Origin: Candidatus Bathyarchaeia archaeon | GTDB lineage: Archaea; Thermoproteota; Bathyarchaeia; Bathyarchaeales; Bathycorpusculaceae | NCBI GenBank assembly: GCA_041447175.1 | Contig: CP166960.1 | Coordinates: forward strand, 631,365-695,364 | Reading direction: 5' to 3' | Length of the DNA stretch: 64,000 nucleotides | Part shown: in pieces, positions 1-64,000 of the stretch | How the letters are laid out: each line of letters begins with the position of its first letter | Numbering within the stretch: position 1 is the first letter of the stretch | Position numbers and translations under genes: made by a program | Notes under the pieces: generated by a model | The model's database searches: none | What the model was told of the DNA's origin: nothing | What the model saw: only the letters and a program-made list of their open reading frames with translations

Positions 1-1
1 C

Positions 2-322
2 TTCAAAATCGAAAACATCACACATAAGCAGTCCGAGCTTTTCCTCAACTGTTGGCAGCATAACTTGGACTGGGCAGAGACTTTCCTCAACGAGTACTTC
101 GTGACAAAGGCGCATTTTGGCAAAGGCTTTGTTATGAAACGTGTCCTCTCCTACGGCGTAAAACAAGCCTGCAGCTTGCTTGAAACGTGCGAACAGAAAT
201 ACGACTACAACCTGCCCGCCATGATAAAAGACGCGCGAGAAGGCAAATATCCCATGTCAAAACCCATCCGTGCCATCACAAAAATACTGTCTGTAAGAGG
301 AATAAAAGCCTTGAGCGCATAG
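2..322 (+). CDS. C-terminal part of an unrecognised protein (5' end outside window)
   Basis: The reading frame is open from base 2 and ends with TAG at 320-322, giving about 106 residues of a C-terminus. An internal ATG at 65 exists, but coding continues upstream without a stop, so this is a truncated gene and not an 85-residue protein. The visible part is mixed alpha-helical and basic near its end (KPIRAITKILSVRGIKALSA), without cysteine motifs or membrane segments. I do not recognise the family. A T-rich stretch (about 328-356) follows the stop and could serve as an archaeal terminator. Confidence 0.6.
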   Translation, partial: FKIENITHKQSELFLNCWQHNLDWAETFLNEYFVTKAHFGKGFVMKRVLSYGVKQACSLLETCEQKYDYNLPAMIKDAREGKYPMSKPIRAITKILSVRGIKALSA

Positions 323-640
323 TCCCTTTCCTTTTTTTGTTTTTCTTTCCTTTTTGATGTGGAACTGCGTTGACTAAGATTCTGCATGGACTTGCTAAAT
401 GCCTTTTGCTCCATTAACCAAGCATACCCTCCAACATATTCTCAGCAGACCTGTCAACTCCCAAGCGCCATGCGGCTAAGCCCTTGCTTTTGCTCTCACT
501 TTAAGGGCTGCATCTGGTAGAAGACTTCACGCTGCTTGGTTCTAAAAGAACAACTTTTTCTTTGCTACCCCCAAGAGGGGTTGACCGCCTCTGCTAAAAA
601 CGGGCGTTGCTGTTTTGTTTTTCGGTGAGGGTATGGTTGG
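323..640. other. Intergenic, no supported gene
   Basis: After a T-rich tract just behind the first gene, I see no reading frame with a ribosome binding site and no RNA-like fold. Several short pyrimidine runs occur. It appears non-coding. Confidence 0.5.
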
Positions 641-745
641 TTATTTGATGCGTCTTCTTTTTGAGAAGATGTACTCGATGAAGGCTATGCCAATGGAGCC
701 TGCACCCAACGAAACCCACATCATAGTTGAAGCTATGTCAAACAT
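641..745 (-). CDS. Predicted 34-residue single-span membrane miniprotein
   Basis: ATG at 745, TAA ending at 641. The product begins MFDIASTMMWVSLGAGSIGI, continues with one hydrophobic helix of about 22 residues and ends in a basic KRRRIK tail, the usual topology of a tail-in single-span membrane peptide. A GGTGA sequence lies 5 nt before the ATG (751-755), and a TTAAAT box about 40 nt further upstream could be its TATA element. No family is recognised. The clean hydrophobic helix followed by a positive tail, and the good ribosome binding site, are the evidence; it could still be chance. Confidence 0.45.
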   Translation of the reverse strand: MFDIASTMMWVSLGAGSIGIAFIEYIFSKRRRIK

Positions 746-829
746 TTAGGTCACCTTGATTTTGCTGGTGATGTAAACGGCGTGATTTAAGTTTTTAGCT
801 TCAACAAGGGGGTTTTGCATGTTTGATGC

Positions 830-928
830 TTATTCGGTGTCGGTTTTTTTGTCCAAATCTAAACTCATTACGCAGGCAAATGTTTGCTTTTGTTTCTGAG
901 TTTTGGCTGGTTGTTTATGTGTTCCCAT
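830..928 (-). CDS. Possible 32-residue basic small protein
   Basis: ATG at 928 with AAGGAG centred about 10 nt upstream. The product is lysine/threonine/glutamine rich with one cysteine and has no recognisable domain. It lies upstream of, and on the same strand as, the membrane miniprotein at 641-745, so the two may be co-transcribed. The only support is the ribosome binding site and its position. Confidence 0.25.
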   Translation of the reverse strand: MGTHKQPAKTQKQKQTFACVMSLDLDKKTDTE

Positions 929-1073
929 TTCTCTGTCTCCTTCAGCAGAGTATGTGTGGAGGAAGCGGTTGGCTTTATGTGTGTAGCTTTTTGTTTTGAC
1001 AAACCCAAAGCGGCTTGTCGCAAGCGAAACCTCTATATTGTTAAATGGAAATTCTTTTCGAACAAACATTTGT

Positions 1074-1151
1074 GGGCCCGTGGCTCAGTCAGGCTAGAGC
1101 GGAGGACTCTTAATCCTTAGGTCGCGGGTTCAACTCCCGTCGGGCCCGCCA
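1074..1151 (+). tRNA. tRNA-Lys (anticodon CTT)
   Basis: The acceptor arm GGGCCCG pairs with CGGGCCC; the D-arm, a GAGGA/TCCTT anticodon stem with loop CTCTTAA (anticodon CTT), and a T-arm with TTCAA are all present. Discriminator base G1148 is followed by an encoded CCA (1149-1151). No intron is seen. A partial copy of its 3' end occurs at 6489-6503. Confidence 0.97.
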
Positions 1152-1490
1152 CACACGCCAAACTTATCCCGTTTCTGCCTATTTTTCCAGCCAGCGTAGC
1201 CCAGTCAGATTAAGCTCCGACTGAGTGAATCCCGAACTTTCAGGTCAGGTTTTCTAAGTCGAAGTTGAAGAGGCTGCCTGCCCAGATGAGTTGAAAGGGC
1301 TACTATTCTTTAACTGTTATTTGATGCGGTTGCTCTTGGGATGTTACCTAAAGACGTGGCTGTAAAATTGACTGAATTCCATGTTTCCAAGCATAAGGTT
1401 AGCCCGGTTGTTGAGCGGCGTGGGTGGTGCTGGGCCATGACAGGCTTCGGTGTAGACGCTTACAACGCATCAGAGAAAGATTTTCTCGTT
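1152..1490. other. Spacer after tRNA-Lys; weak reading frame only
   Basis: A plus-strand frame from 1341 overlaps the 3' end of the PAP2-DedA gene by about 60 nt; it has no ribosome binding site and no recognisable motif, so I do not call it. If the 15-nt repeat at 6489 marks an insertion, this would be the left edge of the inserted segment. Confidence 0.4.
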
Positions 1491-2867
1491 CTAAGAGTGC
1501 CATTTTTTGAATTTCCAACTTATCAGAATAACCACTGCAATAATTGCCAGTAGTATCAGAACGGGCAAGTTGTATCCTGCAATTAATTCTCCAATGTAAG
1601 CGTAGAGCAGGCACCTTGGCACCGCACCGATAAATGTAATCACAGCGAACTTGGCAACTTTAGTCTTAGCCAAACCGGACAGATACGAGACTGCATCAAA
1701 GGGCACTAAGGGAATAATTCTGCCAAACAATATTGCCCAAGAACCCCACTTGTTAAACCATTGGTTCATAGATGTTAAAGTGCTCTCTTTAACAAAGCGC
1801 TTCACTAAAGGCTGTCCACCCAATCGTGCGATATAGAAGCAGATTACTGCACCCACCGTTGACCCTAACGACCCAAAGAAAGCTACACTAAGCGGGCTCA
1901 TAGTCATTCCAGCGAACGCTAAGAAAACCTCATTTGGAATTGGCGACAGCACTGAAGAAATAATCATTGCAGTAACTAATCCGATTGGTCCATAAACTGC
2001 CATCCAACCCTTACAAGTAACTATTATAAAATTTACAAACCCTTGAAAACTATCAACGAATGAGGAAAAAATCGGCGAAATACCTGGTGAGCCACTAATC
2101 CCTAAATGAAGTTGGAGCAGCTGTAAACTAAGTAAGCCTATTGCAACGATTATGCCTATGCAAAAAAGGATGCTCGATATTTTGTTGAACTTTTCTGACG
2201 CGGTTTTTACTTCGGCGGTTAGAAGTTTAAAGATTAGGATAGAAAAGGTAAGCCAGCAAATACCAAGCAAACACCCGCCTAAAACATCGCTAAACCAGTG
2301 AACGTTAAGATATATCCTATCAAAACCAACCACTAAAACCATTGAAACTGCCAAAGCAACTGCTGCCTTGGCTCGAGGGGTTTTCCAATGTTGCCAAGCA
2401 ATGTAGGCAAGCAAACCAAAGAAGACTATGCCTCCAACAGTATGGTAGCTTGGAAAAGAATAACCCGAATCAACAACTACCATGTTTACAGGTCGGGGCG
2501 ATTGAACCAATGATTTGAAGCCGGCAACCAGGATAGCTTCCCCGCCCATGGCGCCAAGCAGTAAGAGACTTTGTAGCCTGTAGTTCTTGTAGAAAAGATA
2601 ACTCGCAGTAACTAAACTTGCAACGAGTAAACTGTAAGTGTTAAAGGCATATGAGATTCCAATGGCTGCGGTCGTTGCCCACCCGGACTGTATTGTAGGC
2701 ACCCAACTGTTGACTGCAAGGTCAAATCCCCTCAAATGACCTCTAAGAAGTAAGACAAAGAGGAAAGCAACAAGAAAGGCTAGGCAAAGGGCTAAATATT
2801 TTTTGTTGTCGCTAATTACTTCGAGTGTGCGAGAACTCTTCACTTTGGGAACGCCTGTAATTTCCAT
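1491..2867 (-). CDS. PAP2 phosphatase-DedA (VTT) fusion membrane protein
   Basis: This polytopic membrane protein has two domains. The N-terminal half carries the PAP2 (lipid phosphatase) motifs: KSLVQSPRP (about residues 117-125), PSYH in place of the usual PSGH, and RIYLNVHWFSD with the third-motif Arg, His and Asp. The C-terminal about 190 residues form a DedA/SNARE-associated domain with GSLGSTVGAVICFYIARLGG and FGRIIPLVPFDAVSYLSG. PAP2 enzymes remove phosphate from polyprenyl or other lipid (pyro)phosphates, and some DedA proteins are polyprenyl-phosphate translocases, so a fused dephosphorylate-and-flip function is plausible but inferred. Domain order is PAP2 first. The ATG at 2867 lies only about 14 nt from a TATA-like box (2877-2886); a GTG at 2843 would fit that promoter better, so the start is uncertain. 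Confidence 0.88.
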   Translation of the reverse strand: MEITGVPKVKSSRTLEVISDNKKYLALCLAFLVAFLFVLLLRGHLRGFDLAVNSWVPTIQSGWATTAAIGISYAFNTYSLLVASLVTASYLFYKNYRLQSLLLLGAMGGEAILVAGFKSLVQSPRPVNMVVVDSGYSFPSYHTVGGIVFFGLLAYIAWQHWKTPRAKAAVALAVSMVLVVGFDRIYLNVHWFSDVLGGCLLGICWLTFSILIFKLLTAEVKTASEKFNKISSILFCIGIIVAIGLLSLQLLQLHLGISGSPGISPIFSSFVDSFQGFVNFIIVTCKGWMAVYGPIGLVTAMIISSVLSPIPNEVFLAFAGMTMSPLSVAFFGSLGSTVGAVICFYIARLGGQPLVKRFVKESTLTSMNQWFNKWGSWAILFGRIIPLVPFDAVSYLSGLAKTKVAKFAVITFIGAVPRCLLYAYIGELIAGYNLPVLILLAIIAVVILISWKFKKWHS

Positions 2868-2889
2868 CTATGCATGAAATAAAAGGCAC

Positions 2890-2906
2890 GCTCACTCAGA
2901 AGGAGT
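2890..2906 (-). promoter_or_regulatory. ACTC-N9-GAGT element, copy E1 (PAP2-DedA promoter)
   Basis: On the minus strand the 17-mer is ACTCCTTCTGAGTGAGC, followed after 5 nt by the TATA-like TTTTATTT. It is nearly identical to copy E2 (3964-3980) and related to E3 and E4. Position directly upstream of TATA/BRE is where archaeal activators often bind. The binding protein is not known; the neighbouring winged-helix protein is the obvious candidate. Confidence 0.6.
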
Positions 2907-2929
2907 CTAAAAAACGAATCCTTGAATGC

Positions 2930-3226
2930 TTATGTTCTTGGTCCAAGCCTGCTGAATCTGAGCTGTCCTATGTATTTTAGTATCCAACGAACAAGCTCAT
3001 CGTAAGCTTGGATGCCCTCAGGGGTCAAATAGACGATGCCTTCGTCGTCTAACTTGACAAAGCCTTTGCCAGACATCCAAGTGAGATATTTAACTAAGCG
3101 GTCATACGACAGCCCTGTAACTGTAGCCAGCGCGGTTCTGTTGAGGTTCTTTTTCTCTTTCAGCGCCTCAATTATTCGGGCGATGACGTAGAGGTCAAGC
3201 TTGGAACTCTGCTCTCTCGAACTCAA
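2930..3226 (-). CDS. Winged-helix DNA-binding protein, copy A
   Basis: A 98-residue protein with a single winged-helix fold: helices around YVIARIIEALKEKK, LNRTALATVTGLSYDRLVKY as helix-turn-helix, and a wing at DDEGIVYLTPEG. It starts with TTG inside the last codons of the membrane gene (32-nt overlap in another frame), implying translational coupling. The paralogue at 10175-10471 shares the same length, TTG start, overlap and closing SRLGPRT/PRLRLRT sequence. The family resembles archaeal transcription regulators that use a membrane partner; the ligand is unknown. It probably controls the neighbouring promoters with ACTC-N9-GAGT elements (inference). Confidence 0.85.
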   Translation of the reverse strand: MSSREQSSKLDLYVIARIIEALKEKKNLNRTALATVTGLSYDRLVKYLTWMSGKGFVKLDDEGIVYLTPEGIQAYDELVRWILKYIGQLRFSRLGPRT

Positions 3227-3866
3227 CGCTAAACCACCGCAACTCCCAAACTAACATGTCTAAAGCGCGTAATTCTCTATAGCGCTTCAAAAGGTCGTTA
3301 CCGAGCGCAAAGGCTACAACTAAGACCGCGATTAAGCCCCAAAATAGGGCGCCTACCCACACCAACTGATTGAGAAATATTAGGGTTAAGCCATTCCATG
3401 CAAGTTCAAATGCGGCAAATGTGACAACTAAGTAAGTCCCGGCTTTAAACATGCCATAGATCATGTAGCCAAGTCTTCCGATAGTAATGTCTTCTAGAGT
3501 TTTTTCCCAGTCCATATCTCCCAAAAGTTTGAGTGTGGCTGAAAAGCCCTTGGTAATTTCAGGTCTCCATTCACCTTCTTTTACGGCGTTGATTTGTTTG
3601 CGCATGTAGAATCCGCCGCATGCAAGTCCCGCTATGGGAATAAGCAGTGACAAAAAGGCGACAACAACGAACATGGTGCTGTTAAGAACAAGCTCTAACT
3701 CGTAGATTTGAAATACCGTAAGAACTGCCAAGAAAACAGCTATAGAACTACCGACGATAACTACAAATTTTTTTAGAGATTTCGCTAAGGCATTATACTT
3801 TTTTATGTGGTCGAGTGTTTCCATTAATTCAGCTACTTTTGATGCGACCCGCTCCTCTGTCACCAT
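3195..3866 (-). CDS. Four-span membrane protein coupled to winged-helix regulator, copy A
   Basis: A 223-residue protein with a conserved soluble N-terminus (VAELMETLDHIKKYNAL), two hydrophobic hairpins (about residues 33-55 and 63-90, then about 135-160 and 168-192) and a conserved C-terminal tail WELRWFSVEFERAEF. The paralogue at 9508-10200 matches in both termini and in membrane layout, showing that the tails, which face the cytoplasm if the helix count is even, are the constrained part. It precedes and overlaps the winged-helix gene. A sensor or sequestering partner for that regulator is my inference; no enzyme motif is visible. Confidence 0.82.
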   Translation of the reverse strand: MVTEERVASKVAELMETLDHIKKYNALAKSLKKFVVIVGSSIAVFLAVLTVFQIYELELVLNSTMFVVVAFLSLLIPIAGLACGGFYMRKQINAVKEGEWRPEITKGFSATLKLLGDMDWEKTLEDITIGRLGYMIYGMFKAGTYLVVTFAAFELAWNGLTLIFLNQLVWVGALFWGLIAVLVVAFALGNDLLKRYRELRALDMLVWELRWFSVEFERAEFQA

Positions 3867-3963
3867 ACGACCTCACAATTCAATGGGTGTATCGTTAAGC
3901 TAACTTTTATGAATCTTAAGCCTTAACGTATACAGAATAGTTTACTTTTGGGATATAAGGGAG

Positions 3964-3980
3964 ACTCCTTCCGAGTGAGT
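3964..3980. promoter_or_regulatory. ACTC-N9-GAGT element, copy E2 (divergent promoters)
   Basis: ACTCCTTCCGAGTGAGT lies between the divergent membrane gene (minus) and flippase-like gene (plus). On the minus strand it is followed after 5 nt by the TATA-like TTATATCCC; on the plus strand AATACATATAG follows. It could therefore act on both promoters. The half-sites ACTC/GAGT and the inner TC/GA are symmetric. Confidence 0.62.
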
Positions 3981-4053
3981 AATTAATACATATAGCATTT
4001 CCAAAGAAATACTGTCCAGGAAAGACGCATTTAATCAACTGTGGGTTGACAAT

Positions 4054-5157
4054 TTGAAGTCGTCTCTTAAAGTACTCTTACAAGTAGTCGTAATGGCAAT
4101 TATGATTGCTGCTCTGCTTTGGTACGTGGGCACGCAGGTCCCAGCAGATTTCAAACCCCAAGAAGCCACAATTATAAGAGGCGTTGATTTCATCTACAGC
4201 AAAATATTAACCGTTGACATAACGTTCTTGTTGCTTGCTTTTTTGATGTATTTTGGGATAAACGTTCTTTTCGCTGTTAGGCTTAGAAGAGTGCTTAGCA
4301 AGAATGGAGTTAGAACCTCGTTTGGCAAAACACTGCTTGCTCAATATGCAGGTATGCTTACTAGTGACGTGACGCCTGGTCGCTCAGGATACATTCTGAC
4401 GCCCGTCTACTTGCGAGACCAAGACGTACCTACCTCCAAAAGTCTCTCCAGTATTCTTGGGATTCAAACATTTGAGTTTCTCATAAAAGTCGCAGGTGGG
4501 GTTGGCGCGGTAATTTTGTTAGCTACAACAGTTCCCATAAGCACATGGAATACGATTTTTCCCACTCAGATAGGCGGAGTAAACATTGGTTTGCTTGTTG
4601 CCATTTTAGGTATAAGTTTAATGTTAGTCGGTGCAAGTGTTCTCGCGGCTTTTACTTGGTCTAAGAGAGCTATCTCTATTTTTGATCGCATTGCTAACTG
4701 GAGGTTTCTTAAACGATTCACTGGTGGTTTAATTGGTAAACTGGAAGAATACAAAGAAAGCTCAGGTGCAACAAGCAAAGCAATCCCTGAAATAGTGTTC
4801 TTGACCATAGCTTGTTGGGTCCTTAAGGGTTTTGAATGGTGGTTCTTAGGATATGCACTTGGGATTTCACAGTTAACTGGTGCGTGGTGGCTAGCCTTTT
4901 TCCTAATTCATCCACTGGTTACCGCGCTTGCCTTTATACCTATAACCCCCGCAGGTATAGGCGTACAGGAATTCGGAATCGTTGGAATTCTTGGTCTTCT
5001 CGGCGTTGCAGCACCGATAGCAACGGTATTTGCGTTACTTGCAAGAGGTCTATTAATCTTTGAGGACATAGCAGGTGTACCACAAATCGTGAAGTCAACA
5101 AGCTTACTCTTTAATAAGAAAAAACCAGAAACGGAACTAACAAGGCAAGTTGGGTAA
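4054..5157 (+). CDS. LPG synthase TM-region/AglD-type flippase-like membrane protein
   Basis: The 367-residue product has about 8 membrane segments and the hallmarks of the lysylphosphatidylglycerol-synthase transmembrane family (UPF0104): RLRRVLSKNG, QYAGMLTSDVTPGRSG near residues 99-115, and ITPAGIGVQEFG near residue 300, a pattern also seen in archaeal AglD relatives. These domains are linked to lipid or lipid-linked sugar translocation, without the aminoacyl-transferase domain here. Start is TTG. The promoter carries element E2, shared with the divergent membrane/winged-helix pair. The specific substrate cannot be read from the sequence. Confidence 0.85.
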   Translation: MKSSLKVLLQVVVMAIMIAALLWYVGTQVPADFKPQEATIIRGVDFIYSKILTVDITFLLLAFLMYFGINVLFAVRLRRVLSKNGVRTSFGKTLLAQYAGMLTSDVTPGRSGYILTPVYLRDQDVPTSKSLSSILGIQTFEFLIKVAGGVGAVILLATTVPISTWNTIFPTQIGGVNIGLLVAILGISLMLVGASVLAAFTWSKRAISIFDRIANWRFLKRFTGGLIGKLEEYKESSGATSKAIPEIVFLTIACWVLKGFEWWFLGYALGISQLTGAWWLAFFLIHPLVTALAFIPITPAGIGVQEFGIVGILGLLGVAAPIATVFALLARGLLIFEDIAGVPQIVKSTSLLFNKKKPETELTRQVG

Positions 5158-5163
5158 GCATCC

Positions 5164-5187
5164 AAAAAAGGCAAAAACTGCTTTTTT
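5164..5187 (+). terminator. Hairpin with T-tract after flippase-like gene
   Basis: Six A residues and GCA pair with TGC and six T residues around an AAAAC loop, with one bulged G. It lies 7 nt after the stop codon. The T-run alone would suit archaeal termination. Confidence 0.35.
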
Positions 5188-5600
5188 GACTAAAGTATGC
5201 CTACATCCATAGATCGTACTTTGATATTATCGTATTTAGGCTCTCAAGCCATTAATTTATAGTTACGGCTTTTTTTGATTTATTTTTGGCTTGTTTGTAG
5301 GAATTGTAAGCGTGTTGTTGAGTGGCATATCTGGTGATAAGCTATAGCAAGCTTTGGCGTCGACTCTGCAAAACATCAAAGAACTGACTCTATTTTTATG
5401 GTCTGCTAAAATCATCATCACTCTTTTCGTCAGACGATGTCGGCAACATCATTCCCCTGCCTCAAATGTTGAAGTTAAAAAAAATTATAAAAAATTGTAA
5501 GAAAAAAAATTAATTCAACTCGAAATTGTACTATCGAAACTTTTAAACCGATATTAATTCAAGGCTATTATGGCTGGTCAACTGGAGAGAAAAACAGGTT
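5188..5600. other. Intergenic region upstream of TrmB regulator
   Basis: No reading frame with support. The last 130 nt are very A/T-rich; a TTTTAAA box near 5540 with a start about 30 nt later would make a reasonable promoter for the gene at 5601. Confidence 0.4.
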
Positions 5601-6428
5601 ATGGAAGATACTGCCCATACACTAAGTGAATTGGGGCTAAATAAAATACAGATTAAGCTACTTCTGACGCTATGCAGGTTTGATTACATATCAGTAAAAG
5701 ACCTATCAAAAGAGACAAGCATTCATAGAGCCCAAATCTACACGGCTCTAGAGGAACTGAAAGCATATGGACTAATCGAGAAAGAAATCGGAAAACCAAT
5801 ACAATATAGAGCTATTCAAATGTCCAAAATACTTGATATTTTACTTAGACGCAAAGTTGTTTGGATGTCGGATTTGCAAGAGGAAACTAAAGACCTGATA
5901 AAGAAAGTTAGTGATATAGAAGCTCAAAGAATGGAAAAGGAACAAGAGGACTACACCTTCACATTGATTAATGGGGTAGAAAATGCAGCCAGTATGTTTC
6001 GCCGTTGGATTGAGAATTCAAGGACAGTTGATTTTGTGGTAAATTTTAAGCGGTATAGTCCTACTTGTTGCATACCTGGCTATATCGAAGAGATCTTTAG
6101 GGGTGCCCTATGCCAATTCAGAGAGGACGTAAAAGTAAGACTTGTAACCAGTTCACGTCCTGAAATTTTCAGGAACTGGTACTGGGAGGGCGCTAAGAAT
6201 CTGGAAAATCGGTTTGTATCTTTTAACGTTCCCATGGATATTGGGGTCTTTAATAAAGAGAGAGCCAGTTTGACAATTTATACTAAAAAACCAGATATGT
6301 TGAGAACCGATATGTCGGTCCTAACTTCAAATCACCCCTCTTTCGTACAAATGGTTCAAAACCATTTTGACCTTCTATGGAACAATTCAACAGCTACTCA
6401 AGAAGCAAACGACGCTTCTCCTAAATAA
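5601..6428 (+). CDS. TrmB-family transcriptional regulator
   Basis: A 275-residue protein. Residues about 8-65 form a winged helix (SELGLNKIQIKLLLTLCRFD, then SIHRAQIYTALEELKAYGLI), followed by a coiled-coil linker (about 85-115) and a C-terminal effector domain of the phospholipase-D-like type seen in TrmB proteins (PGYIEEIFRGALCQFREDVKVRLVTSS). TrmB proteins control sugar transport and metabolism, but no sugar transporter adjoins this one. It is similar in architecture to the protein at 50450-51262. The effector ligand is unknown. Confidence 0.85.
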   Translation: MEDTAHTLSELGLNKIQIKLLLTLCRFDYISVKDLSKETSIHRAQIYTALEELKAYGLIEKEIGKPIQYRAIQMSKILDILLRRKVVWMSDLQEETKDLIKKVSDIEAQRMEKEQEDYTFTLINGVENAASMFRRWIENSRTVDFVVNFKRYSPTCCIPGYIEEIFRGALCQFREDVKVRLVTSSRPEIFRNWYWEGAKNLENRFVSFNVPMDIGVFNKERASLTIYTKKPDMLRTDMSVLTSNHPSFVQMVQNHFDLLWNNSTATQEANDASPK

Positions 6429-6488
6429 CTATGAAATACACGTTTAGGCTCAAGACCAACAAGTTAAATTCGCCTGTAGTCCTTTAGT

Positions 6489-6503
6489 TCCCGTCAGGCC
6501 CGC
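6489..6503 (+). repeat. Partial copy of tRNA-Lys 3' end
   Basis: TCCCGTCAGGCCCGC matches 14 of 15 nt of the tRNA-Lys T-arm/acceptor (1135-1149), in the same orientation, 5.35 kb downstream. Such 3'-end copies can be attachment-site remnants of an element inserted at the tRNA. No integrase is visible between the two copies. Confidence 0.45.
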
Positions 6504-6605
6504 AAATTGCAACCCTGCTTCTCTACCTTTTTTGTTTGTTTTTTTCCTTGAGGCTTTTAAGGTTGCGCGACTATTGATGTTGTTACCTACATAGGGGTGT
6601 TTGAA

Positions 6606-7271
6606 TTGCAGGGTATCACGGTTATCGTTGGGGGATTTATGAGTGTGGACGGAAAGATAGCGCCTGCAAACAGGAACGGTCGAGAATTTACTCATTTCAT
6701 GACTCCTGAGCATACAAAAATTCTTCATGAAATCCGCTCCTCCGTTGATGCAGTTATCGTTGGAGTAGACACTGTTATAGCGGATGACCCTTCGCTAACG
6801 GTACGAGCAGTTCAGGGAAAAAATCCCCTCAGAATTGTGTTGGACAGCAATGCCCGAACACCCTTAAACTCAAAAATCCTAAACATTAACGAAGCACCAA
6901 CATTGATTGTGGTTTCAAAAAATGCGCCCCAAGAAAGGATTGCGGCTCTGAAAAGTAAAAACGTGGAAGTACTGGCGTCAAGTGCAGAGCGGTCAAAGGC
7001 ACTGCAGGAGTTGATGGACGCGCTGAAACCCCGTGGTGTGAAAAGGGTTCTTGTCGAAGGGGGCGCTGAAGTTCGGTGGAGCTTTTTTGAGAGAAAACTG
7101 GTGGATGAACTGTTTGTTTGGGTAATGCCTTACATTTGGGGCGGCAGAGATGCACCAACTTTGGTGGGTGGTTCGGGCTTTCTTAAAGCTGAATGCGCTG
7201 TCCCCTTGAAAGTCAAAAGTATGGAACAGGTTGAAGGCATATTGATTCTTTGGTTTTCAGTTGGAGCCTAA
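6606..7271 (+). CDS. Archaeal RibD-type pyrimidine reductase (riboflavin pathway)
   Basis: The product belongs to the RibD C-terminal/dihydrofolate-reductase-like family that reduces 2,5-diamino-6-ribosylamino-pyrimidinone 5'-phosphate with NADPH in riboflavin and deazaflavin synthesis. Visible motifs are GGFMSVDGKIA, AVIVGVDTVIADDPSLTVR, NPLRIVLDSNARTP, and EGGAEVRWSFFERKLVDELF near residue 155. There is no deaminase domain, as expected in archaea. I prefer TTG 6606 because GGGGTG lies 6 nt before it; a GTG at 6597 is the longer alternative. The next gene on the opposite strand overlaps its stop by 4 nt. Confidence 0.87.
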   Translation: MQGITVIVGGFMSVDGKIAPANRNGREFTHFMTPEHTKILHEIRSSVDAVIVGVDTVIADDPSLTVRAVQGKNPLRIVLDSNARTPLNSKILNINEAPTLIVVSKNAPQERIAALKSKNVEVLASSAERSKALQELMDALKPRGVKRVLVEGGAEVRWSFFERKLVDELFVWVMPYIWGGRDAPTLVGGSGFLKAECAVPLKVKSMEQVEGILILWFSVGA

Positions 7272-7486
7272 CTTTGGTTGTTTTTGAGTTTTTGTAATAA
7301 AGTGCTTTCAGTTGCGCCTCGTGCGTTTCGGTAGGACAGAAACGTTTCAACAAGCATATCCACGAAGTCCTCTAATTCGATGTTTTTCTCAGTATCACCT
7401 TCAAAAAGCGCTTTTGCTTCCTTGAGCCGCTTCAAGTTTTCCAGTGAAAACTCAACCGTTACTTTTCTGTTATGTTCGTTTGACAT
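7268..7486 (-). CDS. Small helical protein, possible RHH-like DNA-binding protein
   Basis: A 72-residue protein starting MSNEHNRKVTVEFSLENLKR; ATG is preceded by GAGGG at a good distance. The opening beta-like strand KVTVEFSLENLKRL followed by two helices (LEDFVDMLVETFLSYR) is reminiscent of ribbon-helix-helix folds, but I cannot confirm this. It is the last gene of a minus-strand cluster behind the TrpD-like gene (25-nt gap), so probably co-transcribed with it. Confidence 0.6.
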   Translation of the reverse strand: MSNEHNRKVTVEFSLENLKRLKEAKALFEGDTEKNIELEDFVDMLVETFLSYRNARGATESTLLQKLKNNQS

Positions 7487-7511
7487 TTTTTCCCTCAATT
7501 GCATGGCTTTT

Positions 7512-8651
7512 TCATAGTGAGTTAAGGATTAAGTCAAGTCGTTCTGGTTGACCATTGCTCAACTTAACCAACTGCTTCAGTTTTTCTATGGCGCGACCTT
7601 CGTCAACGGCCTGCGCTGCAAGTTCATACCCATCCTTAAGGTCTTTGGCTTCATCGGCTACGTAAAGTATCGAGGCAGCATTTAGCAAAAATAGGTCTCT
7701 GCGGGTGCTTTTGTCTTTACCTAACAAAACGTTCGTCACAAGCTGCGCATTTTTTGAATAGCTTCCCGGGTAACTTATCTCTCGTATTTTGCCTCTCTTA
7801 ATGCCAATGTCTTCGGGGTAGAACTCGAAGGTTTCAACCGAACCGTTGGGCTTTACCTCTGAAACCACATTTTTGCCTAAAACAGAGAATTCATCAATTC
7901 TGTTTGCCTCGTTTTCTCCATAACCCAAAACAACCAATGCTTTCTCGTAGCCGCTTTTTAGCAGAACATTGGCGATTGTTTCAGTGAAGGGTTTGCTTAC
8001 TCCCCGTACCTGCCGTTTAAGTGAGAACGGGTTCAGAGCGGTGGCAATTCCCAGTCTTAACGAATACAGCATGGGCATAACCTCCGGGGCTGATTCCTCA
8101 GACGATATCTTGATTAGCGGCTTCATCCACGGGTAGATGCCTTCGGAAGCCCAAATGGCGGTTCCCAGTTTTTTAATGCAGTCTTGTACAACCTTTCTGT
8201 CTGCATGCGCATTTATTCCCCATGTTTCAGCCAAATCGATGCAGCCGGTTTTTGATGAAAACGATTTGGTGCCACTTTTTATCACACAAGCTCCAGCTGC
8301 AGCCGCAATTATGGTTGCAGGGGTCGTTACGTTTATGGTTGGAGTGGTGTCGCCTCCGGTGCCTCCTGCGGTAACAATGGGCTTGTTAATGTTGAAGCGA
8401 AATTCGAATGTTTTTGTTGTGTCCATAGCCTTGTTGATTCCGCATAGTTCATCAATGGATGGTTTTTTGATGGTTAAGCCACCAAAAAAAGCAGCTAAAA
8501 GGGCGAGTGTGTTTGGTTTATTGTTTTTGAGTTTTTCGAAAATCTCGCTGGCGCCAAGTTGGGCTTCTTGGAGGTTCAAGTTTTCACAGGCGGAGAGTTT
8601 GCCGATTATCTTTTCCAAGCTTTCGTTGTTTTGGTTTTGTCTGATTGCCAT
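7512..8651 (-). CDS. Anthranilate phosphoribosyltransferase-like protein (TrpD family)
   Basis: The 379-residue product has the TrpD/nucleoside phosphorylase type-III fold: an N-terminal helical domain, GGTGGDTTPTINVTTPATII (PRPP-binding glycine loop, about residues 96-115), then KSGTKSFSSKTGCIDLAETW. TrpD transfers phosphoribose to anthranilate. There are no other tryptophan genes here, and the substrate-facing motif (KSGTKSFSSKTG versus the more usual KHGNRSVSSKSG) is diverged, so a paralogue with another aromatic or nucleobase substrate is possible. The start has GGGTGACC just upstream. It follows the membrane gene at 8673-9224 by 21 nt. Confidence 0.8.
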   Translation of the reverse strand: MAIRQNQNNESLEKIIGKLSACENLNLQEAQLGASEIFEKLKNNKPNTLALLAAFFGGLTIKKPSIDELCGINKAMDTTKTFEFRFNINKPIVTAGGTGGDTTPTINVTTPATIIAAAAGACVIKSGTKSFSSKTGCIDLAETWGINAHADRKVVQDCIKKLGTAIWASEGIYPWMKPLIKISSEESAPEVMPMLYSLRLGIATALNPFSLKRQVRGVSKPFTETIANVLLKSGYEKALVVLGYGENEANRIDEFSVLGKNVVSEVKPNGSVETFEFYPEDIGIKRGKIREISYPGSYSKNAQLVTNVLLGKDKSTRRDLFLLNAASILYVADEAKDLKDGYELAAQAVDEGRAIEKLKQLVKLSNGQPERLDLILNSL

Positions 8652-8672
8652 TTGGTCACCCTTTTAGTGTGT

Positions 8673-9224
8673 TTAGAGTATGTTGTGGCGCGATATTGCC
8701 TTAACCACTATGTATGACAGGAACGTTGAAGGAACTAGTTGCAACACTATGTATACTGGTAGAGCGGCAAGGTAGGCTACGAAGGGCAAACCGAGCGCTA
8801 CAACTATCACGGTATAAACCATGGGGATATCTAAAACTGCACATACACTACTCATTGCCACGAGTTTTGTGCTGAGTTTTGTTTGAGGGCGAAAACGTGA
8901 AAATCCTAAAGCAACCAGACCCACCGCTAAAGCGAAAAATAGGTTAATGAAGGGCCAGAGCCAAGAGAGTGGGTTTGCTATAGTAATTAGTCCAATGATT
9001 GCTTGGATTTCGGTTGTTATGATGGCGCCTGAGAGACCAAACAAGGCAGCTGAGACTAAAATCCAAGTGTACGTGTTTATGTATCCTAGTGGTGTGGCGT
9101 TGCCTCCTGTGGCTAATGCGTCGGCTCTTTCTGCAAAGGCGGCTAATACTCCTGCAATAACGCCTAAGAGTAGGGCAGCCATGGCGTTTCGGCGTTGTAT
9201 GGCTATTAGGCTGTTTAAGGACAT
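8673..9224 (-). CDS. Predicted ECF-type or small-solute membrane protein (ThiW-like size)
   Basis: A 183-residue hydrophobic protein with about 5-6 membrane segments; the start ATG 9224 follows GGTGAAGAG. Its size and helix layout resemble S-components of energy-coupling-factor vitamin transporters, but the diagnostic motifs are not clear to me. It begins a minus-strand cluster with the TrpD-like protein and a small helical protein, and converges with the riboflavin-pathway reductase, so transport of an aromatic or vitamin precursor is a reasonable guess only. Confidence 0.6.
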   Translation of the reverse strand: MSLNSLIAIQRRNAMAALLLGVIAGVLAAFAERADALATGGNATPLGYINTYTWILVSAALFGLSGAIITTEIQAIIGLITIANPLSWLWPFINLFFALAVGLVALGFSRFRPQTKLSTKLVAMSSVCAVLDIPMVYTVIVVALGLPFVAYLAALPVYIVLQLVPSTFLSYIVVKAISRHNIL

Positions 9225-9363
9225 ACTTCTCTTCACCAATTTTGAGTGACAACTCAAAAATAAGTCAACAATATAAAGTTTTATAACTAAAAATGAGTAG
9301 CTTACCCGCTGATAACAAGCAAACCACGTTCATTCACGTCAGTTCTCCTACAACAAGCACGAC

Positions 9364-9390
9364 GATAAATGCCGTCACGGGCGATTTATC
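9364..9390. repeat. Inverted repeat GATAAAT/ATTTATC
   Basis: Seven-base arms GATAAAT (9364-9370) and ATTTATC (9384-9390) enclose a GC-rich core with CCG/CGG pairs. It sits between the divergent genes at 9224 (minus) and 9508 (plus). It may be an operator for the minus-strand cluster or a hairpin; no protein can be assigned. Confidence 0.4.
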
Positions 9391-9417
9391 AACCCTTTTT
9401 GCTGCTTTTTGCCCCGG

Positions 9418-9434
9418 ACTCATTTTATAGGAGT
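9418..9434 (+). promoter_or_regulatory. ACTC-N9-GAGT element, copy E4 (promoter of second pair)
   Basis: ACTCATTTTATAGGAGT is followed after 4 nt by TTTATATT (9439-9446), which would place transcription start near 9470 and leave a short leader to the ATG at 9508. Outer half-sites match the other copies; the inner symmetric bases do not, so this is the weakest copy. Confidence 0.5.
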
Positions 9435-9507
9435 TTACTTTATATTCACTTAACCTCAATTTCAATGAGTTAATTCAGCGGTCTTAACAGGAGTCCACGA
9501 CCATAGC

Positions 9508-10200
9508 ATGTCCAAAAAAAATGTTGAAACTCCCCCAGCATTAACAGAATCCGATGTAGTTGCAAAAGTCGCTGAATTAATGGAAACTCTTGACCAAGTT
9601 AAAAAATACAATGCACTCTCAAGCTCTTTAAAACATTTTGCCCTGATTATAGTCAGCTCCGTCGCCGTTTTCCTTGCAGTTGGCGGCTTACTTGGCTTCT
9701 TAAACTTGCTTGTGACCTTTAATAGAGTGCAAGTTTTTTTTGCATATATCCTGTTATTGCTTATTCCTGTTTCAGGGGTTGTGACAGGCGTTTTTTTTAT
9801 TAGAAAAAGAGTAAATTCAACCCGAACGGGAGAATGGAAAGAGGAGCTTTCGCAGGGTTTTCCTTCTGCCTTAAAAATTCTGATGGAGTTGGATTGGGAT
9901 GATACGTTTGATAGGATTTCAAGAGGGCGGTTTAGTTATGCGCTGTATGGTGTGTTGAAAGCAATTGCCTACTGGATCATAACCTTTTTTGCGTTGCGTC
10001 TAGTTGGAAACCTTATTACCTTTATAGTGCTACGTCAAGAGTTATTCTCCGGTCCTGTTTTAATTCTTATTTCGCTTGTGATAGTTTACTTGCTAGTCCG
10101 GAATGACTTTTCAAAGCGTTTTGCTCAGATTATGGCATTAGATAAGCTCCTTTGGGAGTTGCGGTGGTTTAGCGTTGAGCTTAGGCGAGCAGAATTCTAA
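9508..10200 (+). CDS. Four-span membrane protein coupled to winged-helix regulator, copy B
   Basis: A 230-residue paralogue of the protein at 3195-3866. It shares VAELMETLDQVKKYNAL near the N-terminus, the two membrane hairpins, the GEWKEELSQGFPSALKILMELDW region between them and the tail WELRWFSVELRRAEF. It overlaps the following winged-helix gene by 26 nt. Its promoter has element E4. The soluble ends are better conserved than the membrane helices, suggesting protein contacts. The function is not known; a sensor role for the paired regulator is inferred. Confidence 0.82.
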   Translation: MSKKNVETPPALTESDVVAKVAELMETLDQVKKYNALSSSLKHFALIIVSSVAVFLAVGGLLGFLNLLVTFNRVQVFFAYILLLLIPVSGVVTGVFFIRKRVNSTRTGEWKEELSQGFPSALKILMELDWDDTFDRISRGRFSYALYGVLKAIAYWIITFFALRLVGNLITFIVLRQELFSGPVLILISLVIVYLLVRNDFSKRFAQIMALDKLLWELRWFSVELRRAEF

Positions 10201-10471
10201 ACCTGACCTCTACGTCATCGCTCGTATTATCAAGGCGTTGAAAGAGAAAAACAGGATGAATAAAACTGCCCTTGCTACTTCCACGGGGTTAGCCTATGAT
10301 AAACTGATTAAATATTTGGCTTGGATGTCTGAAAAGGGCTTCATTGCAGTTGACGAAAATGGCTTGGTGGCTTTGACTGACGAAGGCTCTGAAGCATACG
10401 ATGATTTGGTGCAGTGGATACTGAAGTATGTAGGTCAACTGAAGTTTCCAAGGCTGCGCTTAAGAACTTAG
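10175..10471 (+). CDS. Winged-helix DNA-binding protein, copy B
   Basis: A 98-residue protein very similar to that at 2930-3226 (for example PDLYVIARIIKALKEKN and the C-terminal DLVQWILKYVGQLKF). It starts with TTG within the end of the membrane gene, as in copy A. The two copies point in opposite directions in the window, so the duplication is inverted or was followed by rearrangement. The likely target is the ACTC-N9-GAGT element (inference). Confidence 0.85.
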   Translation: MSLGEQNSKPDLYVIARIIKALKEKNRMNKTALATSTGLAYDKLIKYLAWMSEKGFIAVDENGLVALTDEGSEAYDDLVQWILKYVGQLKFPRLRLRT

Positions 10472-10493
10472 ATGCCTTTTCGGTTTATTTGTT

Positions 10494-10510
10494 ACTCCCT
10501 CGGAATGAGT
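10494..10510 (+). promoter_or_regulatory. ACTC-N9-GAGT element, copy E3
   Basis: ACTCCCTCGGAATGAGT is followed after 4 nt by TTTTTAAG (10515-10522), giving a predicted start near 10545, just before the ATG at 10562. Inner TC/GA and outer ACTC/GAGT are symmetric, as in E2. Confidence 0.58.
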
Positions 10511-10561
10511 TCCCTTTTTAAGTGGTTATCCTGTTGAAGGTTTTCGGATATAGCGATAGTA

Positions 10562-10834
10562 ATGCCCTTGAATGAACCTGTGTACCTAATTCCCAACCTT
10601 CCATCTAAAAATGAAGAGTTATACTCACTTGTTACGCAAGGATTAAGACCCTGTCAGACAAGCCTTACTGAGCAGCATTTTTTCAAGTCAGTGCAAAACA
10701 AAAAAGATACATCGTTTACTGGTGAAACCTGGTCTAACTGGGCGTTTTTTCTATCGACAAAAAGGGTTTTCCAGTTGCAAATAAGGTCCCAAGCAGAAGC
10801 TGGATCCCCAAAGAACTTGGGGCAGTTGAGGTGA
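10562..10834 (+). CDS. Hypothetical 90-residue protein
   Basis: No recognised family. Support comes from context: a promoter-like module (E3 plus TATA) would start transcription about 18 nt before its ATG, and its stop codon lies inside the ribosome binding site (GGTGAGAG) of the following membrane gene, as in a coupled operon. The product is polar, with one cysteine and a basic C-terminus. Composition is less convincing than that of its neighbours, and it might be an untranslated leader instead. Confidence 0.42.
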   Translation: MPLNEPVYLIPNLPSKNEELYSLVTQGLRPCQTSLTEQHFFKSVQNKKDTSFTGETWSNWAFFLSTKRVFQLQIRSQAEAGSPKNLGQLR

Positions 10835-10841
10835 GAGCGTC

Positions 10842-11621
10842 GTGACCGACAATTACGGGAATGTTAAAGGTGGCGTTTCGCCTCTTTCAGCGTTTGTTCC
10901 GTTTGCCCCTTTCACTGTGAACGCTTTTCACAATTTAATGCCTCTGAAATGGGGCTTTCTCTTTGCAGGTCTGCAAGTAATCACTTTGCTTTCCTTCTAC
11001 CTGAATTTTATAGCTGTCGATTTTTTCTGGTGTTTTCTCTCCATTTTTGCCTACATTCTGATAGCTTCTCCCCTCTACATGAACAGTGCAAAAAACGGTG
11101 CACCGATGGGAGCTGGACAACCTCAAGAACTGACTTTCAATAACCTTTTCAAAATATGCGCTAAGTCAACTTTCACCGATTATAGAATTGCTCTGCTGTC
11201 AAGAATACCTTTATCACTTCAAGTTCTCACTGGGGGGTCTTTACTTTATGAAGTGTTCGGAGCCGATTGGGTAATGCATGCTCTGTCGGGTTTTGGAATT
11301 GGCGCTTTGGCCTTGAAGGCTTATCTAACAGGTGTTGGGCATTTTGGGTATGGTCGTTTAGCCTCTTATTTTCACCTTAGCGGGTTTCGTACATTCAAAG
11401 TTGAACGTAAACACGCCACCGCGGAGTTTACGCTGTTTAGCTGTGTAGTTGTTGCTCTTATCTGGGAAGTGTTTGAAAGAACTGTTCATTTTATTTCGCC
11501 CGTGAATGTGTTTAGAATCGGCGGGGAATCCTTGTTTAACATAACTGGTGATGTGCTTTCTGGAGTTCTTGGTGGCATGGTTGCATGGTACCTACTTAGG
11601 CATAAAGCCAACTGGAAATAA
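10842..11621 (+). CDS. Polytopic membrane protein (DUF2238/YjdF-like)
   Basis: A 259-residue protein with about 6-7 membrane segments, starting at GTG behind GGTGAGAG. The C-terminal motif WEVFERTVHFIS followed by NITGDVLSGVLGGMVAWYL resembles the pattern (E-x2-E then D-x3-G-x3-G) of DUF2238/VanZ-like proteins, and HALSGFGIGALAL fits the first family motif. The family's function is unsettled. It may belong to the E3-controlled operon together with the 90-residue protein. Confidence 0.65.
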   Translation: MTDNYGNVKGGVSPLSAFVPFAPFTVNAFHNLMPLKWGFLFAGLQVITLLSFYLNFIAVDFFWCFLSIFAYILIASPLYMNSAKNGAPMGAGQPQELTFNNLFKICAKSTFTDYRIALLSRIPLSLQVLTGGSLLYEVFGADWVMHALSGFGIGALALKAYLTGVGHFGYGRLASYFHLSGFRTFKVERKHATAEFTLFSCVVVALIWEVFERTVHFISPVNVFRIGGESLFNITGDVLSGVLGGMVAWYLLRHKANWK

Positions 11622-11764
11622 CTGGCGGGGTCTGGATAAGGCAATGTTAAAAGATTAAGGGGGCGTTGTCTTTCGAGTGTGGTTTAAGGTTTGTAATTGT
11701 GTGTACCGAAACAATTTTAAAGGAAATCTTTACTTTATTTTGGTAAACTAATTTGGTGGTGCGA

Positions 11765-12268
11765 ATGGACACGCTCTCCAACGACGAATCCATAGTCTGG
11801 CAAGAATTCCAAAAAGGCAAAACCACCAGCGCAATCGCCCAAGAACACCAAACCCAACAATGGAGCCCCGCATACGTCTCCCGTGTCCTCAACCGGGCAA
11901 GAGAAAAAATAACTAAAACCCTAAAAGAACACGCCACCAGCCACCGCCTAGACATAGAAACTCTCCTCGACTACAAGGGGCTCTTAATCGGCTTTGACTA
12001 TCAAACAAGTAGCCAAGTCTACATAATCTACACCCAAAGACTTGGAGTCATTGTTTGGTATAACCACGATTCCTATGCAGGAAAGCTCTGCCCTCAATGC
12101 CCAAAAGAAGCCGACTGCAGAGAAACCTTGGACACAATAATCCAAGAATACAATATCTCACTGCGACCCGACGAAGAAGAGTTGTGCATGACCAAACAAG
12201 CGGTTGCAGTCTTTAACAAACTTGCTGCAAAAGAAACGCCGCGATACAAACGGAAAGGAGGTGACTAA
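11765..12268 (+). CDS. HTH protein with sigma-70-region-4-like N-terminus and CxxC motif
   Basis: A 167-residue protein. Residues about 5-45 (VWQEFQKGKTTSAIAQEHQT, then SPAYVSRVLNRAREKI) form a helix-turn-helix of the sigma-region-4/transposase type. The middle holds YNHDSYAGKLCPQCPKEADC, with three cysteines that may bind a metal. The preferred ATG 11765 has GGTGGTG just before it; a TTG at 11753 is the alternative. Its stop codon abuts the GTG of the PH-domain gene, so the two are coupled. It is probably the regulator of the ABC exporter operon downstream (inference). Confidence 0.72.
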   Translation: MDTLSNDESIVWQEFQKGKTTSAIAQEHQTQQWSPAYVSRVLNRAREKITKTLKEHATSHRLDIETLLDYKGLLIGFDYQTSSQVYIIYTQRLGVIVWYNHDSYAGKLCPQCPKEADCRETLDTIIQEYNISLRPDEEELCMTKQAVAVFNKLAAKETPRYKRKGGD

Positions 12269-12997
12269 GTGGCGAAAAAAACCGACGAGAAAGTTATCCG
12301 ACCCCCCGTGAAATCAATCACAAGCGGAACTATATTTCGACCTTCACGCGCCTTGGTTTACAAGCTGCTGTTGAAAAATGCTATTGTCTTCGTGTTGATT
12401 TGGCTAACTGTAATTCTCTCTTTCGTGTTTGTTGCTGCAATGACGGCATTAGACCCTGTTAACCCAAGTGCAATGCAGATAATCAACGATTATTTTGGAG
12501 AGGTTAACCTTTGGACAATAATCTTGAACCTATGCTGGTTCACCCCCGCCGTCATTATCATACCGCGTTACGTCCAAAGCATTGAGTATTCCGTGAAAGC
12601 AGACACCGGAGACACCATGCCCGAAATCTACTCACGCCGAGGCATCTTCACCATCACCCGCCGCCATGTACCCTTCAGAACCATAACCAACATCTCCAGC
12701 CAAGCAGGCCCCTTTGACAGGCTGTTCAAAATAGGTTCCGTTCACATTGAAACTGCGGGGTACTCTGGAGCAAACCAGAAAGGTCCTGAAGAAAACCTAA
12801 GCGGAATCGTGTTCTATGAAGAGGTGCGCGATTTCGTTCTTAAAGAGCTTCGAAAGTTCAAGGAACCTTATGTGACGGGTACTGAGGTAATCCATCCAAC
12901 TGAAAAACCTGTTCAAAAAATGGCGGGTGCTCGGGACGATGAGGTGCTTGCTACTCTGCGGGAAATCCGGGATATTCTTAGGGATAAGACTGAGTAG
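12269..12997 (+). CDS. Membrane protein with bacterial PH (bPH2/YdbS-like) domain
   Basis: A 242-residue protein with two membrane helices (about residues 31-60 and 80-105) followed by a bPH2 domain: YSVKADTGDTMPEIYSRRGI, then RRHVPFRTITNISSQAGPFD and RLFKIGSVHIETAGYSG. This is the YdbS/YdbT pattern. The C-terminus is charged (DDEVLATLREIRDILRDKTE). It begins at GTG, with GGAGGTGA spanning the end of the preceding gene. It lies ahead of an ABC-2 exporter, a frequent partnership, but its exact role is unknown. Confidence 0.82.
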   Translation: MAKKTDEKVIRPPVKSITSGTIFRPSRALVYKLLLKNAIVFVLIWLTVILSFVFVAAMTALDPVNPSAMQIINDYFGEVNLWTIILNLCWFTPAVIIIPRYVQSIEYSVKADTGDTMPEIYSRRGIFTITRRHVPFRTITNISSQAGPFDRLFKIGSVHIETAGYSGANQKGPEENLSGIVFYEEVRDFVLKELRKFKEPYVTGTEVIHPTEKPVQKMAGARDDEVLATLREIRDILRDKTE

Positions 12998-13106
12998 TTT
13001 TCTCTTTTTTGCTTTTTTTCTTTTTGGGGTTGGTTTTGTACTTGACAGCACAAAATTTTTAAGTAAATTTTTACTATATATTGGTAAATATTTGGGGTAT
13101 GTTTGA

Positions 13107-14021
13107 GTGATAGATACCCAAAACCTAACAAGAACATTCGGCGACACAACCGCAGTAGACAGCCTCACCCTACACATAGACGAAGGCGAGGTTTTCGGTT
13201 TTTTAGGCCCCAACGGCGCAGGCAAAACCACCACCGTTCGCATGCTCTGCTGCCTCATAAGCAAAACACACGGCACCGCAAAAGTAGGCGACTACGAAAT
13301 CGCAAACCCCTCCGACATCCCCAAAATCAGAAAAATCATCGGGCTACTACCCGAGAACGTCGGCATATACGAGGACCTGAGCACCTACAAAAACCTGGAC
13401 TTCTACGGAAAAATCTACAAACTCCCCCAAACTCAACGCCAAGCCCGCATCGAACACTTTCTCAAAATGCTTGGCTTATGGGAAAAAAGAGACCGTCCAG
13501 CCGGCAGCCTCAGCAAAGGCATGAAGCAGAAACTTGCCATCGCTCGTGCCCTTATCCACGACCCTCAGGTGCTGTTTCTTGATGAACCCACCGCGAACTT
13601 GGACCCTGAAGCCTCAAAAACTGTCCGCGACTTCATTCTTGAACTCAAAAAAGAGAAACGTACCATCTTTCTTAACACCCATTTGCTTGACGAGGCAGAA
13701 CGAGTCTGTGACCGTGTTGGCATCCTCAAAACTAAGCTCTTAACTGTTGGCACTCCTGAAAGCCTGCGGAAGTCGCTTTTGGATACAAAAACGGTGATTG
13801 GACTGGAAAATGTTAGCGATGCGATTGTGGAGGCAGTGAAACGGCTTGGTTCGTGGCAAATTGAGGTTGTAGGCAATAAGCTCATCATAACCGTTAGCGA
13901 CCCCGAACAGGACAACCCCAATATTGTGGACGCTATTGGCAAGGCTGGTGGGCGAATTCAATTCATTACTCAAACTACTCCCTCCTTAGAGGATGTATAC
14001 CTAAAACTGGTAAGGAGCTAA
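13107..14021 (+). CDS. ABC-2 type transporter ATP-binding protein
   Basis: A 304-residue ATPase with Walker A GPNGAGKTTT (about residue 36), signature LSKGMKQK, Walker B VLFLDEP and a D-loop, followed by a C-terminal extension typical of drug/sodium/polysaccharide exporters (CcmA/NatA class). GTG start. It precedes its permease by only 4 nt. The transported substrate is unknown. A TTTTTAAG/TTTACTATATATTGG promoter-like region lies directly upstream, so the exporter may have its own promoter apart from the HTH and PH genes. Confidence 0.93.
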   Translation: MIDTQNLTRTFGDTTAVDSLTLHIDEGEVFGFLGPNGAGKTTTVRMLCCLISKTHGTAKVGDYEIANPSDIPKIRKIIGLLPENVGIYEDLSTYKNLDFYGKIYKLPQTQRQARIEHFLKMLGLWEKRDRPAGSLSKGMKQKLAIARALIHDPQVLFLDEPTANLDPEASKTVRDFILELKKEKRTIFLNTHLLDEAERVCDRVGILKTKLLTVGTPESLRKSLLDTKTVIGLENVSDAIVEAVKRLGSWQIEVVGNKLIITVSDPEQDNPNIVDAIGKAGGRIQFITQTTPSLEDVYLKLVRS

Positions 14022-14025
14022 AACC

Positions 14026-14763
14026 ATGGACCTACAGAATGTTTGGACAGTCGCAAGCAAGGATTTGGATATTTTCGTGAAGAAAAAGAGTATCCTGTAT
14101 TCAACTATCCTGTTTCCTCTCATAGCCGCCATTGCTCTTCCCATAGTTATTGAATTCGTTGGGCAAAGTGTAGGCGGGATTCCACCTGATGTGCTTCCAG
14201 GAGTGATTAACTCTTTCCTGTTCTTTTTCATCATAGGCGCCGCTTCTCTTCCCGTCGGTATAGCTGCTTACAGTTTAGTCGGAGAAAAAGTGGAAAAAAG
14301 CCTTGAACCGCTTTTGGCAACGCCCCTAACAGATGGCGAAATACTGTTAGGAAAAAGCCTAGCCGCGTTTCTTCCCCCTCTGCTTGCAACCTACGTGGGA
14401 GCCACGATATTTACTGTATTCATAAATGCCTTAACCAGCAATCGGCTAGGTTACTTGTACTTTCCAAACATAAGCATGGCAGTCATTCTCTTTGTTCTGG
14501 TGCCTCTTGTGTGTCTTTTAAGTGTCGAAACAATCATCTTGGTCTCTGCCAAAGCTAATGACGTACGCGCCGCTCAACAGTTCGGGGGAATCTTGGTGTT
14601 TCCGTTTGTGGCAATCTATGTGGCAGGCGAAATTGGCATGTTATCGCTTAACACAACCAACCTTCTGTTAATCTCAGCGACAATCTTAGTAATTGACCTG
14701 CTCCTCTTCTTCACCAGTAGAGGCACGTTCAAGAGAGAAGAAATTCTGACAAAATGGAAGTAG
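14026..14763 (+). CDS. ABC-2 type transporter permease
   Basis: A 245-residue integral membrane protein with about 6 helices, beginning with the soluble segment LQNVWTVASKDLDIFVKKKS usual in ABC-2/NatB-like permeases, and the conserved EKVEKSLEPLLATPLTDGEILLGK (about residues 86-108). It forms an exporter with the ATPase immediately upstream. Nothing indicates the substrate. Confidence 0.9.
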   Translation: MDLQNVWTVASKDLDIFVKKKSILYSTILFPLIAAIALPIVIEFVGQSVGGIPPDVLPGVINSFLFFFIIGAASLPVGIAAYSLVGEKVEKSLEPLLATPLTDGEILLGKSLAAFLPPLLATYVGATIFTVFINALTSNRLGYLYFPNISMAVILFVLVPLVCLLSVETIILVSAKANDVRAAQQFGGILVFPFVAIYVAGEIGMLSLNTTNLLLISATILVIDLLLFFTSRGTFKREEILTKWK

Positions 14764-14904
14764 CCAGCAAAAGTGAAAAGAACCCAAATTTACTTCCTTC
14801 TTGATGTTTTCATTTTATTTTAACTGCGGTTTGTTGCATTCACGGACTTTGTTGGTGATAAGGTTTAAGAATGAATAAATAACTTATATTACTGGGGGAT
14901 ATGT

Positions 14905-15792
14905 TTGAAAAGGAAACTGTTCTCCGCTCCATTTTTAGTTAACATACTTATTGCTGGTCTGTTCTTGGCTAGTGCCGTAAATATTAATGTCGCTCAAAGA
15001 AATCCGAATTTGTTCGCTATCTCAGGTTACGTGTTTGATTCTTGTGGCAACCCCGCGTCAGGTACGTATGCTTATCTAATCAACAGTGCGGGTTCAAGCT
15101 TTGGCTCAGATGTTTGGGTGTCTCCTAATGGACTTTACTGTTTAGTTGCCCCCGCTGGAACTTACACTTTTGTCGCTCGCGGACCCAATGATTCAGGTAC
15201 AAGTTTCTCTGAAACACAAATTGTGGTTGACCGCGACCTCAATAAGAACATCACTTTGGTGCCTGGGTTTAAGGTTTCGGGGTACGTTGTTGATTCTGCA
15301 GGTAAAGGTCTTGCGGGTTCTGCCACTTTCATCTTTAATTCCACTTGGACGGTTCCATCCGTCACAACAGGCAATTCTGGCTTCTATGCTGTGTACCTGC
15401 CTGCTGGAACCTACACCTTCGTCATTTGGCCACCCTATAATTCAAGTCTGGTGAATTTTCAAAACCGCAACTTCACTGTTTGCTCTGATATGACCTACAA
15501 TGTAGTTTTGGATTCAGGGTTTAAGCTTTCAGGTTACTTGCATTACCCTTCAGGTGAGCCAGTTGTTGGTTTGTCTACTTTGTTAATTAACAGTGCGGGT
15601 TTCACTTTTTCAGCGGGACGGTGGTCCGATTCTTCAGGCTACTACTACGGCGTTGTTCCAGCTGGAACCTACTCCTTGTATATCCATGGCTCATCCAGTT
15701 CTGGCAAAAGCTTCTCTGAAACCAGCCTCGCCATAAACAGTGACATCACAAAAAACATAACCATAATCTCTGGTAAACCCGCAACAGGCTGA
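14905..15792 (+). CDS. Secreted protein with three carboxypeptidase-regulatory-like repeats
   Basis: A 295-residue protein with an N-terminal signal peptide (FLVNILIAGLFLASAVNINV) and then three repeats of about 85 residues, each with SGYV-D-GxP-G, a middle strand, PAGTYTF and a final D-x-NKNITL strand. This is the transthyretin-like CarboxypepD-regulatory/Ig-like fold used in archaeal surface and adhesion proteins. No enzyme domain is attached. Start is TTG with an AT-rich promoter-like region upstream (TTATATTAC). It may have been longer originally, because further repeat-like residues occur behind it, but these are not open. Confidence 0.78.
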   Translation: MKRKLFSAPFLVNILIAGLFLASAVNINVAQRNPNLFAISGYVFDSCGNPASGTYAYLINSAGSSFGSDVWVSPNGLYCLVAPAGTYTFVARGPNDSGTSFSETQIVVDRDLNKNITLVPGFKVSGYVVDSAGKGLAGSATFIFNSTWTVPSVTTGNSGFYAVYLPAGTYTFVIWPPYNSSLVNFQNRNFTVCSDMTYNVVLDSGFKLSGYLHYPSGEPVVGLSTLLINSAGFTFSAGRWSDSSGYYYGVVPAGTYSLYIHGSSSSGKSFSETSLAINSDITKNITIISGKPATG

Positions 15793-16181
15793 TAAATGTA
15801 GTTGCTGAACATTCAAAACATCCGCCTTCTACGTTGCCGACAAGTGTGAAAACGCCGTTAGAGAAATTACAGTATCCGTATCCGCCTCGTCTGAGATTTC
15901 CCAGCCTTGAATGGTGGCGGCTTGAGCTACGCTAATTGGGACAACCGAGATGCAGAAGTAGGGGCCCGCAGGCAACACTTAATGAAGATTTACCTGTTAA
16001 ATTGAGCTTACGTAATTTGGAACTGATAACTGATAATATCTCCCATAATCGCATAATCCTACCAATTCCTTGAATTAAATACCGCAAGGTAACTTTTAAT
16101 TCTTACTCTCAAACAAAAATATATCTAAATAGTTGCCCACAGAAAGAAAAGCATTCTTTTCGTTATTTTTGTTGTGTTTTT
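15793..16181. other. Intergenic; possible small remnant on minus strand
   Basis: A minus-strand frame over about 15830-15985 would give a short secreted-like peptide (CISVVPISVAQAATIQ), but it has no plausible start signal. It may be a decayed surface-protein fragment. The rest is A/T-rich with a short direct repeat AACTGATAACTGATAA near 16020. Confidence 0.3.
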
Positions 16182-16535
16182 TTAGAGTTGCAGGGTGTAT
16201 TTTGTTTCTCTGATTTCTTTGAGCATGTCTGTGAAGTTTTTCTGGGTGTCTTCCAGGAACATGGTGCGGCTTTGAATTCCCCTTTGCACGGCTCCAGCCG
16301 CTATGAGGCCTGCTCCTATAATCACGCTAATTTGGGTCGGTTCAGGAATCGCTACTGAAGTCATTCCGATTTCGAAAAGCTTGGACTTGTTTCCCTGACG
16401 CCAAAGCTTCTCGGTGGACTCGCCGACAATGCATGTGTTTTTTAGTGCCTTGGATGCATCTTGTTTTGCCTCGCTTAGCTCGTATAGCGCTTTGACTGCA
16501 GTTTTTGCTTTCTCAACTTCTTTGTTGATGCTCAA
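16182..16535 (-). CDS. Hypothetical helical protein with hydrophobic segment
   Basis: A 117-residue protein: a helical lysine/alanine-rich N-terminus (MSINKEVEKAKTAVKALYEL), a hydrophobic glycine-rich segment (QISVIIGAGLIAAGAVQRG, about residues 68-86) and a helical C-terminus. The segment might insert into the membrane or form a helical hairpin. I do not recognise the family. It is isolated and divergent from the P-type ATPase. Confidence 0.6.
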   Translation of the reverse strand: MSINKEVEKAKTAVKALYELSEAKQDASKALKNTCIVGESTEKLWRQGNKSKLFEIGMTSVAIPEPTQISVIIGAGLIAAGAVQRGIQSRTMFLEDTQKNFTDMLKEIRETKYTLQL

Positions 16536-16943
16536 GGCTATTCCCTCAGGTTATTATATGGTTTGGAGGTGAAAAACCTTCTGCCAAAAAACCATGGCAA
16601 TAAACAGCGCGCTTCCAAAGATTTGCTCTCTTTTTTGCCTAAAATAAAGCAATCCGCCTGTAGAAACCGCTACAGTTTTTTAATTAAACAGCCCAAAACC
16701 TGATAGGATAACCTGTATGCGTACCATAAACGCTTCCTTTTGTTGTTTTTCTTTTCAGAAGCCCCTCACGCAAACCTGGTGGATACTGTTGCCTTATCCT
16801 AGACGGGCTTAGAAACTGCTTAAAATGAAAGTTAACGACTGAATTATCATACAAACTTGCATTGGGCATTAATTTTTTCTTAAAACTTTAAGGGGGCAAA
16901 ATAAACGTGTTTCATGAATTTTGTAGCGAAAAATTAAAAAGCA
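16536..16943. other. Spacer before proton ATPase
   Basis: A minus-strand 61-residue frame (16684-16869) has no ribosome binding site and no recognisable motif. The last 80 nt are A/T-rich and probably include the ATPase promoter. I call no gene here. Confidence 0.4.
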
Positions 16944-19466
16944 ATGACCCCCGTAAAGCTTGCTGGTCGGCATTTGTCAGAAGGCTTGTTAGTGGTCGCC
17001 GAGGAACAAAAACATAATTCTGCGGATGAAACACCGTTTTCGGTTTACGCTAAAACCGGTTTATCCTCTCAAGAGGCATCCCAAAAGCTACAACAGTACG
17101 GATTGAACGAAATTCCTGAGAAAAAGGTTAGTCCGTTACGCAAATTCGTGAGTTACTTCTGGGGTCCTATCCCGTGGATGATTGAAATCGCCGCGGTTTT
17201 ATCCATCCTTATCCAGCACTATGAAGATTTTGCCATAATCTCCACCTTGCTACTAGCTAATGCTGTGGTGGGTTTTTGGCAGGAACGCAAAGCTGACAAC
17301 GCCATCGAAATGCTCAAAAAACGCTTAGCCCCCAAGGCGCGGGTGCTACGCGACGGTAACTGGCAGGAAATTCCCTCCAAGCAACTGGTGCCTGGCGATG
17401 TGGTACGCGTTCGGTTAGGTGACATTGTGCCCGCTGACGTGAAGCTCATGAAAGGCGATTTCTTGCTGGCGGATGAGTCCGCTTTGACTGGGGAGTCGCT
17501 TCCTGTGGAGAAGCATGTTTCTGACCTTGCCTATTCTGGGGCGGTTGTGCGGCAGGGTGAAATGGACGCCTACGTCGTGGCAACAGGCATCAGCAGCTTC
17601 TTTGGCAAAACCACCAAACTGGTTGCGGAAGCCAAAACGGGCAGCCACTTCCAAAAAGCCGTCATACGCATCGGCAACTACCTCATCATCCTTGCCGCCG
17701 TGATGGTTTCGGCGGTGTTTGTGGCAGCGCTTATCCGGCAGGCTAATCCGTTGGAGCTTTTGCAGTTTGCGTTGGTTTTGGTTGTTGCCGCAATTCCAGT
17801 TGCGTTGCCTGCGGTTTTGACTGTTACCATGGCTATTGGCGCGGTCGCGTTAGCCAAAAAAGAAGCCATAGTGAGCAAGCTGGTTTCAATTGAGGAAATG
17901 GCTGGCGTGGACGTTTTGTGTTCAGACAAGACGGGTACGATAACTAAGAATGAGCTTACGGTGGCGGAGCTACGGGTTTTTGGGCAGTTCCCAGAGCAGG
18001 ATGCGATGTTGTATGGGACTTTGGCGTCGCGGGAAGAGAATCATGACCCCATCGACGATGCTGTTATTGCTAAGGCTAAAACGATGAAAGCCGTCACGGA
18101 CGTCTTGGGCAAGTATGAGGTGGAGGCTTTTAAGCCGTTTGACCCCGTCTCAAAGCGGACTGAAGCCACAGTTAAAGCCTCCGACGGGTCAACTTTCAAA
18201 GTTTCCAAGGGTGCGCCTCAGGTTGTTTTGGCGTTGTCTAAGAACAAAGATGAGCTTGAAGCCACCATAAACCAAACCGTAGACGCTTTTGCCAGTAAGG
18301 GGCAGCGGGCGTTGGGCATAAGCAGAGGCGACGCGCAAGGCAACTGGCAATTTGTTGGGCTTTTGGCTATTTATGACCCGCCGCGTGAGGATTCCGCTCA
18401 AACCATAAAGACAGCCCAAAACATGGGTATAGACGTCAAAATGGTTACTGGCGACCACATCGCTATCGCCAAAGAGATTTCCAAGGAAGTGAACTTGGGC
18501 ACAGACATCCTTTCCTCTTCTGAGCTCATCAATAAACCTGAAAGTGAATCCATGAGCCTTGTGGAGAAGGCGGATGGTTTTGCGCAGGTGTTTCCTGAGC
18601 ACAAGTACCGTATTGTTGAGTTGCTTCAGCGTGCGGGTCACATTGTGGGCATGACTGGTGACGGTGTTAACGATGCGCCTGCTTTGAAGAAAGCTGATGC
18701 TGGGGTGGCTGTTGCGGGGGCTACGGACGCGGCGAAGTCGGCTGCAGATGTGGTTCTCACCAAGAGCGGGCTTTCGGTTATCATTGATACGATTCGGGAA
18801 AGTCGCAAGATTTTTGCCCGCATGAACAACTACGCCATCTACCGCATCGCTGAAACCATGCGTGTCCTGTTCTTCTTGTCTTTGGCGATTATCATATTCA
18901 ACTTCTATCCCCTTACGCCCGTCATGATTGTCATCTTAGCCTTGCTTAACGATTTGCCCATCATGATGATTGCTTACGACAACGTGAAAATTCACGGCAA
19001 ACCTGTCCGATGGAACATGCGTGAAGTCATAGTTGTTGCCACGTTGCTTGGGGTGACGGGTTTGGTGGCGAGCTTTGGTCTGTTTCTTATAGGCATTAAC
19101 GTGCTCCACCTAAACGACGCCACCATACAGACCCTGATGTTCCTGAAGATGACGGTGGCGGGACACATGACGCTGTACCTTGCACGCACACACACCAACC
19201 ACTTCTGGGCGCGTCCCCTACCCGCGGGAATTTTGGTTCTTGCAGCAGAAAGCACGCAGGTGTTTGCTACAGTGATTGCTGCGGTGGGCATCCTGATGGC
19301 GCCTTTGGGCTGGGGTTTAGCTGGGCTGGTTTGGGGTTACGCTCTGTTGGAGTTCATAATAACAGACTTCTTGAAGGTCCACTACTTCCGTCTCTTCGAG
19401 AACGGGAAACGAAAAATCGCGGCAAACCTAACCCCTCCGCCTTCCACTCTACCCAACCAAAACTAA
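16944..19466 (+). CDS. Plasma-membrane-type P-type H+-ATPase (P3A)
   Basis: An 840-residue P-type ATPase with TGES (LLADESALTGESLPVEK), phosphorylation motif CSDKTGTITKN, and hinge GDGVNDAPALKKADAGVAV. The absence of metal-binding N-terminal domains, the PVALPAVLTVTMAIGA membrane-4 motif and LALLNDLPIMMIAYD near membrane segment 6 match P3A proton pumps of plants, fungi and some archaea. It would export protons using ATP and set membrane potential or pH. No partner subunit is needed. The N-terminus has about 40 polar residues before the cation-ATPase domain (FSVYAKTGLSSQEASQKLQ). Confidence 0.92.
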   Translation: MTPVKLAGRHLSEGLLVVAEEQKHNSADETPFSVYAKTGLSSQEASQKLQQYGLNEIPEKKVSPLRKFVSYFWGPIPWMIEIAAVLSILIQHYEDFAIISTLLLANAVVGFWQERKADNAIEMLKKRLAPKARVLRDGNWQEIPSKQLVPGDVVRVRLGDIVPADVKLMKGDFLLADESALTGESLPVEKHVSDLAYSGAVVRQGEMDAYVVATGISSFFGKTTKLVAEAKTGSHFQKAVIRIGNYLIILAAVMVSAVFVAALIRQANPLELLQFALVLVVAAIPVALPAVLTVTMAIGAVALAKKEAIVSKLVSIEEMAGVDVLCSDKTGTITKNELTVAELRVFGQFPEQDAMLYGTLASREENHDPIDDAVIAKAKTMKAVTDVLGKYEVEAFKPFDPVSKRTEATVKASDGSTFKVSKGAPQVVLALSKNKDELEATINQTVDAFASKGQRALGISRGDAQGNWQFVGLLAIYDPPREDSAQTIKTAQNMGIDVKMVTGDHIAIAKEISKEVNLGTDILSSSELINKPESESMSLVEKADGFAQVFPEHKYRIVELLQRAGHIVGMTGDGVNDAPALKKADAGVAVAGATDAAKSAADVVLTKSGLSVIIDTIRESRKIFARMNNYAIYRIAETMRVLFFLSLAIIIFNFYPLTPVMIVILALLNDLPIMMIAYDNVKIHGKPVRWNMREVIVVATLLGVTGLVASFGLFLIGINVLHLNDATIQTLMFLKMTVAGHMTLYLARTHTNHFWARPLPAGILVLAAESTQVFATVIAAVGILMAPLGWGLAGLVWGYALLEFIITDFLKVHYFRLFENGKRKIAANLTPPPSTLPNQN

Positions 19467-19589
19467 AGACTCCATCCCAGTTTCCTTTTCTTGCCTACGG
19501 AACTCTGCACTAACTGTGCTTGTTTTGGCTCTTGAAAGAAACATCTTATAAGCGCACACCGCCAAGTATTGCTTGTTGGATGGTTGCTT

Positions 19590-20996
19590 GTGGGCACTCG
19601 AACAGAAACGGATTCCTTGGGCGAAAGACAGGTTCCTAAAGACGCCTACTACGGGGTTCAAACGGTTCGGGCGGTGGAGAATTTTCCTGTCAGCGGCTTA
19701 AAAGCGCCTCCAGTTTTTGTTTACGCTTACGTGATGGTGAAGAGAGCGGCGGCTACTGCGAACATGCAAGTGGGCTGGCTAGACCAAAAGGTCGGGACTG
19801 CAATAATCCAAGCCTGCGACGAAGTTCTGGAAGGCAAACTGTTAGACCAGTTTGTGGTTGATGTGTTTCAGGCAGGAGCAGGCACGTCCTTTAACATGAA
19901 CGTAAACGAGGTTCTTTGTAACCGTGCGTTGGAGCTTTTAGGTAAACAGAAAGGCGACTACACAACGCTCAGCCCAAACGACCATGTCAACATGGCGCAA
20001 TCCACCAACGACACCTTCCCCACTGCATTGCATGTTGCCGCGTTGCTGGCTTTGGAGCCTTTGGGAGTAGCGTTGGAGGATTTGTCTACGGCGTTTGAGC
20101 AGCTCAGCTGCAACTACGCCGACGCAGTCAAATCTGGGCGGACTCACTTGCAGGATGCGTTACCCTTGACTGTGGGGCAGGAGTTAGGCGCCTACGCTTC
20201 AGCAATAAACAAGGCGCAACTACGGCTTCAGGGGCGCAGTCGGCTTCTGTTGGAGGTAGCGTTAGGCGGAACAGCCGTCGGCACAGGCGCAAGTGCCCAC
20301 GTGGATTTTGCTGAACTTGCAGTTGCCGAGCTTTCGCGTTTAACAGGATTCCCGTTAAATGTTGCGCCAAATCTGTTTGAGGCGCTTCAAAGCCGCAGCG
20401 CAGTAGCCGCCGTCTCAAGTGCCCTCAAAGAGTTGTCCCTCGAACTAATCCGAGTAGCCAATGACCTGCGGTTGCTCTCTTCAGGTCCCACAACGGGGTT
20501 AGCCGAGATTTCGTTGCCCGACGTGCAGCCTGGCTCCTCCATCATGCCTGGCAAAGTTAACCCCGTGATGGCGGAGTGCCTTGACATGGTGGCATATCAG
20601 GTAGTGGGAAACGACTTGGCGGTTTCCATGGCGGTTCAGGCGGGGCAGCTGGAGTTAAATGTGATGATGCCGCTCATGATGCATAACCTGCTGCAGTCAA
20701 TTCAGCTTTTAAGCAGTTACCTGCCCGTGTTCACCAAAAAATGCGTCGAAGGCATCACCGTTGACACTAAACGTTGTGCTGGCTATGTGGCTTTGAATCC
20801 TTCGCTGGCAGTTTACCTTTCCCCTTGCATCGGTTACTTAGACGCCGCAAAAATTGCCACGCAAGCTCTCCAAGAAAAACGCAGCGTCAAAGAAATCGCG
20901 CTGGAAAAGAAGTTGTTGACGCGAAAGCAGGCGGAAGAGGTTTTTAAGAAAGATTCTCTGTTGGGTAAGAAAAACCGCAGGGATAACCCCTGCTGA
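19590..20996 (+). CDS. Fumarase/aspartase superfamily lyase (AspA-like)
   Basis: The product belongs to the aspartate ammonia-lyase/class II fumarase superfamily: TETDSLGERQVPKDAYYGVQ at the N-terminus, SxDFP-like region NMAQSTNDTFPTA, SGRTHLQDA and the signature GSSIMPGKVNPVMAE. Fumarase and aspartase are hard to separate by eye; the opening DSLGERQVPKDAYYGVQT and TGLAEISLPDVQPGSSIMPGK lean to aspartase (L-aspartate to fumarate plus ammonia), but this is not certain. I prefer GTG 19590 to TTG 19569 since the sequence upstream is not family-like. Confidence 0.85.
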   Translation: MGTRTETDSLGERQVPKDAYYGVQTVRAVENFPVSGLKAPPVFVYAYVMVKRAAATANMQVGWLDQKVGTAIIQACDEVLEGKLLDQFVVDVFQAGAGTSFNMNVNEVLCNRALELLGKQKGDYTTLSPNDHVNMAQSTNDTFPTALHVAALLALEPLGVALEDLSTAFEQLSCNYADAVKSGRTHLQDALPLTVGQELGAYASAINKAQLRLQGRSRLLLEVALGGTAVGTGASAHVDFAELAVAELSRLTGFPLNVAPNLFEALQSRSAVAAVSSALKELSLELIRVANDLRLLSSGPTTGLAEISLPDVQPGSSIMPGKVNPVMAECLDMVAYQVVGNDLAVSMAVQAGQLELNVMMPLMMHNLLQSIQLLSSYLPVFTKKCVEGITVDTKRCAGYVALNPSLAVYLSPCIGYLDAAKIATQALQEKRSVKEIALEKKLLTRKQAEEVFKKDSLLGKKNRRDNPC

Positions 20997-21030
20997 GCCG
21001 GGTCACGTTTGTAGGGGCAAAGGGGGCTGG

Positions 21031-22191
21031 TTATTGGGTTACGCTGTGGTACCAGCTGATTATGTACTCAGGCAACTTCAAGCCTCTTTCACCCAGCCTT
21101 TCAACCAGCCTAACGGGCAGAGGGCTGAGCACGAAGGCGGCTCTTGTGTAGAACCGTCGGGGCGCGCCTGGTTTAACCTCTTCTTCAAGAATTATCTGCA
21201 TATCTGAACGTTTCGCCAGCGTAGAATCTTTTTTGCCCGTTATCGCCAGTACCGTTCCGTTAAACTGTTTAAGCACGTCGCACCAGAGGATGACGGGTTT
21301 GCTTTCGCCCGAGTAAGACATGAGAATTTCAAGGTCGCCAGCGCGTGGGTGAGGGGTGTTTACGCCGCGAGTCATGAAAACGTTGTCGCCAAGGAATGTT
21401 TTCATGTGGAACAGCCGCACACCCGTCATTTTGGCGATTTCGTTTGCGGTGCCTCTGCCGCCTAGAAACACGTTGGTGCGTTTCTCCAGTTGGTCCACGA
21501 GTTTGTTGTATGTTTCTGATTGGACGTTGGCGTCGATTAAGGCGCCGATTTTGTCAAATTCTTCTTCGCAGAGTTGGAAAACGTCGTCAACTTCCATGTT
21601 GCGGAAGATGGCTTCAATCATCATGCACAAAAGCTCAAGTGTGCCCAACTCAAAGATGTCGCCCATCATGCCCGTTTCGCTGTAGTCCAGCGATGGCTTG
21701 AGTTTGCCGCGTCCTTTGATTACCACAGCGTTGCCGTACTTGCTGGTTACTTCGGCCAGTGGTGAATCAGGGGCGCTGGTGAGCAGACCCATGCGGAACT
21801 TGCTGGTTTTGGTTTCGTCAATATATCGGGCTAAATCATTAGCCATAACAAGTGGGTCGTCTGAGTAGCCGCTGCCGCTGTTCATGAGCAGCAGAACCTT
21901 TTTGTAGCGTCGGTCAAGGTCGGCGGCGGCGTCATACATGTTCTTTCCTGGAAACCCTGGGTCGTCAGGGGTGATTACAACCTTGTTTCTCCAGCCGACT
22001 TCGCTAAGTGCGATTTGGCTCATGGCAGCGTTCAACGAATAAAGCGATCTGCCTGAGCCTCCGCAGACGACGCAGTCTGCCGCGCGCAGGTCTTCATAAA
22101 GTGGTGCTAAACTTTTTTTGTTTACGCTTAAAATGTTATCTCTGACTCGGTTTACGTAGCCGATGCAGCTTATTTTACATTTATTTGCCAA
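21031..22191 (-). CDS. Tandem SIS-domain protein (sugar-phosphate isomerase-like)
   Basis: A 386-residue protein with two SIS-like Rossmann halves. The first has CVVCGGSGRSLYSLNAAMSQ and LLMNSGSGYSDDP; the second has NVFLGGRGTANEIAKMTGVR and LEILMSYSGESKP. SIS domains bind phosphosugars and occur in isomerases or regulators; arrangement in tandem resembles glucosamine-6-phosphate synthase or phosphohexulose isomerase relatives. No glutaminase domain is attached. The exact reaction is unknown. The gene stands alone, convergent with the lyase and divergent from the gene at 22389. Confidence 0.78.
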   Translation of the reverse strand: MANKCKISCIGYVNRVRDNILSVNKKSLAPLYEDLRAADCVVCGGSGRSLYSLNAAMSQIALSEVGWRNKVVITPDDPGFPGKNMYDAAADLDRRYKKVLLLMNSGSGYSDDPLVMANDLARYIDETKTSKFRMGLLTSAPDSPLAEVTSKYGNAVVIKGRGKLKPSLDYSETGMMGDIFELGTLELLCMMIEAIFRNMEVDDVFQLCEEEFDKIGALIDANVQSETYNKLVDQLEKRTNVFLGGRGTANEIAKMTGVRLFHMKTFLGDNVFMTRGVNTPHPRAGDLEILMSYSGESKPVILWCDVLKQFNGTVLAITGKKDSTLAKRSDMQIILEEEVKPGAPRRFYTRAAFVLSPLPVRLVERLGERGLKLPEYIISWYHSVTQ

Positions 22192-22388
22192 AGTGACCCC
22201 AGTCCATGATGTTGTCTTTGTTTTGCTATATTATTCTTGTGCTCGACAAGTGGAAAATAAACTTTAAATCTGTTCAACATGCATCGCTAAACATAACGGT
22301 AGCTGAACAGCCAGCCCCTAAACGGCGTTAAAGCTTGCCAAACGTTTATATCAACAAAACGCGTCAAACCTGAAAAGGTTCGATTTCA

Positions 22389-23021
22389 TTGGCTAATCAA
22401 GTTGAACTTGAAAAATTTGATTTCCTCAAAAAACTCGCTTTAGAGTTAGGCGCCAAAGACGCCAAAATCATCCCCGCAAGCAAAGTTGTGGTTGAAGACC
22501 GTGTTGTGCTCAAATGCAAAGTTGGCTGCAACAACTACGGCAAAACCCTCGCCTGCCCCCCCTACACGCCCTCGGCAGAGCAGTTCCGCAAAATCGTCTC
22601 CGAATACAGCTACGCCTTGTTCATGAAGTTTGCCTCCAAAGCCGAAGCTGACGCTGACCTGCAAAAAGCCCTCTCCAAAACCTCCGGTGCATCCCCCACA
22701 GAAGACGAAAAAGCCAAAATTGACCGGTTCTGGGCTTCTTGGAAAGCGGACAAAAAAGAAATGCTTGCTTCTGTGGTGAAGCTGGAAAAAGCTGCGATGC
22801 GTAGTGGTTACTCGTTGGCGGTGGGTTTTGTTTCGGGGTCCTGTCAGCTCTGTGACAAATGTAACACCGAGACGGGTATTTGTGCGCATCCGGAGATGGC
22901 GCGGATGAGTGAGGACGCGCTGGGTGTGAACGTGAAGAAAACCGCGCAGAACGCTGGCATCGAATTTCTCTTTCCGTTTCCTAAGAATCCTGAATCGTTT
23001 GCGTTGTTGCTTATTGATTAA
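22389..23021 (+). CDS. DUF2284 metal-binding protein
   Basis: A 210-residue protein with the DUF2284 cysteine pattern: CKVGCNNYGKTLACPPYTP (about residues 38-56) and GSCQLCDKCNTETGICAHPE (about 154-173), together suited to binding an iron-sulphur cluster or zinc. The family is widespread in anaerobic archaea and bacteria, with no settled function. TTG start. It precedes a nitroreductase by a short gap, and both are likely redox proteins. Confidence 0.85.
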   Translation: MANQVELEKFDFLKKLALELGAKDAKIIPASKVVVEDRVVLKCKVGCNNYGKTLACPPYTPSAEQFRKIVSEYSYALFMKFASKAEADADLQKALSKTSGASPTEDEKAKIDRFWASWKADKKEMLASVVKLEKAAMRSGYSLAVGFVSGSCQLCDKCNTETGICAHPEMARMSEDALGVNVKKTAQNAGIEFLFPFPKNPESFALLLID

Positions 23022-23072
23022 CCCAAAGCTTATCTTCTCAAAGCGAATATTATGGTTACACGGTGTGGTCTG

Positions 23073-23624
23073 ATGGATGTCTTTGAAGCGGTGCAGAAAC
23101 GCAAATCGCAACGCAGCTACAAATCGACGCCTGTGCCGCCTGAAATTTTAGAGAAGCTTTTGGAGGCGGGAAGGCTTTCGCCCTCGGCGAAAAACATTCA
23201 GCCTTGGCACTTTATTGTGGTGACTGACCCCAAAAAACGTAAAACCCTCTCCAAAGGCATGTACGCCAAATTCCTCAAAGATGTTCCCGCCGTCATTGTT
23301 TTGTGTGGTGACCAGCAAGCTTCGCCTGACTGGTACGTGGTTGATGTGGCTTTGGCGGGTGAAAACATGGTTCTTGCCGCGACGGCTGAAGGTCTGGAGA
23401 CCTGTTGGGTGGGCAGTTTTGAGGAAAACGATGTGAGGCGGCTTTTGGGGGTTCCGGCGGATATGCGGGTGGTTGCCCTGCTGGCGGTGGGGTACGCAAA
23501 AGAGAAGGTTAGCATAACGGCGAAAGTGATTCAGTTTCTGCGTCGACGCAAAACCCTTGGCGAAATTTCCAGTTGGGAGGTTTACGGGGGCAAATTTGAC
23601 GGCAAAGGCGGCAGCGGAAAGTGA
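23073..23624 (+). CDS. Nitroreductase-family FMN oxidoreductase
   Basis: A 183-residue protein of the nitroreductase fold: FEAVQKRKSQRSYKSTPVPP (FMN phosphate-binding Arg/Ser), SPSAKNIQPWHFIVV and the C-terminal region GLETCWVGSFEENDVRRLLG. It would bind FMN as a dimer and use NAD(P)H; the physiological acceptor is unknown. I chose ATG 23073 (MDVFEAVQKRK) over the upstream ATG 23052. Its stop codon overlaps the GTG of the next gene by 4 nt (GTGA), so the two are translationally coupled. Confidence 0.88.
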   Translation: MDVFEAVQKRKSQRSYKSTPVPPEILEKLLEAGRLSPSAKNIQPWHFIVVTDPKKRKTLSKGMYAKFLKDVPAVIVLCGDQQASPDWYVVDVALAGENMVLAATAEGLETCWVGSFEENDVRRLLGVPADMRVVALLAVGYAKEKVSITAKVIQFLRRRKTLGEISSWEVYGGKFDGKGGSGK

Positions 23625-23893
23625 AGTTGCTGCTTGATGAGATGTATGCGGGTTTGAAGGAGTATTTTGAGACGTTGGGTTATGAGGTGGTGACGGCGCA
23701 GGAGGCGGGGTTGCAGGGCGCCAAAGACCGCGATGTGGTGAAGTACGCGGGGGAGCGGGGTTTGGTTTTGGTTACTCAGGATTTGAAGCCTTCTGAGTTG
23801 GCGGAGTTGACGGGTGTCCGATGCGTTTTGGTCAGCAGCGCGATGATTGCGAAGGTTGCGGATGCGAAGATTAAAGAGAAATATCCGCTTTAA
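23621..23893 (+). CDS. DUF5615 PIN-like protein
   Basis: A 90-residue protein with LLLDEMYAGLKEYFETLGYE, then KDRDVVKYAGERGLVLVTQD: the acidic residues of the small PIN-like (DUF5615/Mut7-C-like) fold. Relatives are proposed ribonuclease toxins or housekeeping nucleases. No antitoxin-like partner precedes it; its overlap with a nitroreductase is unusual. Start GTG. Catalytic function is unproven. Confidence 0.75.
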   Translation: MKLLLDEMYAGLKEYFETLGYEVVTAQEAGLQGAKDRDVVKYAGERGLVLVTQDLKPSELAELTGVRCVLVSSAMIAKVADAKIKEKYPL

Positions 23894-23974
23894 CCTGTTT
23901 TGTTGTTGGTTTTGTTTGGGTTTGGGGATTAGTTTATTTAAAGTTGCAGTGTAAAGTATGCGAACGGTGAATGC

Positions 23975-24436
23975 TTGGTGCAGCGTCCTGAGGAAGAGTT
24001 GAACGTGACCACCTTTCAGATTTACCTGTACTTGGTTAAGGCGAAGGAGCCTGCTGGGCCACGCGACATTATGCGGGCGATGAACATCAGCAGTCCTGGC
24101 GTGGTGCATCGGCATCTGCAAAAACTCGCCGACTGGGGCTGGGTCTGCAAAGACGCCTACGGGCGCTACCTCATCAAAAAGAAGGTGGGCTTTAAAGGCT
24201 ACGTTTGGCTGGGCAAAACCTTGCTGTCCACCTCCATTCTGTTCGCATGCTCATTTGTGGTGCTCACCGTGGCGTTCATCGCGATTCTGGTGTTTCACCT
24301 CACGGCGGGCTCGCCCATCGATGAGTCCTTTGCAATTCTGACGGTGGTTACGGTGGTGGCTTCTTCGCTGCTGCTTGCTGAGTCTCTGCGTCCCCGCCGC
24401 CGCCAACCCAAAGGCAACTTCCCTTCCCCAGCCTAA
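23975..24436 (+). CDS. Winged-helix protein with two C-terminal membrane helices
   Basis: A 153-residue protein: residues about 8-65 are a winged helix (TTFQIYLYLVKAKEPAGPRD, then SSPGVVHRHLQKLADWGWV) and residues about 80-110 and 118-138 are membrane helices, ending in a basic tail RPRRRQPKG. This is a membrane-tethered DNA-binding layout seen in several archaeal regulators. The target is not visible. It begins with TTG (or GTG 23978). Its 3' end overlaps the convergent DNA polymerase IV gene by 4 nt. Confidence 0.75.
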   Translation: MVQRPEEELNVTTFQIYLYLVKAKEPAGPRDIMRAMNISSPGVVHRHLQKLADWGWVCKDAYGRYLIKKKVGFKGYVWLGKTLLSTSILFACSFVVLTVAFIAILVFHLTAGSPIDESFAILTVVTVVASSLLLAESLRPRRRQPKGNFPSPA

Positions 24437-25506
24437 AGTAGCGTCTGTTGTTTTGCGCCTGAAACAAAACTGGAAACCCGCACCCCAATCAACCTAATTT
24501 TGCGTTCCCCCTGCAGGTATGGCGTTAGGAGTTCGCGGGAGGTTTTTTTGAGGTCTTGGGGGCGGTTGATCATGAACTGCAGGGTTTTGCTGCGGGTGTG
24601 GGTTTCGAAGTTTTGGTAGCGGATTTTGATGGTGACGGTTTTAAAGAACAGCCGCTGCATCTGCGCCTCCTTGCTGACTTCCTCGGCTAAGGCTTCAAGG
24701 GCTTCGAGGATTGTGGGGGCGTTGGCGGTATCTTCCTCAAAGGTGGTTTCGTGACTTATGGACTTCACACCCTCCCGCTCCTGTACTTCGCTGCGATCTA
24801 CCCCGTGCGCCATCAGGTACATTTGCCTGCCTGCCACCCCAAAAAGCTCCACCAACACCGCGGGGTCAAACCGTGCAAGGTCACCAACCGTTTCGATGCC
24901 CACTGCCTTGAGTTTGGGTTCAGTTTTTTTGCCCACCCACAGAAGCTTACGCACGGGCAACGGGCGCAAAAATTCCTCCGCCTCTTCTTCCTTGACCACG
25001 GTTAAGCCGTCGGGCTTTTGAAAATCGCTGGCGATTTTGGCGAGAAGCTTGTTGGGACCCACCCCAATCGAGCACGTGAGACGCTCCTTATCGACGATTT
25101 CCTGCTTAAGCCGCTTAGCCAACGCCTTCGCCTCCCCAAAGTCCTTGACGCGCCCCGAAACATCCAAAAACGCCTCATCAATACCCCACTGCTCAAACCT
25201 ATCCCCGTAACCCCGTGCAATTGCCATGATCTGGTTGGAGACGCGGATGTATAGGGGAAAATTGGGCGGCAAATAAACGGCGTTGGGGCAAAGCTTCCAC
25301 GCCCGCGAAATCGGAATCCCCGAACGCACCCCCACCTCACGTGCCTCATAATTGCTTGTGGACACGACGCCTCTGCCCAAGCCACCTTTAGGGTCGGCCC
25401 CAACCACCACAGGCTTACCCGCAAGCTCAGGACGCTCACGAGTCTCCACTGCCGTATAAAAATGATCCATATCTAAATGAAAGATTATGCGCTGTTTCTG
25501 AGGCAT
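24433..25506 (-). CDS. dinB: DNA polymerase IV (Y-family, Dpo4/DinB)
   Basis: A 357-residue Y-family translesion polymerase: FHLDMDHFYTAVETRERPEL carries the first metal-binding Asp, YEAREVGVRSGIPISRAWKLC the fingers, and GIDEAFLDVSGRVKD the second Asp/Glu pair. The thumb has two helix-hairpin-helix motifs (GVGPNKLLAKIASDFQKPDG and ETVGDLARFDPAVLVELFG) and the C-terminal little-finger region is complete. Such enzymes bypass lesions with low fidelity. There is no PCNA-binding peptide obvious to me near the end, apart from the closing QQTLL. It is not part of an operon. Confidence 0.95.
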   Translation of the reverse strand: MPQKQRIIFHLDMDHFYTAVETRERPELAGKPVVVGADPKGGLGRGVVSTSNYEAREVGVRSGIPISRAWKLCPNAVYLPPNFPLYIRVSNQIMAIARGYGDRFEQWGIDEAFLDVSGRVKDFGEAKALAKRLKQEIVDKERLTCSIGVGPNKLLAKIASDFQKPDGLTVVKEEEAEEFLRPLPVRKLLWVGKKTEPKLKAVGIETVGDLARFDPAVLVELFGVAGRQMYLMAHGVDRSEVQEREGVKSISHETTFEEDTANAPTILEALEALAEEVSKEAQMQRLFFKTVTIKIRYQNFETHTRSKTLQFMINRPQDLKKTSRELLTPYLQGERKIRLIGVRVSSFVSGAKQQTLL

Positions 25507-25806
25507 ACCGCGTCAACAGGGCTAAGGCAGACTCACGATTTGAATATATCGACCTCTGTGTACTAGCTTATTTTTAAAGATGCTGCAAACGAAACTTATT
25601 CCGTCAGACAAACGGCTTCTTTGAAGAAATATGTATGACGATTGAACTATATGCGAAAATCCTAAGCAGGATAGTCGCAAACGTGTTGCCTTTTTTTAAC
25701 CGCGGGTCATACTCCTACAAAACTATTAAATAACATCTACTATTTACAAATATACGACCGTGCCGCCGCTCACTGGCTTCAACTAACAGATAGAGGTTAA
25801 CTGGAA
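25507..25806. other. Intergenic, promoter-rich spacer
   Basis: No reading frame or RNA-like fold. ACTATTAAATAAC near 25721-25733 and TTTACAAATATAC could provide the promoter of the small gene at 25807. Confidence 0.4.
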
Positions 25807-25986
25807 TTGAGTCAAGGAAAAATAAGCATTCCATACGATGAGTGGAAATTGATCGTTGATTATTACCAGAAGCATGAAACGGAACTTAAGCTTGAACAAA
25901 TTAGAAGCCCTACCATGTTACTGCGTCGTTGGGTCCTTGAGAAATATCGCGAACGGCTTTCTTGTGAATCAGAACCAGAAACGTAA
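25807..25986 (+). CDS. Small 59-residue conserved-type protein
   Basis: TTG start, TAA at 25984-25986. The product begins MSQGKISIPYDEWKLIVDYY and contains a helix rich in charged residues (KHETELKLEQIRSPTMLLRR), ending WVLEKYRERLSCESEPET. Strand plus two helices, and the arrangement 'IPYDEW...LRRWVLEKY', is typical of small archaeal DNA-binding or antitoxin-like proteins (ribbon-helix-helix size), but I cannot assign a family. Good amphipathic spacing and codon use support it being real. The overlapping 78-residue frame in another phase (25856-26092) is its shadow. Confidence 0.62.
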   Translation: MSQGKISIPYDEWKLIVDYYQKHETELKLEQIRSPTMLLRRWVLEKYRERLSCESEPET

Positions 25987-26225
25987 CTTGTTTTCTTCGT
26001 TCGAGTTTTCACTTCTGAAAGGGTATTCTGGTTTGGCCTGTTGTTTTTGCCGTATTAATTTGACGCAAACGTGGCAGAGAAACGAAAAATAGCTGCCAAA
26101 TAAACTTCAAAACCAATCAGTATAAATCGATGCTTGGAAACAATCTCTGTATATTCGTTGCTCTAGGCATAATGTATTTATTTGCGGGTTAAACTTAGTT
26201 CGAACCGCAAGCAGAGTGAACCGGT

Positions 26226-27083
26226 ATGGCACTTCAAAAAGGAGACTTCATCCTAATCGACTACACTGCCAAAGTGAAGGAAACTAACGAAGTTTTCGAC
26301 ACCACAGTGGACGAAACCGCAAAGAAAGAACGCCTCCAAAAAGAAGGCGAAATCTACGAGCCCAAACTTATAGTCGTAGGCGAAGGCTGGGTCCTCAAAA
26401 CACTCGACGAGGGTCTACTCAACATGGACGTAGGCGCCCCCCAAACCGTCGAAATCCCCCCTGAACAAGCCTTCGGACCCCGCGACCCCGAAAAAGTCAA
26501 ACAAGTCCACCTCAAAAAACTCGCCGAAAAAGGCATCAACCCCGCCGTCGGCATGCGCATCGAATTCGGCGGCAAAAACGCCATCATACGCAGCATCGGC
26601 GCAGGACGCGCACTCCTCGACTTTAACCCGCCCCTCGCAGGAAAAACCCTCATCTACGACGTCACCATCAACAAAAAACTCGAAACACTCGAAGAAAAAG
26701 TCGGCGCCCTCATCCACCGCAGAATCCCCGTCGTGGAAGAAGGCAAATTCAAATACGCAATCACCGACAAAGCCTTAACCATCGACATGCCCGAAGACAC
26801 CTTCTACCTTGAAGGCGTCCAAATCGCCAAACGCGGCATCGCCTTTGACATCCAAAAATTCTTCCCCGACCTAGAAGAAACCAAATTCATCGACACCTTC
26901 AAAGCACCACCAAAACCCGCCACACCACCAGCAGAAACCACCGAACCTAAACCTGAAGAAACAACCCCAGCAGCACCCGCAGAAACAGCACAGACAACAC
27001 CCGAAGCATCACAGCCCCAACCCGCCGCCCCCGCAGAATCCTCAACAGAGCAGCCAGCAAAACCCGAAGAAACCCAAAACTAA
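26226..27083 (+). CDS. FKBP-type peptidyl-prolyl isomerase with disordered tail
   Basis: The 285-residue protein starts with an archaeal long-type (SlyD-like) FKBP: LQKGDFILIDYTAKVKETNE, then GEGWVLKTLDEGLLNMDVG, PPEQAFGPRDPEKVKQVHLK, and an insert-in-flap chaperone region around residues 90-130. A further conserved domain (about 150-215) follows, as in archaeal 26-29 kDa FKBPs. The last 55 residues are Pro/Ala/Thr/Glu-rich and disordered. It catalyses prolyl cis-trans isomerisation and assists folding. Codons end in C to an unusual degree compared with neighbours, which suggests strong expression. Confidence 0.93.
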   Translation: MALQKGDFILIDYTAKVKETNEVFDTTVDETAKKERLQKEGEIYEPKLIVVGEGWVLKTLDEGLLNMDVGAPQTVEIPPEQAFGPRDPEKVKQVHLKKLAEKGINPAVGMRIEFGGKNAIIRSIGAGRALLDFNPPLAGKTLIYDVTINKKLETLEEKVGALIHRRIPVVEEGKFKYAITDKALTIDMPEDTFYLEGVQIAKRGIAFDIQKFFPDLEETKFIDTFKAPPKPATPPAETTEPKPEETTPAAPAETAQTTPEASQPQPAAPAESSTEQPAKPEETQN

Positions 27084-27115
27084 CCCTTTCTTCCTAACTT
27101 CTTTCTTAACTCTGC

Positions 27116-28174
27116 CTATTTTATAACTTCAGTAACTTTAGCCACTTTGCGGCAGCTATCCGCATCCAACTTCAGCTTGTGCAGTATGGTGTACCGGTCG
27201 GGGCGTATAGTGACCGCCAACTCCAACGCCTTCACAATGTCCTCATCAGAAACCCCGAGCTCCTCCGCGTTAGTGGGCGCCTCCAAACGCCTCAACGTAT
27301 CCCGTATCCGCCTCCAATTCGCCCCATACAAATAAGCCATCAAAATCGAGCCCACACCACACTGCTCCCCATGCATCGCCCCCGAAGACTTAACCATAGA
27401 CAAAGCATGACTAAACAAATGCTCCGAACCACTACACGGGCGACTGCTCCCCGCGATGCTCATGGCAACCCCACAACTGATTAAAGCTTCAAGCAGAAGC
27501 GCCGTGCCCTCCTCATTGCCCGGATGCATCAGCTCCGCGTTTTCTTCAACCAACGTGGCACTCATAAGCGCCAAACTCGCAGCGTACTCCCCATAGTACT
27601 CGTGACATTCCGTATGGGCAAGCCGCCAATCCTTCACCGCCGTAAACTTGGCTAAAACGTCCCCGCAGCCGCTAACAACAAACCTCCACGGCTCCAACCC
27701 AATAATCTGGGTGTCCGCGATTATAGCCAACGGCGCCTGTGACATTGCGGAGTAAGGTTTGTCAAAGCCTTTGATGCTGGCAAGGGGACTGGCAATGCCA
27801 TCATGACTAAGGGTTGTTGGCACGCTAACGAACGGAATTTCCTGATGCGCAGAACTGAGTTTAGCCGCGTCAATTTTGGTTCCGCCACCCACGCCGAAAA
27901 GCACCTGCGGCTTCAACTCTGCAATGCGTTCCTCAATGGTTAACACATCTCTTAAAGTGGCTGTTTGAACCAGAAGCGTATCTACCGTGATGTCTGACTG
28001 CACCAGCAAGTCCCGCACGGTGTTTCCTGCAATTTCACAACTTCGTTGCCCTGCAATAATCAGCGCGGGTCCTTGTATGCCCAACCGTTTCACAACTTCA
28101 GGAATGCGGTAAAGCGTTCCTTTTCCGACGATGACTTCGCGAGGAAGCTGCATGTAATGATACTTTGAAGGCAA
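27116..28174 (-). CDS. egsA: sn-Glycerol-1-phosphate dehydrogenase
   Basis: A 352-residue enzyme of the iron-containing alcohol dehydrogenase-like fold: QLPREVIVGKGTLYRIPEVV, NAD(P)-binding GVGGGTKIDAAK (about residue 96), SVPTTLSHDGIASPLASI, and metal-ligand region CGDVLAKFTAVKDWRLAHTE, with later HLFSHAL and HGEQCG histidines. It reduces dihydroxyacetone phosphate to G1P, the archaeal-specific lipid backbone. This marks the window as archaeal. It is transcribed convergently to the FKBP gene. Confidence 0.96.
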   Translation of the reverse strand: MPSKYHYMQLPREVIVGKGTLYRIPEVVKRLGIQGPALIIAGQRSCEIAGNTVRDLLVQSDITVDTLLVQTATLRDVLTIEERIAELKPQVLFGVGGGTKIDAAKLSSAHQEIPFVSVPTTLSHDGIASPLASIKGFDKPYSAMSQAPLAIIADTQIIGLEPWRFVVSGCGDVLAKFTAVKDWRLAHTECHEYYGEYAASLALMSATLVEENAELMHPGNEEGTALLLEALISCGVAMSIAGSSRPCSGSEHLFSHALSMVKSSGAMHGEQCGVGSILMAYLYGANWRRIRDTLRRLEAPTNAEELGVSDEDIVKALELAVTIRPDRYTILHKLKLDADSCRKVAKVTEVIK

Positions 28175-28457
28175 ACCGAATCACATTTTGCTCCTTGAAG
28201 TATATGTCACCATTGGATGGTTTAAAACTTTTGAAATAAAGCGCAAAAACCGTCGTTTATCCTTCTTTTTTGGGCATTCATTCAAAAATGCCAAGGAAAA
28301 ACGTCTAAGCCTCCAAAAGGGCTATACGCAGAACAAACAACCCTTCACAGGGGTAAACCTATTTCTGCAACTTCCAAAGCCACAAAGCTACCTGTTTATG
28401 CTTTATGCTTCACGCTACAATATTGTTTTAGAGCCAGAGCCAGACCTTTGAGTGCAG

Positions 28458-28745
28458 TTATTTTTTAAGTACCGCCAGAAACTCATCAATGGACATAGCA
28501 GGCATACTCATGATGTGGACGGTTCCCCGTGAACCCAACTCAATCGACACACGTGTGATGGCGTCGTTGTTGGGTGCTTCCACGATGTTGACAAAGTCGT
28601 AGCGTCCAATCACGGAGTACTGCTGCAAAACTTTGGCGCCAAAAGCTTCGATTTCCTTGTTGACTTCTTTGATTCTTTCTGGCCTTTCCTTGATGGTTTT
28701 CCTGCCTTCCGAAGTAAGAGTGGACAGAAGAATGTAGATGGGCAT
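28458..28745 (-). CDS. GYD-domain protein
   Basis: A 95-residue protein starting MPIYILLSTLTSEGRKTIKE; the ATG is preceded by GGAGG at ideal spacing, so the longer frame up to 28841 is not used. It has the GYD domain signature in degenerate form (VIGRYDFVNIVEAPNNDAIT) and a ferredoxin-like alpha/beta layout. GYD proteins are dimeric alpha/beta barrel proteins of unknown function. The 283-nt spacer before egsA contains no supported gene. Confidence 0.85.
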   Translation of the reverse strand: MPIYILLSTLTSEGRKTIKERPERIKEVNKEIEAFGAKVLQQYSVIGRYDFVNIVEAPNNDAITRVSIELGSRGTVHIMSMPAMSIDEFLAVLKK

Positions 28746-28855
28746 AAAAGCCTCCAAGAAAAGAAGCCCACGCAAAGCAATAAGCCTTTCCAACCAAAAA
28801 TGCTGCCATAACTGCCTATAAGGTACAGTGAAGAAACCCATTGGCTCTTTAAGTA

Positions 28856-29248
28856 TTACTGAGCTTTACCGTTAAAGTGCTCCACCCTTTCCTGATGCAA
28901 GATTAAATCCTTGTAAACTTGGCAAGTGACACATATGCATGCTTTCCTGTTGTCCAAATCCTTGCATGCGGCAGTGCCTATTGCGCAGTAGGGTCCGGGG
29001 AGTTCTTCTGGGTTGGGCATTGAGACTTCAGGCGGACTAGCCTGCATCGCAATGCTTCCCGCGGGCATTCCACTACCACTCATGCTTCCGGTGGCAGATA
29101 TTTTGCTCATTAACTCCATGGCTTTCTGTATTTTAGGTCGGCTACAAGCGCTTTCTGCTTGCACAGGGCATTTGGCACATTGGCATTTCATGAGCACGTC
29201 TTTGGATAATTCAACTTTCGGTTTTTCTTTTCTTCTGAACAAACTCAA
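28856..29248 (-). CDS. Cysteine-rich protein, DUF2769-like
   Basis: A 130-residue protein with CQCAKCPVQAESAC (about residues 21-34) and GPYCAIGTAACKDLDNRKAC followed by CVTCQVY, giving nine or so cysteines in two clusters, likely to bind iron-sulphur clusters or zinc. DUF2769 proteins of methanogens and relatives show this pattern. Start TTG 29248 follows GGAGGTGA. A low-complexity Met/Ser/Gly linker separates the clusters. Function unknown; it precedes the GYD gene on the same strand. Confidence 0.78.
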   Translation of the reverse strand: MSLFRRKEKPKVELSKDVLMKCQCAKCPVQAESACSRPKIQKAMELMSKISATGSMSGSGMPAGSIAMQASPPEVSMPNPEELPGPYCAIGTAACKDLDNRKACICVTCQVYKDLILHQERVEHFNGKAQ

Positions 29249-29340
29249 GAACTCACCTCCACCTAGCACTCAGTGTTCCTGTTAGATGAGCAGGCTGATA
29301 AAATAAGAGAGTGTGTGGGTGCCGCCAACCAACAGCTGGC

Positions 29341-30249
29341 TCACTGCACGATTTTTTCCCAGTCCGAAACCCGGTCAAGAAGTTCCTTAACTGGCTTTCC
29401 ACCGTAAGTTCTCAACCGCTCCCGCAGCTCCACCTGCTCAACCACAGCTTTCTGGAACTCCGCCATTTGACTGGTCTTCTCCGTCAGGAAGAGGAATCCG
29501 TCGGCGCCTGCCCGCGCAATTCGTGTGCTGACTGTGAGCAATTCTGTTGGTGGGGGCACATCGTTTGGGGTGTCGCCTGGACCGTAAACGTAGAGGCTGA
29601 CGTAGAAGGGTTTCTGGAGCAATTTTTTGAAGGCGCGTGCAAGCATTTCAAAGTACCATGGGGTCGCGTAGCTTTTGCTGAACATGACCACGTTAAAGGC
29701 GTCACAGTACTTTGCAAGTTCCCCAAAGTCTACGCCGTACCGCTCAAGACTCGTCACGGGGTCAGGCTGGATGCACATGACAAGTTCTTTTTTGGTGTGC
29801 TCACGGATTTGGGCGATGTAGTCGGTGACTTCTTTTCGGCGCCACTCCAGCCAGCCCAGCCCACTTTTCTGCCAGCGTTCCTTGCATCGGGGGCAGTTGC
29901 AGTGTCCATGGTCAGCAAAGTATTGGCTGTTAGGCCAAACCCCCATTGAGTGGCGGTCTACGTCTTCCATGTAGCTGAGTTGTTCGGCGCGGTGCTCAGG
30001 TTGCGTGGCGCAAACGATGTTCCAATAGATGTTATAGTTGCTGTTCCCCATCTTTGCAGGACCCAAAGGTGACTGGGACAGCCAGTCAGGATGCTCGCGA
30101 ATGGCTACGTTGTCGCCGAAAACTGCCACGTTCGCTGCCATGTCGGGCTGCGGAGGAATGCGGATGCCCATTTCGGTTTTAACGCGCAAAACATCAAAGT
30201 CAAAGCCCTCAGCTTTTTTAGGTTCTAAAGTGAATGTGCCAAACTTCAA
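29341..30249 (-). CDS. Predicted TIM-barrel glycosidase-like protein
   Basis: A 302-residue protein without signal peptide. HGHCNCPRCKERW around residue 115 resembles the CxCxxC-x-R/F segment found in several (beta/alpha)8 glycoside-hydrolase-like families, and alternating strand/helix segments (YCDAFNVVMFSKSYATPWYF, PFYVSLYVYG, RAGADGFLFLTE) fit a barrel. I do not see a confident acid/base pair, so catalytic activity is open. It may instead act on a sugar or uronate as a cytosolic enzyme. It stands alone. Confidence 0.6.
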   Translation of the reverse strand: MKFGTFTLEPKKAEGFDFDVLRVKTEMGIRIPPQPDMAANVAVFGDNVAIREHPDWLSQSPLGPAKMGNSNYNIYWNIVCATQPEHRAEQLSYMEDVDRHSMGVWPNSQYFADHGHCNCPRCKERWQKSGLGWLEWRRKEVTDYIAQIREHTKKELVMCIQPDPVTSLERYGVDFGELAKYCDAFNVVMFSKSYATPWYFEMLARAFKKLLQKPFYVSLYVYGPGDTPNDVPPPTELLTVSTRIARAGADGFLFLTEKTSQMAEFQKAVVEQVELRERLRTYGGKPVKELLDRVSDWEKIVQ

Positions 30250-30348
30250 GACGCTACACCTAATGACACGAAAGAAAAAAAGAAGAAATAATAAAGGTTC
30301 CCGTCGCGGCAGATTGTAACCGTTTCGGGTTGAGTTTTAGTTTTCGGG

Positions 30349-31803
30349 TTAGATTTTGAGTCCTAAGCCTTCAGCTACGCGGCGCCCGTATTCGGGGTCG
30401 GCTTTGTAGAAGAGTTTGGTTTGCCGTATCTGGATTTCCTTGTTTGCATTGCACAGATGCGTGACGATGTTGCCTATGAGGTTTTCGCGGTCTTGCTCCG
30501 TCATGACTTTGCGGAAAAGGTCACCTGGTTGCACGAAGTCATCGTGGGGGTAGGTGTAGGGTTGGCGGGCGGCGTTGCCTTCAACTTTGAATTGTGGCTC
30601 AGCGGCTTGAATATCGGGTTCTGGACCCGCAAAGCTGTTCGGGTAGTAGTTGGGTCCTTTGCCGCCGTTTGCGTCAAAACGCATGTAGCCGTCGCGTTGG
30701 TAGTTTGCGGCTTCAACTGCTTTGGGGCGGTTTACAGGCAACAGATGGTAGTTGGGTCCGAGGCGGTATCGGTGGGCGTCATAGTAAGCAAACAGTCTGC
30801 CCTGCAACATTTTGTCTGGTGAGGCAGCGATGCCCGGTACAAAGTTGCCTGGCGAGAACGCGGCTTGTTCGACTTCGGCGAAGTAGTTGTCGGGGTTGCG
30901 GTTTAGCACCATGCGTCCAATGTTTATTGGCGGGTAGTCGCTGTGGGGCCAAACTTTAGTCACGTCAAAGATGTCAAAACGGTATTTGTCAGCGTCTTCA
31001 GGGGGCATTATCTGCACTTGTAGCGTCCAAGAGGGGTATTCGCCTCGGGCGATGGCGTTGTGCAAGTCGCGGGTGGCGTGGTCAGGGTCGGTGCCTTTGA
31101 GGTGTTCCGCTTCTTGGCGGGTCAGGTTTTGGATGCCTTGATCCGTTTTGAAGTGGTATTTGACCCAGACGTATTCGCCTTTGTCGTTGTACCATTTGTA
31201 GGTGTGGCTGCTGTAGCCGTTCATGTTGCGGTATGATTTGGGTGTTCCTCTGTCTGAGAACAGGATGGTCACTTGATGTAGTGATTCTGGCGTGAGGGAG
31301 AGGAAGTCCCAGAACATGTTGGCGTCTTTGAGGTTGGTTTCTGGGTTGCGTTTTTGGGTGTGGATGAAGTCAGGGAACTTTATGGGGTCGCGGATGAAGA
31401 ATACGGGTGTGTTGTTGCCCACTAAGTCGTAGTTGCCTTCTTTGGTGTAGAATTTAACTGCGAATCCGCGGGGGTCACGTTCTGCGTCTGCAGAGCCTTT
31501 TTCACCACCGACTGTAGAGAACCTCACAAAGACTTCAGTGCGTTGACCGACTTGCGAGAGAAAATTTGCCTTGGTGTATTTTGTTACGTCGCTTGTGACT
31601 TCAAAGTAGCCGCCTGCACCAGCGCCTTTAGCGTGCACGATACGTTCGGGTATGCGTTCACGGTTAAAATGAGCCAGCTTCTCAATTAGGTGGATGTCCT
31701 GCAACAGGGCTGGACCGCGTGAGCCTCCAGTAACCGAGTTTTGGTCATCATCAATTTTTCGTCCAAAATTCGTTCTAAGGTTTTTTTTATTGTTGTCACT
31801 CAT
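30349..31803 (-). CDS. katA: Catalase (haem, monofunctional)
   Basis: A 484-residue catalase: [20 protein letters not shown] with the distal His, [40 protein letters not shown] with the distal Asn region, and the proximal-haem motif [16 protein letters not shown] with Tyr. Length fits small-subunit (clade 1/3) catalases. It removes hydrogen peroxide. The ATG at 31803 (MSDNNKKN) follows GGGG. A TTTAAAT box lies about 50 nt upstream. In an otherwise anaerobic-looking gene set it suggests exposure to oxygen and probable acquisition from bacteria. Confidence 0.96.
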
Positions 31804-31903
31804 GAAAAACCCCAAAAGTTAAACGTATCTACATTTATTTAAAGCTTGGTTTGTTTTTAGGTTTTTCTCAACAGACAATTGTTCTGCAGAAAACTGTCAC
31901 AAG

Positions 31904-32473
31904 TTAGACCGTGATTTTGTTGCGCTGCATCTGTATCCTTACTTCCCTATACAACTGGTCAGCTGTCTGAACAATGCTGGTTCTTGAATGTGTTGCGTCA
32001 TCCAGTGCCCTTATCACTTTGTTGTTCACGGACTTGCCCACATCCCCCAAGTATGTTTTCTGCAGGTGCACACCGCTTTTTGTGAGTTCAGCCGCAACTT
32101 CATAGGGGCTAATCCCCTGATTATACTCGCCATCGTAAACCAGAGCCATGTTGCATTTGGTGTTGCTGCCGGTTTTCTTTGCGGTTTCAAACGCAAGTTT
32201 TAACCCCTCACCCATAGGGGAAGCCCCTTTGGCTTTCAGTTCTTCGATGCGGCTGACAAACGGCTTCATAGATGCAGAAAACGGCGGATACAACAGGTAC
32301 GCCATCATGTTGCTCCACGGGTAAACAACCACTGCGATGCGGTCTTTGGCGTCAAAGCCTTCGCGGCTGGTAAGAAGTTTGGTTAAGGCTTTTTTGGTGG
32401 TGTTGATTTTGGGTTCGTCATAAAGTTTGTCGTTCATGGAACGGGAGCAGTCAAGGATTAGGATACTTAACGT
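31904..32473 (-). CDS. von Willebrand factor A domain protein, non-canonical start
   Basis: A vWA domain of about 190 residues with MIDAS residues DCSRS (DxSxS), KGASPMGEG and VYDGEYNQG. The DxSxS encoded at 32452-32438 lies before the first ATG (32437). The frame is open back to a TAA, with no ATG, GTG or TTG in between; candidates are ACG 32473, 10 nt after AAAGGAG, or ATC 32479. It overlaps the 3' end of the tubulin-like gene in the +1 frame. An alternative is +1 frameshifting at CCU-UGA-C (32456-32450), fusing it to the tubulin-like protein. vWA proteins often assemble complexes by metal-dependent adhesion. The start shown is a proposal. Confidence 0.8.
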   Translation of the reverse strand, partial: TLSILILDCSRSMNDKLYDEPKINTTKKALTKLLTSREGFDAKDRIAVVVYPWSNMMAYLLYPPFSASMKPFVSRIEELKAKGASPMGEGLKLAFETAKKTGSNTKCNMALVYDGEYNQGISPYEVAAELTKSGVHLQKTYLGDVGKSVNNKVIRALDDATHSRTSIVQTADQLYREVRIQMQRNKITV

Positions 32474-34628
32474 TTGGATTAATCTCCTTTAAAAGGGGTT
32501 GAGTGGGGTTAGTTAGAGAAATTGTTGATGCCATCGGGTAACATTGACCGTTTTGGATGTGTTCCTTAAGGGTTTCATGCAGTTCCTCAAGTTTGCGCAG
32601 GTCCTTTATTTGGGTTGGGGGTATGCCGTCAAATTCGATGGCAAGATAAATGCTTGACCCCAAATTCTGCGCTTGAGCAATGTACCAGCCGATACCGTAT
32701 TCCCCTGTGCCATGCAGCCCCAGTTCAGCTTGAAACACATTCTGCAGATACGTCAAGTTGTTGGCTTCCCCAGAAACCAAATTTATCATCTGCACCGGAT
32801 ACTTCTTAGGTCCTCCATCACCCACATTGATGAAATCCACGTAGATGGGTGCATCCGCTGCTTTTCGGAAGGCTCCATTGATGATGTTTAGAAACCTGTT
32901 TTCGCCGTAAATCTTCATACCTATCTCGGAAAGCGGCAATAAGTTAATTTTACGCTGCCCCGGAATCCAGAAAGTTTCACGGAAACGGTCAAGCTCGTCT
33001 TCTTTGAATGGTAACTGAAACCCGGCAAGTCCACTTGGGCTTTGGGTTCGTTCAAGTTCATGTTGAAGCTTGTAGATTTCTTCTTTTAAGGTTGAGAGTT
33101 CATTTTTTTGTTGGTCTTGGTCTTTTCCAATTTGGTCACGGAGCTCAATGAATCTGTTTATCAGAAGTTGCAGTTTGTTGAGGTGCTCTTTTTTTTCCAG
33201 TACGTCATCCTGCAGTGGTCTGAGAATCGCTTGGTAGTTGTCAATTGCTCGGTGCAGGCGCCGTTTGCCTAAAATGTTCAGCTCGCTTTTAAGTGCTAGT
33301 TGCTCTCGTGCTTTCTGAATTTCCTCGTCGTATCGGGCTTTATCTACGTTTACAGCTTCGTGTTCACTTCGGCTCTGGTCCAGTTTAGTTTGAAAACTTG
33401 CAATTACGCCCGCAACTGCCTCCTTTAAGGGTGGGATACGATTTTGGGTGTCAAGTTTTAGTGCAGAAAACCATGCGTCGATGTCTTTGGTTTCAAGGTT
33501 CATGTAGTCAGCAGAAGCCAACTCAGCAATTCTTTGATTGACCAAATCAGTGGTTTGGGCATCCTGAACAAGAGTGCCCTCCAATTTCTGCTCGCGGTCT
33601 TTTAGCTGGTTCCATCTCTCCAAACCCATAGATGGAACAGACAGGTGGCAAACTTGGAAACTTCCAAAGCTGAAACGTTCGCCCCTGCAGTAATTAATTT
33701 CCGCTTGCCGTATTGCGTTGTCAAGGTTTTCCAGCGGCAACACGCGGGTTCCTCCGCCTCGGAAAAGCTCTGAGGGCAAAAGAATCTTGGAAAGAATAAA
33801 GTCCCTGATGTGCTGGTCTGCCCGTTTGTACTCTTGCGGGCTCATTTCAATTAAAGGGTAAATGTACACTGCGTTGTAGGAAGGTCCCACCATCAGCGTT
33901 CTGCCGTTGGGGTCAATTTCTGGCTGGTTATTGTGGTTTGACTGCAAAAACAGGACATCCCGCAACATAAAAAACTCGTTTAGCTGCGAATGCACTAATT
34001 CTTTGTCGGCTAAATCGATGTTTCTTGGGGCGCCAACCAAAATCAGCCATTGGCGTACACTTAATTCACGTTCTTGAAGCCCCTTCTTGGTCATCTTGGA
34101 CAGCTCGTTGATTACGCCGCTTCCAAAGCCGCCGCCCGCGCTGGAAACAAAAACCACATTGACCGTAGGCACCCGTGCGGAATCGCTTAAAGTGTAGTTG
34201 AAGTAGTCTCGAAAGAACCTGCAGCCCTCCATTATCCTGCCGTGAAATTGGTCCCAAATCCGTGGGTGCCGCATGTACACCATGGCTTTTCGGCGGTCCC
34301 TGCGGGCACCTTCACCGCTAACGGTGTTGCTTAACTCGGAAAAGCCAACGTCGTTATCTGAAAAAATTCCCAGTTCCCGCGCGATTTTGGGGTATTCATC
34401 ACGGTACCTGTCAATGCCGATGGGTTGAAAAGATTCATTTCGCGCCAGCAAACTATTCCGTAGTGCCTCAGCTATAGAGTCGCCAGACATGTCAAACGCG
34501 TCAACCCTCACGTTTTCCCGGTTGTCAGCTAACTCGCGAAGTCTAGCGGAAACCTCAGCTGCTATGGCAACTCCTGCGCCGCCCGCGCCTATAATCCAGT
34601 TGCCCTCTTTCATTTCTGATGTTTTCAT
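32451..34628 (-). CDS. Tubulin/FtsZ-like GTPase-type protein
   Basis: A 725-residue protein. GAGGAGVAIAAEV (residues 14-26) and FVSSAGGGFGSGVINEL (about 160-175) match the glycine-rich nucleotide loops of the tubulin-FtsZ superfamily, the second being GGGFGSG in place of GGGTGSG. Residues about 400-545 form a long charged coiled coil before a C-terminal domain. It is not cell-division FtsZ. From memory, Makarova and Koonin (2010) described FtsZ-like families linked to vWA proteins and proposed membrane remodelling; the adjoining vWA gene fits that. No ring-forming partner or dedicated GTPase gene is seen nearby. GTP binding and polymerisation are untested. Confidence 0.82.
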   Translation of the reverse strand: MKTSEMKEGNWIIGAGGAGVAIAAEVSARLRELADNRENVRVDAFDMSGDSIAEALRNSLLARNESFQPIGIDRYRDEYPKIARELGIFSDNDVGFSELSNTVSGEGARRDRRKAMVYMRHPRIWDQFHGRIMEGCRFFRDYFNYTLSDSARVPTVNVVFVSSAGGGFGSGVINELSKMTKKGLQERELSVRQWLILVGAPRNIDLADKELVHSQLNEFFMLRDVLFLQSNHNNQPEIDPNGRTLMVGPSYNAVYIYPLIEMSPQEYKRADQHIRDFILSKILLPSELFRGGGTRVLPLENLDNAIRQAEINYCRGERFSFGSFQVCHLSVPSMGLERWNQLKDREQKLEGTLVQDAQTTDLVNQRIAELASADYMNLETKDIDAWFSALKLDTQNRIPPLKEAVAGVIASFQTKLDQSRSEHEAVNVDKARYDEEIQKAREQLALKSELNILGKRRLHRAIDNYQAILRPLQDDVLEKKEHLNKLQLLINRFIELRDQIGKDQDQQKNELSTLKEEIYKLQHELERTQSPSGLAGFQLPFKEDELDRFRETFWIPGQRKINLLPLSEIGMKIYGENRFLNIINGAFRKAADAPIYVDFINVGDGGPKKYPVQMINLVSGEANNLTYLQNVFQAELGLHGTGEYGIGWYIAQAQNLGSSIYLAIEFDGIPPTQIKDLRKLEELHETLKEHIQNGQCYPMASTISLTNPTQPLLKEINPNVKYPNP

Positions 34629-34897
34629 CTAAACCCTCTTTCCAAAAGGAAGAAACAGCGGGGTCAGTTTTTGGAATGCGGCATGTTGTTTAGAAACCCA
34701 ACCCACTATAGGTTGCTCGCGGAGATGATTTAAGAATATGTGATTGCACCCTGATAAAACAAACCTGTCCAAGGCAGCTTGATGCCAAAGGATAAACCGA
34801 CTGCTTTACCTTAACCAAAGCACTCTTAGAAAAGGTAGCTTTTGTGTAACGGGCTCAAAACAGAAGGGTTACGTCGAACAAATGTTTGTTTCGTCTT

Positions 34898-35497
34898 TTA
34901 CTGATTCAGCGGCTTTTTTCGCCGAAATATCGCAGCAATTCTCTCCAGCAGCTTACCTATATCCACCTTTAACAAAATCACCGTGATAACCACCGTCAGA
35001 GCGATGGAAATTGCTATTGTGACCTCAGGGCTTGCAACCTCAGATAGTCTCTCCCCTGTCCATGCCCCTAGAAATGCTCCCGCCACCGTTATGGCAAGTT
35101 TGCCGAAGAAGAACGCGGAAAAGAACTTGACTGGATTATACTTCATCAACCCCAACGGTATAACGATGGGTTCATCGGGAATTGGCGAGGCCGCAGCAAC
35201 AAATAACAAAAGAAATGCCCACCGCCGAACCTTTTCAGCATCTCTGCCTAAACGCTGTTGGCGTTCTTCGCTGAGGTGTTTGCTAACAAAAAACGTTACC
35301 ATGTAGTGCACGCTTTTTGCCAGTGAGGCTCCGAGGGCGACAAGAAAACCTACCGCGACAAGCGTTACAGGGTCGGTTGTGCCTAAAATTATTGCCCAGT
35401 TGGAGGCAATAAACAGGTTGGAGGGTCCAGCGAAGGGAATCATTCCTAAGCCGAATGAACTTAGCAAAACAATCAGCAACTCAATGATTGATGTCAT
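34898..35497 (-). CDS. DedA/SNARE-associated (VTT) membrane protein
   Basis: A 199-residue protein with about 5-6 membrane segments and the VTT pattern: MIPFAGPSNLFIASNWAIIL, LVALGASLAKSVHYMVTFFV, then AAASPIPDEPIVIPLGLMKY (the P-x-x-D/E-x-x-x-x-P-x-G reentrant motif) and FFGKLAITVAGAFLGAWTG. Relatives are polyprenyl-phosphate translocases. It lies 85 nt behind UppP on the same strand, so the two probably act together on undecaprenyl/dolichyl phosphate recycling (inference). The 269-nt spacer between it and the tubulin-like gene holds no supported gene. Confidence 0.83.
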   Translation of the reverse strand: MTSIIELLIVLLSSFGLGMIPFAGPSNLFIASNWAIILGTTDPVTLVAVGFLVALGASLAKSVHYMVTFFVSKHLSEERQQRLGRDAEKVRRWAFLLLFVAAASPIPDEPIVIPLGLMKYNPVKFFSAFFFGKLAITVAGAFLGAWTGERLSEVASPEVTIAISIALTVVITVILLKVDIGKLLERIAAIFRRKKPLNQ

Positions 35498-35581
35498 TCC
35501 CGTGGTCCCGCACTTTAGGGTTTAAGCGAAAACCGAATTTATAAGTGTACGTGTACCGCAAAGCCGATATTCCTTTTGCTT

Positions 35582-36379
35582 TTAGGCAGTTAGGTATGTC
35601 CAGATGAGTAAAACGGTGCCCAGCGCCCAAGTGTAGAATGCGAAGTAATAAAATTTTCTTCCTCTGACAAGCCTCGACAGCAGCTTCAGGGCAAAGTAAC
35701 CCACAATGGCTGCAGCTGCAACTCCCGCCAACACGTTAAACACAGCCAATCCTGAAGCAGAAAGCATACCCCACTCGCTGTAAGCCTCCACAACAAAGTC
35801 GCCCACAATAGCGGGAATGGACAGCAGAAAAGAAAACTTGAACGCCTTTGGTCGCTTCAACCCCAATAACAGGGCTGCTGAGATGGTTATACCGCTCCGG
35901 CTTAGCCCTGGAAAAATCGCGAATCCCTGCGCCATCCCCATCAAAAGTGCAACCTTGTAGGGAAAGGTTTCCTGAGTTTCTTTGGCGAACTTTGTTGAGT
36001 AAACAAAGGTTCCGCCGACAAGAAAAGTGGCGGCGATTATGGGGATGGTTCCAAAACTGTCCTGCAAATACGTGCCATAGGTGAGCGCGATTATGGCTGT
36101 TGGTATGGTGGCGACGACGATGCGAGGAATCAGCATGCCGTCTTCAGACTTGAAGTCTCGATGCACCAACGCTACAAGGATCGATTTGATTTCCCGTCTG
36201 AAAAAGAAGAGCAAAACCGTAAGGGTGCCCATGTGTAGAATGATGTTAAGGAAGGGAGTTACGGTTAAACCCAGAAATTCGCCTGCAAGCTTGAGGTGCG
36301 CGGTGCTGCTGATGGGCAGCCACTCGGATATTCCTTGGATTAATCCCAGAATTAGGGTTTGGAGCAGTTGTTCAAGCAA
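35582..36379 (-). CDS. uppP: Polyprenyl-diphosphate phosphatase, UppP (BacA) family
   Basis: A 265-residue membrane enzyme with LILGLIQGISEWLPISSTAH (the EgxsEfLPiSStaH catalytic motif, here ISEWLPISSTAH), and GMAQGFAIFPGLSRSGITIS (PGxSRSG). It dephosphorylates polyprenyl pyrophosphate to the monophosphate carrier used for cell-surface glycans. I chose TTG 36379 behind GAGGCGAC; the ATG at 36421 gives 14 extra unlike residues. It leads a likely operon with DedA. Confidence 0.93.
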   Translation of the reverse strand: MLEQLLQTLILGLIQGISEWLPISSTAHLKLAGEFLGLTVTPFLNIILHMGTLTVLLFFFRREIKSILVALVHRDFKSEDGMLIPRIVVATIPTAIIALTYGTYLQDSFGTIPIIAATFLVGGTFVYSTKFAKETQETFPYKVALLMGMAQGFAIFPGLSRSGITISAALLLGLKRPKAFKFSFLLSIPAIVGDFVVEAYSEWGMLSASGLAVFNVLAGVAAAAIVGYFALKLLSRLVRGRKFYYFAFYTWALGTVLLIWTYLTA

Positions 36380-36488
36380 AGTCGCCTCAGCACCCAGACA
36401 TGAGTGGTTACACTGGGGCATTCTAATTAATAATGTTTATTTGCGGCTACACCTGACGCTAAAATGCCTGTGCTTTTGTATGAACGCG

Positions 36489-36668
36489 TTAGGTGGCTAA
36501 GTTTATTTTTCGTTGCGTTTTTGCAGGGTTGTATTTGACGTAGATGTGGTCGCGGGTGAGGTGCACTACCAAATCAGTTTTGCAGCTTCGGCAGAAGGCG
36601 GTGTTCCACGGAATTTTTTCTTCGATGTCGATTTTGGCGCCGCAGTTGGGACAATGGATTATTATCAT
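36489..36668 (-). CDS. 59-residue zinc-ribbon miniprotein
   Basis: ATG 36668, TAA at 36491-36489. The product is MIIIHCPNCGAKIDIEEKIP then WNTAFCRSCKTDLVVHLTRD and a basic tail. CPNC and CRSC form a classical two-knuckle zinc ribbon. Its function is unknown; such proteins often act in transcription or RNA binding. The frame on the opposite strand is its shadow. Confidence 0.78.
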   Translation of the reverse strand: MIIIHCPNCGAKIDIEEKIPWNTAFCRSCKTDLVVHLTRDHIYVKYNPAKTQRKINLAT

Positions 36669-36674
36669 AAATGT

Positions 36675-36772
36675 GGGTTAGGTTATGCGTCTCTTCTAAT
36701 TGTGTGCGTACCGCACCCAACAAACTTTCCTTCCCTTATTTTCTTTGGCTTTATGCATCGCAACCTAACCCC
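36675..36772. ncRNA. Large inverted repeat with inner hairpin, possible structured RNA or cruciform
   Basis: GGGTTAGGTT (36675-36684) pairs perfectly with AACCTAACCC (36762-36771); GCG/CGC can extend it. Inside lies the perfect hairpin GTGCG-TAC-CGCAC (36704-36716). The remainder, to the LSm start at 37000, contains no gene I can support. It could be a structured RNA or protein-binding site between divergent genes; the type is only tentative. Confidence 0.35.
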
Positions 36773-36999
36773 TTCAGAAACACCTCAAATTTGAAAAGCA
36801 ACCCAAATCAAACCCAAAACGCAAGGAGAATGTATAAGCTGAAACGGTGACTGCAACGCCCACAAGCCGCCCGCCCCAAAATTTTGTGCGGTCTCGTAAT
36901 ATGACTCCAGACGGTGCTATGACAGACATCAATTAGACAAGGTTTAAATTGGTTAAGTTTAAGTATAGAAGGAAGAATAACATTTACGAAGGGTCTATT

Positions 37000-37227
37000 A
37001 TGAGCGAAATGACCACAGAAATCCTTGAGCAGAACATTGGCAAAATAGTCCTCGTTCGGCTAAAAGGGGGCAAAAGCCTTAGAGGTAGACTGAAGGGTTT
37101 TGACCAACACCTTAACTTAGTCTTAGAAGAAACCGAAGATACCACAAATATTGAAAGCCAAAGAAGACTCGGCTTGATAATTGTCCGCGGAGACAACGTG
37201 GTCCTGATTTCTCCGCCTCCACGATAG
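37000..37227 (+). CDS. LSm (Sm-like) RNA-binding protein
   Basis: A 75-residue archaeal Sm protein. Sm1 is visible at IVLVRLKGGKSLRGRLKGFD (includes the D of GxLxGfDxhlNLvL) followed by QHLNLVLEETED, and Sm2 as LGLIIVRGDNVVLISPP (I-RGDNV). Sm rings bind U-rich RNA. The ATG at 37000 is the natural start; 17 unlike residues would precede it from 36949. It is 10 nt from the ribosomal protein L37e gene, a widely conserved archaeal pair. Confidence 0.95.
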   Translation: MSEMTTEILEQNIGKIVLVRLKGGKSLRGRLKGFDQHLNLVLEETEDTTNIESQRRLGLIIVRGDNVVLISPPPR

Positions 37228-37237
37228 GTGACGACTT

Positions 37238-37426
37238 ATGGGTAAAGGCACTCCATCAATGGGTAAACGCCAAGGCAAAGTCGTTCACATAATGTGTCGG
37301 CGATGCGGCAGACGTGCATACCACGTACGTCACAAGCGGTGTGCAGCTTGCGGTTATGGCGAATCCAAAACCATACGCAGCTATCACTGGCAAACAAAAA
37401 CGCTGTTGCGGCAAAGAATCGCCTAA
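37238..37426 (+). CDS. rpl37e: Large-subunit ribosomal protein L37e
   Basis: A 62-residue L37e: [20 protein letters not shown], then [20 protein letters not shown], with four cysteines as CxxC-x14-CxxC binding zinc, and basic residues for rRNA contact. Directly behind the LSm gene, as in many archaea. Length is as expected. Confidence 0.97.
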
Positions 37427-37524
37427 ACAGCCACCCACAATTAATTAAACTTAATTTTTCAATCTTTTTAACGCCTAAAGCTAAAAATAGGCTTACGAAA
37501 AAAATAAGAAAAAGGAAAACGAGT

Positions 37525-38139
37525 TTACTCGTTATCCGCGTTAAAGTAGCCCTTGTCGATTTTAACGAAAATTAGCGGTCCACGGCTTTGAGACATTTCA
37601 CGAGCTTTCCGCAAAGAACTGTTGAGCACAGTAAACGTTTGCTCCTTCTCGTTTAGACTGTGATTCGCTTTTTCGCCAAGTTCCATTTTCAGCAGGTTCT
37701 CGGCCAGAATTTCCGTGCCGCAGATTTCGCCGTTCTTAATGAGCGTACCCACCACGATTTCCGTGATTTCTTGTTTGTGCATCATTTTGCGCCACAGGGG
37801 TTCCGCAACGGAAAGAGTTTTGGTAACTTTATCCCATTTGTTCTGGTTTTGGTTCCCAATCAGCAGTTTGACGCGTTCCTTCCACTTTTTCAGCCAAATA
37901 CCCACCCACACTGTAAGGAACTCTTCAAGCTCAGGCGGATTGTCTTTAAATAACCGCTCCATCCTTTCGACGAGCTCAAAGTTGTTTGCCTCTTTCCCGA
38001 TAAGACCCCACTGAAACTTGAGGTAATTGGTGAAGTCCTGGCAGGCAACCTGCAGCACTTTTCGATCCGAACCCAAAATGTCTAACGCGGGGTCTGCGTC
38101 TTTGAGTTTCTCAGTTAGGACAATCTCAACAAAGTTCAT
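37525..38139 (-). CDS. Hypothetical helical cytosolic protein
   Basis: A 204-residue soluble protein, mostly alpha-helical, with charged residues and no cysteine motif except scattered residues (ACQDF, GEICGTE). It starts MNFVEIVLTEKLKDADPALD. I recognise no domain. The gene converges with LSm-L37e. Good codon use and a clear start suggest it is real. Confidence 0.62.
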   Translation of the reverse strand: MNFVEIVLTEKLKDADPALDILGSDRKVLQVACQDFTNYLKFQWGLIGKEANNFELVERMERLFKDNPPELEEFLTVWVGIWLKKWKERVKLLIGNQNQNKWDKVTKTLSVAEPLWRKMMHKQEITEIVVGTLIKNGEICGTEILAENLLKMELGEKANHSLNEKEQTFTVLNSSLRKAREMSQSRGPLIFVKIDKGYFNADNE

Positions 38140-38283
38140 TTTACAGTTTCCGCTCCGAGCCTTCTCATTATATTTAACCGTTTGTTGTTTGTATTAAACT
38201 TTATTTTCCGTGCCATTATAACTGCTTTAAGACGATTCCCGCAACATTTCAAGGCTCAGAATATCTTAGAAAACGATTCGATT

Positions 38284-38943
38284 TTACTCCAAAAGAGTTG
38301 GTAGCTCAGAAATATCGTTTATTATAAAGTTTGGTTCAGTTTTTGAAAGTTCCACATGGGAATAAAGGCCACTTAGCACGGCAACGGTTTTGGCGCCCGC
38401 CGCCTTCCCTGCCAGAACATCAACAATTGAGTCGCCAACGATGACGCAGTCGCACATTTGAACACCCATAGCCCCTGCGGCTTTAATCAAAGCTTCAGGA
38501 GATGGCTTTGGCTTAGCGGTATCAAGTGCCGTAACAACATGCGAGAAGTAGCCGTCAAGGTTATACTGTTTAAGCTCAGCAAAAATGTTCTCTTTCGACA
38601 TGAACCGCATGGTGATAACCGCAAGCGGCGCATTTTTGGATAACGCTTCCAGAGTTTTTTCTACTTGCGGCATTGGTTTTGTTTTAGCGGCGGAAATCGA
38701 GTAAAACGTTTCAAGATACACGGTCAGAAATTTGTGGTAATCCACCGTTTTGGTTATGTCTGTGAAAGGTTGTTTTTGCTCTATCCGTTTTGGAATCTCA
38801 AGCAGCTGCACCGCTTCAGGGCTTTGTTGCCCCAATTTTTCAAAGGCGATTCTCCCTGTTTCCAAATACGCTGGCTTGGTGTCAAGTATTGTACCATCTA
38901 AATCCAGCATGATTCCTTTTACAGCAAGTTTTGGTTTAGTCAT
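38284..38943 (-). CDS. HAD-family hydrolase (phosphatase-like)
   Basis: A 219-residue haloacid-dehalogenase hydrolase: motif I GIMLDLDGTILDTKPAYLE with the Asp nucleophile, motif II ITMRFMSK, motif III AKPKPSPEAL and motif IV VIVGDSIVDVLAGKAAGA, as in the phosphoglycolate phosphatase/beta-phosphoglucomutase class. The cap lies after motif I. The start is uncertain: the frame continues upstream, with possible ATGs at 38988 and 39024, and a TATA-like box (39100-39109) suggests transcription begins near 39080. The substrate is unknown. Confidence 0.82.
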   Translation of the reverse strand: MTKPKLAVKGIMLDLDGTILDTKPAYLETGRIAFEKLGQQSPEAVQLLEIPKRIEQKQPFTDITKTVDYHKFLTVYLETFYSISAAKTKPMPQVEKTLEALSKNAPLAVITMRFMSKENIFAELKQYNLDGYFSHVVTALDTAKPKPSPEALIKAAGAMGVQMCDCVIVGDSIVDVLAGKAAGAKTVAVLSGLYSHVELSKTEPNFIINDISELPTLLE

Positions 38944-39153
38944 TTGGGAATGCTCGAAGTTTTTGTCTGTTGAAGCTGTTCCTTTCATATGAGGTTTACG
39001 TTTAACTTCCTTCAAAGTTAGCATTACTAACCTGTCAATTCGTTTTTTGGTGCTTAAACCTTCTTTTTGGCTTGCGATTGTTACGTCTTTCTTCTCAAAC
39101 CTTTTATAGCATTCCCGCACTCTTTGCCGTATCAGAAACACAGGCGTTGCCAC

Positions 39154-39342
39154 GTGGAAGAAACAAGCCCCCAAGAAAATTCCAACCTTTTCAAATGTCC
39201 TCATTGTGCGTGCTGTTTTTGCACTGCCGCTGACCTTAAAAGTCACATGACACGTTACGGAATCTTAAAAGCAGAGCATGCTTCTCAATTTAAAAAAATC
39301 CATGGAAGCCTTGAACACGGCTCATTTCAGGGCTATGAATAG
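39154..39342 (+). CDS. Small protein with C2H2-like zinc finger
   Basis: A 62-residue product from GTG 39154: VEETSPQENSNLFKCPHCAC, CFCTAADLKSHMTRYGILKA, with Cys pairs and a following HxxxH-like HMTRYG region; a degenerate classical finger. It is divergently transcribed from the HAD gene over a shared CCTTTTATAGC box. Upstream in-frame residues from 39067 are shadow of that gene. Function unknown. Confidence 0.62.
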   Translation: MEETSPQENSNLFKCPHCACCFCTAADLKSHMTRYGILKAEHASQFKKIHGSLEHGSFQGYE

Positions 39343-39505
39343 CTGCGGTTAAATGTTAATTAACTGCGGTCCTGTATGCTACATTTTCAGTAATTTGACT
39401 TTTCTGCCTTAGTTATGTTCGCTTTCCTGTTTTTCATGTGTACGTTAAATGCAAAAGCTATAAAGAAGTCAAAGCCACATCTTACCGATGCAGAAGATTG
39501 AGCAC

Positions 39506-39841
39506 ATGACAGAACAACCACCAAACAATCAAGAGCCAACACCCGAAAAACTGCAAATTGATGACCCCTCAAATTTTCAGTTCCATGCGGCATACATGGT
39601 TTATGCTGAACTTTTTGATAATACCCACGAGGAAGATGCTAAACGTGACCTTAACCTAAACATTGAAGACCTTAAAGATAACCGCATAAGTCCAGAATCG
39701 TTTTATCGAAACGTTTCTCGCTACCGTGGGAATTCTGCTTCTGAACGTCGACGTGACCGATTTACAGTACAGACACAGCGGAAAAAAGATTGGCGGATGA
39801 AATCTCAACGCCAAGACCGGATAAGGCGTCATAAAAAATAG
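39506..39841 (+). CDS. Hypothetical charged protein
   Basis: A 111-residue protein, starting MTEQPPNNQEPTPEKLQIDD, acidic/proline-rich at first, then helical and finally extremely basic (RRRDRFTVQTQRKKDWRMKS). The tail suggests nucleic-acid contact. No domain recognised. The ATG at 39506 lacks a strong ribosome binding site but an earlier ATG (39488) is possible. Confidence 0.55.
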   Translation: MTEQPPNNQEPTPEKLQIDDPSNFQFHAAYMVYAELFDNTHEEDAKRDLNLNIEDLKDNRISPESFYRNVSRYRGNSASERRRDRFTVQTQRKKDWRMKSQRQDRIRRHKK

Positions 39842-40001
39842 TTTGTTTTTTATTTATGATTCTTCTCATTTTCTTTGTGGTTTATTTTTTTTGAGGCATC
39901 GCAGCTTAGTTTGATGGATAAATTTAAACGGTAGTTGCAACATACAAGAGCTTGTGCAAAACCATCCTTTGCATAAACAGCGATATAGGAGTTGATAACG
40001 A

Positions 40002-40139
40002 GTGTATAGAAAAGAGATGCACAAGGCGACTTGTTCTGACTGTGGGAAGGAATGTGAGGTTCCTTTTAAGCCTGATGGTAGTAGGCCAGTTTACTGTCGT
40101 GAGTGCTACGCCAAACGAAGACCGCCCCGACGGTACTAA
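40002..40139 (+). CDS. 45-residue zinc-binding miniprotein
   Basis: GTG 40002, TAA ending at 40139, with GGAG 10 nt before the start. The product holds CSDCGKEC and CRECYAKRRPPRRY: the CxxC-x17-CxxC zinc-binding pattern seen in short archaeal proteins and at the ends of DEAD-box helicases and dUTPase-like proteins. The basic tail could bind RNA. Too short for usual gene calls but well supported. Confidence 0.75.
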   Translation: MYRKEMHKATCSDCGKECEVPFKPDGSRPVYCRECYAKRRPPRRY

Positions 40140-40214
40140 TTTGGTTGATTCATAGTTTCCCTTTATTCTGCTTTTTCTTTATGATCCATCTGATTTGCCC
40201 TTTGGTTGGGTTTT

Positions 40215-40724
40215 TTATTCTTTGAGTGGAACCCATAAGTCAAAGAGCCATTCTGTTGGCGGTTTGTCTTCTTGCCAGTTGACTTGCTCTTCAAATCCGT
40301 TGACCCAACCGTATTTTCCTCTTTGCCACCCTGCATGTTCGTATCCGCTTGCTTCTATCCAGTTCCAAAGTTTTTTCCATCCAAACTGCATATTTTCTAG
40401 ACTTTTGAACCTTAAAACTGCGTACAGCCCGCTTGGAATTTCTGCGGTTTCGATGTCACAAAAGTTGGTGGGTTCCATACTTGTGGTCAGGTACAATTCG
40501 TATCCGCGTGAAGCTGGCTTATCAGTTGGGTAGGTGTTTCTGCCAAACAACCGTGCCCCCGCTTTTTCAAGCAGTCCTTGGTTTTTAGCCCACTCTTTGA
40601 TTTTTTTCATGGCTTCTTCTTCAGGTGTCGCAGCAAATGAGCAGGCGTACGCTGCAGGCATGGCTGTGAGCCTTTCGATTCGGACGACTAGCTCTTTTGT
40701 TTCCAGATTATTCTCCCTCATCAT
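40215..40724 (-). CDS. GyrI-like/AraC-effector-type small-molecule-binding protein
   Basis: A 169-residue protein of the SOUL/GyrI-like fold: VVRIERLTAMPAAYACSFAA, GYELYLTTSMEPTNFCDIET, IPSGLYAVLRFKSLENMQFG and EASGYEHAGWQRGKYGWVNG. GyrI-like domains bind drug-like amphipathic molecules. There is no DNA-binding domain fused. It is divergent from the CoA operon and shares its intergenic region, which carries the 18-bp palindrome. Confidence 0.76.
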   Translation of the reverse strand: MMRENNLETKELVVRIERLTAMPAAYACSFAATPEEEAMKKIKEWAKNQGLLEKAGARLFGRNTYPTDKPASRGYELYLTTSMEPTNFCDIETAEIPSGLYAVLRFKSLENMQFGWKKLWNWIEASGYEHAGWQRGKYGWVNGFEEQVNWQEDKPPTEWLFDLWVPLKE

Positions 40725-40848
40725 TTTTATTTGAAACTATATACTCAATAGTGGCTATATAATTAATTTTCCATAAAAACCTGCGGCTGAATTTTGAGAG
40801 AAACAGCTTGACCTTTTGTTTGGTTCTTCAGTTTTTTTGGATATATTT

Positions 40849-40866
40849 GTTTAAACATGTTTAAAC
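40849..40866. promoter_or_regulatory. Perfect 18-bp palindrome upstream of CoA operon
   Basis: GTTTAAACATGTTTAAAC directly follows the TATA-like ATATATTT (40841-40848), so it would overlap the transcription start of the ECF-pantoate kinase-PPAT operon. That is a repressor-operator position. The binding protein is unknown. Confidence 0.65.
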
Positions 40867-40931
40867 TGTTCATACGGAATACTTAATTGTCAGCCGAGTT
40901 TTCAGTGTTTAACTTAATGTAGGGACTAACC

Positions 40932-41699
40932 TTGAAAGCTCAAACTATTGCGGTAATTGGTATATGTGCAGCAGTTTATGCTGTAGTTGGACGCTTAACA
41001 GATTTTGGCTTAAACTTCCTTGGGGTAGCATTTTACCCCGCTGTGGCTGTGCCCGCAGTTTTTGCGGTGCTGTTCGGACCCTGGGTTGGCGGCATCGGCG
41101 CAGCCATAGGCATATTCATACGTGACATGCTATTCCACGGAAACCCCTTCCTAAGCTTAACGGCGGGTGTTCTACCAAACTTTCTGGTCTTCTTTATACT
41201 CGGGTACCTATCAAGCAGACACATAGATGTCAAAAAAATAGTCACAACCGGAGTTTTAGCTTGCATAGTTGTGGCAGCTGGCGTGCTGGTTCCCACGGTA
41301 ATTTACCCTGCAGAATTCGTTGCCGCAACTGGGCTTCCAACAAATGAAATTGTTACCATCTTTGCTTCAACTGTAATCTTTAGTTTAGTAGTGATTGTGC
41401 TGGTTTCTTGGCGGTGGCGCGAGTGGCGAAGTTTTGCGGTTGGTTCGGTTCTGGGACTGATTTCAGGAGCAGCCTTGCTTTCCGTTGCTTACTGGGGTTA
41501 CAGCCAATTATTCTTTGACCCAACTGGATACGTCACGGCGCCAGTGGCAGCCTCATTCATACCTGTACTGTTCATTTGGACTTTCGTCACAGAGATACCT
41601 TTTGTTCTGCTTGTCGCTCCCCCCGTAATCAGAGCCTGCTACAAGGCATTTCCCTCTTTAAAGATGCGGATAAAACCAGGGAAAGGCGGAACCCATTGA
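40932..41699 (+). CDS. ECF transporter S-component-like membrane protein
   Basis: A 255-residue protein with 6 helices and the ECF-substrate-component pattern: AQTIAVIGICAAVYAVVGRL, FAVLFGPWVGGIGAAIGIFI and SLTAGVLPNFLVFFILGYL. It overlaps the pantoate kinase start by 4 nt (TTGA), and is followed by PPAT, so it most likely imports pantoate, pantothenate or another CoA precursor (inference). No ATPase or T-component is in this window; a shared energising module elsewhere is expected. TTG start. Confidence 0.82.
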   Translation: MKAQTIAVIGICAAVYAVVGRLTDFGLNFLGVAFYPAVAVPAVFAVLFGPWVGGIGAAIGIFIRDMLFHGNPFLSLTAGVLPNFLVFFILGYLSSRHIDVKKIVTTGVLACIVVAAGVLVPTVIYPAEFVAATGLPTNEIVTIFASTVIFSLVVIVLVSWRWREWRSFAVGSVLGLISGAALLSVAYWGYSQLFFDPTGYVTAPVAASFIPVLFIWTFVTEIPFVLLVAPPVIRACYKAFPSLKMRIKPGKGGTH

Positions 41700-42640
41700 C
41701 CCAAACCGCTAACGCCTTTGCACCTGCCGCCATCTCCAGTTTTTTTGAAATTTGCGACCAAGACAGTCAAGGCAACCCTTTGACCGATTTGGCGCGTGTA
41801 GGTGCCCGCGGTGGCGGGTTTGGGCTTCAAAAAGGCGTACACACCACAATATCCGTCACCACGGCAGAAGCGTCAAACCATTTTCTTGTTTACCTCAACG
41901 GGGTGCTTGCACCTGAAGCCCACACCACCATTAACGTTTTACAAACACTGCTTGAAGCAACAGCAGACCGCTACAACGTGGTGGTCGAACATAAAATCGA
42001 TGTGCCCATTGGCGCCGGTTTTGGAACCAGTGCCGGCGGCGCTTTAACGGCTGGGTTAGCGCTTAAGGCGGCGTTGAATTTGCCCCTAACGCTTAATCAG
42101 GTCGCGCAAGCAGCACACGTTGCCGAGATAAAATGCCAAACGGGGCTTGGAACGGTGAGTTCTTTGGCTTCTGGCGGCGGATGTATTTTGGTTGTGGAGC
42201 CCGGGGCACCTGGAGTCTGCGTCATTGACCATATTTTGTTGGCTCGTGAATATGTGGTTGTTGCGGGGGTTTTTCAGGGCGTGTCTAAAACGTCTGTTTT
42301 GTCTTCTCCTGAGCGGCGAAACGAAGTGAATCGGTTTGGTCGCAAAACGCTGGATGCCATTTTGGCTGAGCCGTCGTTGGAGAATTTTTTGGGTTGTTGC
42401 TGGCAGTTTGCTCAGGATGCTGGGTTTGCTACTTCACGGGTACGACAACTGGTTGATTTAGCTTTGAAGGCTGGAGCCATCGGGGCGGCACAGAACATGG
42501 TTGGCGAAGCAGTTCATGCCGTTACGGTTGCAGAAAAAGCCGCTGAAGTAGCGGAAGCTTTTAAGCTGGTTCTACCTAAAGAAAACATCCTCGTAAGTAA
42601 ACTCGGCTTCCAAGGCGCAAGGCTGGTTAACTACAAGTGA
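41696..42640 (+). CDS. Pantoate kinase (GHMP family)
   Basis: A 314-residue archaeal pantoate kinase: TANAFAPAAISSFFEICDQD, with the GHMP motif GAGFGTSAGGALTAGLALKA (about residues 113-132), and TGLGTVSSLASGGGCILVVE. It phosphorylates pantoate before condensation with beta-alanine, the archaeal CoA route. TTG 41696 overlaps the stop of the ECF gene; an earlier in-frame ATG (41576) is inside that gene and is not used. It overlaps PPAT by 4 nt. Confidence 0.93.
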   Translation: MTQTANAFAPAAISSFFEICDQDSQGNPLTDLARVGARGGGFGLQKGVHTTISVTTAEASNHFLVYLNGVLAPEAHTTINVLQTLLEATADRYNVVVEHKIDVPIGAGFGTSAGGALTAGLALKAALNLPLTLNQVAQAAHVAEIKCQTGLGTVSSLASGGGCILVVEPGAPGVCVIDHILLAREYVVVAGVFQGVSKTSVLSSPERRNEVNRFGRKTLDAILAEPSLENFLGCCWQFAQDAGFATSRVRQLVDLALKAGAIGAAQNMVGEAVHAVTVAEKAAEVAEAFKLVLPKENILVSKLGFQGARLVNYK

Positions 42641-43131
42641 CACAGTTTAGGAAAGTGGCAGTTGGCGGAACCTTTGATGAACTTCACCGAGGGCACAAAA
42701 TTCTTCTTAACAAAGCCTTTGAGATTGGCGAACACGTAGTTATCGGTTTATCTTCGGACGCGCTTGTTTCTAAACTGGGCAAACCCCACATAACCGCCAA
42801 TTTTGAGCAGAGAAAACAGGGCTTAAACGCATGGATGACCAATTTGGGTGTTATGCAGCGGGCAAAAGTGGTCCCGTTGTTTGACGCCTATGGGTCAAGT
42901 GTAAAGGACTTGGATTTGGAAGCGTTGGTTGTTAGCGAAGAAACTAAACCTACCGCGGAAAAAATCAATCAACAACGCCGCAAAAACGGGTTGCCTCCAT
43001 TAGCAATTATAACGGTCCAAATGGTTCCTGCCCAGAACAGCAAACCCATATCCACCACACGAATCCGACGCGGCGAAATAAACCACGAAGGCTTTCTGCT
43101 TAAGAAAAACAGCCATGCTTCTGCGTTATAA
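42637..43131 (+). CDS. coaD: Phosphopantetheine adenylyltransferase, archaeal type
   Basis: A 164-residue nucleotidyltransferase: VAVGGTFDELHRGHKILLNK (HxGH-type, here HRGH) and later STTRIRRGEINHEG. It makes dephospho-CoA from 4'-phosphopantetheine and ATP. It forms a translationally coupled CoA operon with ECF component and pantoate kinase. Start at GTG 42637. Confidence 0.95.
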   Translation: MTQFRKVAVGGTFDELHRGHKILLNKAFEIGEHVVIGLSSDALVSKLGKPHITANFEQRKQGLNAWMTNLGVMQRAKVVPLFDAYGSSVKDLDLEALVVSEETKPTAEKINQQRRKNGLPPLAIITVQMVPAQNSKPISTTRIRRGEINHEGFLLKKNSHASAL

Positions 43132-43220
43132 CACTTTTGTTGCGGGCATACTCTGGTATAGGAACCTTTGTTTTGGTCGAATGAAATAAACCTATTAAGC
43201 CAAAAACATTGTGAGCATGT

Positions 43221-43622
43221 ATGAGTACTGCAACTGTGGTTCAAATTTCCTATGAGATTCTGGACGCCATCTATGCGGGAGCAAAGCAGCTTTACCCACG
43301 CGAAAGCTTCTTGTTACTGCGGGGCAAAAAGAAAAAAGGTGTGGTTCACATTTCGGATTTGGTTTTGGCTCCGTTTGCTGTTCACGGCGAAGGGTTTGCT
43401 CACTTTAACCCCTACATGTTTTCCGGTGACTTCTCGCTGGTTGGCACTGTGCACAGTCACCCTTCAGGCAACATCAACCCAAGCGACACCGACTTAAACT
43501 ACTTTTTTGGCAGAATCCTCATGATTGTGGGGTACCCATTTCAGGGCAAAAACTGTGTTGCCGCGTACGGCTCTAGCGGCCAGCGGTTACCCATCCAAAT
43601 AACCGATGAACCCGTTAAGTAG
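43221..43622 (+). CDS. JAMM/MPN+ metalloprotease-like protein
   Basis: A 133-residue protein with the JAMM zinc motif: an upstream Glu region followed by GTVHSHPSGNINPSDTDLNY (HxHPxG...PSxxD), like archaeal JAB1/MPN proteins that remove ubiquitin-like SAMP or Urm1-type tags. Its catalytic Glu would be early, in YPRESFLLLRG. No ubiquitin-like or E1 gene is next to it. The gene converges with and overlaps the metallopeptidase-like gene by 8 nt. Confidence 0.88.
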   Translation: MSTATVVQISYEILDAIYAGAKQLYPRESFLLLRGKKKKGVVHISDLVLAPFAVHGEGFAHFNPYMFSGDFSLVGTVHSHPSGNINPSDTDLNYFFGRILMIVGYPFQGKNCVAAYGSSGQRLPIQITDEPVK

Positions 43623-44013
43623 CATCCGCGTTTGATGCTTGCTCTGCAGCGGCTTTCGCGGCGGCAATTTGATATTCCCGCATGAAGTCAAGGGCAAATT
43701 TATCAGCGTTTTTTTCCGTTCCCCGATGTACCCTGTCCACGCTTTTGCTGCGCAGATGATGATAAAACTCGTGCAGTACAACAAAGGGGTTCCAGAGGGT
43801 GTCGCTGTCCAGCACACTGATGGTTTGGTTTTTGGCGCTGTAGGTCCCATACGCGTTTCGCACATGCCCTTTTGGCAACCCCACTTTAAGCTTGGGGGCT
43901 TCTACGCCGTAGGTTTTTGCAAGTAGCTCCAAGGCTTGTTCGGTTTGCCTGCTTAAAATTAACTGAACAATGGCGGGTTTAAAGTTTGGTTGGGTGGGGT
44001 TTTGTTGGGGCAT
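43615..44013 (-). CDS. HExxH metallopeptidase-like protein
   Basis: A 132-residue protein. VVLHEFYHHLRSK carries HExxH and RGTEKNADKFALDFM an acidic helix suitable for a third zinc ligand, as in the ImmA/SprT-like minimal gluzincins. The ending is low-complexity alanine-rich. No repressor partner is adjacent. Protease activity and substrate are unproved. Confidence 0.68.
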   Translation of the reverse strand: MPQQNPTQPNFKPAIVQLILSRQTEQALELLAKTYGVEAPKLKVGLPKGHVRNAYGTYSAKNQTISVLDSDTLWNPFVVLHEFYHHLRSKSVDRVHRGTEKNADKFALDFMREYQIAAAKAAAEQASNADAT

Positions 44014-44054
44014 GAGTTTTCAGGGGTTTTTCTGCCTAAAAGGTGTTCTGCCTC

Positions 44055-44486
44055 TTAGAGGGCGTTTGCGAGAACCATCAGGTTGTTTACAACCACCACA
44101 ACCAAGAACAGGATAACCCCAACGTAGGCGATTTTGAGTAGTTTGTTGGTGCAGGTGAAGGCTTTGCAGTTTTTGTCTTCGGTTTTCATGAGGATTTTTT
44201 CGGCTTGAACAAAAATTAAGCATACGAAAACGGTTGTTGTCATTTTAAGAACCACAAAGGCGGGTATGTTTGTGCTGACCACGCCTGCAATGAGCGGGTT
44301 GAGTTCGACTGCGCCAAAATAAAGTATGCCAATTACGGTGGTTAAGCAATCCATGGATCCCATGAAAGCAAGGAACACTGTTGGGTAACCTGTCATTTTC
44401 ATCATGTCATATTTTCCCCATTTGTCTCCCAATACACGCCTTCTTTGGCGGTTAGACTTTAAGAGCAAGCTTGCGTTTTTTGACAT
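44055..44486 (-). CDS. DUF5658-type four-span membrane protein
   Basis: A 143-residue protein with four membrane helices and the feature MDCLTTVIGILYFGAVELNP (D-x-x-TT...E-x-NP), matching DUF5658 proteins of archaea. The N-terminus is basic (SNRQRRRVLGDKWGKYD). Function unknown; it is divergent from the tautomerase gene. Confidence 0.78.
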   Translation of the reverse strand: MSKNASLLLKSNRQRRRVLGDKWGKYDMMKMTGYPTVFLAFMGSMDCLTTVIGILYFGAVELNPLIAGVVSTNIPAFVVLKMTTTVFVCLIFVQAEKILMKTEDKNCKAFTCTNKLLKIAYVGVILFLVVVVVNNLMVLANAL

Positions 44487-44576
44487 ATTCCCTTTTTGGG
44501 CTGACGTCCTAAGAAAACGTTAAAGCCTACATACGCAATGATATGGGAGGTTACGCGGTGGAGGTGAACCCACAAA

Positions 44577-44765
44577 ATGCCAGTGGTCATAGTTGAAACT
44601 TGGGCTGGAAAAAGCAACGAGCAGAAAGCCAAATTGATAAAGGGCATTACACGCGCGTTTGAGGATGTCGGCGTAACAGCAAACCAAGTGCAAGTAATCA
44701 TTCACGACGTGCCCAAAACAAACTGGGGCATACACGGCGAGCAAGCCAGCATGCTTCCACCCTAA
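44577..44765 (+). CDS. 4-Oxalocrotonate tautomerase-like protein
   Basis: A 62-residue tautomerase: PVVIVETWAGKSNEQKAKLI with Pro immediately after the initiator Met as the catalytic N-terminal base, and a C-terminal VIIHDVPKTNWGIHGEQAS. Members isomerise keto-enol compounds as hexamers. Its substrate in this organism is unknown; no aromatic-degradation genes are near. Confidence 0.9.
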   Translation: MPVVIVETWAGKSNEQKAKLIKGITRAFEDVGVTANQVQVIIHDVPKTNWGIHGEQASMLPP

Positions 44766-45101
44766 CGGGCTTTACACGTTCGCTGTTTATTCTTGAATGC
44801 TCCAAACCTCCCCTCCCCGTATGTTTTTGATGTGCCCGTTTTGGGCTTATTTTTTGATTTTACGCTTGTTTTACGTTTATGCTGCGGCTTGAAACGGCGC
44901 GGCACGACGCGGAAAGGCAGAAAATGGCTCAATTTGCCTTTTTTGAAATCCTATCCAACCTGCTTCTCTCAAGGCATTGGCGAAAAAACCGTTCCCCTCT
45001 AACTCTTCGCCTCGGGTGGCGGCGGGCGGTAAACCATGCAGGCACCACGCAAAACCCATAAATACGTCGGATGCCGACAACTTGTAGCACAGCAAAAACG
45101 T
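44766..45101. other. GC-rich spacer before tRNA-Val
   Basis: The 44880-45060 part is markedly GC-rich compared with its surroundings, contains no supported gene and is not a recognised RNA. CATAAATAC near 45057 is the likely tRNA promoter. Confidence 0.35.
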
Positions 45102-45179
45102 GGGCCGGTCGTCTAGCCTGGTTAGGACATCTGCTTGACGTGCAGAAGGTCACCGGTCCGAATCCGGTCCGGCCCACCA
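45102..45179 (+). tRNA. tRNA-Val (anticodon GAC)
   Basis: Acceptor GGGCCGG pairs with CCGGCCC; anticodon stem TCTGC/GCAGA holds loop TTGACGT (anticodon GAC); T-arm ACCGG/CCGGT with TCCGAAT. Discriminator A45176 and encoded CCA 45177-45179. Its 3' part recurs in decayed form at 49221. Confidence 0.97.
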
Positions 45180-45265
45180 CAAAAACTAATTTTTCTATGG
45201 TTATTAGTTGGTGAATTTGGTGTTTGTCTTGTTGTTTGTTTCTCGAAATCTTTATTAACTCTATA

Positions 45266-45293
45266 GTGTTACTAAACCAAAAATTGGTAATAC
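45266..45293 (+). promoter_or_regulatory. NikR-like operator, GTGTTAC-N14-GTAATAC
   Basis: Inverted half-sites with 14-nt spacing overlap the expected transcription start, following a TATA-like TTTATTAA (45251-45258), 34 nt before the importer ATG. From memory, a GTGTTAC-N13/14-GTAACAC consensus is described for NikR; this copy has one changed base. The site also has an inner perfect ACCAA/TTGGT palindrome. The regulator gene is not in the window. Confidence 0.6.
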
Positions 45294-45326
45294 GTATAAT
45301 AGTTGGGTATTAATGGAAGTGTTTGA

Positions 45327-46421
45327 ATGGACAGAACCAAAGTTTTTGCCATCGTTGCCATAGCTATAGTTGTAATCGCCGCCGTAGGCGTTGCTTACAT
45401 TCTAACAACCAGCAATGGAGATAACGAAGTTTCCGCGACAACCGTCACCGATGCCTTAGGACGAACAGTGAATGTTCCCCAACAGATGGACTCCATCTAT
45501 TGTATTGGTGCATGCTCCCTGAGGTTGGTGTCCTATTTTGATGCAGTTGACAAGGTCCAAGCGATTGAAACCGCCGGCACCTTCAACACACGGGATGACC
45601 AAACATACTATCTCGTGAACAAAGCAAAATTCTCCGCCCTGCCCCAAGTAGCCACTACTCCAGAAGCCATTTTAGCTCTAAACCCCAGCGTCATCATCAC
45701 CTCCACAGCATCCGATGTAGCAACCGCTGACACCCTACAATCCCAAACAAGCATCCCAGTGTACGTCATTAACGCCGACCTTGAATTCGGGCAGGCTTTC
45801 TATGACCAAATAACCTCTTTAGGCACTTTGTTTGGTGAACCGACTAGGGCTGCTGAACTCAATACCGGCATTGCCGATATGATTAACGAAGTTACCTCCA
45901 AAGCTACCACCGCAAGCGTCGAGAGCGCATACGCCTGTGGCATGTTCTACTACGGTGGGGCTTCATTTCTGAAGGGCTCCGGCAATTATCTGCCCTTCGA
46001 CTATTCAAATGTCACCAACGCAATCGAACCCGCCGCTAACGGCCAACCGTACGTCATCACCTTGGAAACCTTGATAGCCGATAACCCTGACTACATCTTC
46101 ATAGACAGCATAGGCCTAAGCAGCTGCATCGACTCAATCAACGAATACATAGATACCAATACTGGGCTAAGTGATGTTTCAGCAGTGGAAAACAACAACC
46201 TCTACTCCACCATGGTCTACAAATGCTACGGCACCAATTGGGACAACCAACTCGTAAATGTATACTACGTCGCCTCCATAATGAACGGGAACCTGTACTC
46301 ATGGAACTTCGAGGACAAAGCAAACCAAGTCATACAGCTATTCTATCCAGAAACCACCATAACCTATGCCGACATCGCTGCTGGGCAGACAGGCAGCGGA
46401 TGTGCCAAAGTCACGTTGTGA
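45327..46421 (+). CDS. FecB/BtuF-type metal-complex substrate-binding lipoprotein-like protein
   Basis: A 364-residue extracytoplasmic binding protein with an N-terminal membrane anchor (FAIVAIAIVVIAAVGVAYIL) and the Fe3+/cobalamin-type binding fold: TDALGRTVNVPQQMDSIYCI, ATTPEAILALNPSVIITS, and IADNPDYIFIDSIG. The ligand is a metal or metal chelate. The NikR-like box upstream suggests nickel, though siderophore or cobalamin cannot be excluded. It leads an operon with permease, ATPase and a methyltransferase. Confidence 0.9.
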   Translation: MDRTKVFAIVAIAIVVIAAVGVAYILTTSNGDNEVSATTVTDALGRTVNVPQQMDSIYCIGACSLRLVSYFDAVDKVQAIETAGTFNTRDDQTYYLVNKAKFSALPQVATTPEAILALNPSVIITSTASDVATADTLQSQTSIPVYVINADLEFGQAFYDQITSLGTLFGEPTRAAELNTGIADMINEVTSKATTASVESAYACGMFYYGGASFLKGSGNYLPFDYSNVTNAIEPAANGQPYVITLETLIADNPDYIFIDSIGLSSCIDSINEYIDTNTGLSDVSAVENNNLYSTMVYKCYGTNWDNQLVNVYYVASIMNGNLYSWNFEDKANQVIQLFYPETTITYADIAAGQTGSGCAKVTL

Positions 46422-46454
46422 GGCTTTTAAACCTCTTTTCACTCTTTTTTTTCA

Positions 46455-47591
46455 ATGGTGGTGTTAAGGGCGAGTAGAAAACCAAGCGATCACGACCACG
46501 GCGGACCCGAAGCGTTTGACATCTATGAAGACGATGAAAAGGACAGCAACCAGGTCTCAAAGACATACAGTGGATTTGTAAAACGCAAGCGCCTTTTCCT
46601 AATTGTAGGCTTAATAGTGCTGGTTTTATGTGTGGTCGTAGCCGCTCAGAGTGGACCTATTGACATACCGTTTGGAGACGTCATCAGGTACATCTTTACC
46701 TTTGACACCAGCGGAGCAGGCAGCGTTGTCTGGAACATCCGCATGGTCAGAATTGTCGGCGCTCTCTTAGCAGGCGTCGGTTTGGCAGTTGCTGGGGTAG
46801 TGATGCAGTGTATCCTCCGTAATCCCCTCGCTTCACCGTTCACCTTAGGCATATCAAGCGCCGCAGCTTTTGGGGCTTCTTTCGCCATCATTTTTATGGG
46901 CGCGGGCAGCAGCATGACCTCCATCGTCTCCATCAATAATCCCTATGTTACGACGATATGCGCGTTTTTCTTCTCCCTGCTGGCAACCGGTTCTATACTG
47001 CTGCTTACTAAGATTACCCGGGTCAGCGCTGAGACGATGATCCTGGCAGGTGTGGCTATCAGTGTCATGTTCTCCGCTGGGCTTTCCTTTATGCAGTATA
47101 TAGCCACCGATTCGCAGTTGGGTAACATTGTTGCTTGGACCTTCGGTGACTTAGGTAAAGCCACTTGGTCATGGAACGCCATAATTCTTGTGGTGCTTCT
47201 TCCGATTGTTTTCTACTTCTTCTACAAACGGTGGGATTATAATGCCTTAGACGCTGGGGAAGACACCGCTAAAGGGTTGGGCGTCAACACGGAACGCGAG
47301 CGGCTCGTGGGCATGGTTTTGACCTCCGTTCTTTCAGCAGTTATTGTCTCCTTCTTTGGTATCATCGCTTTCATAGGTCTGCTGGGGCCACACATCGCCC
47401 GGATGATTATCGGCAGCGACCATCGGTACCTCATCCCTCTTTCGGTTATCCTCGGAGCCATTATCCTAATTATTGCAGATGGGGTTGGGCAAGTCATCTT
47501 GTACCCCTCCGTCATACCAGTAGGCATCATCACCTCAATGCTTGGCGGACCCCTATTCATCTACCTGCTAATCAGGAGATACCGAAAATGA
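46455..47591 (+). CDS. FecCD-type ABC importer permease
   Basis: A 378-residue permease with about 10 membrane helices. The conserved FecCD/BtuC features are visible: LAGVGLAVAGVVMQCILRNPLASPF-region (split here as RNPLASPFTLGISSAA), AGVAISVMFSAGLSF and FFGIIAFIGLLGPHIARMIIGSDHR before the ATPase contact. A charged 40-residue N-terminal extension precedes the first helix. Its stop overlaps the ATPase ATG (ATGA). Confidence 0.94.
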   Translation: MVVLRASRKPSDHDHGGPEAFDIYEDDEKDSNQVSKTYSGFVKRKRLFLIVGLIVLVLCVVVAAQSGPIDIPFGDVIRYIFTFDTSGAGSVVWNIRMVRIVGALLAGVGLAVAGVVMQCILRNPLASPFTLGISSAAAFGASFAIIFMGAGSSMTSIVSINNPYVTTICAFFFSLLATGSILLLTKITRVSAETMILAGVAISVMFSAGLSFMQYIATDSQLGNIVAWTFGDLGKATWSWNAIILVVLLPIVFYFFYKRWDYNALDAGEDTAKGLGVNTERERLVGMVLTSVLSAVIVSFFGIIAFIGLLGPHIARMIIGSDHRYLIPLSVILGAIILIIADGVGQVILYPSVIPVGIITSMLGGPLFIYLLIRRYRK

Positions 47592-48343
47592 TGTTCTTCG
47601 AGGTAAATGACCTAAGTTTCTCCTACCGTAGCAAGTCAGTTCTGGACGGCGTGTCGTTTACCGTTACAAAGGATGATGTCGTCTCTGTCCTAGGACCCAA
47701 CGGTGTAGGAAAAACCACCCTGATTAAATGCATAAGTAAGGTGCTCACACCAGCAGCTGGTTCAGTGATTATTGAGGGGTCAGACCTTCATCAAATGAAC
47801 AAAAAAGAAATTGCCAAAAAAATAGGGTACGTGGCACAACGAAGCGAGACATCCCGAACCACGGTTTTTGATTCGGTGCTTTTGGGCAGGAAACCGCACT
47901 TTGAATGGGACATCACCGAAAAGGACATACGTTTGGCGGGAAGAGTGCTCCATCTTTTAGGCTTAGATGGGCTGGCGCTAAAATACGTCGACGAAATCAG
48001 TGGTGGAGAATACCAATTGGTGCAAATCGCAAGGGTCATAGTTCAGCAGCCAAAGGTTATTCTTTTAGATGAGCCCACAAGCAGTCTTGACTTAGCCAAC
48101 CAGCACATGATAATGCATCTAATCCGGAACATTGTTAAGAAAAACCATATGGCTGCGATTATGGTTATTCACGACCTCAACTTGGCTATTCGTCATTCAG
48201 ACAAATTTGTTCTAATGAAGGACAAAATGGTTTACTCCGTGGGCGGTCATGAAGTCATCACCCCCGAGAGCATCAAGGCAGTATATAACATCGATGCCTA
48301 CGTGGAGTGCGTCCGAGGAATCCCCGTAGTCATCCCCATATAA
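47588..48343 (+). CDS. FecE-type ABC importer ATP-binding protein
   Basis: A 251-residue ATPase with GPNGVGKTTLIKC, Q-loop YVAQRSETSRT, signature EISGGEYQLVQIARV, and VILLDEPTSSLDLANQ. It energises the preceding permease for the uptake of a metal complex. Translationally coupled through a 4-nt overlap. Confidence 0.95.
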   Translation: MMFFEVNDLSFSYRSKSVLDGVSFTVTKDDVVSVLGPNGVGKTTLIKCISKVLTPAAGSVIIEGSDLHQMNKKEIAKKIGYVAQRSETSRTTVFDSVLLGRKPHFEWDITEKDIRLAGRVLHLLGLDGLALKYVDEISGGEYQLVQIARVIVQQPKVILLDEPTSSLDLANQHMIMHLIRNIVKKNHMAAIMVIHDLNLAIRHSDKFVLMKDKMVYSVGGHEVITPESIKAVYNIDAYVECVRGIPVVIPI

Positions 48344-48355
48344 GAAGGCAAAAAC

Positions 48356-48976
48356 ATGAACATGAACTCAAAAAAGGTCAATCCGAAAAAAAGAGAATTC
48401 TTCAACGAGAAAGCTGAAATCTGGGACAAAATCACAATCCACAACCTCCAAAAAGTACAATACATCACCGAACTACTAGAAATTCAACCTGACGATAGGA
48501 TTCTGGATGTTGGCGCTGGGACAGGAATTATGATTCCTTTCTACGAGAAATATCTGGTTTATGGAAGCGTGGTTGCAGTGGATTATTCGGAGAAGATGAT
48601 TGAGGTAGCCCGCTTGAAATATCCCCAAAAGGAGCATCCGCGGGTTTCATTTTTAGTTTCTGATGTCTATGACCTGAACTATGATGCCGAATTTGACTTG
48701 GTAGTGTGCTATTCCTGCTTTCCTCATTTTGTTGACCAGCCTTTAGCCCTCAAAATACTATCTAAGGCGCTACGGAAAGGCGGGCGAATAGCGGTGGCGC
48801 ATTCTGATTCTGCTAAGAAAATTAATGGGGTTCACATGAATGGTGGTGTGGAGGTCGGGAACGATTTTCTGCCCCGTATGGGGCTTCTTAGGCAGATGAT
48901 GAAGGAGAGCGGTTTTGATGTTACGTTTGAAAGGGATGACGAAAATTACTTCATATGTATTGCTAAAAAAATATAG
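48356..48976 (+). CDS. Class I SAM-dependent methyltransferase
   Basis: A 206-residue Rossmann methyltransferase: ILDVGAGTGIMIPFYEK (motif I), AVDYSEKMIEVARLKYPQ (motif II), and DLVVCYSCFPHFVDQPLALK (motif IV region). It follows the importer by 13 nt and probably shares its operon. It could act on a metal-carrying small molecule such as a chelator, or in cofactor synthesis; this is inference. Confidence 0.88.
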   Translation: MNMNSKKVNPKKREFFNEKAEIWDKITIHNLQKVQYITELLEIQPDDRILDVGAGTGIMIPFYEKYLVYGSVVAVDYSEKMIEVARLKYPQKEHPRVSFLVSDVYDLNYDAEFDLVVCYSCFPHFVDQPLALKILSKALRKGGRIAVAHSDSAKKINGVHMNGGVEVGNDFLPRMGLLRQMMKESGFDVTFERDDENYFICIAKKI

Positions 48977-49220
48977 TTAATACTAACCCATTTTTGAAGT
49001 GAATTAAAACGATACTGAAATGACAATCTTTCTGCTCATACCCTTTTCAGTGTTTGGTTTGTTTCCTAAAATGCTGTTTTTGGATAGACGACTACACTTT
49101 AGACTCCACCGCTTGTCTTTTTTAAAAAAGTTATGTCAAATTGTATAGGTTACTGTATAAAAAACAAAATGAATTAATGAAATCATCAGGAAACCATAAA
49201 AAGCTGCTATTTGATGTACC

Positions 49221-49251
49221 GAAGGTCTCTGGTCCGAATCAGTCCGACCCC
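49221..49251 (+). repeat. Decayed copy of tRNA-Val 3' end
   Basis: GAAGGTC-N3-GGTCCGAATC followed by GTCCG-N-CCC matches about 26 of 31 positions of tRNA-Val 45145-45175, same orientation, 4.08 kb further on. It lies in a 410-nt stretch (48977-49389) that holds no supported gene. It may be an old attachment site or tRNA remnant. Confidence 0.55.
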
Positions 49252-49389
49252 AAAAAGAACCCCGCGGTTTTGTCTTCTAACTTTCCAAATTTTGAAAATT
49301 GGGCAAACGGACCACCTATCTCCAGGCGGTTTTCCGACAATCTAAGAGCAGTTAGATATGAGAAAAAGAGAAAGTGAATTAGTGATAGT

Positions 49390-49701
49390 TTACGCGTCTG
49401 TCGCTGCTGGTTTTTTTCTGTATAGTATGCCTTTGGGGTCTTTGAGTAATAAAATGCCCTCCCACAACACAAGCCCCACAACAAGCATAACGCCGCTGAG
49501 AACTGTTGCTTCAATTGATACCTCAAAGAATTCTCCGCCCCCTTCTAAAATGAAGGGCACTACGTGGTCAACAAGCACCATTATTGTTGTCCCCCAGAGA
49601 ATTAAACTAAGATACTTCAATAGGTACTTGTCGTTCTCAGCTTGGGTATACCATATTGCAGTTGCAATTGTCGCGGCGAATGCGAGTATTATTAGCCACA
49701 T
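49390..49701 (-). CDS. Three-span membrane protein
   Basis: A 103-residue hydrophobic protein (MWLIILAFAATIATAIWYTQ, ILWGTTIMVLVDHVVPFI, ATVLSGVMLVVGLVLWEGIL). ATG preceded by GGAGG. Divergent from the membrane gene at 49777 across a TTTAAAT promoter-like region, and the VDHVVPFI/AEHVFHGE segments of the two look related, so they may be subunits of one complex. Function unknown. Confidence 0.7.
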   Translation of the reverse strand: MWLIILAFAATIATAIWYTQAENDKYLLKYLSLILWGTTIMVLVDHVVPFILEGGGEFFEVSIEATVLSGVMLVVGLVLWEGILLLKDPKGILYRKKPAATDA

Positions 49702-49776
49702 ATTTTCTCATCCTCCGTTACGCTTATTAGCGAGTGTTACTTTATTTAAATTTAGTGTTACTGGAGGAAAAATGTG

Positions 49777-50157
49777 ATGGCGTGCTTCCTAGCTCCGATG
49801 ACTCTTGCAATTGTAGTGACAATCGTTCAAGTAATAACGAGACATAGCGATATCCCCAATAAACTAAAACTAACAGCATTTAATGCAATGCTCTGGGGAG
49901 GCGTAGGCTTGCTCGCTGCAGAACACGTCTTTCACGGTGAAATAACCGCGTGGGCACCATACCTAACAGCAATGTCCTCCCCTGCTGACACTGCTGTGAT
50001 GTTGTCCGAGATTGCTAGCGTTGGGGGGTCAATGACTTTAGCCATATCTGCTACATGGATGGGAATGCTTGCAGTAACTTCGCTGATGACAAAACGAATC
50101 GCAATCAAGGACCAATTAAGCCCACTCAGCAAGCCAATGACCACAAGAAAACAATAA
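49777..50157 (+). CDS. Three-span membrane protein, divergent partner
   Basis: A 126-residue hydrophobic protein: PMTLAIVVTIVQVITRHSDI, LWGGVGLLAAEHVFHGEI, and SVGGSMTLAISATWMGMLA. A GTG at 49774 precedes the ATG; GGAGG fits either. Not recognised. The neighbourhood offers no function. Confidence 0.68.
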   Translation: MACFLAPMTLAIVVTIVQVITRHSDIPNKLKLTAFNAMLWGGVGLLAAEHVFHGEITAWAPYLTAMSSPADTAVMLSEIASVGGSMTLAISATWMGMLAVTSLMTKRIAIKDQLSPLSKPMTTRKQ

Positions 50158-50449
50158 CACCAACTATCAAAAAACTCAAACTTTTTTTGTTTTCAACTTT
50201 TAATAACGCTTAACGCGATAGGCTAGTCATCGACTTTAACAAACATACCCTGAGTAATAGAACAAACTATGTTCTTTAACACGCGTCCCTTCACCACTGC
50301 ATGGCTGCCTGCAGCAGAAAAGGGTACTGACCTGCACCGCTCAGAAGTGGAGACCATTGTACAATTTGGCTTTTAGGGGTCAGAGCTGGGCAACGTGGTT
50401 AAAGCCAGTGCATCATGTGAACTCACTTTTCTACTTCATCCTGGTTGCT

Positions 50450-51262
50450 TTAGTTTTCTACTTTTATTGATTCTTCCAGTTCGTGGTCATAGAAGTGATT
50501 CAGAACCATCAGCACACTTTTGCCCGCTGTCTTAAAGCCCTGCGCGTAGTTTTCGGAGATAAACATCCCTTTCTTGTGGTCAGCTAGAATTATGCCGCAG
50601 TTTGTGGGCAGGGGGGATTCTTCGATAAAGATTTCGGCGTTTTCTTTAAGGTTTCGTGCGCTCGGAGTTAACCGGTGCACTAAGAGTTGGACTTTTACGC
50701 CTTTTGAGTGCGCCGCCTTGATTGTTGATTCAAACTCGGAGAAATCATCGTAGGGAATTCTTAGGCGCGCCTCGTTTGTGGCTGACAAAATGATGTCTTT
50801 TGCTTGGGTGTTTAGGTTGGTTTTTCCCCGTATTGTCCATACAATGTCCTCTGAAGGCTCCACCGATTCGTTCTTCCCAAAAAGATACTCCAGTTCCTCC
50901 AAAACTGCTTTTTGTGCTTCTGAAATTTCGTTGATTTTCTTTTTGTAGCTGCCTTCCAGAGCGCTTTTTCTTTCTATGTATTCTTTTTCTACAGTGCTTT
51001 TTAGCTGGTTCTCGATTCCTTCCATTGAGGTGGAGGGTTTTATTGCTTTGAAGAGTATGGGTCTGCCTTTTTGAGTTTCGATGAGTTTTCTTTTTTCGAG
51101 GCGCATGAGGACTTCGTAGATTTTGGAGTGGGGGATTTCGGTTATTTTGCTAAGGTCGCCGGCGCTTGAGGTGCCTTTTTCGACGAGGCTGATGTAGGCT
51201 TTTGCTTCGTATTCGGTTAATCCTAATGTTTCAAGTGCCTGCTGGATTTCTACACCTTTCAT
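50450..51262 (-). CDS. TrmB-family transcriptional regulator
   Basis: A 270-residue regulator: KGVEIQQALETLGLTEYEAK and KITEIPHSKIYEVLMRLEKR form the winged helix; a coiled coil follows (about 85-115) and a C-terminal PLD-like effector domain (DFSEFESTIKAAHSKGVKVQLLVHR). The C-terminal portion is similar in design to that of the gene at 5601. It is divergent from the calcium-type ATPase and may regulate it (inference). Confidence 0.88.
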   Translation of the reverse strand: MKGVEIQQALETLGLTEYEAKAYISLVEKGTSSAGDLSKITEIPHSKIYEVLMRLEKRKLIETQKGRPILFKAIKPSTSMEGIENQLKSTVEKEYIERKSALEGSYKKKINEISEAQKAVLEELEYLFGKNESVEPSEDIVWTIRGKTNLNTQAKDIILSATNEARLRIPYDDFSEFESTIKAAHSKGVKVQLLVHRLTPSARNLKENAEIFIEESPLPTNCGIILADHKKGMFISENYAQGFKTAGKSVLMVLNHFYDHELEESIKVEN

Positions 51263-51417
51263 GTTTTTCACCACTGAGAAAAAACATCAGTGACAAAACG
51301 AATTTAAGAATTGCTATACCTTATCCAGCAAATTAGCATCTAACACACCTAATGGAGATTAACAGCTTGAAACAAAACAAAAGAGCAAACTCAACAACCC
51401 GACTGGAGGCGACATAA

Positions 51418-54192
51418 TTGTCAAAATCCAAGTCATGGCATGCATTAACAGTCGAAGAATCACTCACAGAGCTAGACGTCAAAGAAAACGAAGGCATAAC
51501 ACAGCAAGACGCTCAAAGCCGACTCACCAAGTACGGCCTAAACGAGCTCAAAAAAGAAAAAGGCAAATCCCCCATCAAACTCTTCCTCTCCCAATTCACA
51601 GACGTGCTTATGATTATTCTTCTCATCGCCACAGGGCTTTCACTTGCAGTCGGCGAAACCGTAGACGCCATAATCATACTCGTCATCGTCATCGCAAGCG
51701 CCACTCTGGGCTTTACGCAAGAGTATCGTAGCGAAAAAGCCGTCGAAGCCCTCAAAAAAATGACCTCCCCCAACGCCATCGTCATCCGCGACGGCAAAGA
51801 AGCAAAAATTCCCGCCAGCCAACTTGTTCCCGGCGACATCATGCTGCTTTACACGGGTGACAAGGTCCCCGCTGACGCCCGGCTGATTGAAGCACATAAC
51901 CTTAAAGTTGAAGAAGCCGCCCTCACAGGAGAATCTGCCGCAGTAGACAAAGCCATCACCACCCTCGCGGAAGGTGCCCAGTTAAACGACCGCAACAACA
52001 TGATATACACCGGCACCATCATCGCTTACGGTAGAGCAAAAGCCGTTGTTACCGAAACTGGTATGAACACTGAGTTTGGCAAAATTGCCCAAATGGTCCA
52101 AAGCACCGAAACCGAAACAACACCACTCGAAAAACGAATGGCATCAGTAGGCAAATGGATAGGCATTCTGGCTGTGGTTATAGCTGCCAGCGTAGCAGTA
52201 GTGGGCATAGTTATCGAGGGGCGTCCAATTCTTGAGATGGTCCTCTGGGCAGTCAGCCTCGCAGTAGCTGCGGTGCCCGAAGCGCTTCCCGCGATTGTCA
52301 CAGGCGCCTTAGCCATCGGCATGTACCGCATGACCAAAGTTAACGCTGTCGTGAAGCGGCTTCCTGCCGTAGAGACTTTGGGCTGCACCAGCGTTATCTG
52401 CAGCGACAAAACTGGTACAATGACCAAAGGCGAAATGACCGTCCAGCGGGTCTACACCAACAACTCCGCCATAAAAGTCACAGGCATCGGATACGCTCCC
52501 GAAGGCAACTTCGAATTTGAAAACAAACAAATAACCCCTGACGCGCAACTCACCAAACTCCTGAAAGTCTCCTGCCTCTGCAACGACTCCGCCCTTGAAA
52601 AAGACGACCAAACCAAAAAGTGGACTGTAAAAGGGGACCCCACTGAAGGCGCCCTCATTGTTGCAGCCGCCAAAGCCGACCTACAAAAGCAGGAGCTTGA
52701 CCAGCAAGAACCCCGCATCGCAGAGATTCCCTTCAGCAGCGAACGCAAACGCATGACCACCATCCACCAAGTCGGCAACACACGCATGGCATACATGAAA
52801 GGCGCACCAGAAATTGTGCTGGAGAAATGCAGCCAAATTCTGCTCAACGGTACCGTGCAGAAGCTGACCAGCGAGCAGCGTGTTGAACTGCAAAAGGTTA
52901 CTGAAGCGATGGCTTTGCAGGCTTTGCGCAACTTGGGTTTTGCCTACAAAGAACTTCCCTCAAACAAGGCAGTCTTTGATGAGACAATTGAAGAGGGCTT
53001 TGTTTTCGTAGGCATTATGGGTATGATTGACCCGCCCCGCAGCGAAGTTAAAGACGCCATCGCCATCTGCAGAAAAGCAGGCATCCGCGTGGTCATGATA
53101 ACAGGCGACCACAAACTCACCGCCACCGCCGTTGCCAAAGAGCTTAACCTCATCGGCGAAAACGAGGAGGGCAAAGTTCTCACAGGCGTTGAGCTTGAAG
53201 CAATGGATGACCAGCAACTGTATGACGTAGTGGAAAACGTTGCCATCTATGCCCGCGTTGCTCCTGAACATAAAGTGCGCATAGTTAAGGCATGGAAGCA
53301 GCGGGACCAAGTTGTGGCCATGACTGGCGACGGCGTCAACGATGCACCCGCGCTTAAAAAAGCAGACATAGGCATTGCCATGGGCATCACCGGCACAGAA
53401 GTCAGCAAAGAAGCAGCCTCCATGGTTCTGGCGGACGACAACTTTGCCAGCATCGTCAAAGCAGTCAAAGAAGGCAGGGAAATCTATGACAACATCAAAA
53501 AATACCTCACCTTCCTGTTGCAGTGCAACATCATGGAAATCCTAGTCATGTTCATCGCCGTCGTCACAGTGCCCTACATTGCAAGCATGCTGGTTCCTGG
53601 GCTTTCCTCTACACTTACGGGTCAAAACTCCATCAACAATGCAGCTATTGCGTTGACTGCGGTGCAGATTCTGTGGATGAACCTTGTCACTGACGGCTTA
53701 CCTGCTATCGCATTAGGCGTAGACCCAGGCGACCCCGACCTCATGGAACGCAAACCTCGCAAACCCAAAGAGAGCATATTCTCACGTGATGTTCTGACGT
53801 TCCTGATTGCTACCCCTCTGCTGACAACGACTCTGCTGCTGGGAGCGTATTTCGCGCATTCCCCATGGCTGGGTGAATATCAACTGTTGGAAGCCCGAAC
53901 TCAACTGCTGACTGCTATGATAATGATTGAGTTAGCCATTGCGCTGTCTTCGCGTTCGCTTAAGTACCCCGTGTTCAAAGTGGGCGTGTTCAAGAACAAG
54001 TACCTCTGGTACGCGATACTCTCATCGTTTGCCCTGCAGCTCGTCATCCTTTACGTCCCTGGAATTCAGGCGCTGTTCGATGTGCGTTCACCCGAACTCA
54101 TTGACTGGGCAATCGCGGCACTATTTGCAGGCATAGTCTTCGCTGCGTTGGAAACCGGAAAATACATCTCAAGCCGACGAAGAAAAACATAA
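51418..54192 (+). CDS. P-type Ca2+-ATPase (P2A-like cation pump)
   Basis: A 924-residue P-type ATPase. TGES (EEAALTGESAAVDKA), PEALPAIVTGALAIG in membrane segment 4, CSDKTGTMTKGEMTV, GDGVNDAPALKKADIGIAM and LWMNLVTDGLPAIALGVDP in segment 6 match P2A calcium pumps (SERCA/PMR1), although sodium or other ions are possible. It would export cations. TTG start behind GGAGGCGAC. The TrmB gene is divergent. Confidence 0.93.
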   Translation: MSKSKSWHALTVEESLTELDVKENEGITQQDAQSRLTKYGLNELKKEKGKSPIKLFLSQFTDVLMIILLIATGLSLAVGETVDAIIILVIVIASATLGFTQEYRSEKAVEALKKMTSPNAIVIRDGKEAKIPASQLVPGDIMLLYTGDKVPADARLIEAHNLKVEEAALTGESAAVDKAITTLAEGAQLNDRNNMIYTGTIIAYGRAKAVVTETGMNTEFGKIAQMVQSTETETTPLEKRMASVGKWIGILAVVIAASVAVVGIVIEGRPILEMVLWAVSLAVAAVPEALPAIVTGALAIGMYRMTKVNAVVKRLPAVETLGCTSVICSDKTGTMTKGEMTVQRVYTNNSAIKVTGIGYAPEGNFEFENKQITPDAQLTKLLKVSCLCNDSALEKDDQTKKWTVKGDPTEGALIVAAAKADLQKQELDQQEPRIAEIPFSSERKRMTTIHQVGNTRMAYMKGAPEIVLEKCSQILLNGTVQKLTSEQRVELQKVTEAMALQALRNLGFAYKELPSNKAVFDETIEEGFVFVGIMGMIDPPRSEVKDAIAICRKAGIRVVMITGDHKLTATAVAKELNLIGENEEGKVLTGVELEAMDDQQLYDVVENVAIYARVAPEHKVRIVKAWKQRDQVVAMTGDGVNDAPALKKADIGIAMGITGTEVSKEAASMVLADDNFASIVKAVKEGREIYDNIKKYLTFLLQCNIMEILVMFIAVVTVPYIASMLVPGLSSTLTGQNSINNAAIALTAVQILWMNLVTDGLPAIALGVDPGDPDLMERKPRKPKESIFSRDVLTFLIATPLLTTTLLLGAYFAHSPWLGEYQLLEARTQLLTAMIMIELAIALSSRSLKYPVFKVGVFKNKYLWYAILSSFALQLVILYVPGIQALFDVRSPELIDWAIAALFAGIVFAALETGKYISSRRRKT

Positions 54193-54204
54193 CCCACCCC
54201 CTCT

Positions 54205-54298
54205 TTCCGCAAGATAAATCCGCGATGAACAAAGACGGAACCACCAAGCAATATTTCATTCTTGGCGTTCCGTTGTTCGGCTGCGGAAATCGTTTTTT
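54205..54298 (+). ncRNA. Long interrupted hairpin with T-tract
   Basis: Left arm segments TCCGC (54219), GAAC, CGGAAC and CCAAG pair in order with CTTGG, GTTCCG, GTTC and GCGGA (to 54287) around a 12-nt loop, with small bulges; T-run follows at 54292-54298. It lies 13 nt after the ATPase stop. It could be a strong terminator, a processed small RNA or a relic of a mobile element. The rest to 54489 holds no gene; an A/T-rich promoter is near 54450. Confidence 0.5.
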
Positions 54299-54489
54299 CT
54301 TTTCAATATACGATTTCGATACGCGTAGGTTATTGTTAAATGAGGTGCGGCTGGGCTATGGTTGTTTGCGGATGAACCTTAATTGTGGTTAACGCTGGGG
54401 TTTTGATTCATATTTGTAGCTGTTATGTGTGTTGCGGTGTTGTTGTTCTAAAATTTTAAATATTCACAATACGCATTTCTGATTGAGGA

Positions 54490-54765
54490 ATGATTATGCA
54501 ACCAGATTTCAAGTTTTGTCAAAGTTGTGGAATGCCCCTAAATCAGTCTGAACTGTTTGGAACAGAATCTGATGGCTCAAAAACCGAAAAGTACTGCGCC
54601 TACTGCTACAAGGATGGCAAATTCACTACCCCTGAGGCTACGCTTGAGCAGATGATAGAAATTTCCGCCAAGGGCTGGTCAGATAATGACCCTAACATCA
54701 CCTACGAGCAGGCAAAAGCTGAACTGTCGCTGATGTTGCCGCGGCTGGAACGCTGGTGGAAGTAG
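54490..54765 (+). CDS. Zinc-ribbon protein (Zn_ribbon_2 type)
   Basis: A 91-residue protein: FKFCQSCGMPLNQSELFGTE, then KYCAYCYKDGKFTTPEATLE, with the CxxC pairs and CGMP of the 'putative zinc ribbon' family widespread in anaerobes, plus a helical C-terminus ending RLERWWK. Function unknown. Confidence 0.88.
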   Translation: MIMQPDFKFCQSCGMPLNQSELFGTESDGSKTEKYCAYCYKDGKFTTPEATLEQMIEISAKGWSDNDPNITYEQAKAELSLMLPRLERWWK

Positions 54766-55177
54766 CTGTACCTTCTTGTGTCTGTTGGCAGTCTTAAATT
54801 GAAGGCGTAGAAAACTGCAGAGCAAAAAACACCTCTTGCTTAAATTTTAAGGGTGCTTTCACCAGAGCCTGTACCACGCCACCCAATGGTTTTCTGTTTT
54901 GGCTCTCTCGCCATGAGATGCGTGACATGGGATTTATGCGTGCAAAGCAGGCATCCGTGGTGAAAGCATACAAACAAAGGGGTTGTTCCTTTTGGGTTTT
55001 GCCTTTATAGTTGATGACGCATTTTTACCTCTATATTGGTCTACAAAAACTTGTGGCTGGCCTTTTTTTCAAAAACAAATTCGTACCCATTCCTGTGTGG
55101 TGGTGGTTCAAATTCTGTTTTTTCTCCACAACTTCTTTAAACAAATCCGCCCATCCTACGTAGGAGAAGTGAGTGAA
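54766..55177. other. Spacer upstream of YbjQ-like gene
   Basis: No gene supported. An open frame continues upstream from the YbjQ-like gene to 54983, but its hydrophobic, repeat-poor product is unlike the family. A T-rich promoter-like stretch lies at 55010-55130. Confidence 0.4.
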
Positions 55178-55507
55178 ATGGTTGAAGACATCATTTTGGC
55201 AACAATGCCTTTAATCCCAAAATATGACGTTGAAGAAGTCCTTGGACTAGTTTACGGCTCCAGCACCCGAACCCGCGGCATAGGCGGCAGGTTTGTTTCA
55301 GGTATCCAATCCATGACGGGCGGCAAAGGCACCGCTTACGAAGAAGAAATCGAAAAAGCTCGAAGAGAAGCGGTGGAAGAACTGAAAAATGAAGCCCGCA
55401 AGCTCGGCGCCAACGGTGTGCTGGCTATCGATTTTGAAACCACCGAAATCCTCGAAGGCTTCATAATCGTGACGGCGTACGGAACTGCAGTTAAACTGAA
55501 GAAGTGA
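55178..55507 (+). CDS. YbjQ/UPF0145 heavy-metal-binding-domain-like protein
   Basis: A 109-residue protein: GLVYGSSTRTRGIGGRFVSG, GGKGTAYEEEIEKARREAVE, ARKLGANGVLAIDFETTEIL. This matches the pentameric UPF0145 family. ATG 55178 has GGAG at 11 nt; GTG 55169 is too close to it. Its function is not settled. Confidence 0.85.
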   Translation: MVEDIILATMPLIPKYDVEEVLGLVYGSSTRTRGIGGRFVSGIQSMTGGKGTAYEEEIEKARREAVEELKNEARKLGANGVLAIDFETTEILEGFIIVTAYGTAVKLKK

Positions 55508-55559
55508 CACCCCAAACAGTTTTAGGTCGTATTTACATAAGTAACCTTGAGGGATAGAT

Positions 55560-55664
55560 TTGGACAAAAAATGCCCTGTATGCAAGAAACCTTTTATGAC
55601 CTTTGACAGCAAGAAAAAATACTGCAGCGATGCCTGCGCCAAAAAAGCCAACAAAGCCAAATAG
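55560..55664 (+). CDS. 34-residue zinc-finger miniprotein
   Basis: TTG 55560 preceded by GAGGGAT; TAG ends at 55664. The product is MDKKCPVCKKPFMTFDSKKK then YCSDACAKKANKAK: CPVC and CSDAC give a TRASH/zinc-knuckle-type pattern. Fewer than 40 residues, so usually missed. It converges with the next mini zinc ribbon. Confidence 0.72.
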   Translation: MDKKCPVCKKPFMTFDSKKKYCSDACAKKANKAK

Positions 55665-55670
55665 GCGCCG

Positions 55671-55823
55671 TTAGAGTTCATACCTTGATGAATCCATCTG
55701 GGAGCCGCATTTGGGCGTAACAAAATAGAAGGTTTCGCCACATTGGCGGCAGTGGAACTCTTGATTTTTATTTTTCTCCACTTCCAAACTTTGGCATTTG
55801 GGGCAGCGTATATTGGTGGGCAA
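55671..55823 (-). CDS. 50-residue zinc-ribbon miniprotein
   Basis: TTG 55823; stop TAA at 55673-55671. MPTNIRCPKCQSLEVEKNKN and QEFHCRQCGETFYFVTPKCG carry CPKC and CRQC; such two-knuckle ribbons occur in archaeal transcription or RNA-associated proteins. A third cysteine (PKCG) is additional. No function assigned. Confidence 0.7.
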   Translation of the reverse strand: MPTNIRCPKCQSLEVEKNKNQEFHCRQCGETFYFVTPKCGSQMDSSRYEL

Positions 55824-55934
55824 GGTTTCTCGTTATTTTAAGTGTGGCAGTTTGGATAAAGCTTGCGACTGCACTCACCAACGTACGGCAAAGTATTTGT
55901 ACTGTTTCTTTTTATTTTTGATAGGGTGGATGGA

Positions 55935-56060
55935 TTGTCTAAAAAGGCTAAAAAAGCTGAGGGCTTAGAGCAACACAAAAAGCTTCAGCGGGAAAAAGAC
56001 CAGAAGCGCAAAGAGCGAAAAAAGGTTGCCCTTCCGGCAAAACACGGCAAAGGCAAATAG
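55935..56060 (+). CDS. Lysine-rich small basic protein
   Basis: A 41-residue protein, from TTG 55935 (GGTGGA just upstream): LSKKAKKAEGLEQHKKLQRE, then KDQKRKERKKVALPAKHGKG. About half the residues are basic. It resembles small archaeal nucleic-acid-associated peptides. A hydrophobic N-terminal stretch upstream in frame (from 55863) is unlikely to be translated. Confidence 0.55.
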   Translation: MSKKAKKAEGLEQHKKLQREKDQKRKERKKVALPAKHGKGK

Positions 56061-56224
56061 CGCATAATCGTCTGTGCTTTGCCGCCCCTCTTTTTTGTTT
56101 ACTTACACCACTTTAGGCTTTGAATCCGCAGGGTCTTCTTGGGTTTGTGGTTGTCGTTTTATGCCAACAAAATCTTATTACACAAACTCTGCTTGCATAA
56201 GCTTAGATTTTGGAAGGATTATCC

Positions 56225-57562
56225 ATGAGTGCTTCTTTTCATAATTTCCCTTTCAAGTTTGAGCTTTCTGCGCGTATCTCGACACGTGTCATAGTTTTGG
56301 CGTTAATTGCCGTTTTGGCGCTTGCTTTTTCAGCGGGAACAGCCGCAGTTTACGCCCAAGAATCTACTGTTCAGCCTCAAGTAACCTCCCCGTCCACTTC
56401 GCTTTCGCAGCTTTACCAAAACGTTGAGGACTCAGTGGTTGTTATAACTTGTTTACAGCCCACCTTGACGATGTTTGGGCAAGCTTACAGTCAAGTTCAG
56501 GGCTCGGGCTTTATCTACGACAATAACGAAACCATGGTCGTAGTTACGAACTACCATGTTGTTCAGGAAGGGGTAAACATCAGCGTCACTTTTCGTAACG
56601 GAAACGGCTATGCCGCAACAGTTTTAGGTTCAGACCCCTACGCGGACCTTGCGGTGCTCTCTACCGCTGCACCCCCCGACGCATATCACCCTATCGAAAT
56701 AGCCAGTTCTTCATCGCTTGAAGTGGGTGACTTTGTGGCGGCGTTGGGAAGCCCTTTTGGTTTGTCAGGGTCAATAACCGTGGGCATCGTTAGCCAACTG
56801 GGCAGAACCATAACCGAAACAACCTCAGGGGGCTTTCCCATAGCTAACGTGATTCAAACAGATGCGCCCATTAACCCTGGAAACTCGGGCGGTCCCCTGC
56901 TTAATGGTGAAGGACAAGTTGTAGGCATAAACACCGCGGGAGTTTCTGGAGCCACTGGGGTCGGGTTTGCTATCCCCTCTGACACAATTCTGCGGGAAAT
57001 CAATGACCTGATAACCACGGGGACCTACACGCAGCATCCTTACTTGGGCATCATTGGCGTAGACAACACCTACGACCTTGCAAACCAGACAGGACTTAAC
57101 GTCACCTACGGCATTTTACTCCAGCAAGTGACCGCCGGCGGACCAGCCGACGATGCGGGGCTTAGGGCAGGCACCACCCAAATCACCATAAACGGCGTGA
57201 ATGTCATCGTGGGCGGCGACCTCATTGTAGCCATTAACGGTTCCCGCATCATCAACTCCGACGGGTTATCCGCGTATCTTGAGGAAAACACTTTGCCAAA
57301 CCAAACCATAACGGTTACCGTTATCCGAAACGGCGAAACAATGGATGTCCCCGTAGTGTTAGGAACGCGTCCTTTACCTAACAGTGCCGTAGTGCCATTT
57401 CCGTCCCCTTCATCCTCTTCGTCTGCTTCTCCTGCAATTGCAGAAGCCACTGCCATAGCAGCCATAGGTGCCTTCACTGTGGGAACAGCTTTGTATGCCA
57501 CGTTTTGGTGGCGTTTTCGAAGATTTGCTCCTAATAAAGAAAACAGGGTTCATGTTGGATAA
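56225..57562 (+). CDS. HtrA/DegP-like serine protease with PDZ and C-terminal membrane anchor
   Basis: A 445-residue trypsin-like protease. An N-terminal signal/anchor (VIVLALIAVLALAFSAGTAA) is followed by the catalytic His in VVVTNYHVVQEG, Asp in DPYADLAVLST and Ser in NPGNSGGPLLN, then one PDZ domain (GILLQQVTAGGPADDAGLRA). A Ser/Pro linker and a terminal helix (AAIGAFTVGTALYATFWWRF) give a second anchor. It would degrade misfolded proteins outside the membrane. ATG 56225 behind GGAAGG. Confidence 0.93.
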   Translation: MSASFHNFPFKFELSARISTRVIVLALIAVLALAFSAGTAAVYAQESTVQPQVTSPSTSLSQLYQNVEDSVVVITCLQPTLTMFGQAYSQVQGSGFIYDNNETMVVVTNYHVVQEGVNISVTFRNGNGYAATVLGSDPYADLAVLSTAAPPDAYHPIEIASSSSLEVGDFVAALGSPFGLSGSITVGIVSQLGRTITETTSGGFPIANVIQTDAPINPGNSGGPLLNGEGQVVGINTAGVSGATGVGFAIPSDTILREINDLITTGTYTQHPYLGIIGVDNTYDLANQTGLNVTYGILLQQVTAGGPADDAGLRAGTTQITINGVNVIVGGDLIVAINGSRIINSDGLSAYLEENTLPNQTITVTVIRNGETMDVPVVLGTRPLPNSAVVPFPSPSSSSSASPAIAEATAIAAIGAFTVGTALYATFWWRFRRFAPNKENRVHVG

Positions 57563-57669
57563 GGTGTTTTTGTGGGGTTTTTGTTTTATTTTTCTATATG
57601 GAAAACGTGGTTTGGTTTTAAATACTACTAAAGCCGACTATAAGTTAGCAGAACTGGTGGAGTGGAAAC

Positions 57670-57957
57670 TTGTCAACAGATGAAGAACTGCGAAGAAAAG
57701 CTCGTCAGAGAGCTGAAGCCAAAATCGCCTTTTACATTCACTTAGCCGTGTTCTCAATTGTCAACGCCTTTCTCATTGCCGTCTGGTGGTTCACAGGCGG
57801 CTATCAGGGCGTGTTTCCCTGGTTTGTATTTCCGCTCTTTGGCTGGGGCATCGGGTTAGTAGCACATTACCTTACGGTTTTCTTGCGCACCGGAGTATCT
57901 GACAGAATGGTTGAGCAGGAATACCGCAGACTCAAAGAAGAACAACAATCAACCTAA
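57670..57957 (+). CDS. 2TM-domain small membrane protein
   Basis: A 95-residue protein with a charged N-terminus (STDEELRRKARQRAEAKIAF), two helices (FYIHLAVFSIVNAFLIAVWW and PWFVFPLFGWGIGLVAHYL) and a charged tail (ERMVEQEYRRLKEE type). This is the 2TM domain pattern, whose bacterial relatives sit at histidine kinase ends. TTG start behind GGTGGAG. Function unknown. Confidence 0.82.
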   Translation: MSTDEELRRKARQRAEAKIAFYIHLAVFSIVNAFLIAVWWFTGGYQGVFPWFVFPLFGWGIGLVAHYLTVFLRTGVSDRMVEQEYRRLKEEQQST

Positions 57958-58039
57958 CAGTCAAAGACGCGAAGAAGAGTTGCTGACAGGAAGACTAAGA
58001 GGCGAAAAGAGTAGGCGGGTGGGCGTGCAAGCCCTTTTG

Positions 58040-58957
58040 TTATGCTTTTCCTGAGCTTCCAAACAGTTGCATTTTGCTTTTGGCAACTTGCTTCATGGTT
58101 TCTCGGGCGGGACCTAAAATCTTGCGGGGGTCAAACTCTTTAGGTGAGGTTGTGAGAACTTCCCGCACCGAACCCGTAAACGCTAAACGCAAGTCGGTGT
58201 CCACATTGACTTTAGCGATGCCTAAACCAATGGCTTTTTTGATTTCGGTTTCAGGGATACCTTTTGCGTTGGATAGTTGCGCACCGTATTTGTCGGCTTT
58301 CTCGATAAGCCACGACGGGACACTGGATGCCCCGTGCAGCACCAGCGGAACTTGAACTTTCTGGTTGATAAGCCTTAACCGTTCAATGTCGAGTTTAGCT
58401 TCGCTTTTGAATTTATACGCGCCATGGGAGGTGCCGATGGCAACGGCTAATGTGTCCACTCCAGTTTCTTCAACAAAAGTTTTGGCGTTTTCAGGGTCAG
58501 TTAAGATGGCGTCTTTTTCTTCCACGCTGCGCTCCTCCACGCCCGCCAATCTTCCTAGCTCGGCTTCCACGCTGACACCTTTTGGGTGTGCCATTTCTAC
58601 GACTTTTTTGGTGACTGCAATATTTTCTTCCAGCTTCAAAAAGGAGCCATCAATCATGACGGATGTGAACCCGGCTTCAACACATTTTTGGGTGATTTCA
58701 AAGTCTTCGCCGTGGTCTAAGTGGATGCTCACGGGCACCGGCGCCAACTCTGCAGCCGTTTTAGCCATGCCGCTGATGTAAGGAAGCCCTGCATATTTGA
58801 CGACGCTGGGGCTTATGGCTATAATGACCGGGGACTTTTCTTCAGCTGCGGCCTGAGCCACTGCAGTTAAACTTTCAAGGTTCTGGACATTCAAGGCGGG
58901 GATTGCATAACCGTTTTTTCTGGCTGGAACCATCAAATCTTTGTTTGTAACGAGCAA
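58040..58957 (-). CDS. Class II fructose-bisphosphate aldolase family enzyme
   Basis: A 305-residue class II aldolase: zinc-binding HLDHGEDFEITQKCVEAGFT, SVMIDGSFLKLEENIAVTKK, EAELGRLAGVEE, ALAVAIGTSHGAYKF and PLVLHGASSVP, with the usual His ligands. It cleaves fructose-1,6-bisphosphate or a related sugar such as tagatose-bisphosphate, and needs zinc. Length is normal. It stands alone here, so which sugar is used is unclear. Confidence 0.93.
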   Translation of the reverse strand: MLVTNKDLMVPARKNGYAIPALNVQNLESLTAVAQAAAEEKSPVIIAISPSVVKYAGLPYISGMAKTAAELAPVPVSIHLDHGEDFEITQKCVEAGFTSVMIDGSFLKLEENIAVTKKVVEMAHPKGVSVEAELGRLAGVEERSVEEKDAILTDPENAKTFVEETGVDTLAVAIGTSHGAYKFKSEAKLDIERLRLINQKVQVPLVLHGASSVPSWLIEKADKYGAQLSNAKGIPETEIKKAIGLGIAKVNVDTDLRLAFTGSVREVLTTSPKEFDPRKILGPARETMKQVAKSKMQLFGSSGKA

Positions 58958-59137
58958 AGTTTCACACTCTCTCAGTTTAGCTTACAAGGGACTATCGACG
59001 GTTTCGGGGTATTTAATTTTTCTTACGAAAAAAGAATACGCATTCAGAACGGTGCCCCAGAGTATTCTGGATAACCTTATTTTGTTCAAGGCACATTTCA
59101 ATACTGGTGTGTTTGTTTGACTTGTTACTTTAGGCAC

Positions 59138-59332
59138 ATGAGCGGTGTCTTTCAAGAAGCGGAAATCTCCGTTACGCCTGCCAATAAGAAACAGCTTGAC
59201 CAAGTGATTCACCGTTTGGTGGGCGTCCAATACAAGGATTGTTCGGCTACTTGGCGTGAAGTTAAAAAGCACTTGGCGCAAGATGAAGCCGGCTTTGTTT
59301 TGCAGCTCAAAGAAGCTTGGCGTAAACAGTAA
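59138..59332 (+). CDS. Small hypothetical protein
   Basis: A 64-residue product MSGVFQEAEISVTPANKKQL followed by DQVIHRLVGVQYKDCSATWR: two amphipathic helices with a single Cys. I do not recognise it. The ATG at 59138 is preferred over the 59117 start; good composition. Confidence 0.58.
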   Translation: MSGVFQEAEISVTPANKKQLDQVIHRLVGVQYKDCSATWREVKKHLAQDEAGFVLQLKEAWRKQ

Positions 59333-59342
59333 CCCGCCTTTT

Positions 59343-59388
59343 GTGTTACTCTAAGGAGTCAACTCGTGTTACTCTAAGGGGTCAACTC
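59343..59388 (+). repeat. Tandem 2 x 23-bp repeat at the 3' end of a gene
   Basis: Two 23-nt units (59343-59365 and 59366-59388) differ at one base. The second overlaps the final codons and stop of the minus-strand winged-helix gene. A recent slippage duplication is the simplest explanation. Confidence 0.75.
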
Positions 59389-59737
59389 CAAAAAACCCCT
59401 GTAGCTTGGTTAGCAGCTCTATGAGTTCTTTGCCTTTTTTTGTTGTCAACAATTTGTCGTCTGACTCGTTAAGCAAACCCTGCGCCACTAAGTAATGTAT
59501 GCAGCCATTGACAAGTTCAGGGTTAAGGTTGCGAATGATTTTGGCTTTGGATTGAGGCAAAGTGCACAGGTTCAAGACGTCGGAGATTACTTTGATGCTC
59601 TCTTTGCTTAGCGCCCTTTCCGCTGTCCAGCATGGGTCTTCAAGGAGATTCATGTAGTAGGTTCTGTTGTTCACACCAAAAATGACCCTTTGAAGCTTGA
59701 CATTAACTAATGCTTCCTCAAAAATTCTGCTCCTCAA
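59369..59737 (-). CDS. Winged-helix DNA-binding-like protein (HTH_45-like)
   Basis: A 122-residue protein. ALSKESIKVISDVLNLCTLP, KAKIIRNLNPELVNGCIHYL and a wing LLTTKKGKEL suggest an archaeal winged helix of the PF14947 (HTH_45) type, preceded by a 40-residue N-terminus. Possible target: unknown. It is divergent from RNase HI and its last codons lie in the tandem repeat. Confidence 0.72.
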   Translation of the reverse strand: MRSRIFEEALVNVKLQRVIFGVNNRTYYMNLLEDPCWTAERALSKESIKVISDVLNLCTLPQSKAKIIRNLNPELVNGCIHYLVAQGLLNESDDKLLTTKKGKELIELLTKLQGFFGVDPLE

Positions 59738-59868
59738 GTCATTCCCCTCAAAAACCTCATGCTTAGGGGTATCGGCTAAAATGAATATAATTTTTTGTGG
59801 CTGTCAGCACACAACCACAAACCCAAAAAGAAACCAAGCAAACTACAAGCACTGGCAGATGATGCACA

Positions 59869-60294
59869 TTGAGGCTTAAAATTTACTCAGACGGAGGCGC
59901 CCGCGGAAACCCGGGTCCTGCGGCGGCAGCGTACCTGATTCTTAACGAAAACGACGTTGTAGTTGAGTCGGGGTCGCGTTTTTTAGGAAAACGTACCAAC
60001 AACCAAGCAGAGTACGAAGCGTTAATTGATGCTCTTAAGGCGGGTTCCAAGCTGGATGCTGCGGAAGCGGTTTTTCATTTGGACAGCGAGCTGGTTTGTA
60101 AACACATGACAGGCGAATATCGGGTTAAGAACGCTGAGCTGTTTAGGCTTTGGTCAACTGCGCAGGCGCTGGTGAGGCTGTTTAGGAAGGTTCAGTTTGT
60201 TAATGTTCCCCGAAGCAACAGGTTCATTCAGGAAGCTGACCTGTTAGTTAATGAACGGCTAGACGAAACCGTTAGAAACCCCCATGCTTTCTGA
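59869..60294 (+). CDS. rnhA: Ribonuclease HI (type 1)
   Basis: A 141-residue RNase H: KIYSDGGARGNPGPAAAAYL with the first Asp, TNNQAEYEALIDALKAG with the Glu, VFHLDSELVCKHMTGEYRVK with the second Asp, and a late Asp in IQEADLLVNE. It cuts RNA in RNA-DNA hybrids. TTG start, no Shine-Dalgarno sequence visible. It lacks the N-terminal hybrid-binding domain. Confidence 0.93.
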   Translation: MRLKIYSDGGARGNPGPAAAAYLILNENDVVVESGSRFLGKRTNNQAEYEALIDALKAGSKLDAAEAVFHLDSELVCKHMTGEYRVKNAELFRLWSTAQALVRLFRKVQFVNVPRSNRFIQEADLLVNERLDETVRNPHAF

Positions 60295-60398
60295 GGCATG
60301 ACCGTTTTTGAGCATTGAAAAATTCTTTGTTCTAAACATTAGGTTTTTACGGTATTTTTAAATATCGACATCTATTCATTAAATCTCGGGGGCAAATA

Positions 60399-61175
60399 AT
60401 GTCAAATCCTACTTACGCTGTTGAACTCCAAAACGTCGTTAAACGCTACAGTGAACTCGTAGCCGTAAACAACCTCAACCTAAACATCGGGCAAGGCGAA
60501 ATTTTCGGGCTTCTGGGACCAAACGGCTCAGGAAAATCCACCACCCTGAAAATGCTCATGGGCTTGCTCCAGCCTGACCAAGGTAGCATCCACGTACTGG
60601 GCATAGACGCAAAACGTGACCCCGTCGGCATCAAACGGCAGGTTGGTTACGCGCCTGAATCCCCCCGTCTGTACGAGTTCCTCACGGGCATAGAGTTTCT
60701 GGACTTCATCGGCGATATATACGGAATGCAGCCCAACGAGAAACGCAGCCGCATAAACGAGTACCTCAAAGCCCTGCAGTTGGAAGGTCGCGAAGGTGAC
60801 ATGATAAGCAGCTACAGCGAAGGCATGAAACAGAAAATTGCCCTCATCTCCGCGTTTCTGCACAAACCCAAACTGCTCATCCTTGACGAACCGCTAAACG
60901 CTTTGGATCCCCGCTCTGCCCGCATCGTTAAAGATTTCCTGCACAGCCTCAAACAGCAAGGCGTAACCACCATCATGTCCACGCATATTTTGGAGATTGC
61001 GCAGGCTGTTTGTGACCGTATCGGCATCATGTATCAAGGGCAGCTTTTGGCGTTGGGCAACATGGCTGAACTGCGAAAGATGGCAAGTTTGCCCGATTCA
61101 GAGTTAGAAGACATTTTCCTAAAGCTCACAGGTACAAGTGACATTAAAGCTGTGGTCGAGGAACTTGTGAAATGA
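60399..61175 (+). CDS. ABC-2 exporter ATP-binding protein
   Basis: A 258-residue ATPase: GPNGSGKSTTLKMLMG, signature SYSEGMKQKIALISA and LLILDEPLNALDPRSARI. GGGGGC precedes ATG; a TTTTTAAATATCG promoter-like box is 30-40 nt upstream of the predicted start. It overlaps the permease gene by 4 nt. The substrate is unknown. Confidence 0.95.
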   Translation: MSNPTYAVELQNVVKRYSELVAVNNLNLNIGQGEIFGLLGPNGSGKSTTLKMLMGLLQPDQGSIHVLGIDAKRDPVGIKRQVGYAPESPRLYEFLTGIEFLDFIGDIYGMQPNEKRSRINEYLKALQLEGREGDMISSYSEGMKQKIALISAFLHKPKLLILDEPLNALDPRSARIVKDFLHSLKQQGVTTIMSTHILEIAQAVCDRIGIMYQGQLLALGNMAELRKMASLPDSELEDIFLKLTGTSDIKAVVEELVK

Positions 61176-62854
61176 ACTGGAAAAATGTCCTGCAGCTTGT
61201 CCGCGTGGACATGAAGTCGGGCAGGCTAATGCGTGGGCAAGATCGGTCCAACTATAACGTGAAAAAGAACCGCATATACAGTTCCCTCGGCTACATAATT
61301 GCCACCATAATCGGCATTGCCGCTGGGGCTTTGGCGCTTTTCATTTACGACACTTTGGCTGCAACCGAACCCACCTTTCAAGCCCTGTTTAATTTGGGGT
61401 TCATAAACTTCCAGTATGCCCTTCCAACGTTGATTCTGATTTTCACCTTCGTCTTCTCGATGATGCAGCAAATCCAGCGTAGCGGCGCAAACTTTGTTCG
61501 TCAGGCTCCTTACTGGCTGCCCGTCACTTGGCAAGAACACACCTTGGCGGGAATCATCTCCGACGTTTTAGGTTTGCCCATGCTTGGCATCTTGGTCATA
61601 TCGCCTGCGGTCCTCATAGTCTCCGCCTCCATCGGGGCAATTCCCTCAACCATCTGCGCAATTCTGGCAATGCTTGCCGCAGCATTCATGGCAAGCGCAA
61701 CCACCGAAATCTTTCGTATCCTACAGGTACGTTTCACAGGCGCCGTCTATAAGTCCACGGGACGCGCGGCAGTTTGGGTGCGCTTCATCAGTTCAATTCT
61801 GTTCTTTGTGGTCTTCTACATCATCTACTTCTCCTTCACCTACGGCGCAAACTCCCTAAACTTCATCCAATCCGTTGCTTCAGCCCAAAACACCCTCTGG
61901 TTTGTACCCTTTGTTTGGCTGGGCATAATGCTCTACTCCATAGCCAACGGGCTACTTGTCAACGGGATTGCGTTTTTGGGGCTGTCCGTCTTGTTCATTT
62001 TGGGCTTGTTTGTTTTAGGCACCAAACTCAACGCAAGATTTGGACTCTACGAACCCCCAGCCATAACCATCAGCCGCGGCGTCTACACACCCAAAACGGG
62101 CATGCTGGGCAAATTAGGCTTCTCCTCGGTTGAAGCCGCCCTCATACGCAAAGACCTCAAAGCCTTCACCCGCCGACGCGAACTCATTTCCGCCTTCATC
62201 CTGCCCATAGTGTTCCTAATAATTCCCGTTATGTCCAGCCTAAACGCCTCAAGCCCCTCCGAAGGCTTCCCACCACAAATGGGCTTTGCCTTCACTTCGC
62301 TTTTCCCTGTTGGGCTCATGGCCATAAGCCTTGGCAACTTCATGACTGGCGAAGAGGGACAAAACATGTGGCGACTTTACATGTCCCCCGTTTCCGCCAA
62401 AAACTTTGTCAAAAGCAAGTTCGCCTTCATGCTGTTCTTTGCCTTAGTGGTGCTGCCAATAACGGGCATGGTGGGCTACTTCATTTACCAGCCTTCCATA
62501 AACACAATCGTTGTGTTGATTGTGGAATCCATTTTTGTGGCGTTTGCAGCAGGCTCCTTGTCCTTGGCTAACGGCATTAAAGGCGCCGACTTCAACGAGG
62601 TGCCCCGACCACGCATGATACGCGGGGAGTGGAGCATCATAAACATGCTGACCTGCGGTGTCATCGCCTTGGTTGTGTTGCTGCCGCTTGCACCTCACGT
62701 CATCATGTCCTTTGTAGGCATGAACATAGGCTTCTTCTTGGACCTGTATCCGGCGCTCATAGTTAGTGGTGTCATCGCGGCGGTGCTGACGGTGATTTTC
62801 TACAAGCTGGCAATTGGCAACGCAAAAGAGTTGTTCACAAAAGCCGAAGTCTAA
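61172..62854 (+). CDS. ABC-2 type large permease
   Basis: A 560-residue membrane protein with about 12 helices and a charged N-terminus (RVDMKSGRLMRGQDRSNYN), containing internal soluble loops (SVEAALIRKDLKAFTRRREL). It partners the upstream ATPase as an exporter. It resembles archaeal fused ABC-2 permeases of two halves. Four-nt overlap (ATGA) shows translational coupling. Confidence 0.9.
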   Translation: MNWKNVLQLVRVDMKSGRLMRGQDRSNYNVKKNRIYSSLGYIIATIIGIAAGALALFIYDTLAATEPTFQALFNLGFINFQYALPTLILIFTFVFSMMQQIQRSGANFVRQAPYWLPVTWQEHTLAGIISDVLGLPMLGILVISPAVLIVSASIGAIPSTICAILAMLAAAFMASATTEIFRILQVRFTGAVYKSTGRAAVWVRFISSILFFVVFYIIYFSFTYGANSLNFIQSVASAQNTLWFVPFVWLGIMLYSIANGLLVNGIAFLGLSVLFILGLFVLGTKLNARFGLYEPPAITISRGVYTPKTGMLGKLGFSSVEAALIRKDLKAFTRRRELISAFILPIVFLIIPVMSSLNASSPSEGFPPQMGFAFTSLFPVGLMAISLGNFMTGEEGQNMWRLYMSPVSAKNFVKSKFAFMLFFALVVLPITGMVGYFIYQPSINTIVVLIVESIFVAFAAGSLSLANGIKGADFNEVPRPRMIRGEWSIINMLTCGVIALVVLLPLAPHVIMSFVGMNIGFFLDLYPALIVSGVIAAVLTVIFYKLAIGNAKELFTKAEV

Positions 62855-62867
62855 ACAGCCTTTTAGG

Positions 62868-63230
62868 CTACTTCTCTTTTTTCTTCTCCAATTTAGGCGG
62901 TTTTGTGCGTCCGTCCCAAACGTGATGCAACGCCAACCCTGGGTGATGTAGCATCATGCGTGGTCCCGAGTACCGCATGACCTTCTTGACTTTCTGCTTC
63001 ATGTCGGGGCGGTAGCAGTGAACGAGGCATTTGCCGCAGGTACTCTTCTTCTCTTGGAAGGGGCACTTCTCCAACCGCACAAAAGCGTAGGCCCGGAATT
63101 CGGTGCATTCAGGGCAGAGTCCATCATGGGTGTTGTGGTGGGCTTTGCAGTAGATGTGTATCATGGCGTCGATGGTTTTCTTTTCGCGGGTTATGCGTGG
63201 ATGTTCAGGTTTTGCTTGTTGAGTTTCCAA
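62868..63230 (-). CDS. YgbA-like 'nitrous oxide-stimulated promoter' family protein
   Basis: A 120-residue cysteine/histidine-rich protein: TREKKTIDAMIHIYCKAHHN, then THDGLCPECTEFRAYAFVRL and EKCPFQEKKSTCGKCLVHCY (six or more Cys plus His), matching YgbA_NO. In enteric bacteria the homologue is nitric-oxide-induced; role in archaea unknown. Possible zinc or iron-sulphur centre. TTG start behind GGGAG. It converges with the ABC permease. Confidence 0.88.
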   Translation of the reverse strand: METQQAKPEHPRITREKKTIDAMIHIYCKAHHNTHDGLCPECTEFRAYAFVRLEKCPFQEKKSTCGKCLVHCYRPDMKQKVKKVMRYSGPRMMLHHPGLALHHVWDGRTKPPKLEKKKEK

Positions 63231-63427
63231 GGTTGCTCCCTGCCTGTTTCATGTGTGGTTGATTGGCATAAGCTTTTACCCGAAAAGCTACGGGATTTCC
63301 GCCTTCTAGACTAAAACGGTCCAATGTTATGAGTCCTCAAGGCTTTCGAAACGCATAAACCCATCGATGCTCCATAAAACATGTAGCGTTTTAATCAAAC
63401 AAAAACTCAAAAAGGAGAATTTCAAAA

Positions 63428-63652
63428 ATGAAGTACCAAATTGAAATTAACCGCGAAGACTGCATTGCTTGCTCTAGCTGTTACAGTATGGACCCCGACC
63501 ACTTCGAAAGCGACTCCGAAGGCAAATCCAACGTTCTGGGCGGCTCTACAAACGGCAAATCCGTTGGGGGCTTTAACGACGGCAAAGAAGCAGAGGCGCA
63601 AGCAGCCGCGGACGCCTGCCCCGTCAGCGTCATCACAATCACCAAAACGTAG
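63428..63652 (+). CDS. [4Fe-4S]-type ferredoxin, single cluster
   Basis: A 74-residue ferredoxin: YQIEINREDCIACSSCYSMD with three clustered Cys (CIACSSC), and ADACPVSVITITKT with the fourth. Single-cluster fold of archaeal/bacterial type with a Gly/Ser/Asn-rich middle. Electron carrier; partner unknown. ATG behind AGGAG (AAAAGGAG). The run of GGSTNGKSVGGFNDGKEAEA is an insertion-like loop. Confidence 0.93.
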   Translation: MKYQIEINREDCIACSSCYSMDPDHFESDSEGKSNVLGGSTNGKSVGGFNDGKEAEAQAAADACPVSVITITKT

Positions 63653-63746
63653 GCATATCAGCGCTGGCAGGTTGCTTCTCTTTTTAAGAAACCCCGAGTT
63701 AGCGTCAAATTTAAACCGAACCGTGCCCTATAAACGAAAGATTACT

Positions 63747-64000
63747 ATGATTGAAGTTATTGATGATGCTGGTCTTAAAAAAGAAGTGACAGCAAACCCC
63801 AAGGTACTTGCCCTGTTTTATTCTTCTTGGTGTCCTTTCTGCCAAAAATTTTTGTCTGTTTTTGACCGCTACGCTGCAGTCCCCAATGGGGTGGTTTACC
63901 TTAAGGTGCGTGTTGATGAGGATGAGAATCCGCTGTGGGATATTTATGGTTTTGAGGCTGTGCCCTCGGTTATTTTGTTTGAGGGTGGACAGGTTTCTAG
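63747..64000 (+). CDS. Thioredoxin-like protein, 3' end outside window
   Basis: The frame from ATG 63747 is open to the window end (about 84 residues). YSSWCPFCQKFLSVFD contains a CxxC redox motif (CPFC) and YGFEAVPSVILFEGGQVS the cis-Pro loop of thioredoxins. CPFC is less usual than CGPC, suggesting a glutaredoxin/thioredoxin-type disulphide reductase. It follows the ferredoxin gene. Confidence 0.88.
   Translation, partial: MIEVIDDAGLKKEVTANPKVLALFYSSWCPFCQKFLSVFDRYAAVPNGVVYLKVRVDEDENPLWDIYGFEAVPSVILFEGGQVS

Follow-up and report, generated by a model that had tools for sequence, protein, structure and literature searches.

Near-cognate start codons are known from eukaryotes (ACG and CUG) and from the AUU of bacterial infC, and archaeal gene finders consider only ATG, GTG and TTG, plus rare ATT, ATC, ATA or CTG. 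In archaea, overlapping genes couple the translation of partner subunits (PMC10666635), and the initiation factor aIF1 discriminates against non-AUG starts (PMC6237735). A phylogenetically conserved archaeal ACG start was not found in a literature search of open-licence papers. As to gene content, the closest described systems are the FtsZ-like 1/vWA operons, for which Makarova and Koonin (2010) predicted a role in membrane remodelling (PMC2875224).

The window, a stretch of 64,000 nucleotides, is part of a single-contig 2.73 Mb genome (G000) that we compared with Bathyarchaeia relatives. On its minus strand, the end of a gene for a tubulin-like protein overlaps the beginning of a vWA gene, with the following features.

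32451..34628, minus strand: predicted Tubulin/FtsZ-like GTPase gene, 725 aa (open reading frame, PF13809, profile comparison and dN/dS)
32489..32491, minus strand: in-frame TAA, upstream end of the vWA frame, kept in the orthologue
32484..32490, minus strand: Shine-Dalgarno (SD) sequence AAAGGAG, within the tubulin-like gene, kept in the orthologue
32471..32473, minus strand: ACG, proposed start codon, with ATG (L024:8158-8160) at the same place in the orthologue
32450..32456, minus strand: CCT (32456-32454) TGA C, where the tubulin-like gene stops, and proposed +1 slip site, identical in the orthologue and judged to be dual-coding
32435..32437, minus strand: first canonical start in the vWA frame, an ATG that encodes the internal Met of DxSxSM, without SD
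31904..32473, minus strand: vWA (MIDAS) protein gene, 189 aa if begun at ACG 32473-32471

The first-pass annotation had placed the DxSxS motif of the vWA protein upstream of its first ATG, in a frame lacking ATG, GTG and TTG, and re-reading of the sequence confirmed both the claim and its coordinates: there was no such codon in the vWA frame from the stop at 32491-32489 to the DxSxS motif. The codons after this TAA are AGG AGA TTA ATC CAA ACG (32473-32471) TTA AGT ATC CTA ATC CTT, followed on the same minus strand by GAC (32452-32450) TGC TCC CGT TCC ATG (32437-32435). The AAAGGAG sequence lies 10 nt upstream of ACG 32473 and 4 nt upstream of ATC 32479, and GGAGGTGATC is complementary to the 3' end of the 16S rRNA in the window genome (seen as the antisense TAGGAGGTGATCC). 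The vWA domain was significant, with E-values of 1.1e-11 for PF13519 and 5.4e-9 for PF00092, both above the Pfam cut-off, and the PF13519 match covered residues 8-120 of the long vWA frame, beginning ahead of the first ATG. In an AlphaFold model begun at the ACG, strand beta1 consisted of residues 2-9 at modest confidence (pLDDT 60), and the best PDB matches of the model were vWA domains. ATG 32437 was rejected as the start, as it has no SD and its use would delete strand beta1 together with the MIDAS motif. The vWA protein had no match in the defence-system library.

The tubulin-like protein consists of an N-terminal nucleotide-binding domain, a long coiled coil (about residues 333-527) and a C-terminal domain, and has a GGGFGSG loop at residues 165-171. 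Its match to PF13809 (Tubulin_2) was weak, 20.7 bits against a gathering cut-off of 27. Alignment by hhalign with an archaeal FtsZ-like-1 profile, built from 14 Thermoproteota Tubulin_2 proteins, gave Prob 96.3 and E 2e-9 over residues 10-313 (279 columns), with GGGFGSG aligned to GGGTGSG of the profile, indicating an N-terminal FtsZ-type domain. The coiled coil was also seen in the AlphaFold model as confident helices at 333-527 (pLDDT block means about 68-91); the C-terminal part had pLDDT below 50, and the quality of the model did not suffice for a fold search. SMC-like matches of the protein, and its matches in the defence-system library, were confined to the coiled coil. As judged by profile comparison, the tubulin-like protein is a distant FtsZ-like-1 relative, and we file it only as such because its score is below the PF13809 cut-off.

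A vWA gene with DxSxS adjoins the tubulin-like gene both in the window and at locus L024 of Candidatus Bathyarchaeota isolate DYS_1 (genome G061), the nearest relative named and a member of the same genus. The gene pair is of an already known kind, and the link to the tubulin-like/vWA systems of Makarova and Koonin, made in the first-pass annotation, was right in kind. Reading of the neighbouring ORFs revealed no kinase, GTPase or OmpA gene beside the pair in the window; the neighbours read as a catalase, a protein with a VTT domain, a 302-aa protein that belongs to no Pfam family and a DUF2769 protein. The catalase gene (30349-31815, minus strand) sits between the vWA gene and the 302-aa gene (29341-30249, minus strand). 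In DYS_1 the 302-aa gene begins 32 nt past the vWA gene, and the catalase gene was therefore inserted in the window or lost in DYS_1. At the Bathyarchaeia Tubulin_2 loci examined, which encode proteins of about 810-890 aa, a vWA of the DxSxSM type was not found nearby, and the window pair therefore forms a lineage of its own that is rare within the class. A different large ORF (about 490-740 aa) lies 1-2 kb downstream at the Bathyarchaeia Tubulin_2 loci L052-L062.

When 91 family genomes, 257 class genomes and GTDB r220 contigs were searched for the tubulin-like/vWA pair, it was found in one further genome only, that of DYS_1 (2/257 in the class), with 78% and about 71% identity to the window for the two proteins of the pair. 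Viral contigs, plasmids and solved structures, the last searched by sequence, contained no relatives. The DYS_1 pair has an equal overlap and an equal upstream in-frame TAA. Its junction reads TAAAGGAGATTGGCCCGC[ATG]TTAATTTTCCTAATCCTTGAC (longer form TAAAGGAGATTGGCCCGC ATG TTAATTTTCCTAATCCTTGACTGCTCC), and that of the window TAAAGGAGATTAATCCAA[ACG]TTAAGTATCCTAATCCTTGAC (longer form TAAAGGAGATTAATCCAA ACG TTAAGTATCCTAATCCTTGACTGCTCC), so that the DYS_1 ATG lies exactly opposite the window ACG, each at a spacing of 10 nt from TAAAGGAG. The vWA gene overlaps the tubulin-like gene by 23 nt, counted from its ACG through the TGA. The T-to-C difference falls on the third position of a tubulin-like codon (CAT/AAC) and is by itself silent there; overlapping genes constrain each other, and this change from ATG to ACG was invisible to the upstream protein. 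The alignment suggests that ATG was probably the ancestral start and that ACG was derived from it by the T-to-C change. The simple ATG upstream of DxSxS for which the first-pass annotation proposed to look in orthologues does exist, and besides marking the likely ancestral start it counts against frameshifting, the second of the two explanations offered there.

Comparison of the window with DYS_1 gave dN/dS values of 0.20 for the vWA gene and 0.06 for the tubulin-like gene, and the remainder of the vWA frame was intact at a dS of about 1. Both frames are conserved in this relative and under purifying selection, and the vWA reading frame did not arise by chance. The ACG of the vWA gene is aligned with the start of a relative, stands behind an SD and has no canonical alternative. 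ACG itself is not conserved here, as the sole orthologous pair has ATG. The tubulin-like ORF of DYS_1 was frameshifted near L024:6222-6250, by an assembly error or by decay of the pair; some strains may be losing the tubulin-like/vWA system.

We assign a probability of roughly 0.7 to the reading in which two proteins are made and the vWA protein is begun at ACG 32473 by the ordinary initiator Met-tRNA, in a lineage that tolerates near-cognate starts. ACG 32473 is preferred over ATC 32479 because the ATG of the orthologue, likewise preceded by TAAAGGAG, falls exactly on the ACG; we infer that ACG is decoded as the start. One transcript would yield two separate proteins, of which the divergent FtsZ-like-1 GTPase with its coiled coil would be translated first. 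The ribosome for the vWA gene would be positioned by AAAGGAG and begin 23 nt ahead of the end of the GTPase gene, possibly with help from ribosomes that terminate at the overlapping UGA. Reading of ACG would involve near-cognate pairing with a middle-base mismatch, and the change from ATG would have been tolerated if near-cognate codons preceded by a good SD are acceptable starts in this lineage of Bathyarchaeia. Given the discrimination by aIF1, ACG should be inefficient, which we counted against the ACG start, and less vWA protein than GTPase would be made for the same reason. On the strength of the published FtsZ-like-1 family, the two products may act jointly, the GTPase as membrane-associated polymers and the vWA protein as a divalent-cation-dependent partner.

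It is unlikely that the ACG is non-functional, with the vWA gene untranslated or barely translated because an ATG was misread in sequencing or assembly or because the start was lost very recently. It is a single transition away from the orthologue's ATG and was read in one strain, and the partner gene of DYS_1 is frameshifted, so that the pair may be dispensable. The intact vWA frame at a dS of about 1 stands against this, as do the state of the single-contig genome and the recurrence of ACG starts in the lineage. In 855 kb of the window genome and 1.47 Mb of DYS_1, 368 orthologue pairs were compared, counting genes with a canonical start in one genome and none nearby in the other. In the window genome, the vWA gene was the sole clear case of start loss among the 368 pairs; in DYS_1 there were five cases. 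Among about 96,000 aligned codons, the window genome showed no convincing internal nonsense change; it is therefore well assembled, with its genes intact. An N-terminally short ABC-transporter ATPase ORF of this genome (L174:14028-14673, minus strand), compared with DYS_1, suggests a frameshift.

In DYS_1, two adjacent ferredoxin genes (G061:C6:88462-88773 and 88053-88409) have ACG opposite ATG of the window genome. The first has AAGGAG-9-ACG, and the other nine matching family copies have -TG at this place, the ACG being private to DYS_1; the second has AGGTGA-6-ACG against AGGTGA-6-ATG in the window genome. A gene for a radical-SAM-type protein with an HMPTM zinc ribbon (G061:C6:27341-28843) has an apparent ATT start behind GGAGG, and the gene at G061:C1:18109-19032 an apparent AGGTGA-6-CTG start, both with ATG in the window genome; for ThiI of DYS_1, ATA or ACG were the sole candidates available. 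Starts at AAG or AGG were not seen in this comparison. The expected number of start losses per nonsense change, computed from the actual codons, was 0.067. As DYS_1 had about 4 nonsense changes (and about 5 frameshifts) in 307 genes, its 4-5 start losses exceeded the prediction from the nonsense rate (P about 1e-4 to 7e-3); the numbers are low and depend in part on visual judgement, and many apparent losses were set aside on inspection as conserved 5' sequence or frames that do not code. An Lrp-like gene for which both genomes have ACG was left out, as a TTG lies upstream and the partner contig, G061:C2, is a possible contaminant. Few orthologues are common to that contig and the window genome, and ARAGORN called on it an 85-nt tRNA with anticodon TCA as SeC (L102:15507-15591). 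A special initiator tRNA with a CGU anticodon was considered; in the parts of the genomes examined by ARAGORN, which contained no initiator tRNA gene, the only tRNAs with a CGT anticodon were tRNA-Thr(CGT).

The recurrence of ACG was clearest in the gene for ThiI, which was identified by the Pfam ThiI, THUMP and ThiI_fer domains (PF02568, PF02926 and PF22025, respectively). The gene of the window genome lies at L171:6425-7606, minus strand (G000:C1:486425-487606), and its homologues at L188-L196. The start position was ACG in all seven genomes of the window genus (G000 and G058-G063) and likewise in the two genomes of a second genus (G001 and G002). In G061, G062, G059, G001 and G002, five of these nine genomes, an in-frame stop lies 1-3 codons upstream of the ACG. 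In G059 a TTG is also present between the upstream stop and the ACG, and in G000 a GTG lies six codons upstream of the ACG without SD. In more distant genomes of the family, from other genera, the position was ATG (G016, G087 and G089), GTG (G073, G075, G086 and G088), TTG (G080) or ATA (G044, L197). A class-wide pattern search, whose strict pattern missed some members found by reading the family, detected ThiI with ACG in those two genera only. The family comparison thus placed ThiI among the genes with a putative ACG start, of which it is the strongest case. An ACG kept at the start position in nine genomes argues against a non-functional ACG and for initiation at ACG 32473 in the vWA gene.

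Programmed +1 frameshifting at CCU-UGA-C, with a tubulin-vWA fusion as the product, had been proposed from a resemblance to prfB and is very unlikely. The orthologue has an identical CCU UGA C, and as in prfB-type frameshifting a P-site codon is followed by UGA C. However, the ATG of the orthologue (L024 8158) comes after the in-frame stop, making a shift needless there, and the vWA gene has its own SD, AAAGGAG, ending 27 nt before the CCT, a position suited to initiation. There was neither a stimulator near the slip site, such as an SD-like element 3 nt upstream of it, nor a startless downstream frame in the relative. The CCTAATCCTTGACTGCTCCCG stretch is identical in the window and the orthologue, an identity that, on the translations, is accounted for by dual coding of YPNP-stop/FPNP-stop in one frame and LILDCS in the other. 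The sections considered of a review on archaeal recoding present a fucosidase gene as a -1 case and describe no +1 case (PMC8211752). The fusion was rejected as unnecessary given the orthologue's ATG and the absent stimulator.

Another non-canonical start within the short stretch, such as ATC 32479, is highly improbable. This codon is near-cognate and directly past the SD, but its spacing of 4 nt is short, and the orthologue has GCC opposite it and ATG at the place of the ACG. Of the two unusual starts named in the first-pass annotation, ACG 32473 was thus retained and ATC 32479 dropped; the argument made there from a short SD distance held in its direction and failed in its codon, which is ACG at 10 nt. 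We know of no mRNA editing in archaea. C-to-U editing of ACG to AUG, as in plant chloroplasts (PMC9845219), is the least probable explanation. ACG, which is edited in chloroplasts, accounts for several of the near-cognate starts, but the ATT, CTG and ATA cases could not be converted to AUG in this way.

If initiation at ACG is as proposed, gene finders, which ignore ACG, truncate genes with this start by placing their beginning wrongly; such mis-annotation would deprive the vWA protein of its metal-binding motif and ThiI of its first domain. Tentatively, and at somewhat below even odds, this Bathyarchaeia branch may have relaxed start selection, with ACG (more rarely ATT, CTG or ATA) serving regularly as a minor start for a small percentage of its genes. 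Certain of these starts would be conserved and perhaps regulatory, as for ThiI and the vWA gene, and with proteomes predicted by table 11 the branch would be systematically mis-annotated. A natural ACG start in nine archaeal genomes would, if true, be direct evidence on the eukaryote-like initiation factors of archaea, which would then tolerate near-cognate codons as those of eukaryotes do.

The window pair resembles the FtsZl1 (Pfam Tubulin_2)/vWA operons in its FtsZ-type domain, GGG-GSG loop, long coiled coil and adjoining vWA gene with DxSxS intact. It differs from them in its score below the Pfam cut-off, in the absence of kinase, P-loop GTPase and OmpA genes, and in its minimal vWA protein (189 aa, without a fused domain), which is encoded by an overlapping gene with a putative ACG start. 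With the termination-reinitiation overlaps of archaea (PMC10666635) it shares the same-strand overlap, the likely partnership of the products and the SD inside the upstream gene, whereas its overlap of 23 nt is longer than the usual 1, 4 or 8 nt and the start codon of the vWA gene is non-canonical. Like the near-cognate starts of eukaryotes and of infC, the candidate starts described here (ACG, CTG and ATT) are one base off AUG and stand in a good context; unlike them, they belong to archaeal genes, and the ACG of ThiI is kept in nine genomes. A conserved natural ACG start of this sort would count as a new variety of near-cognate initiation in archaea.
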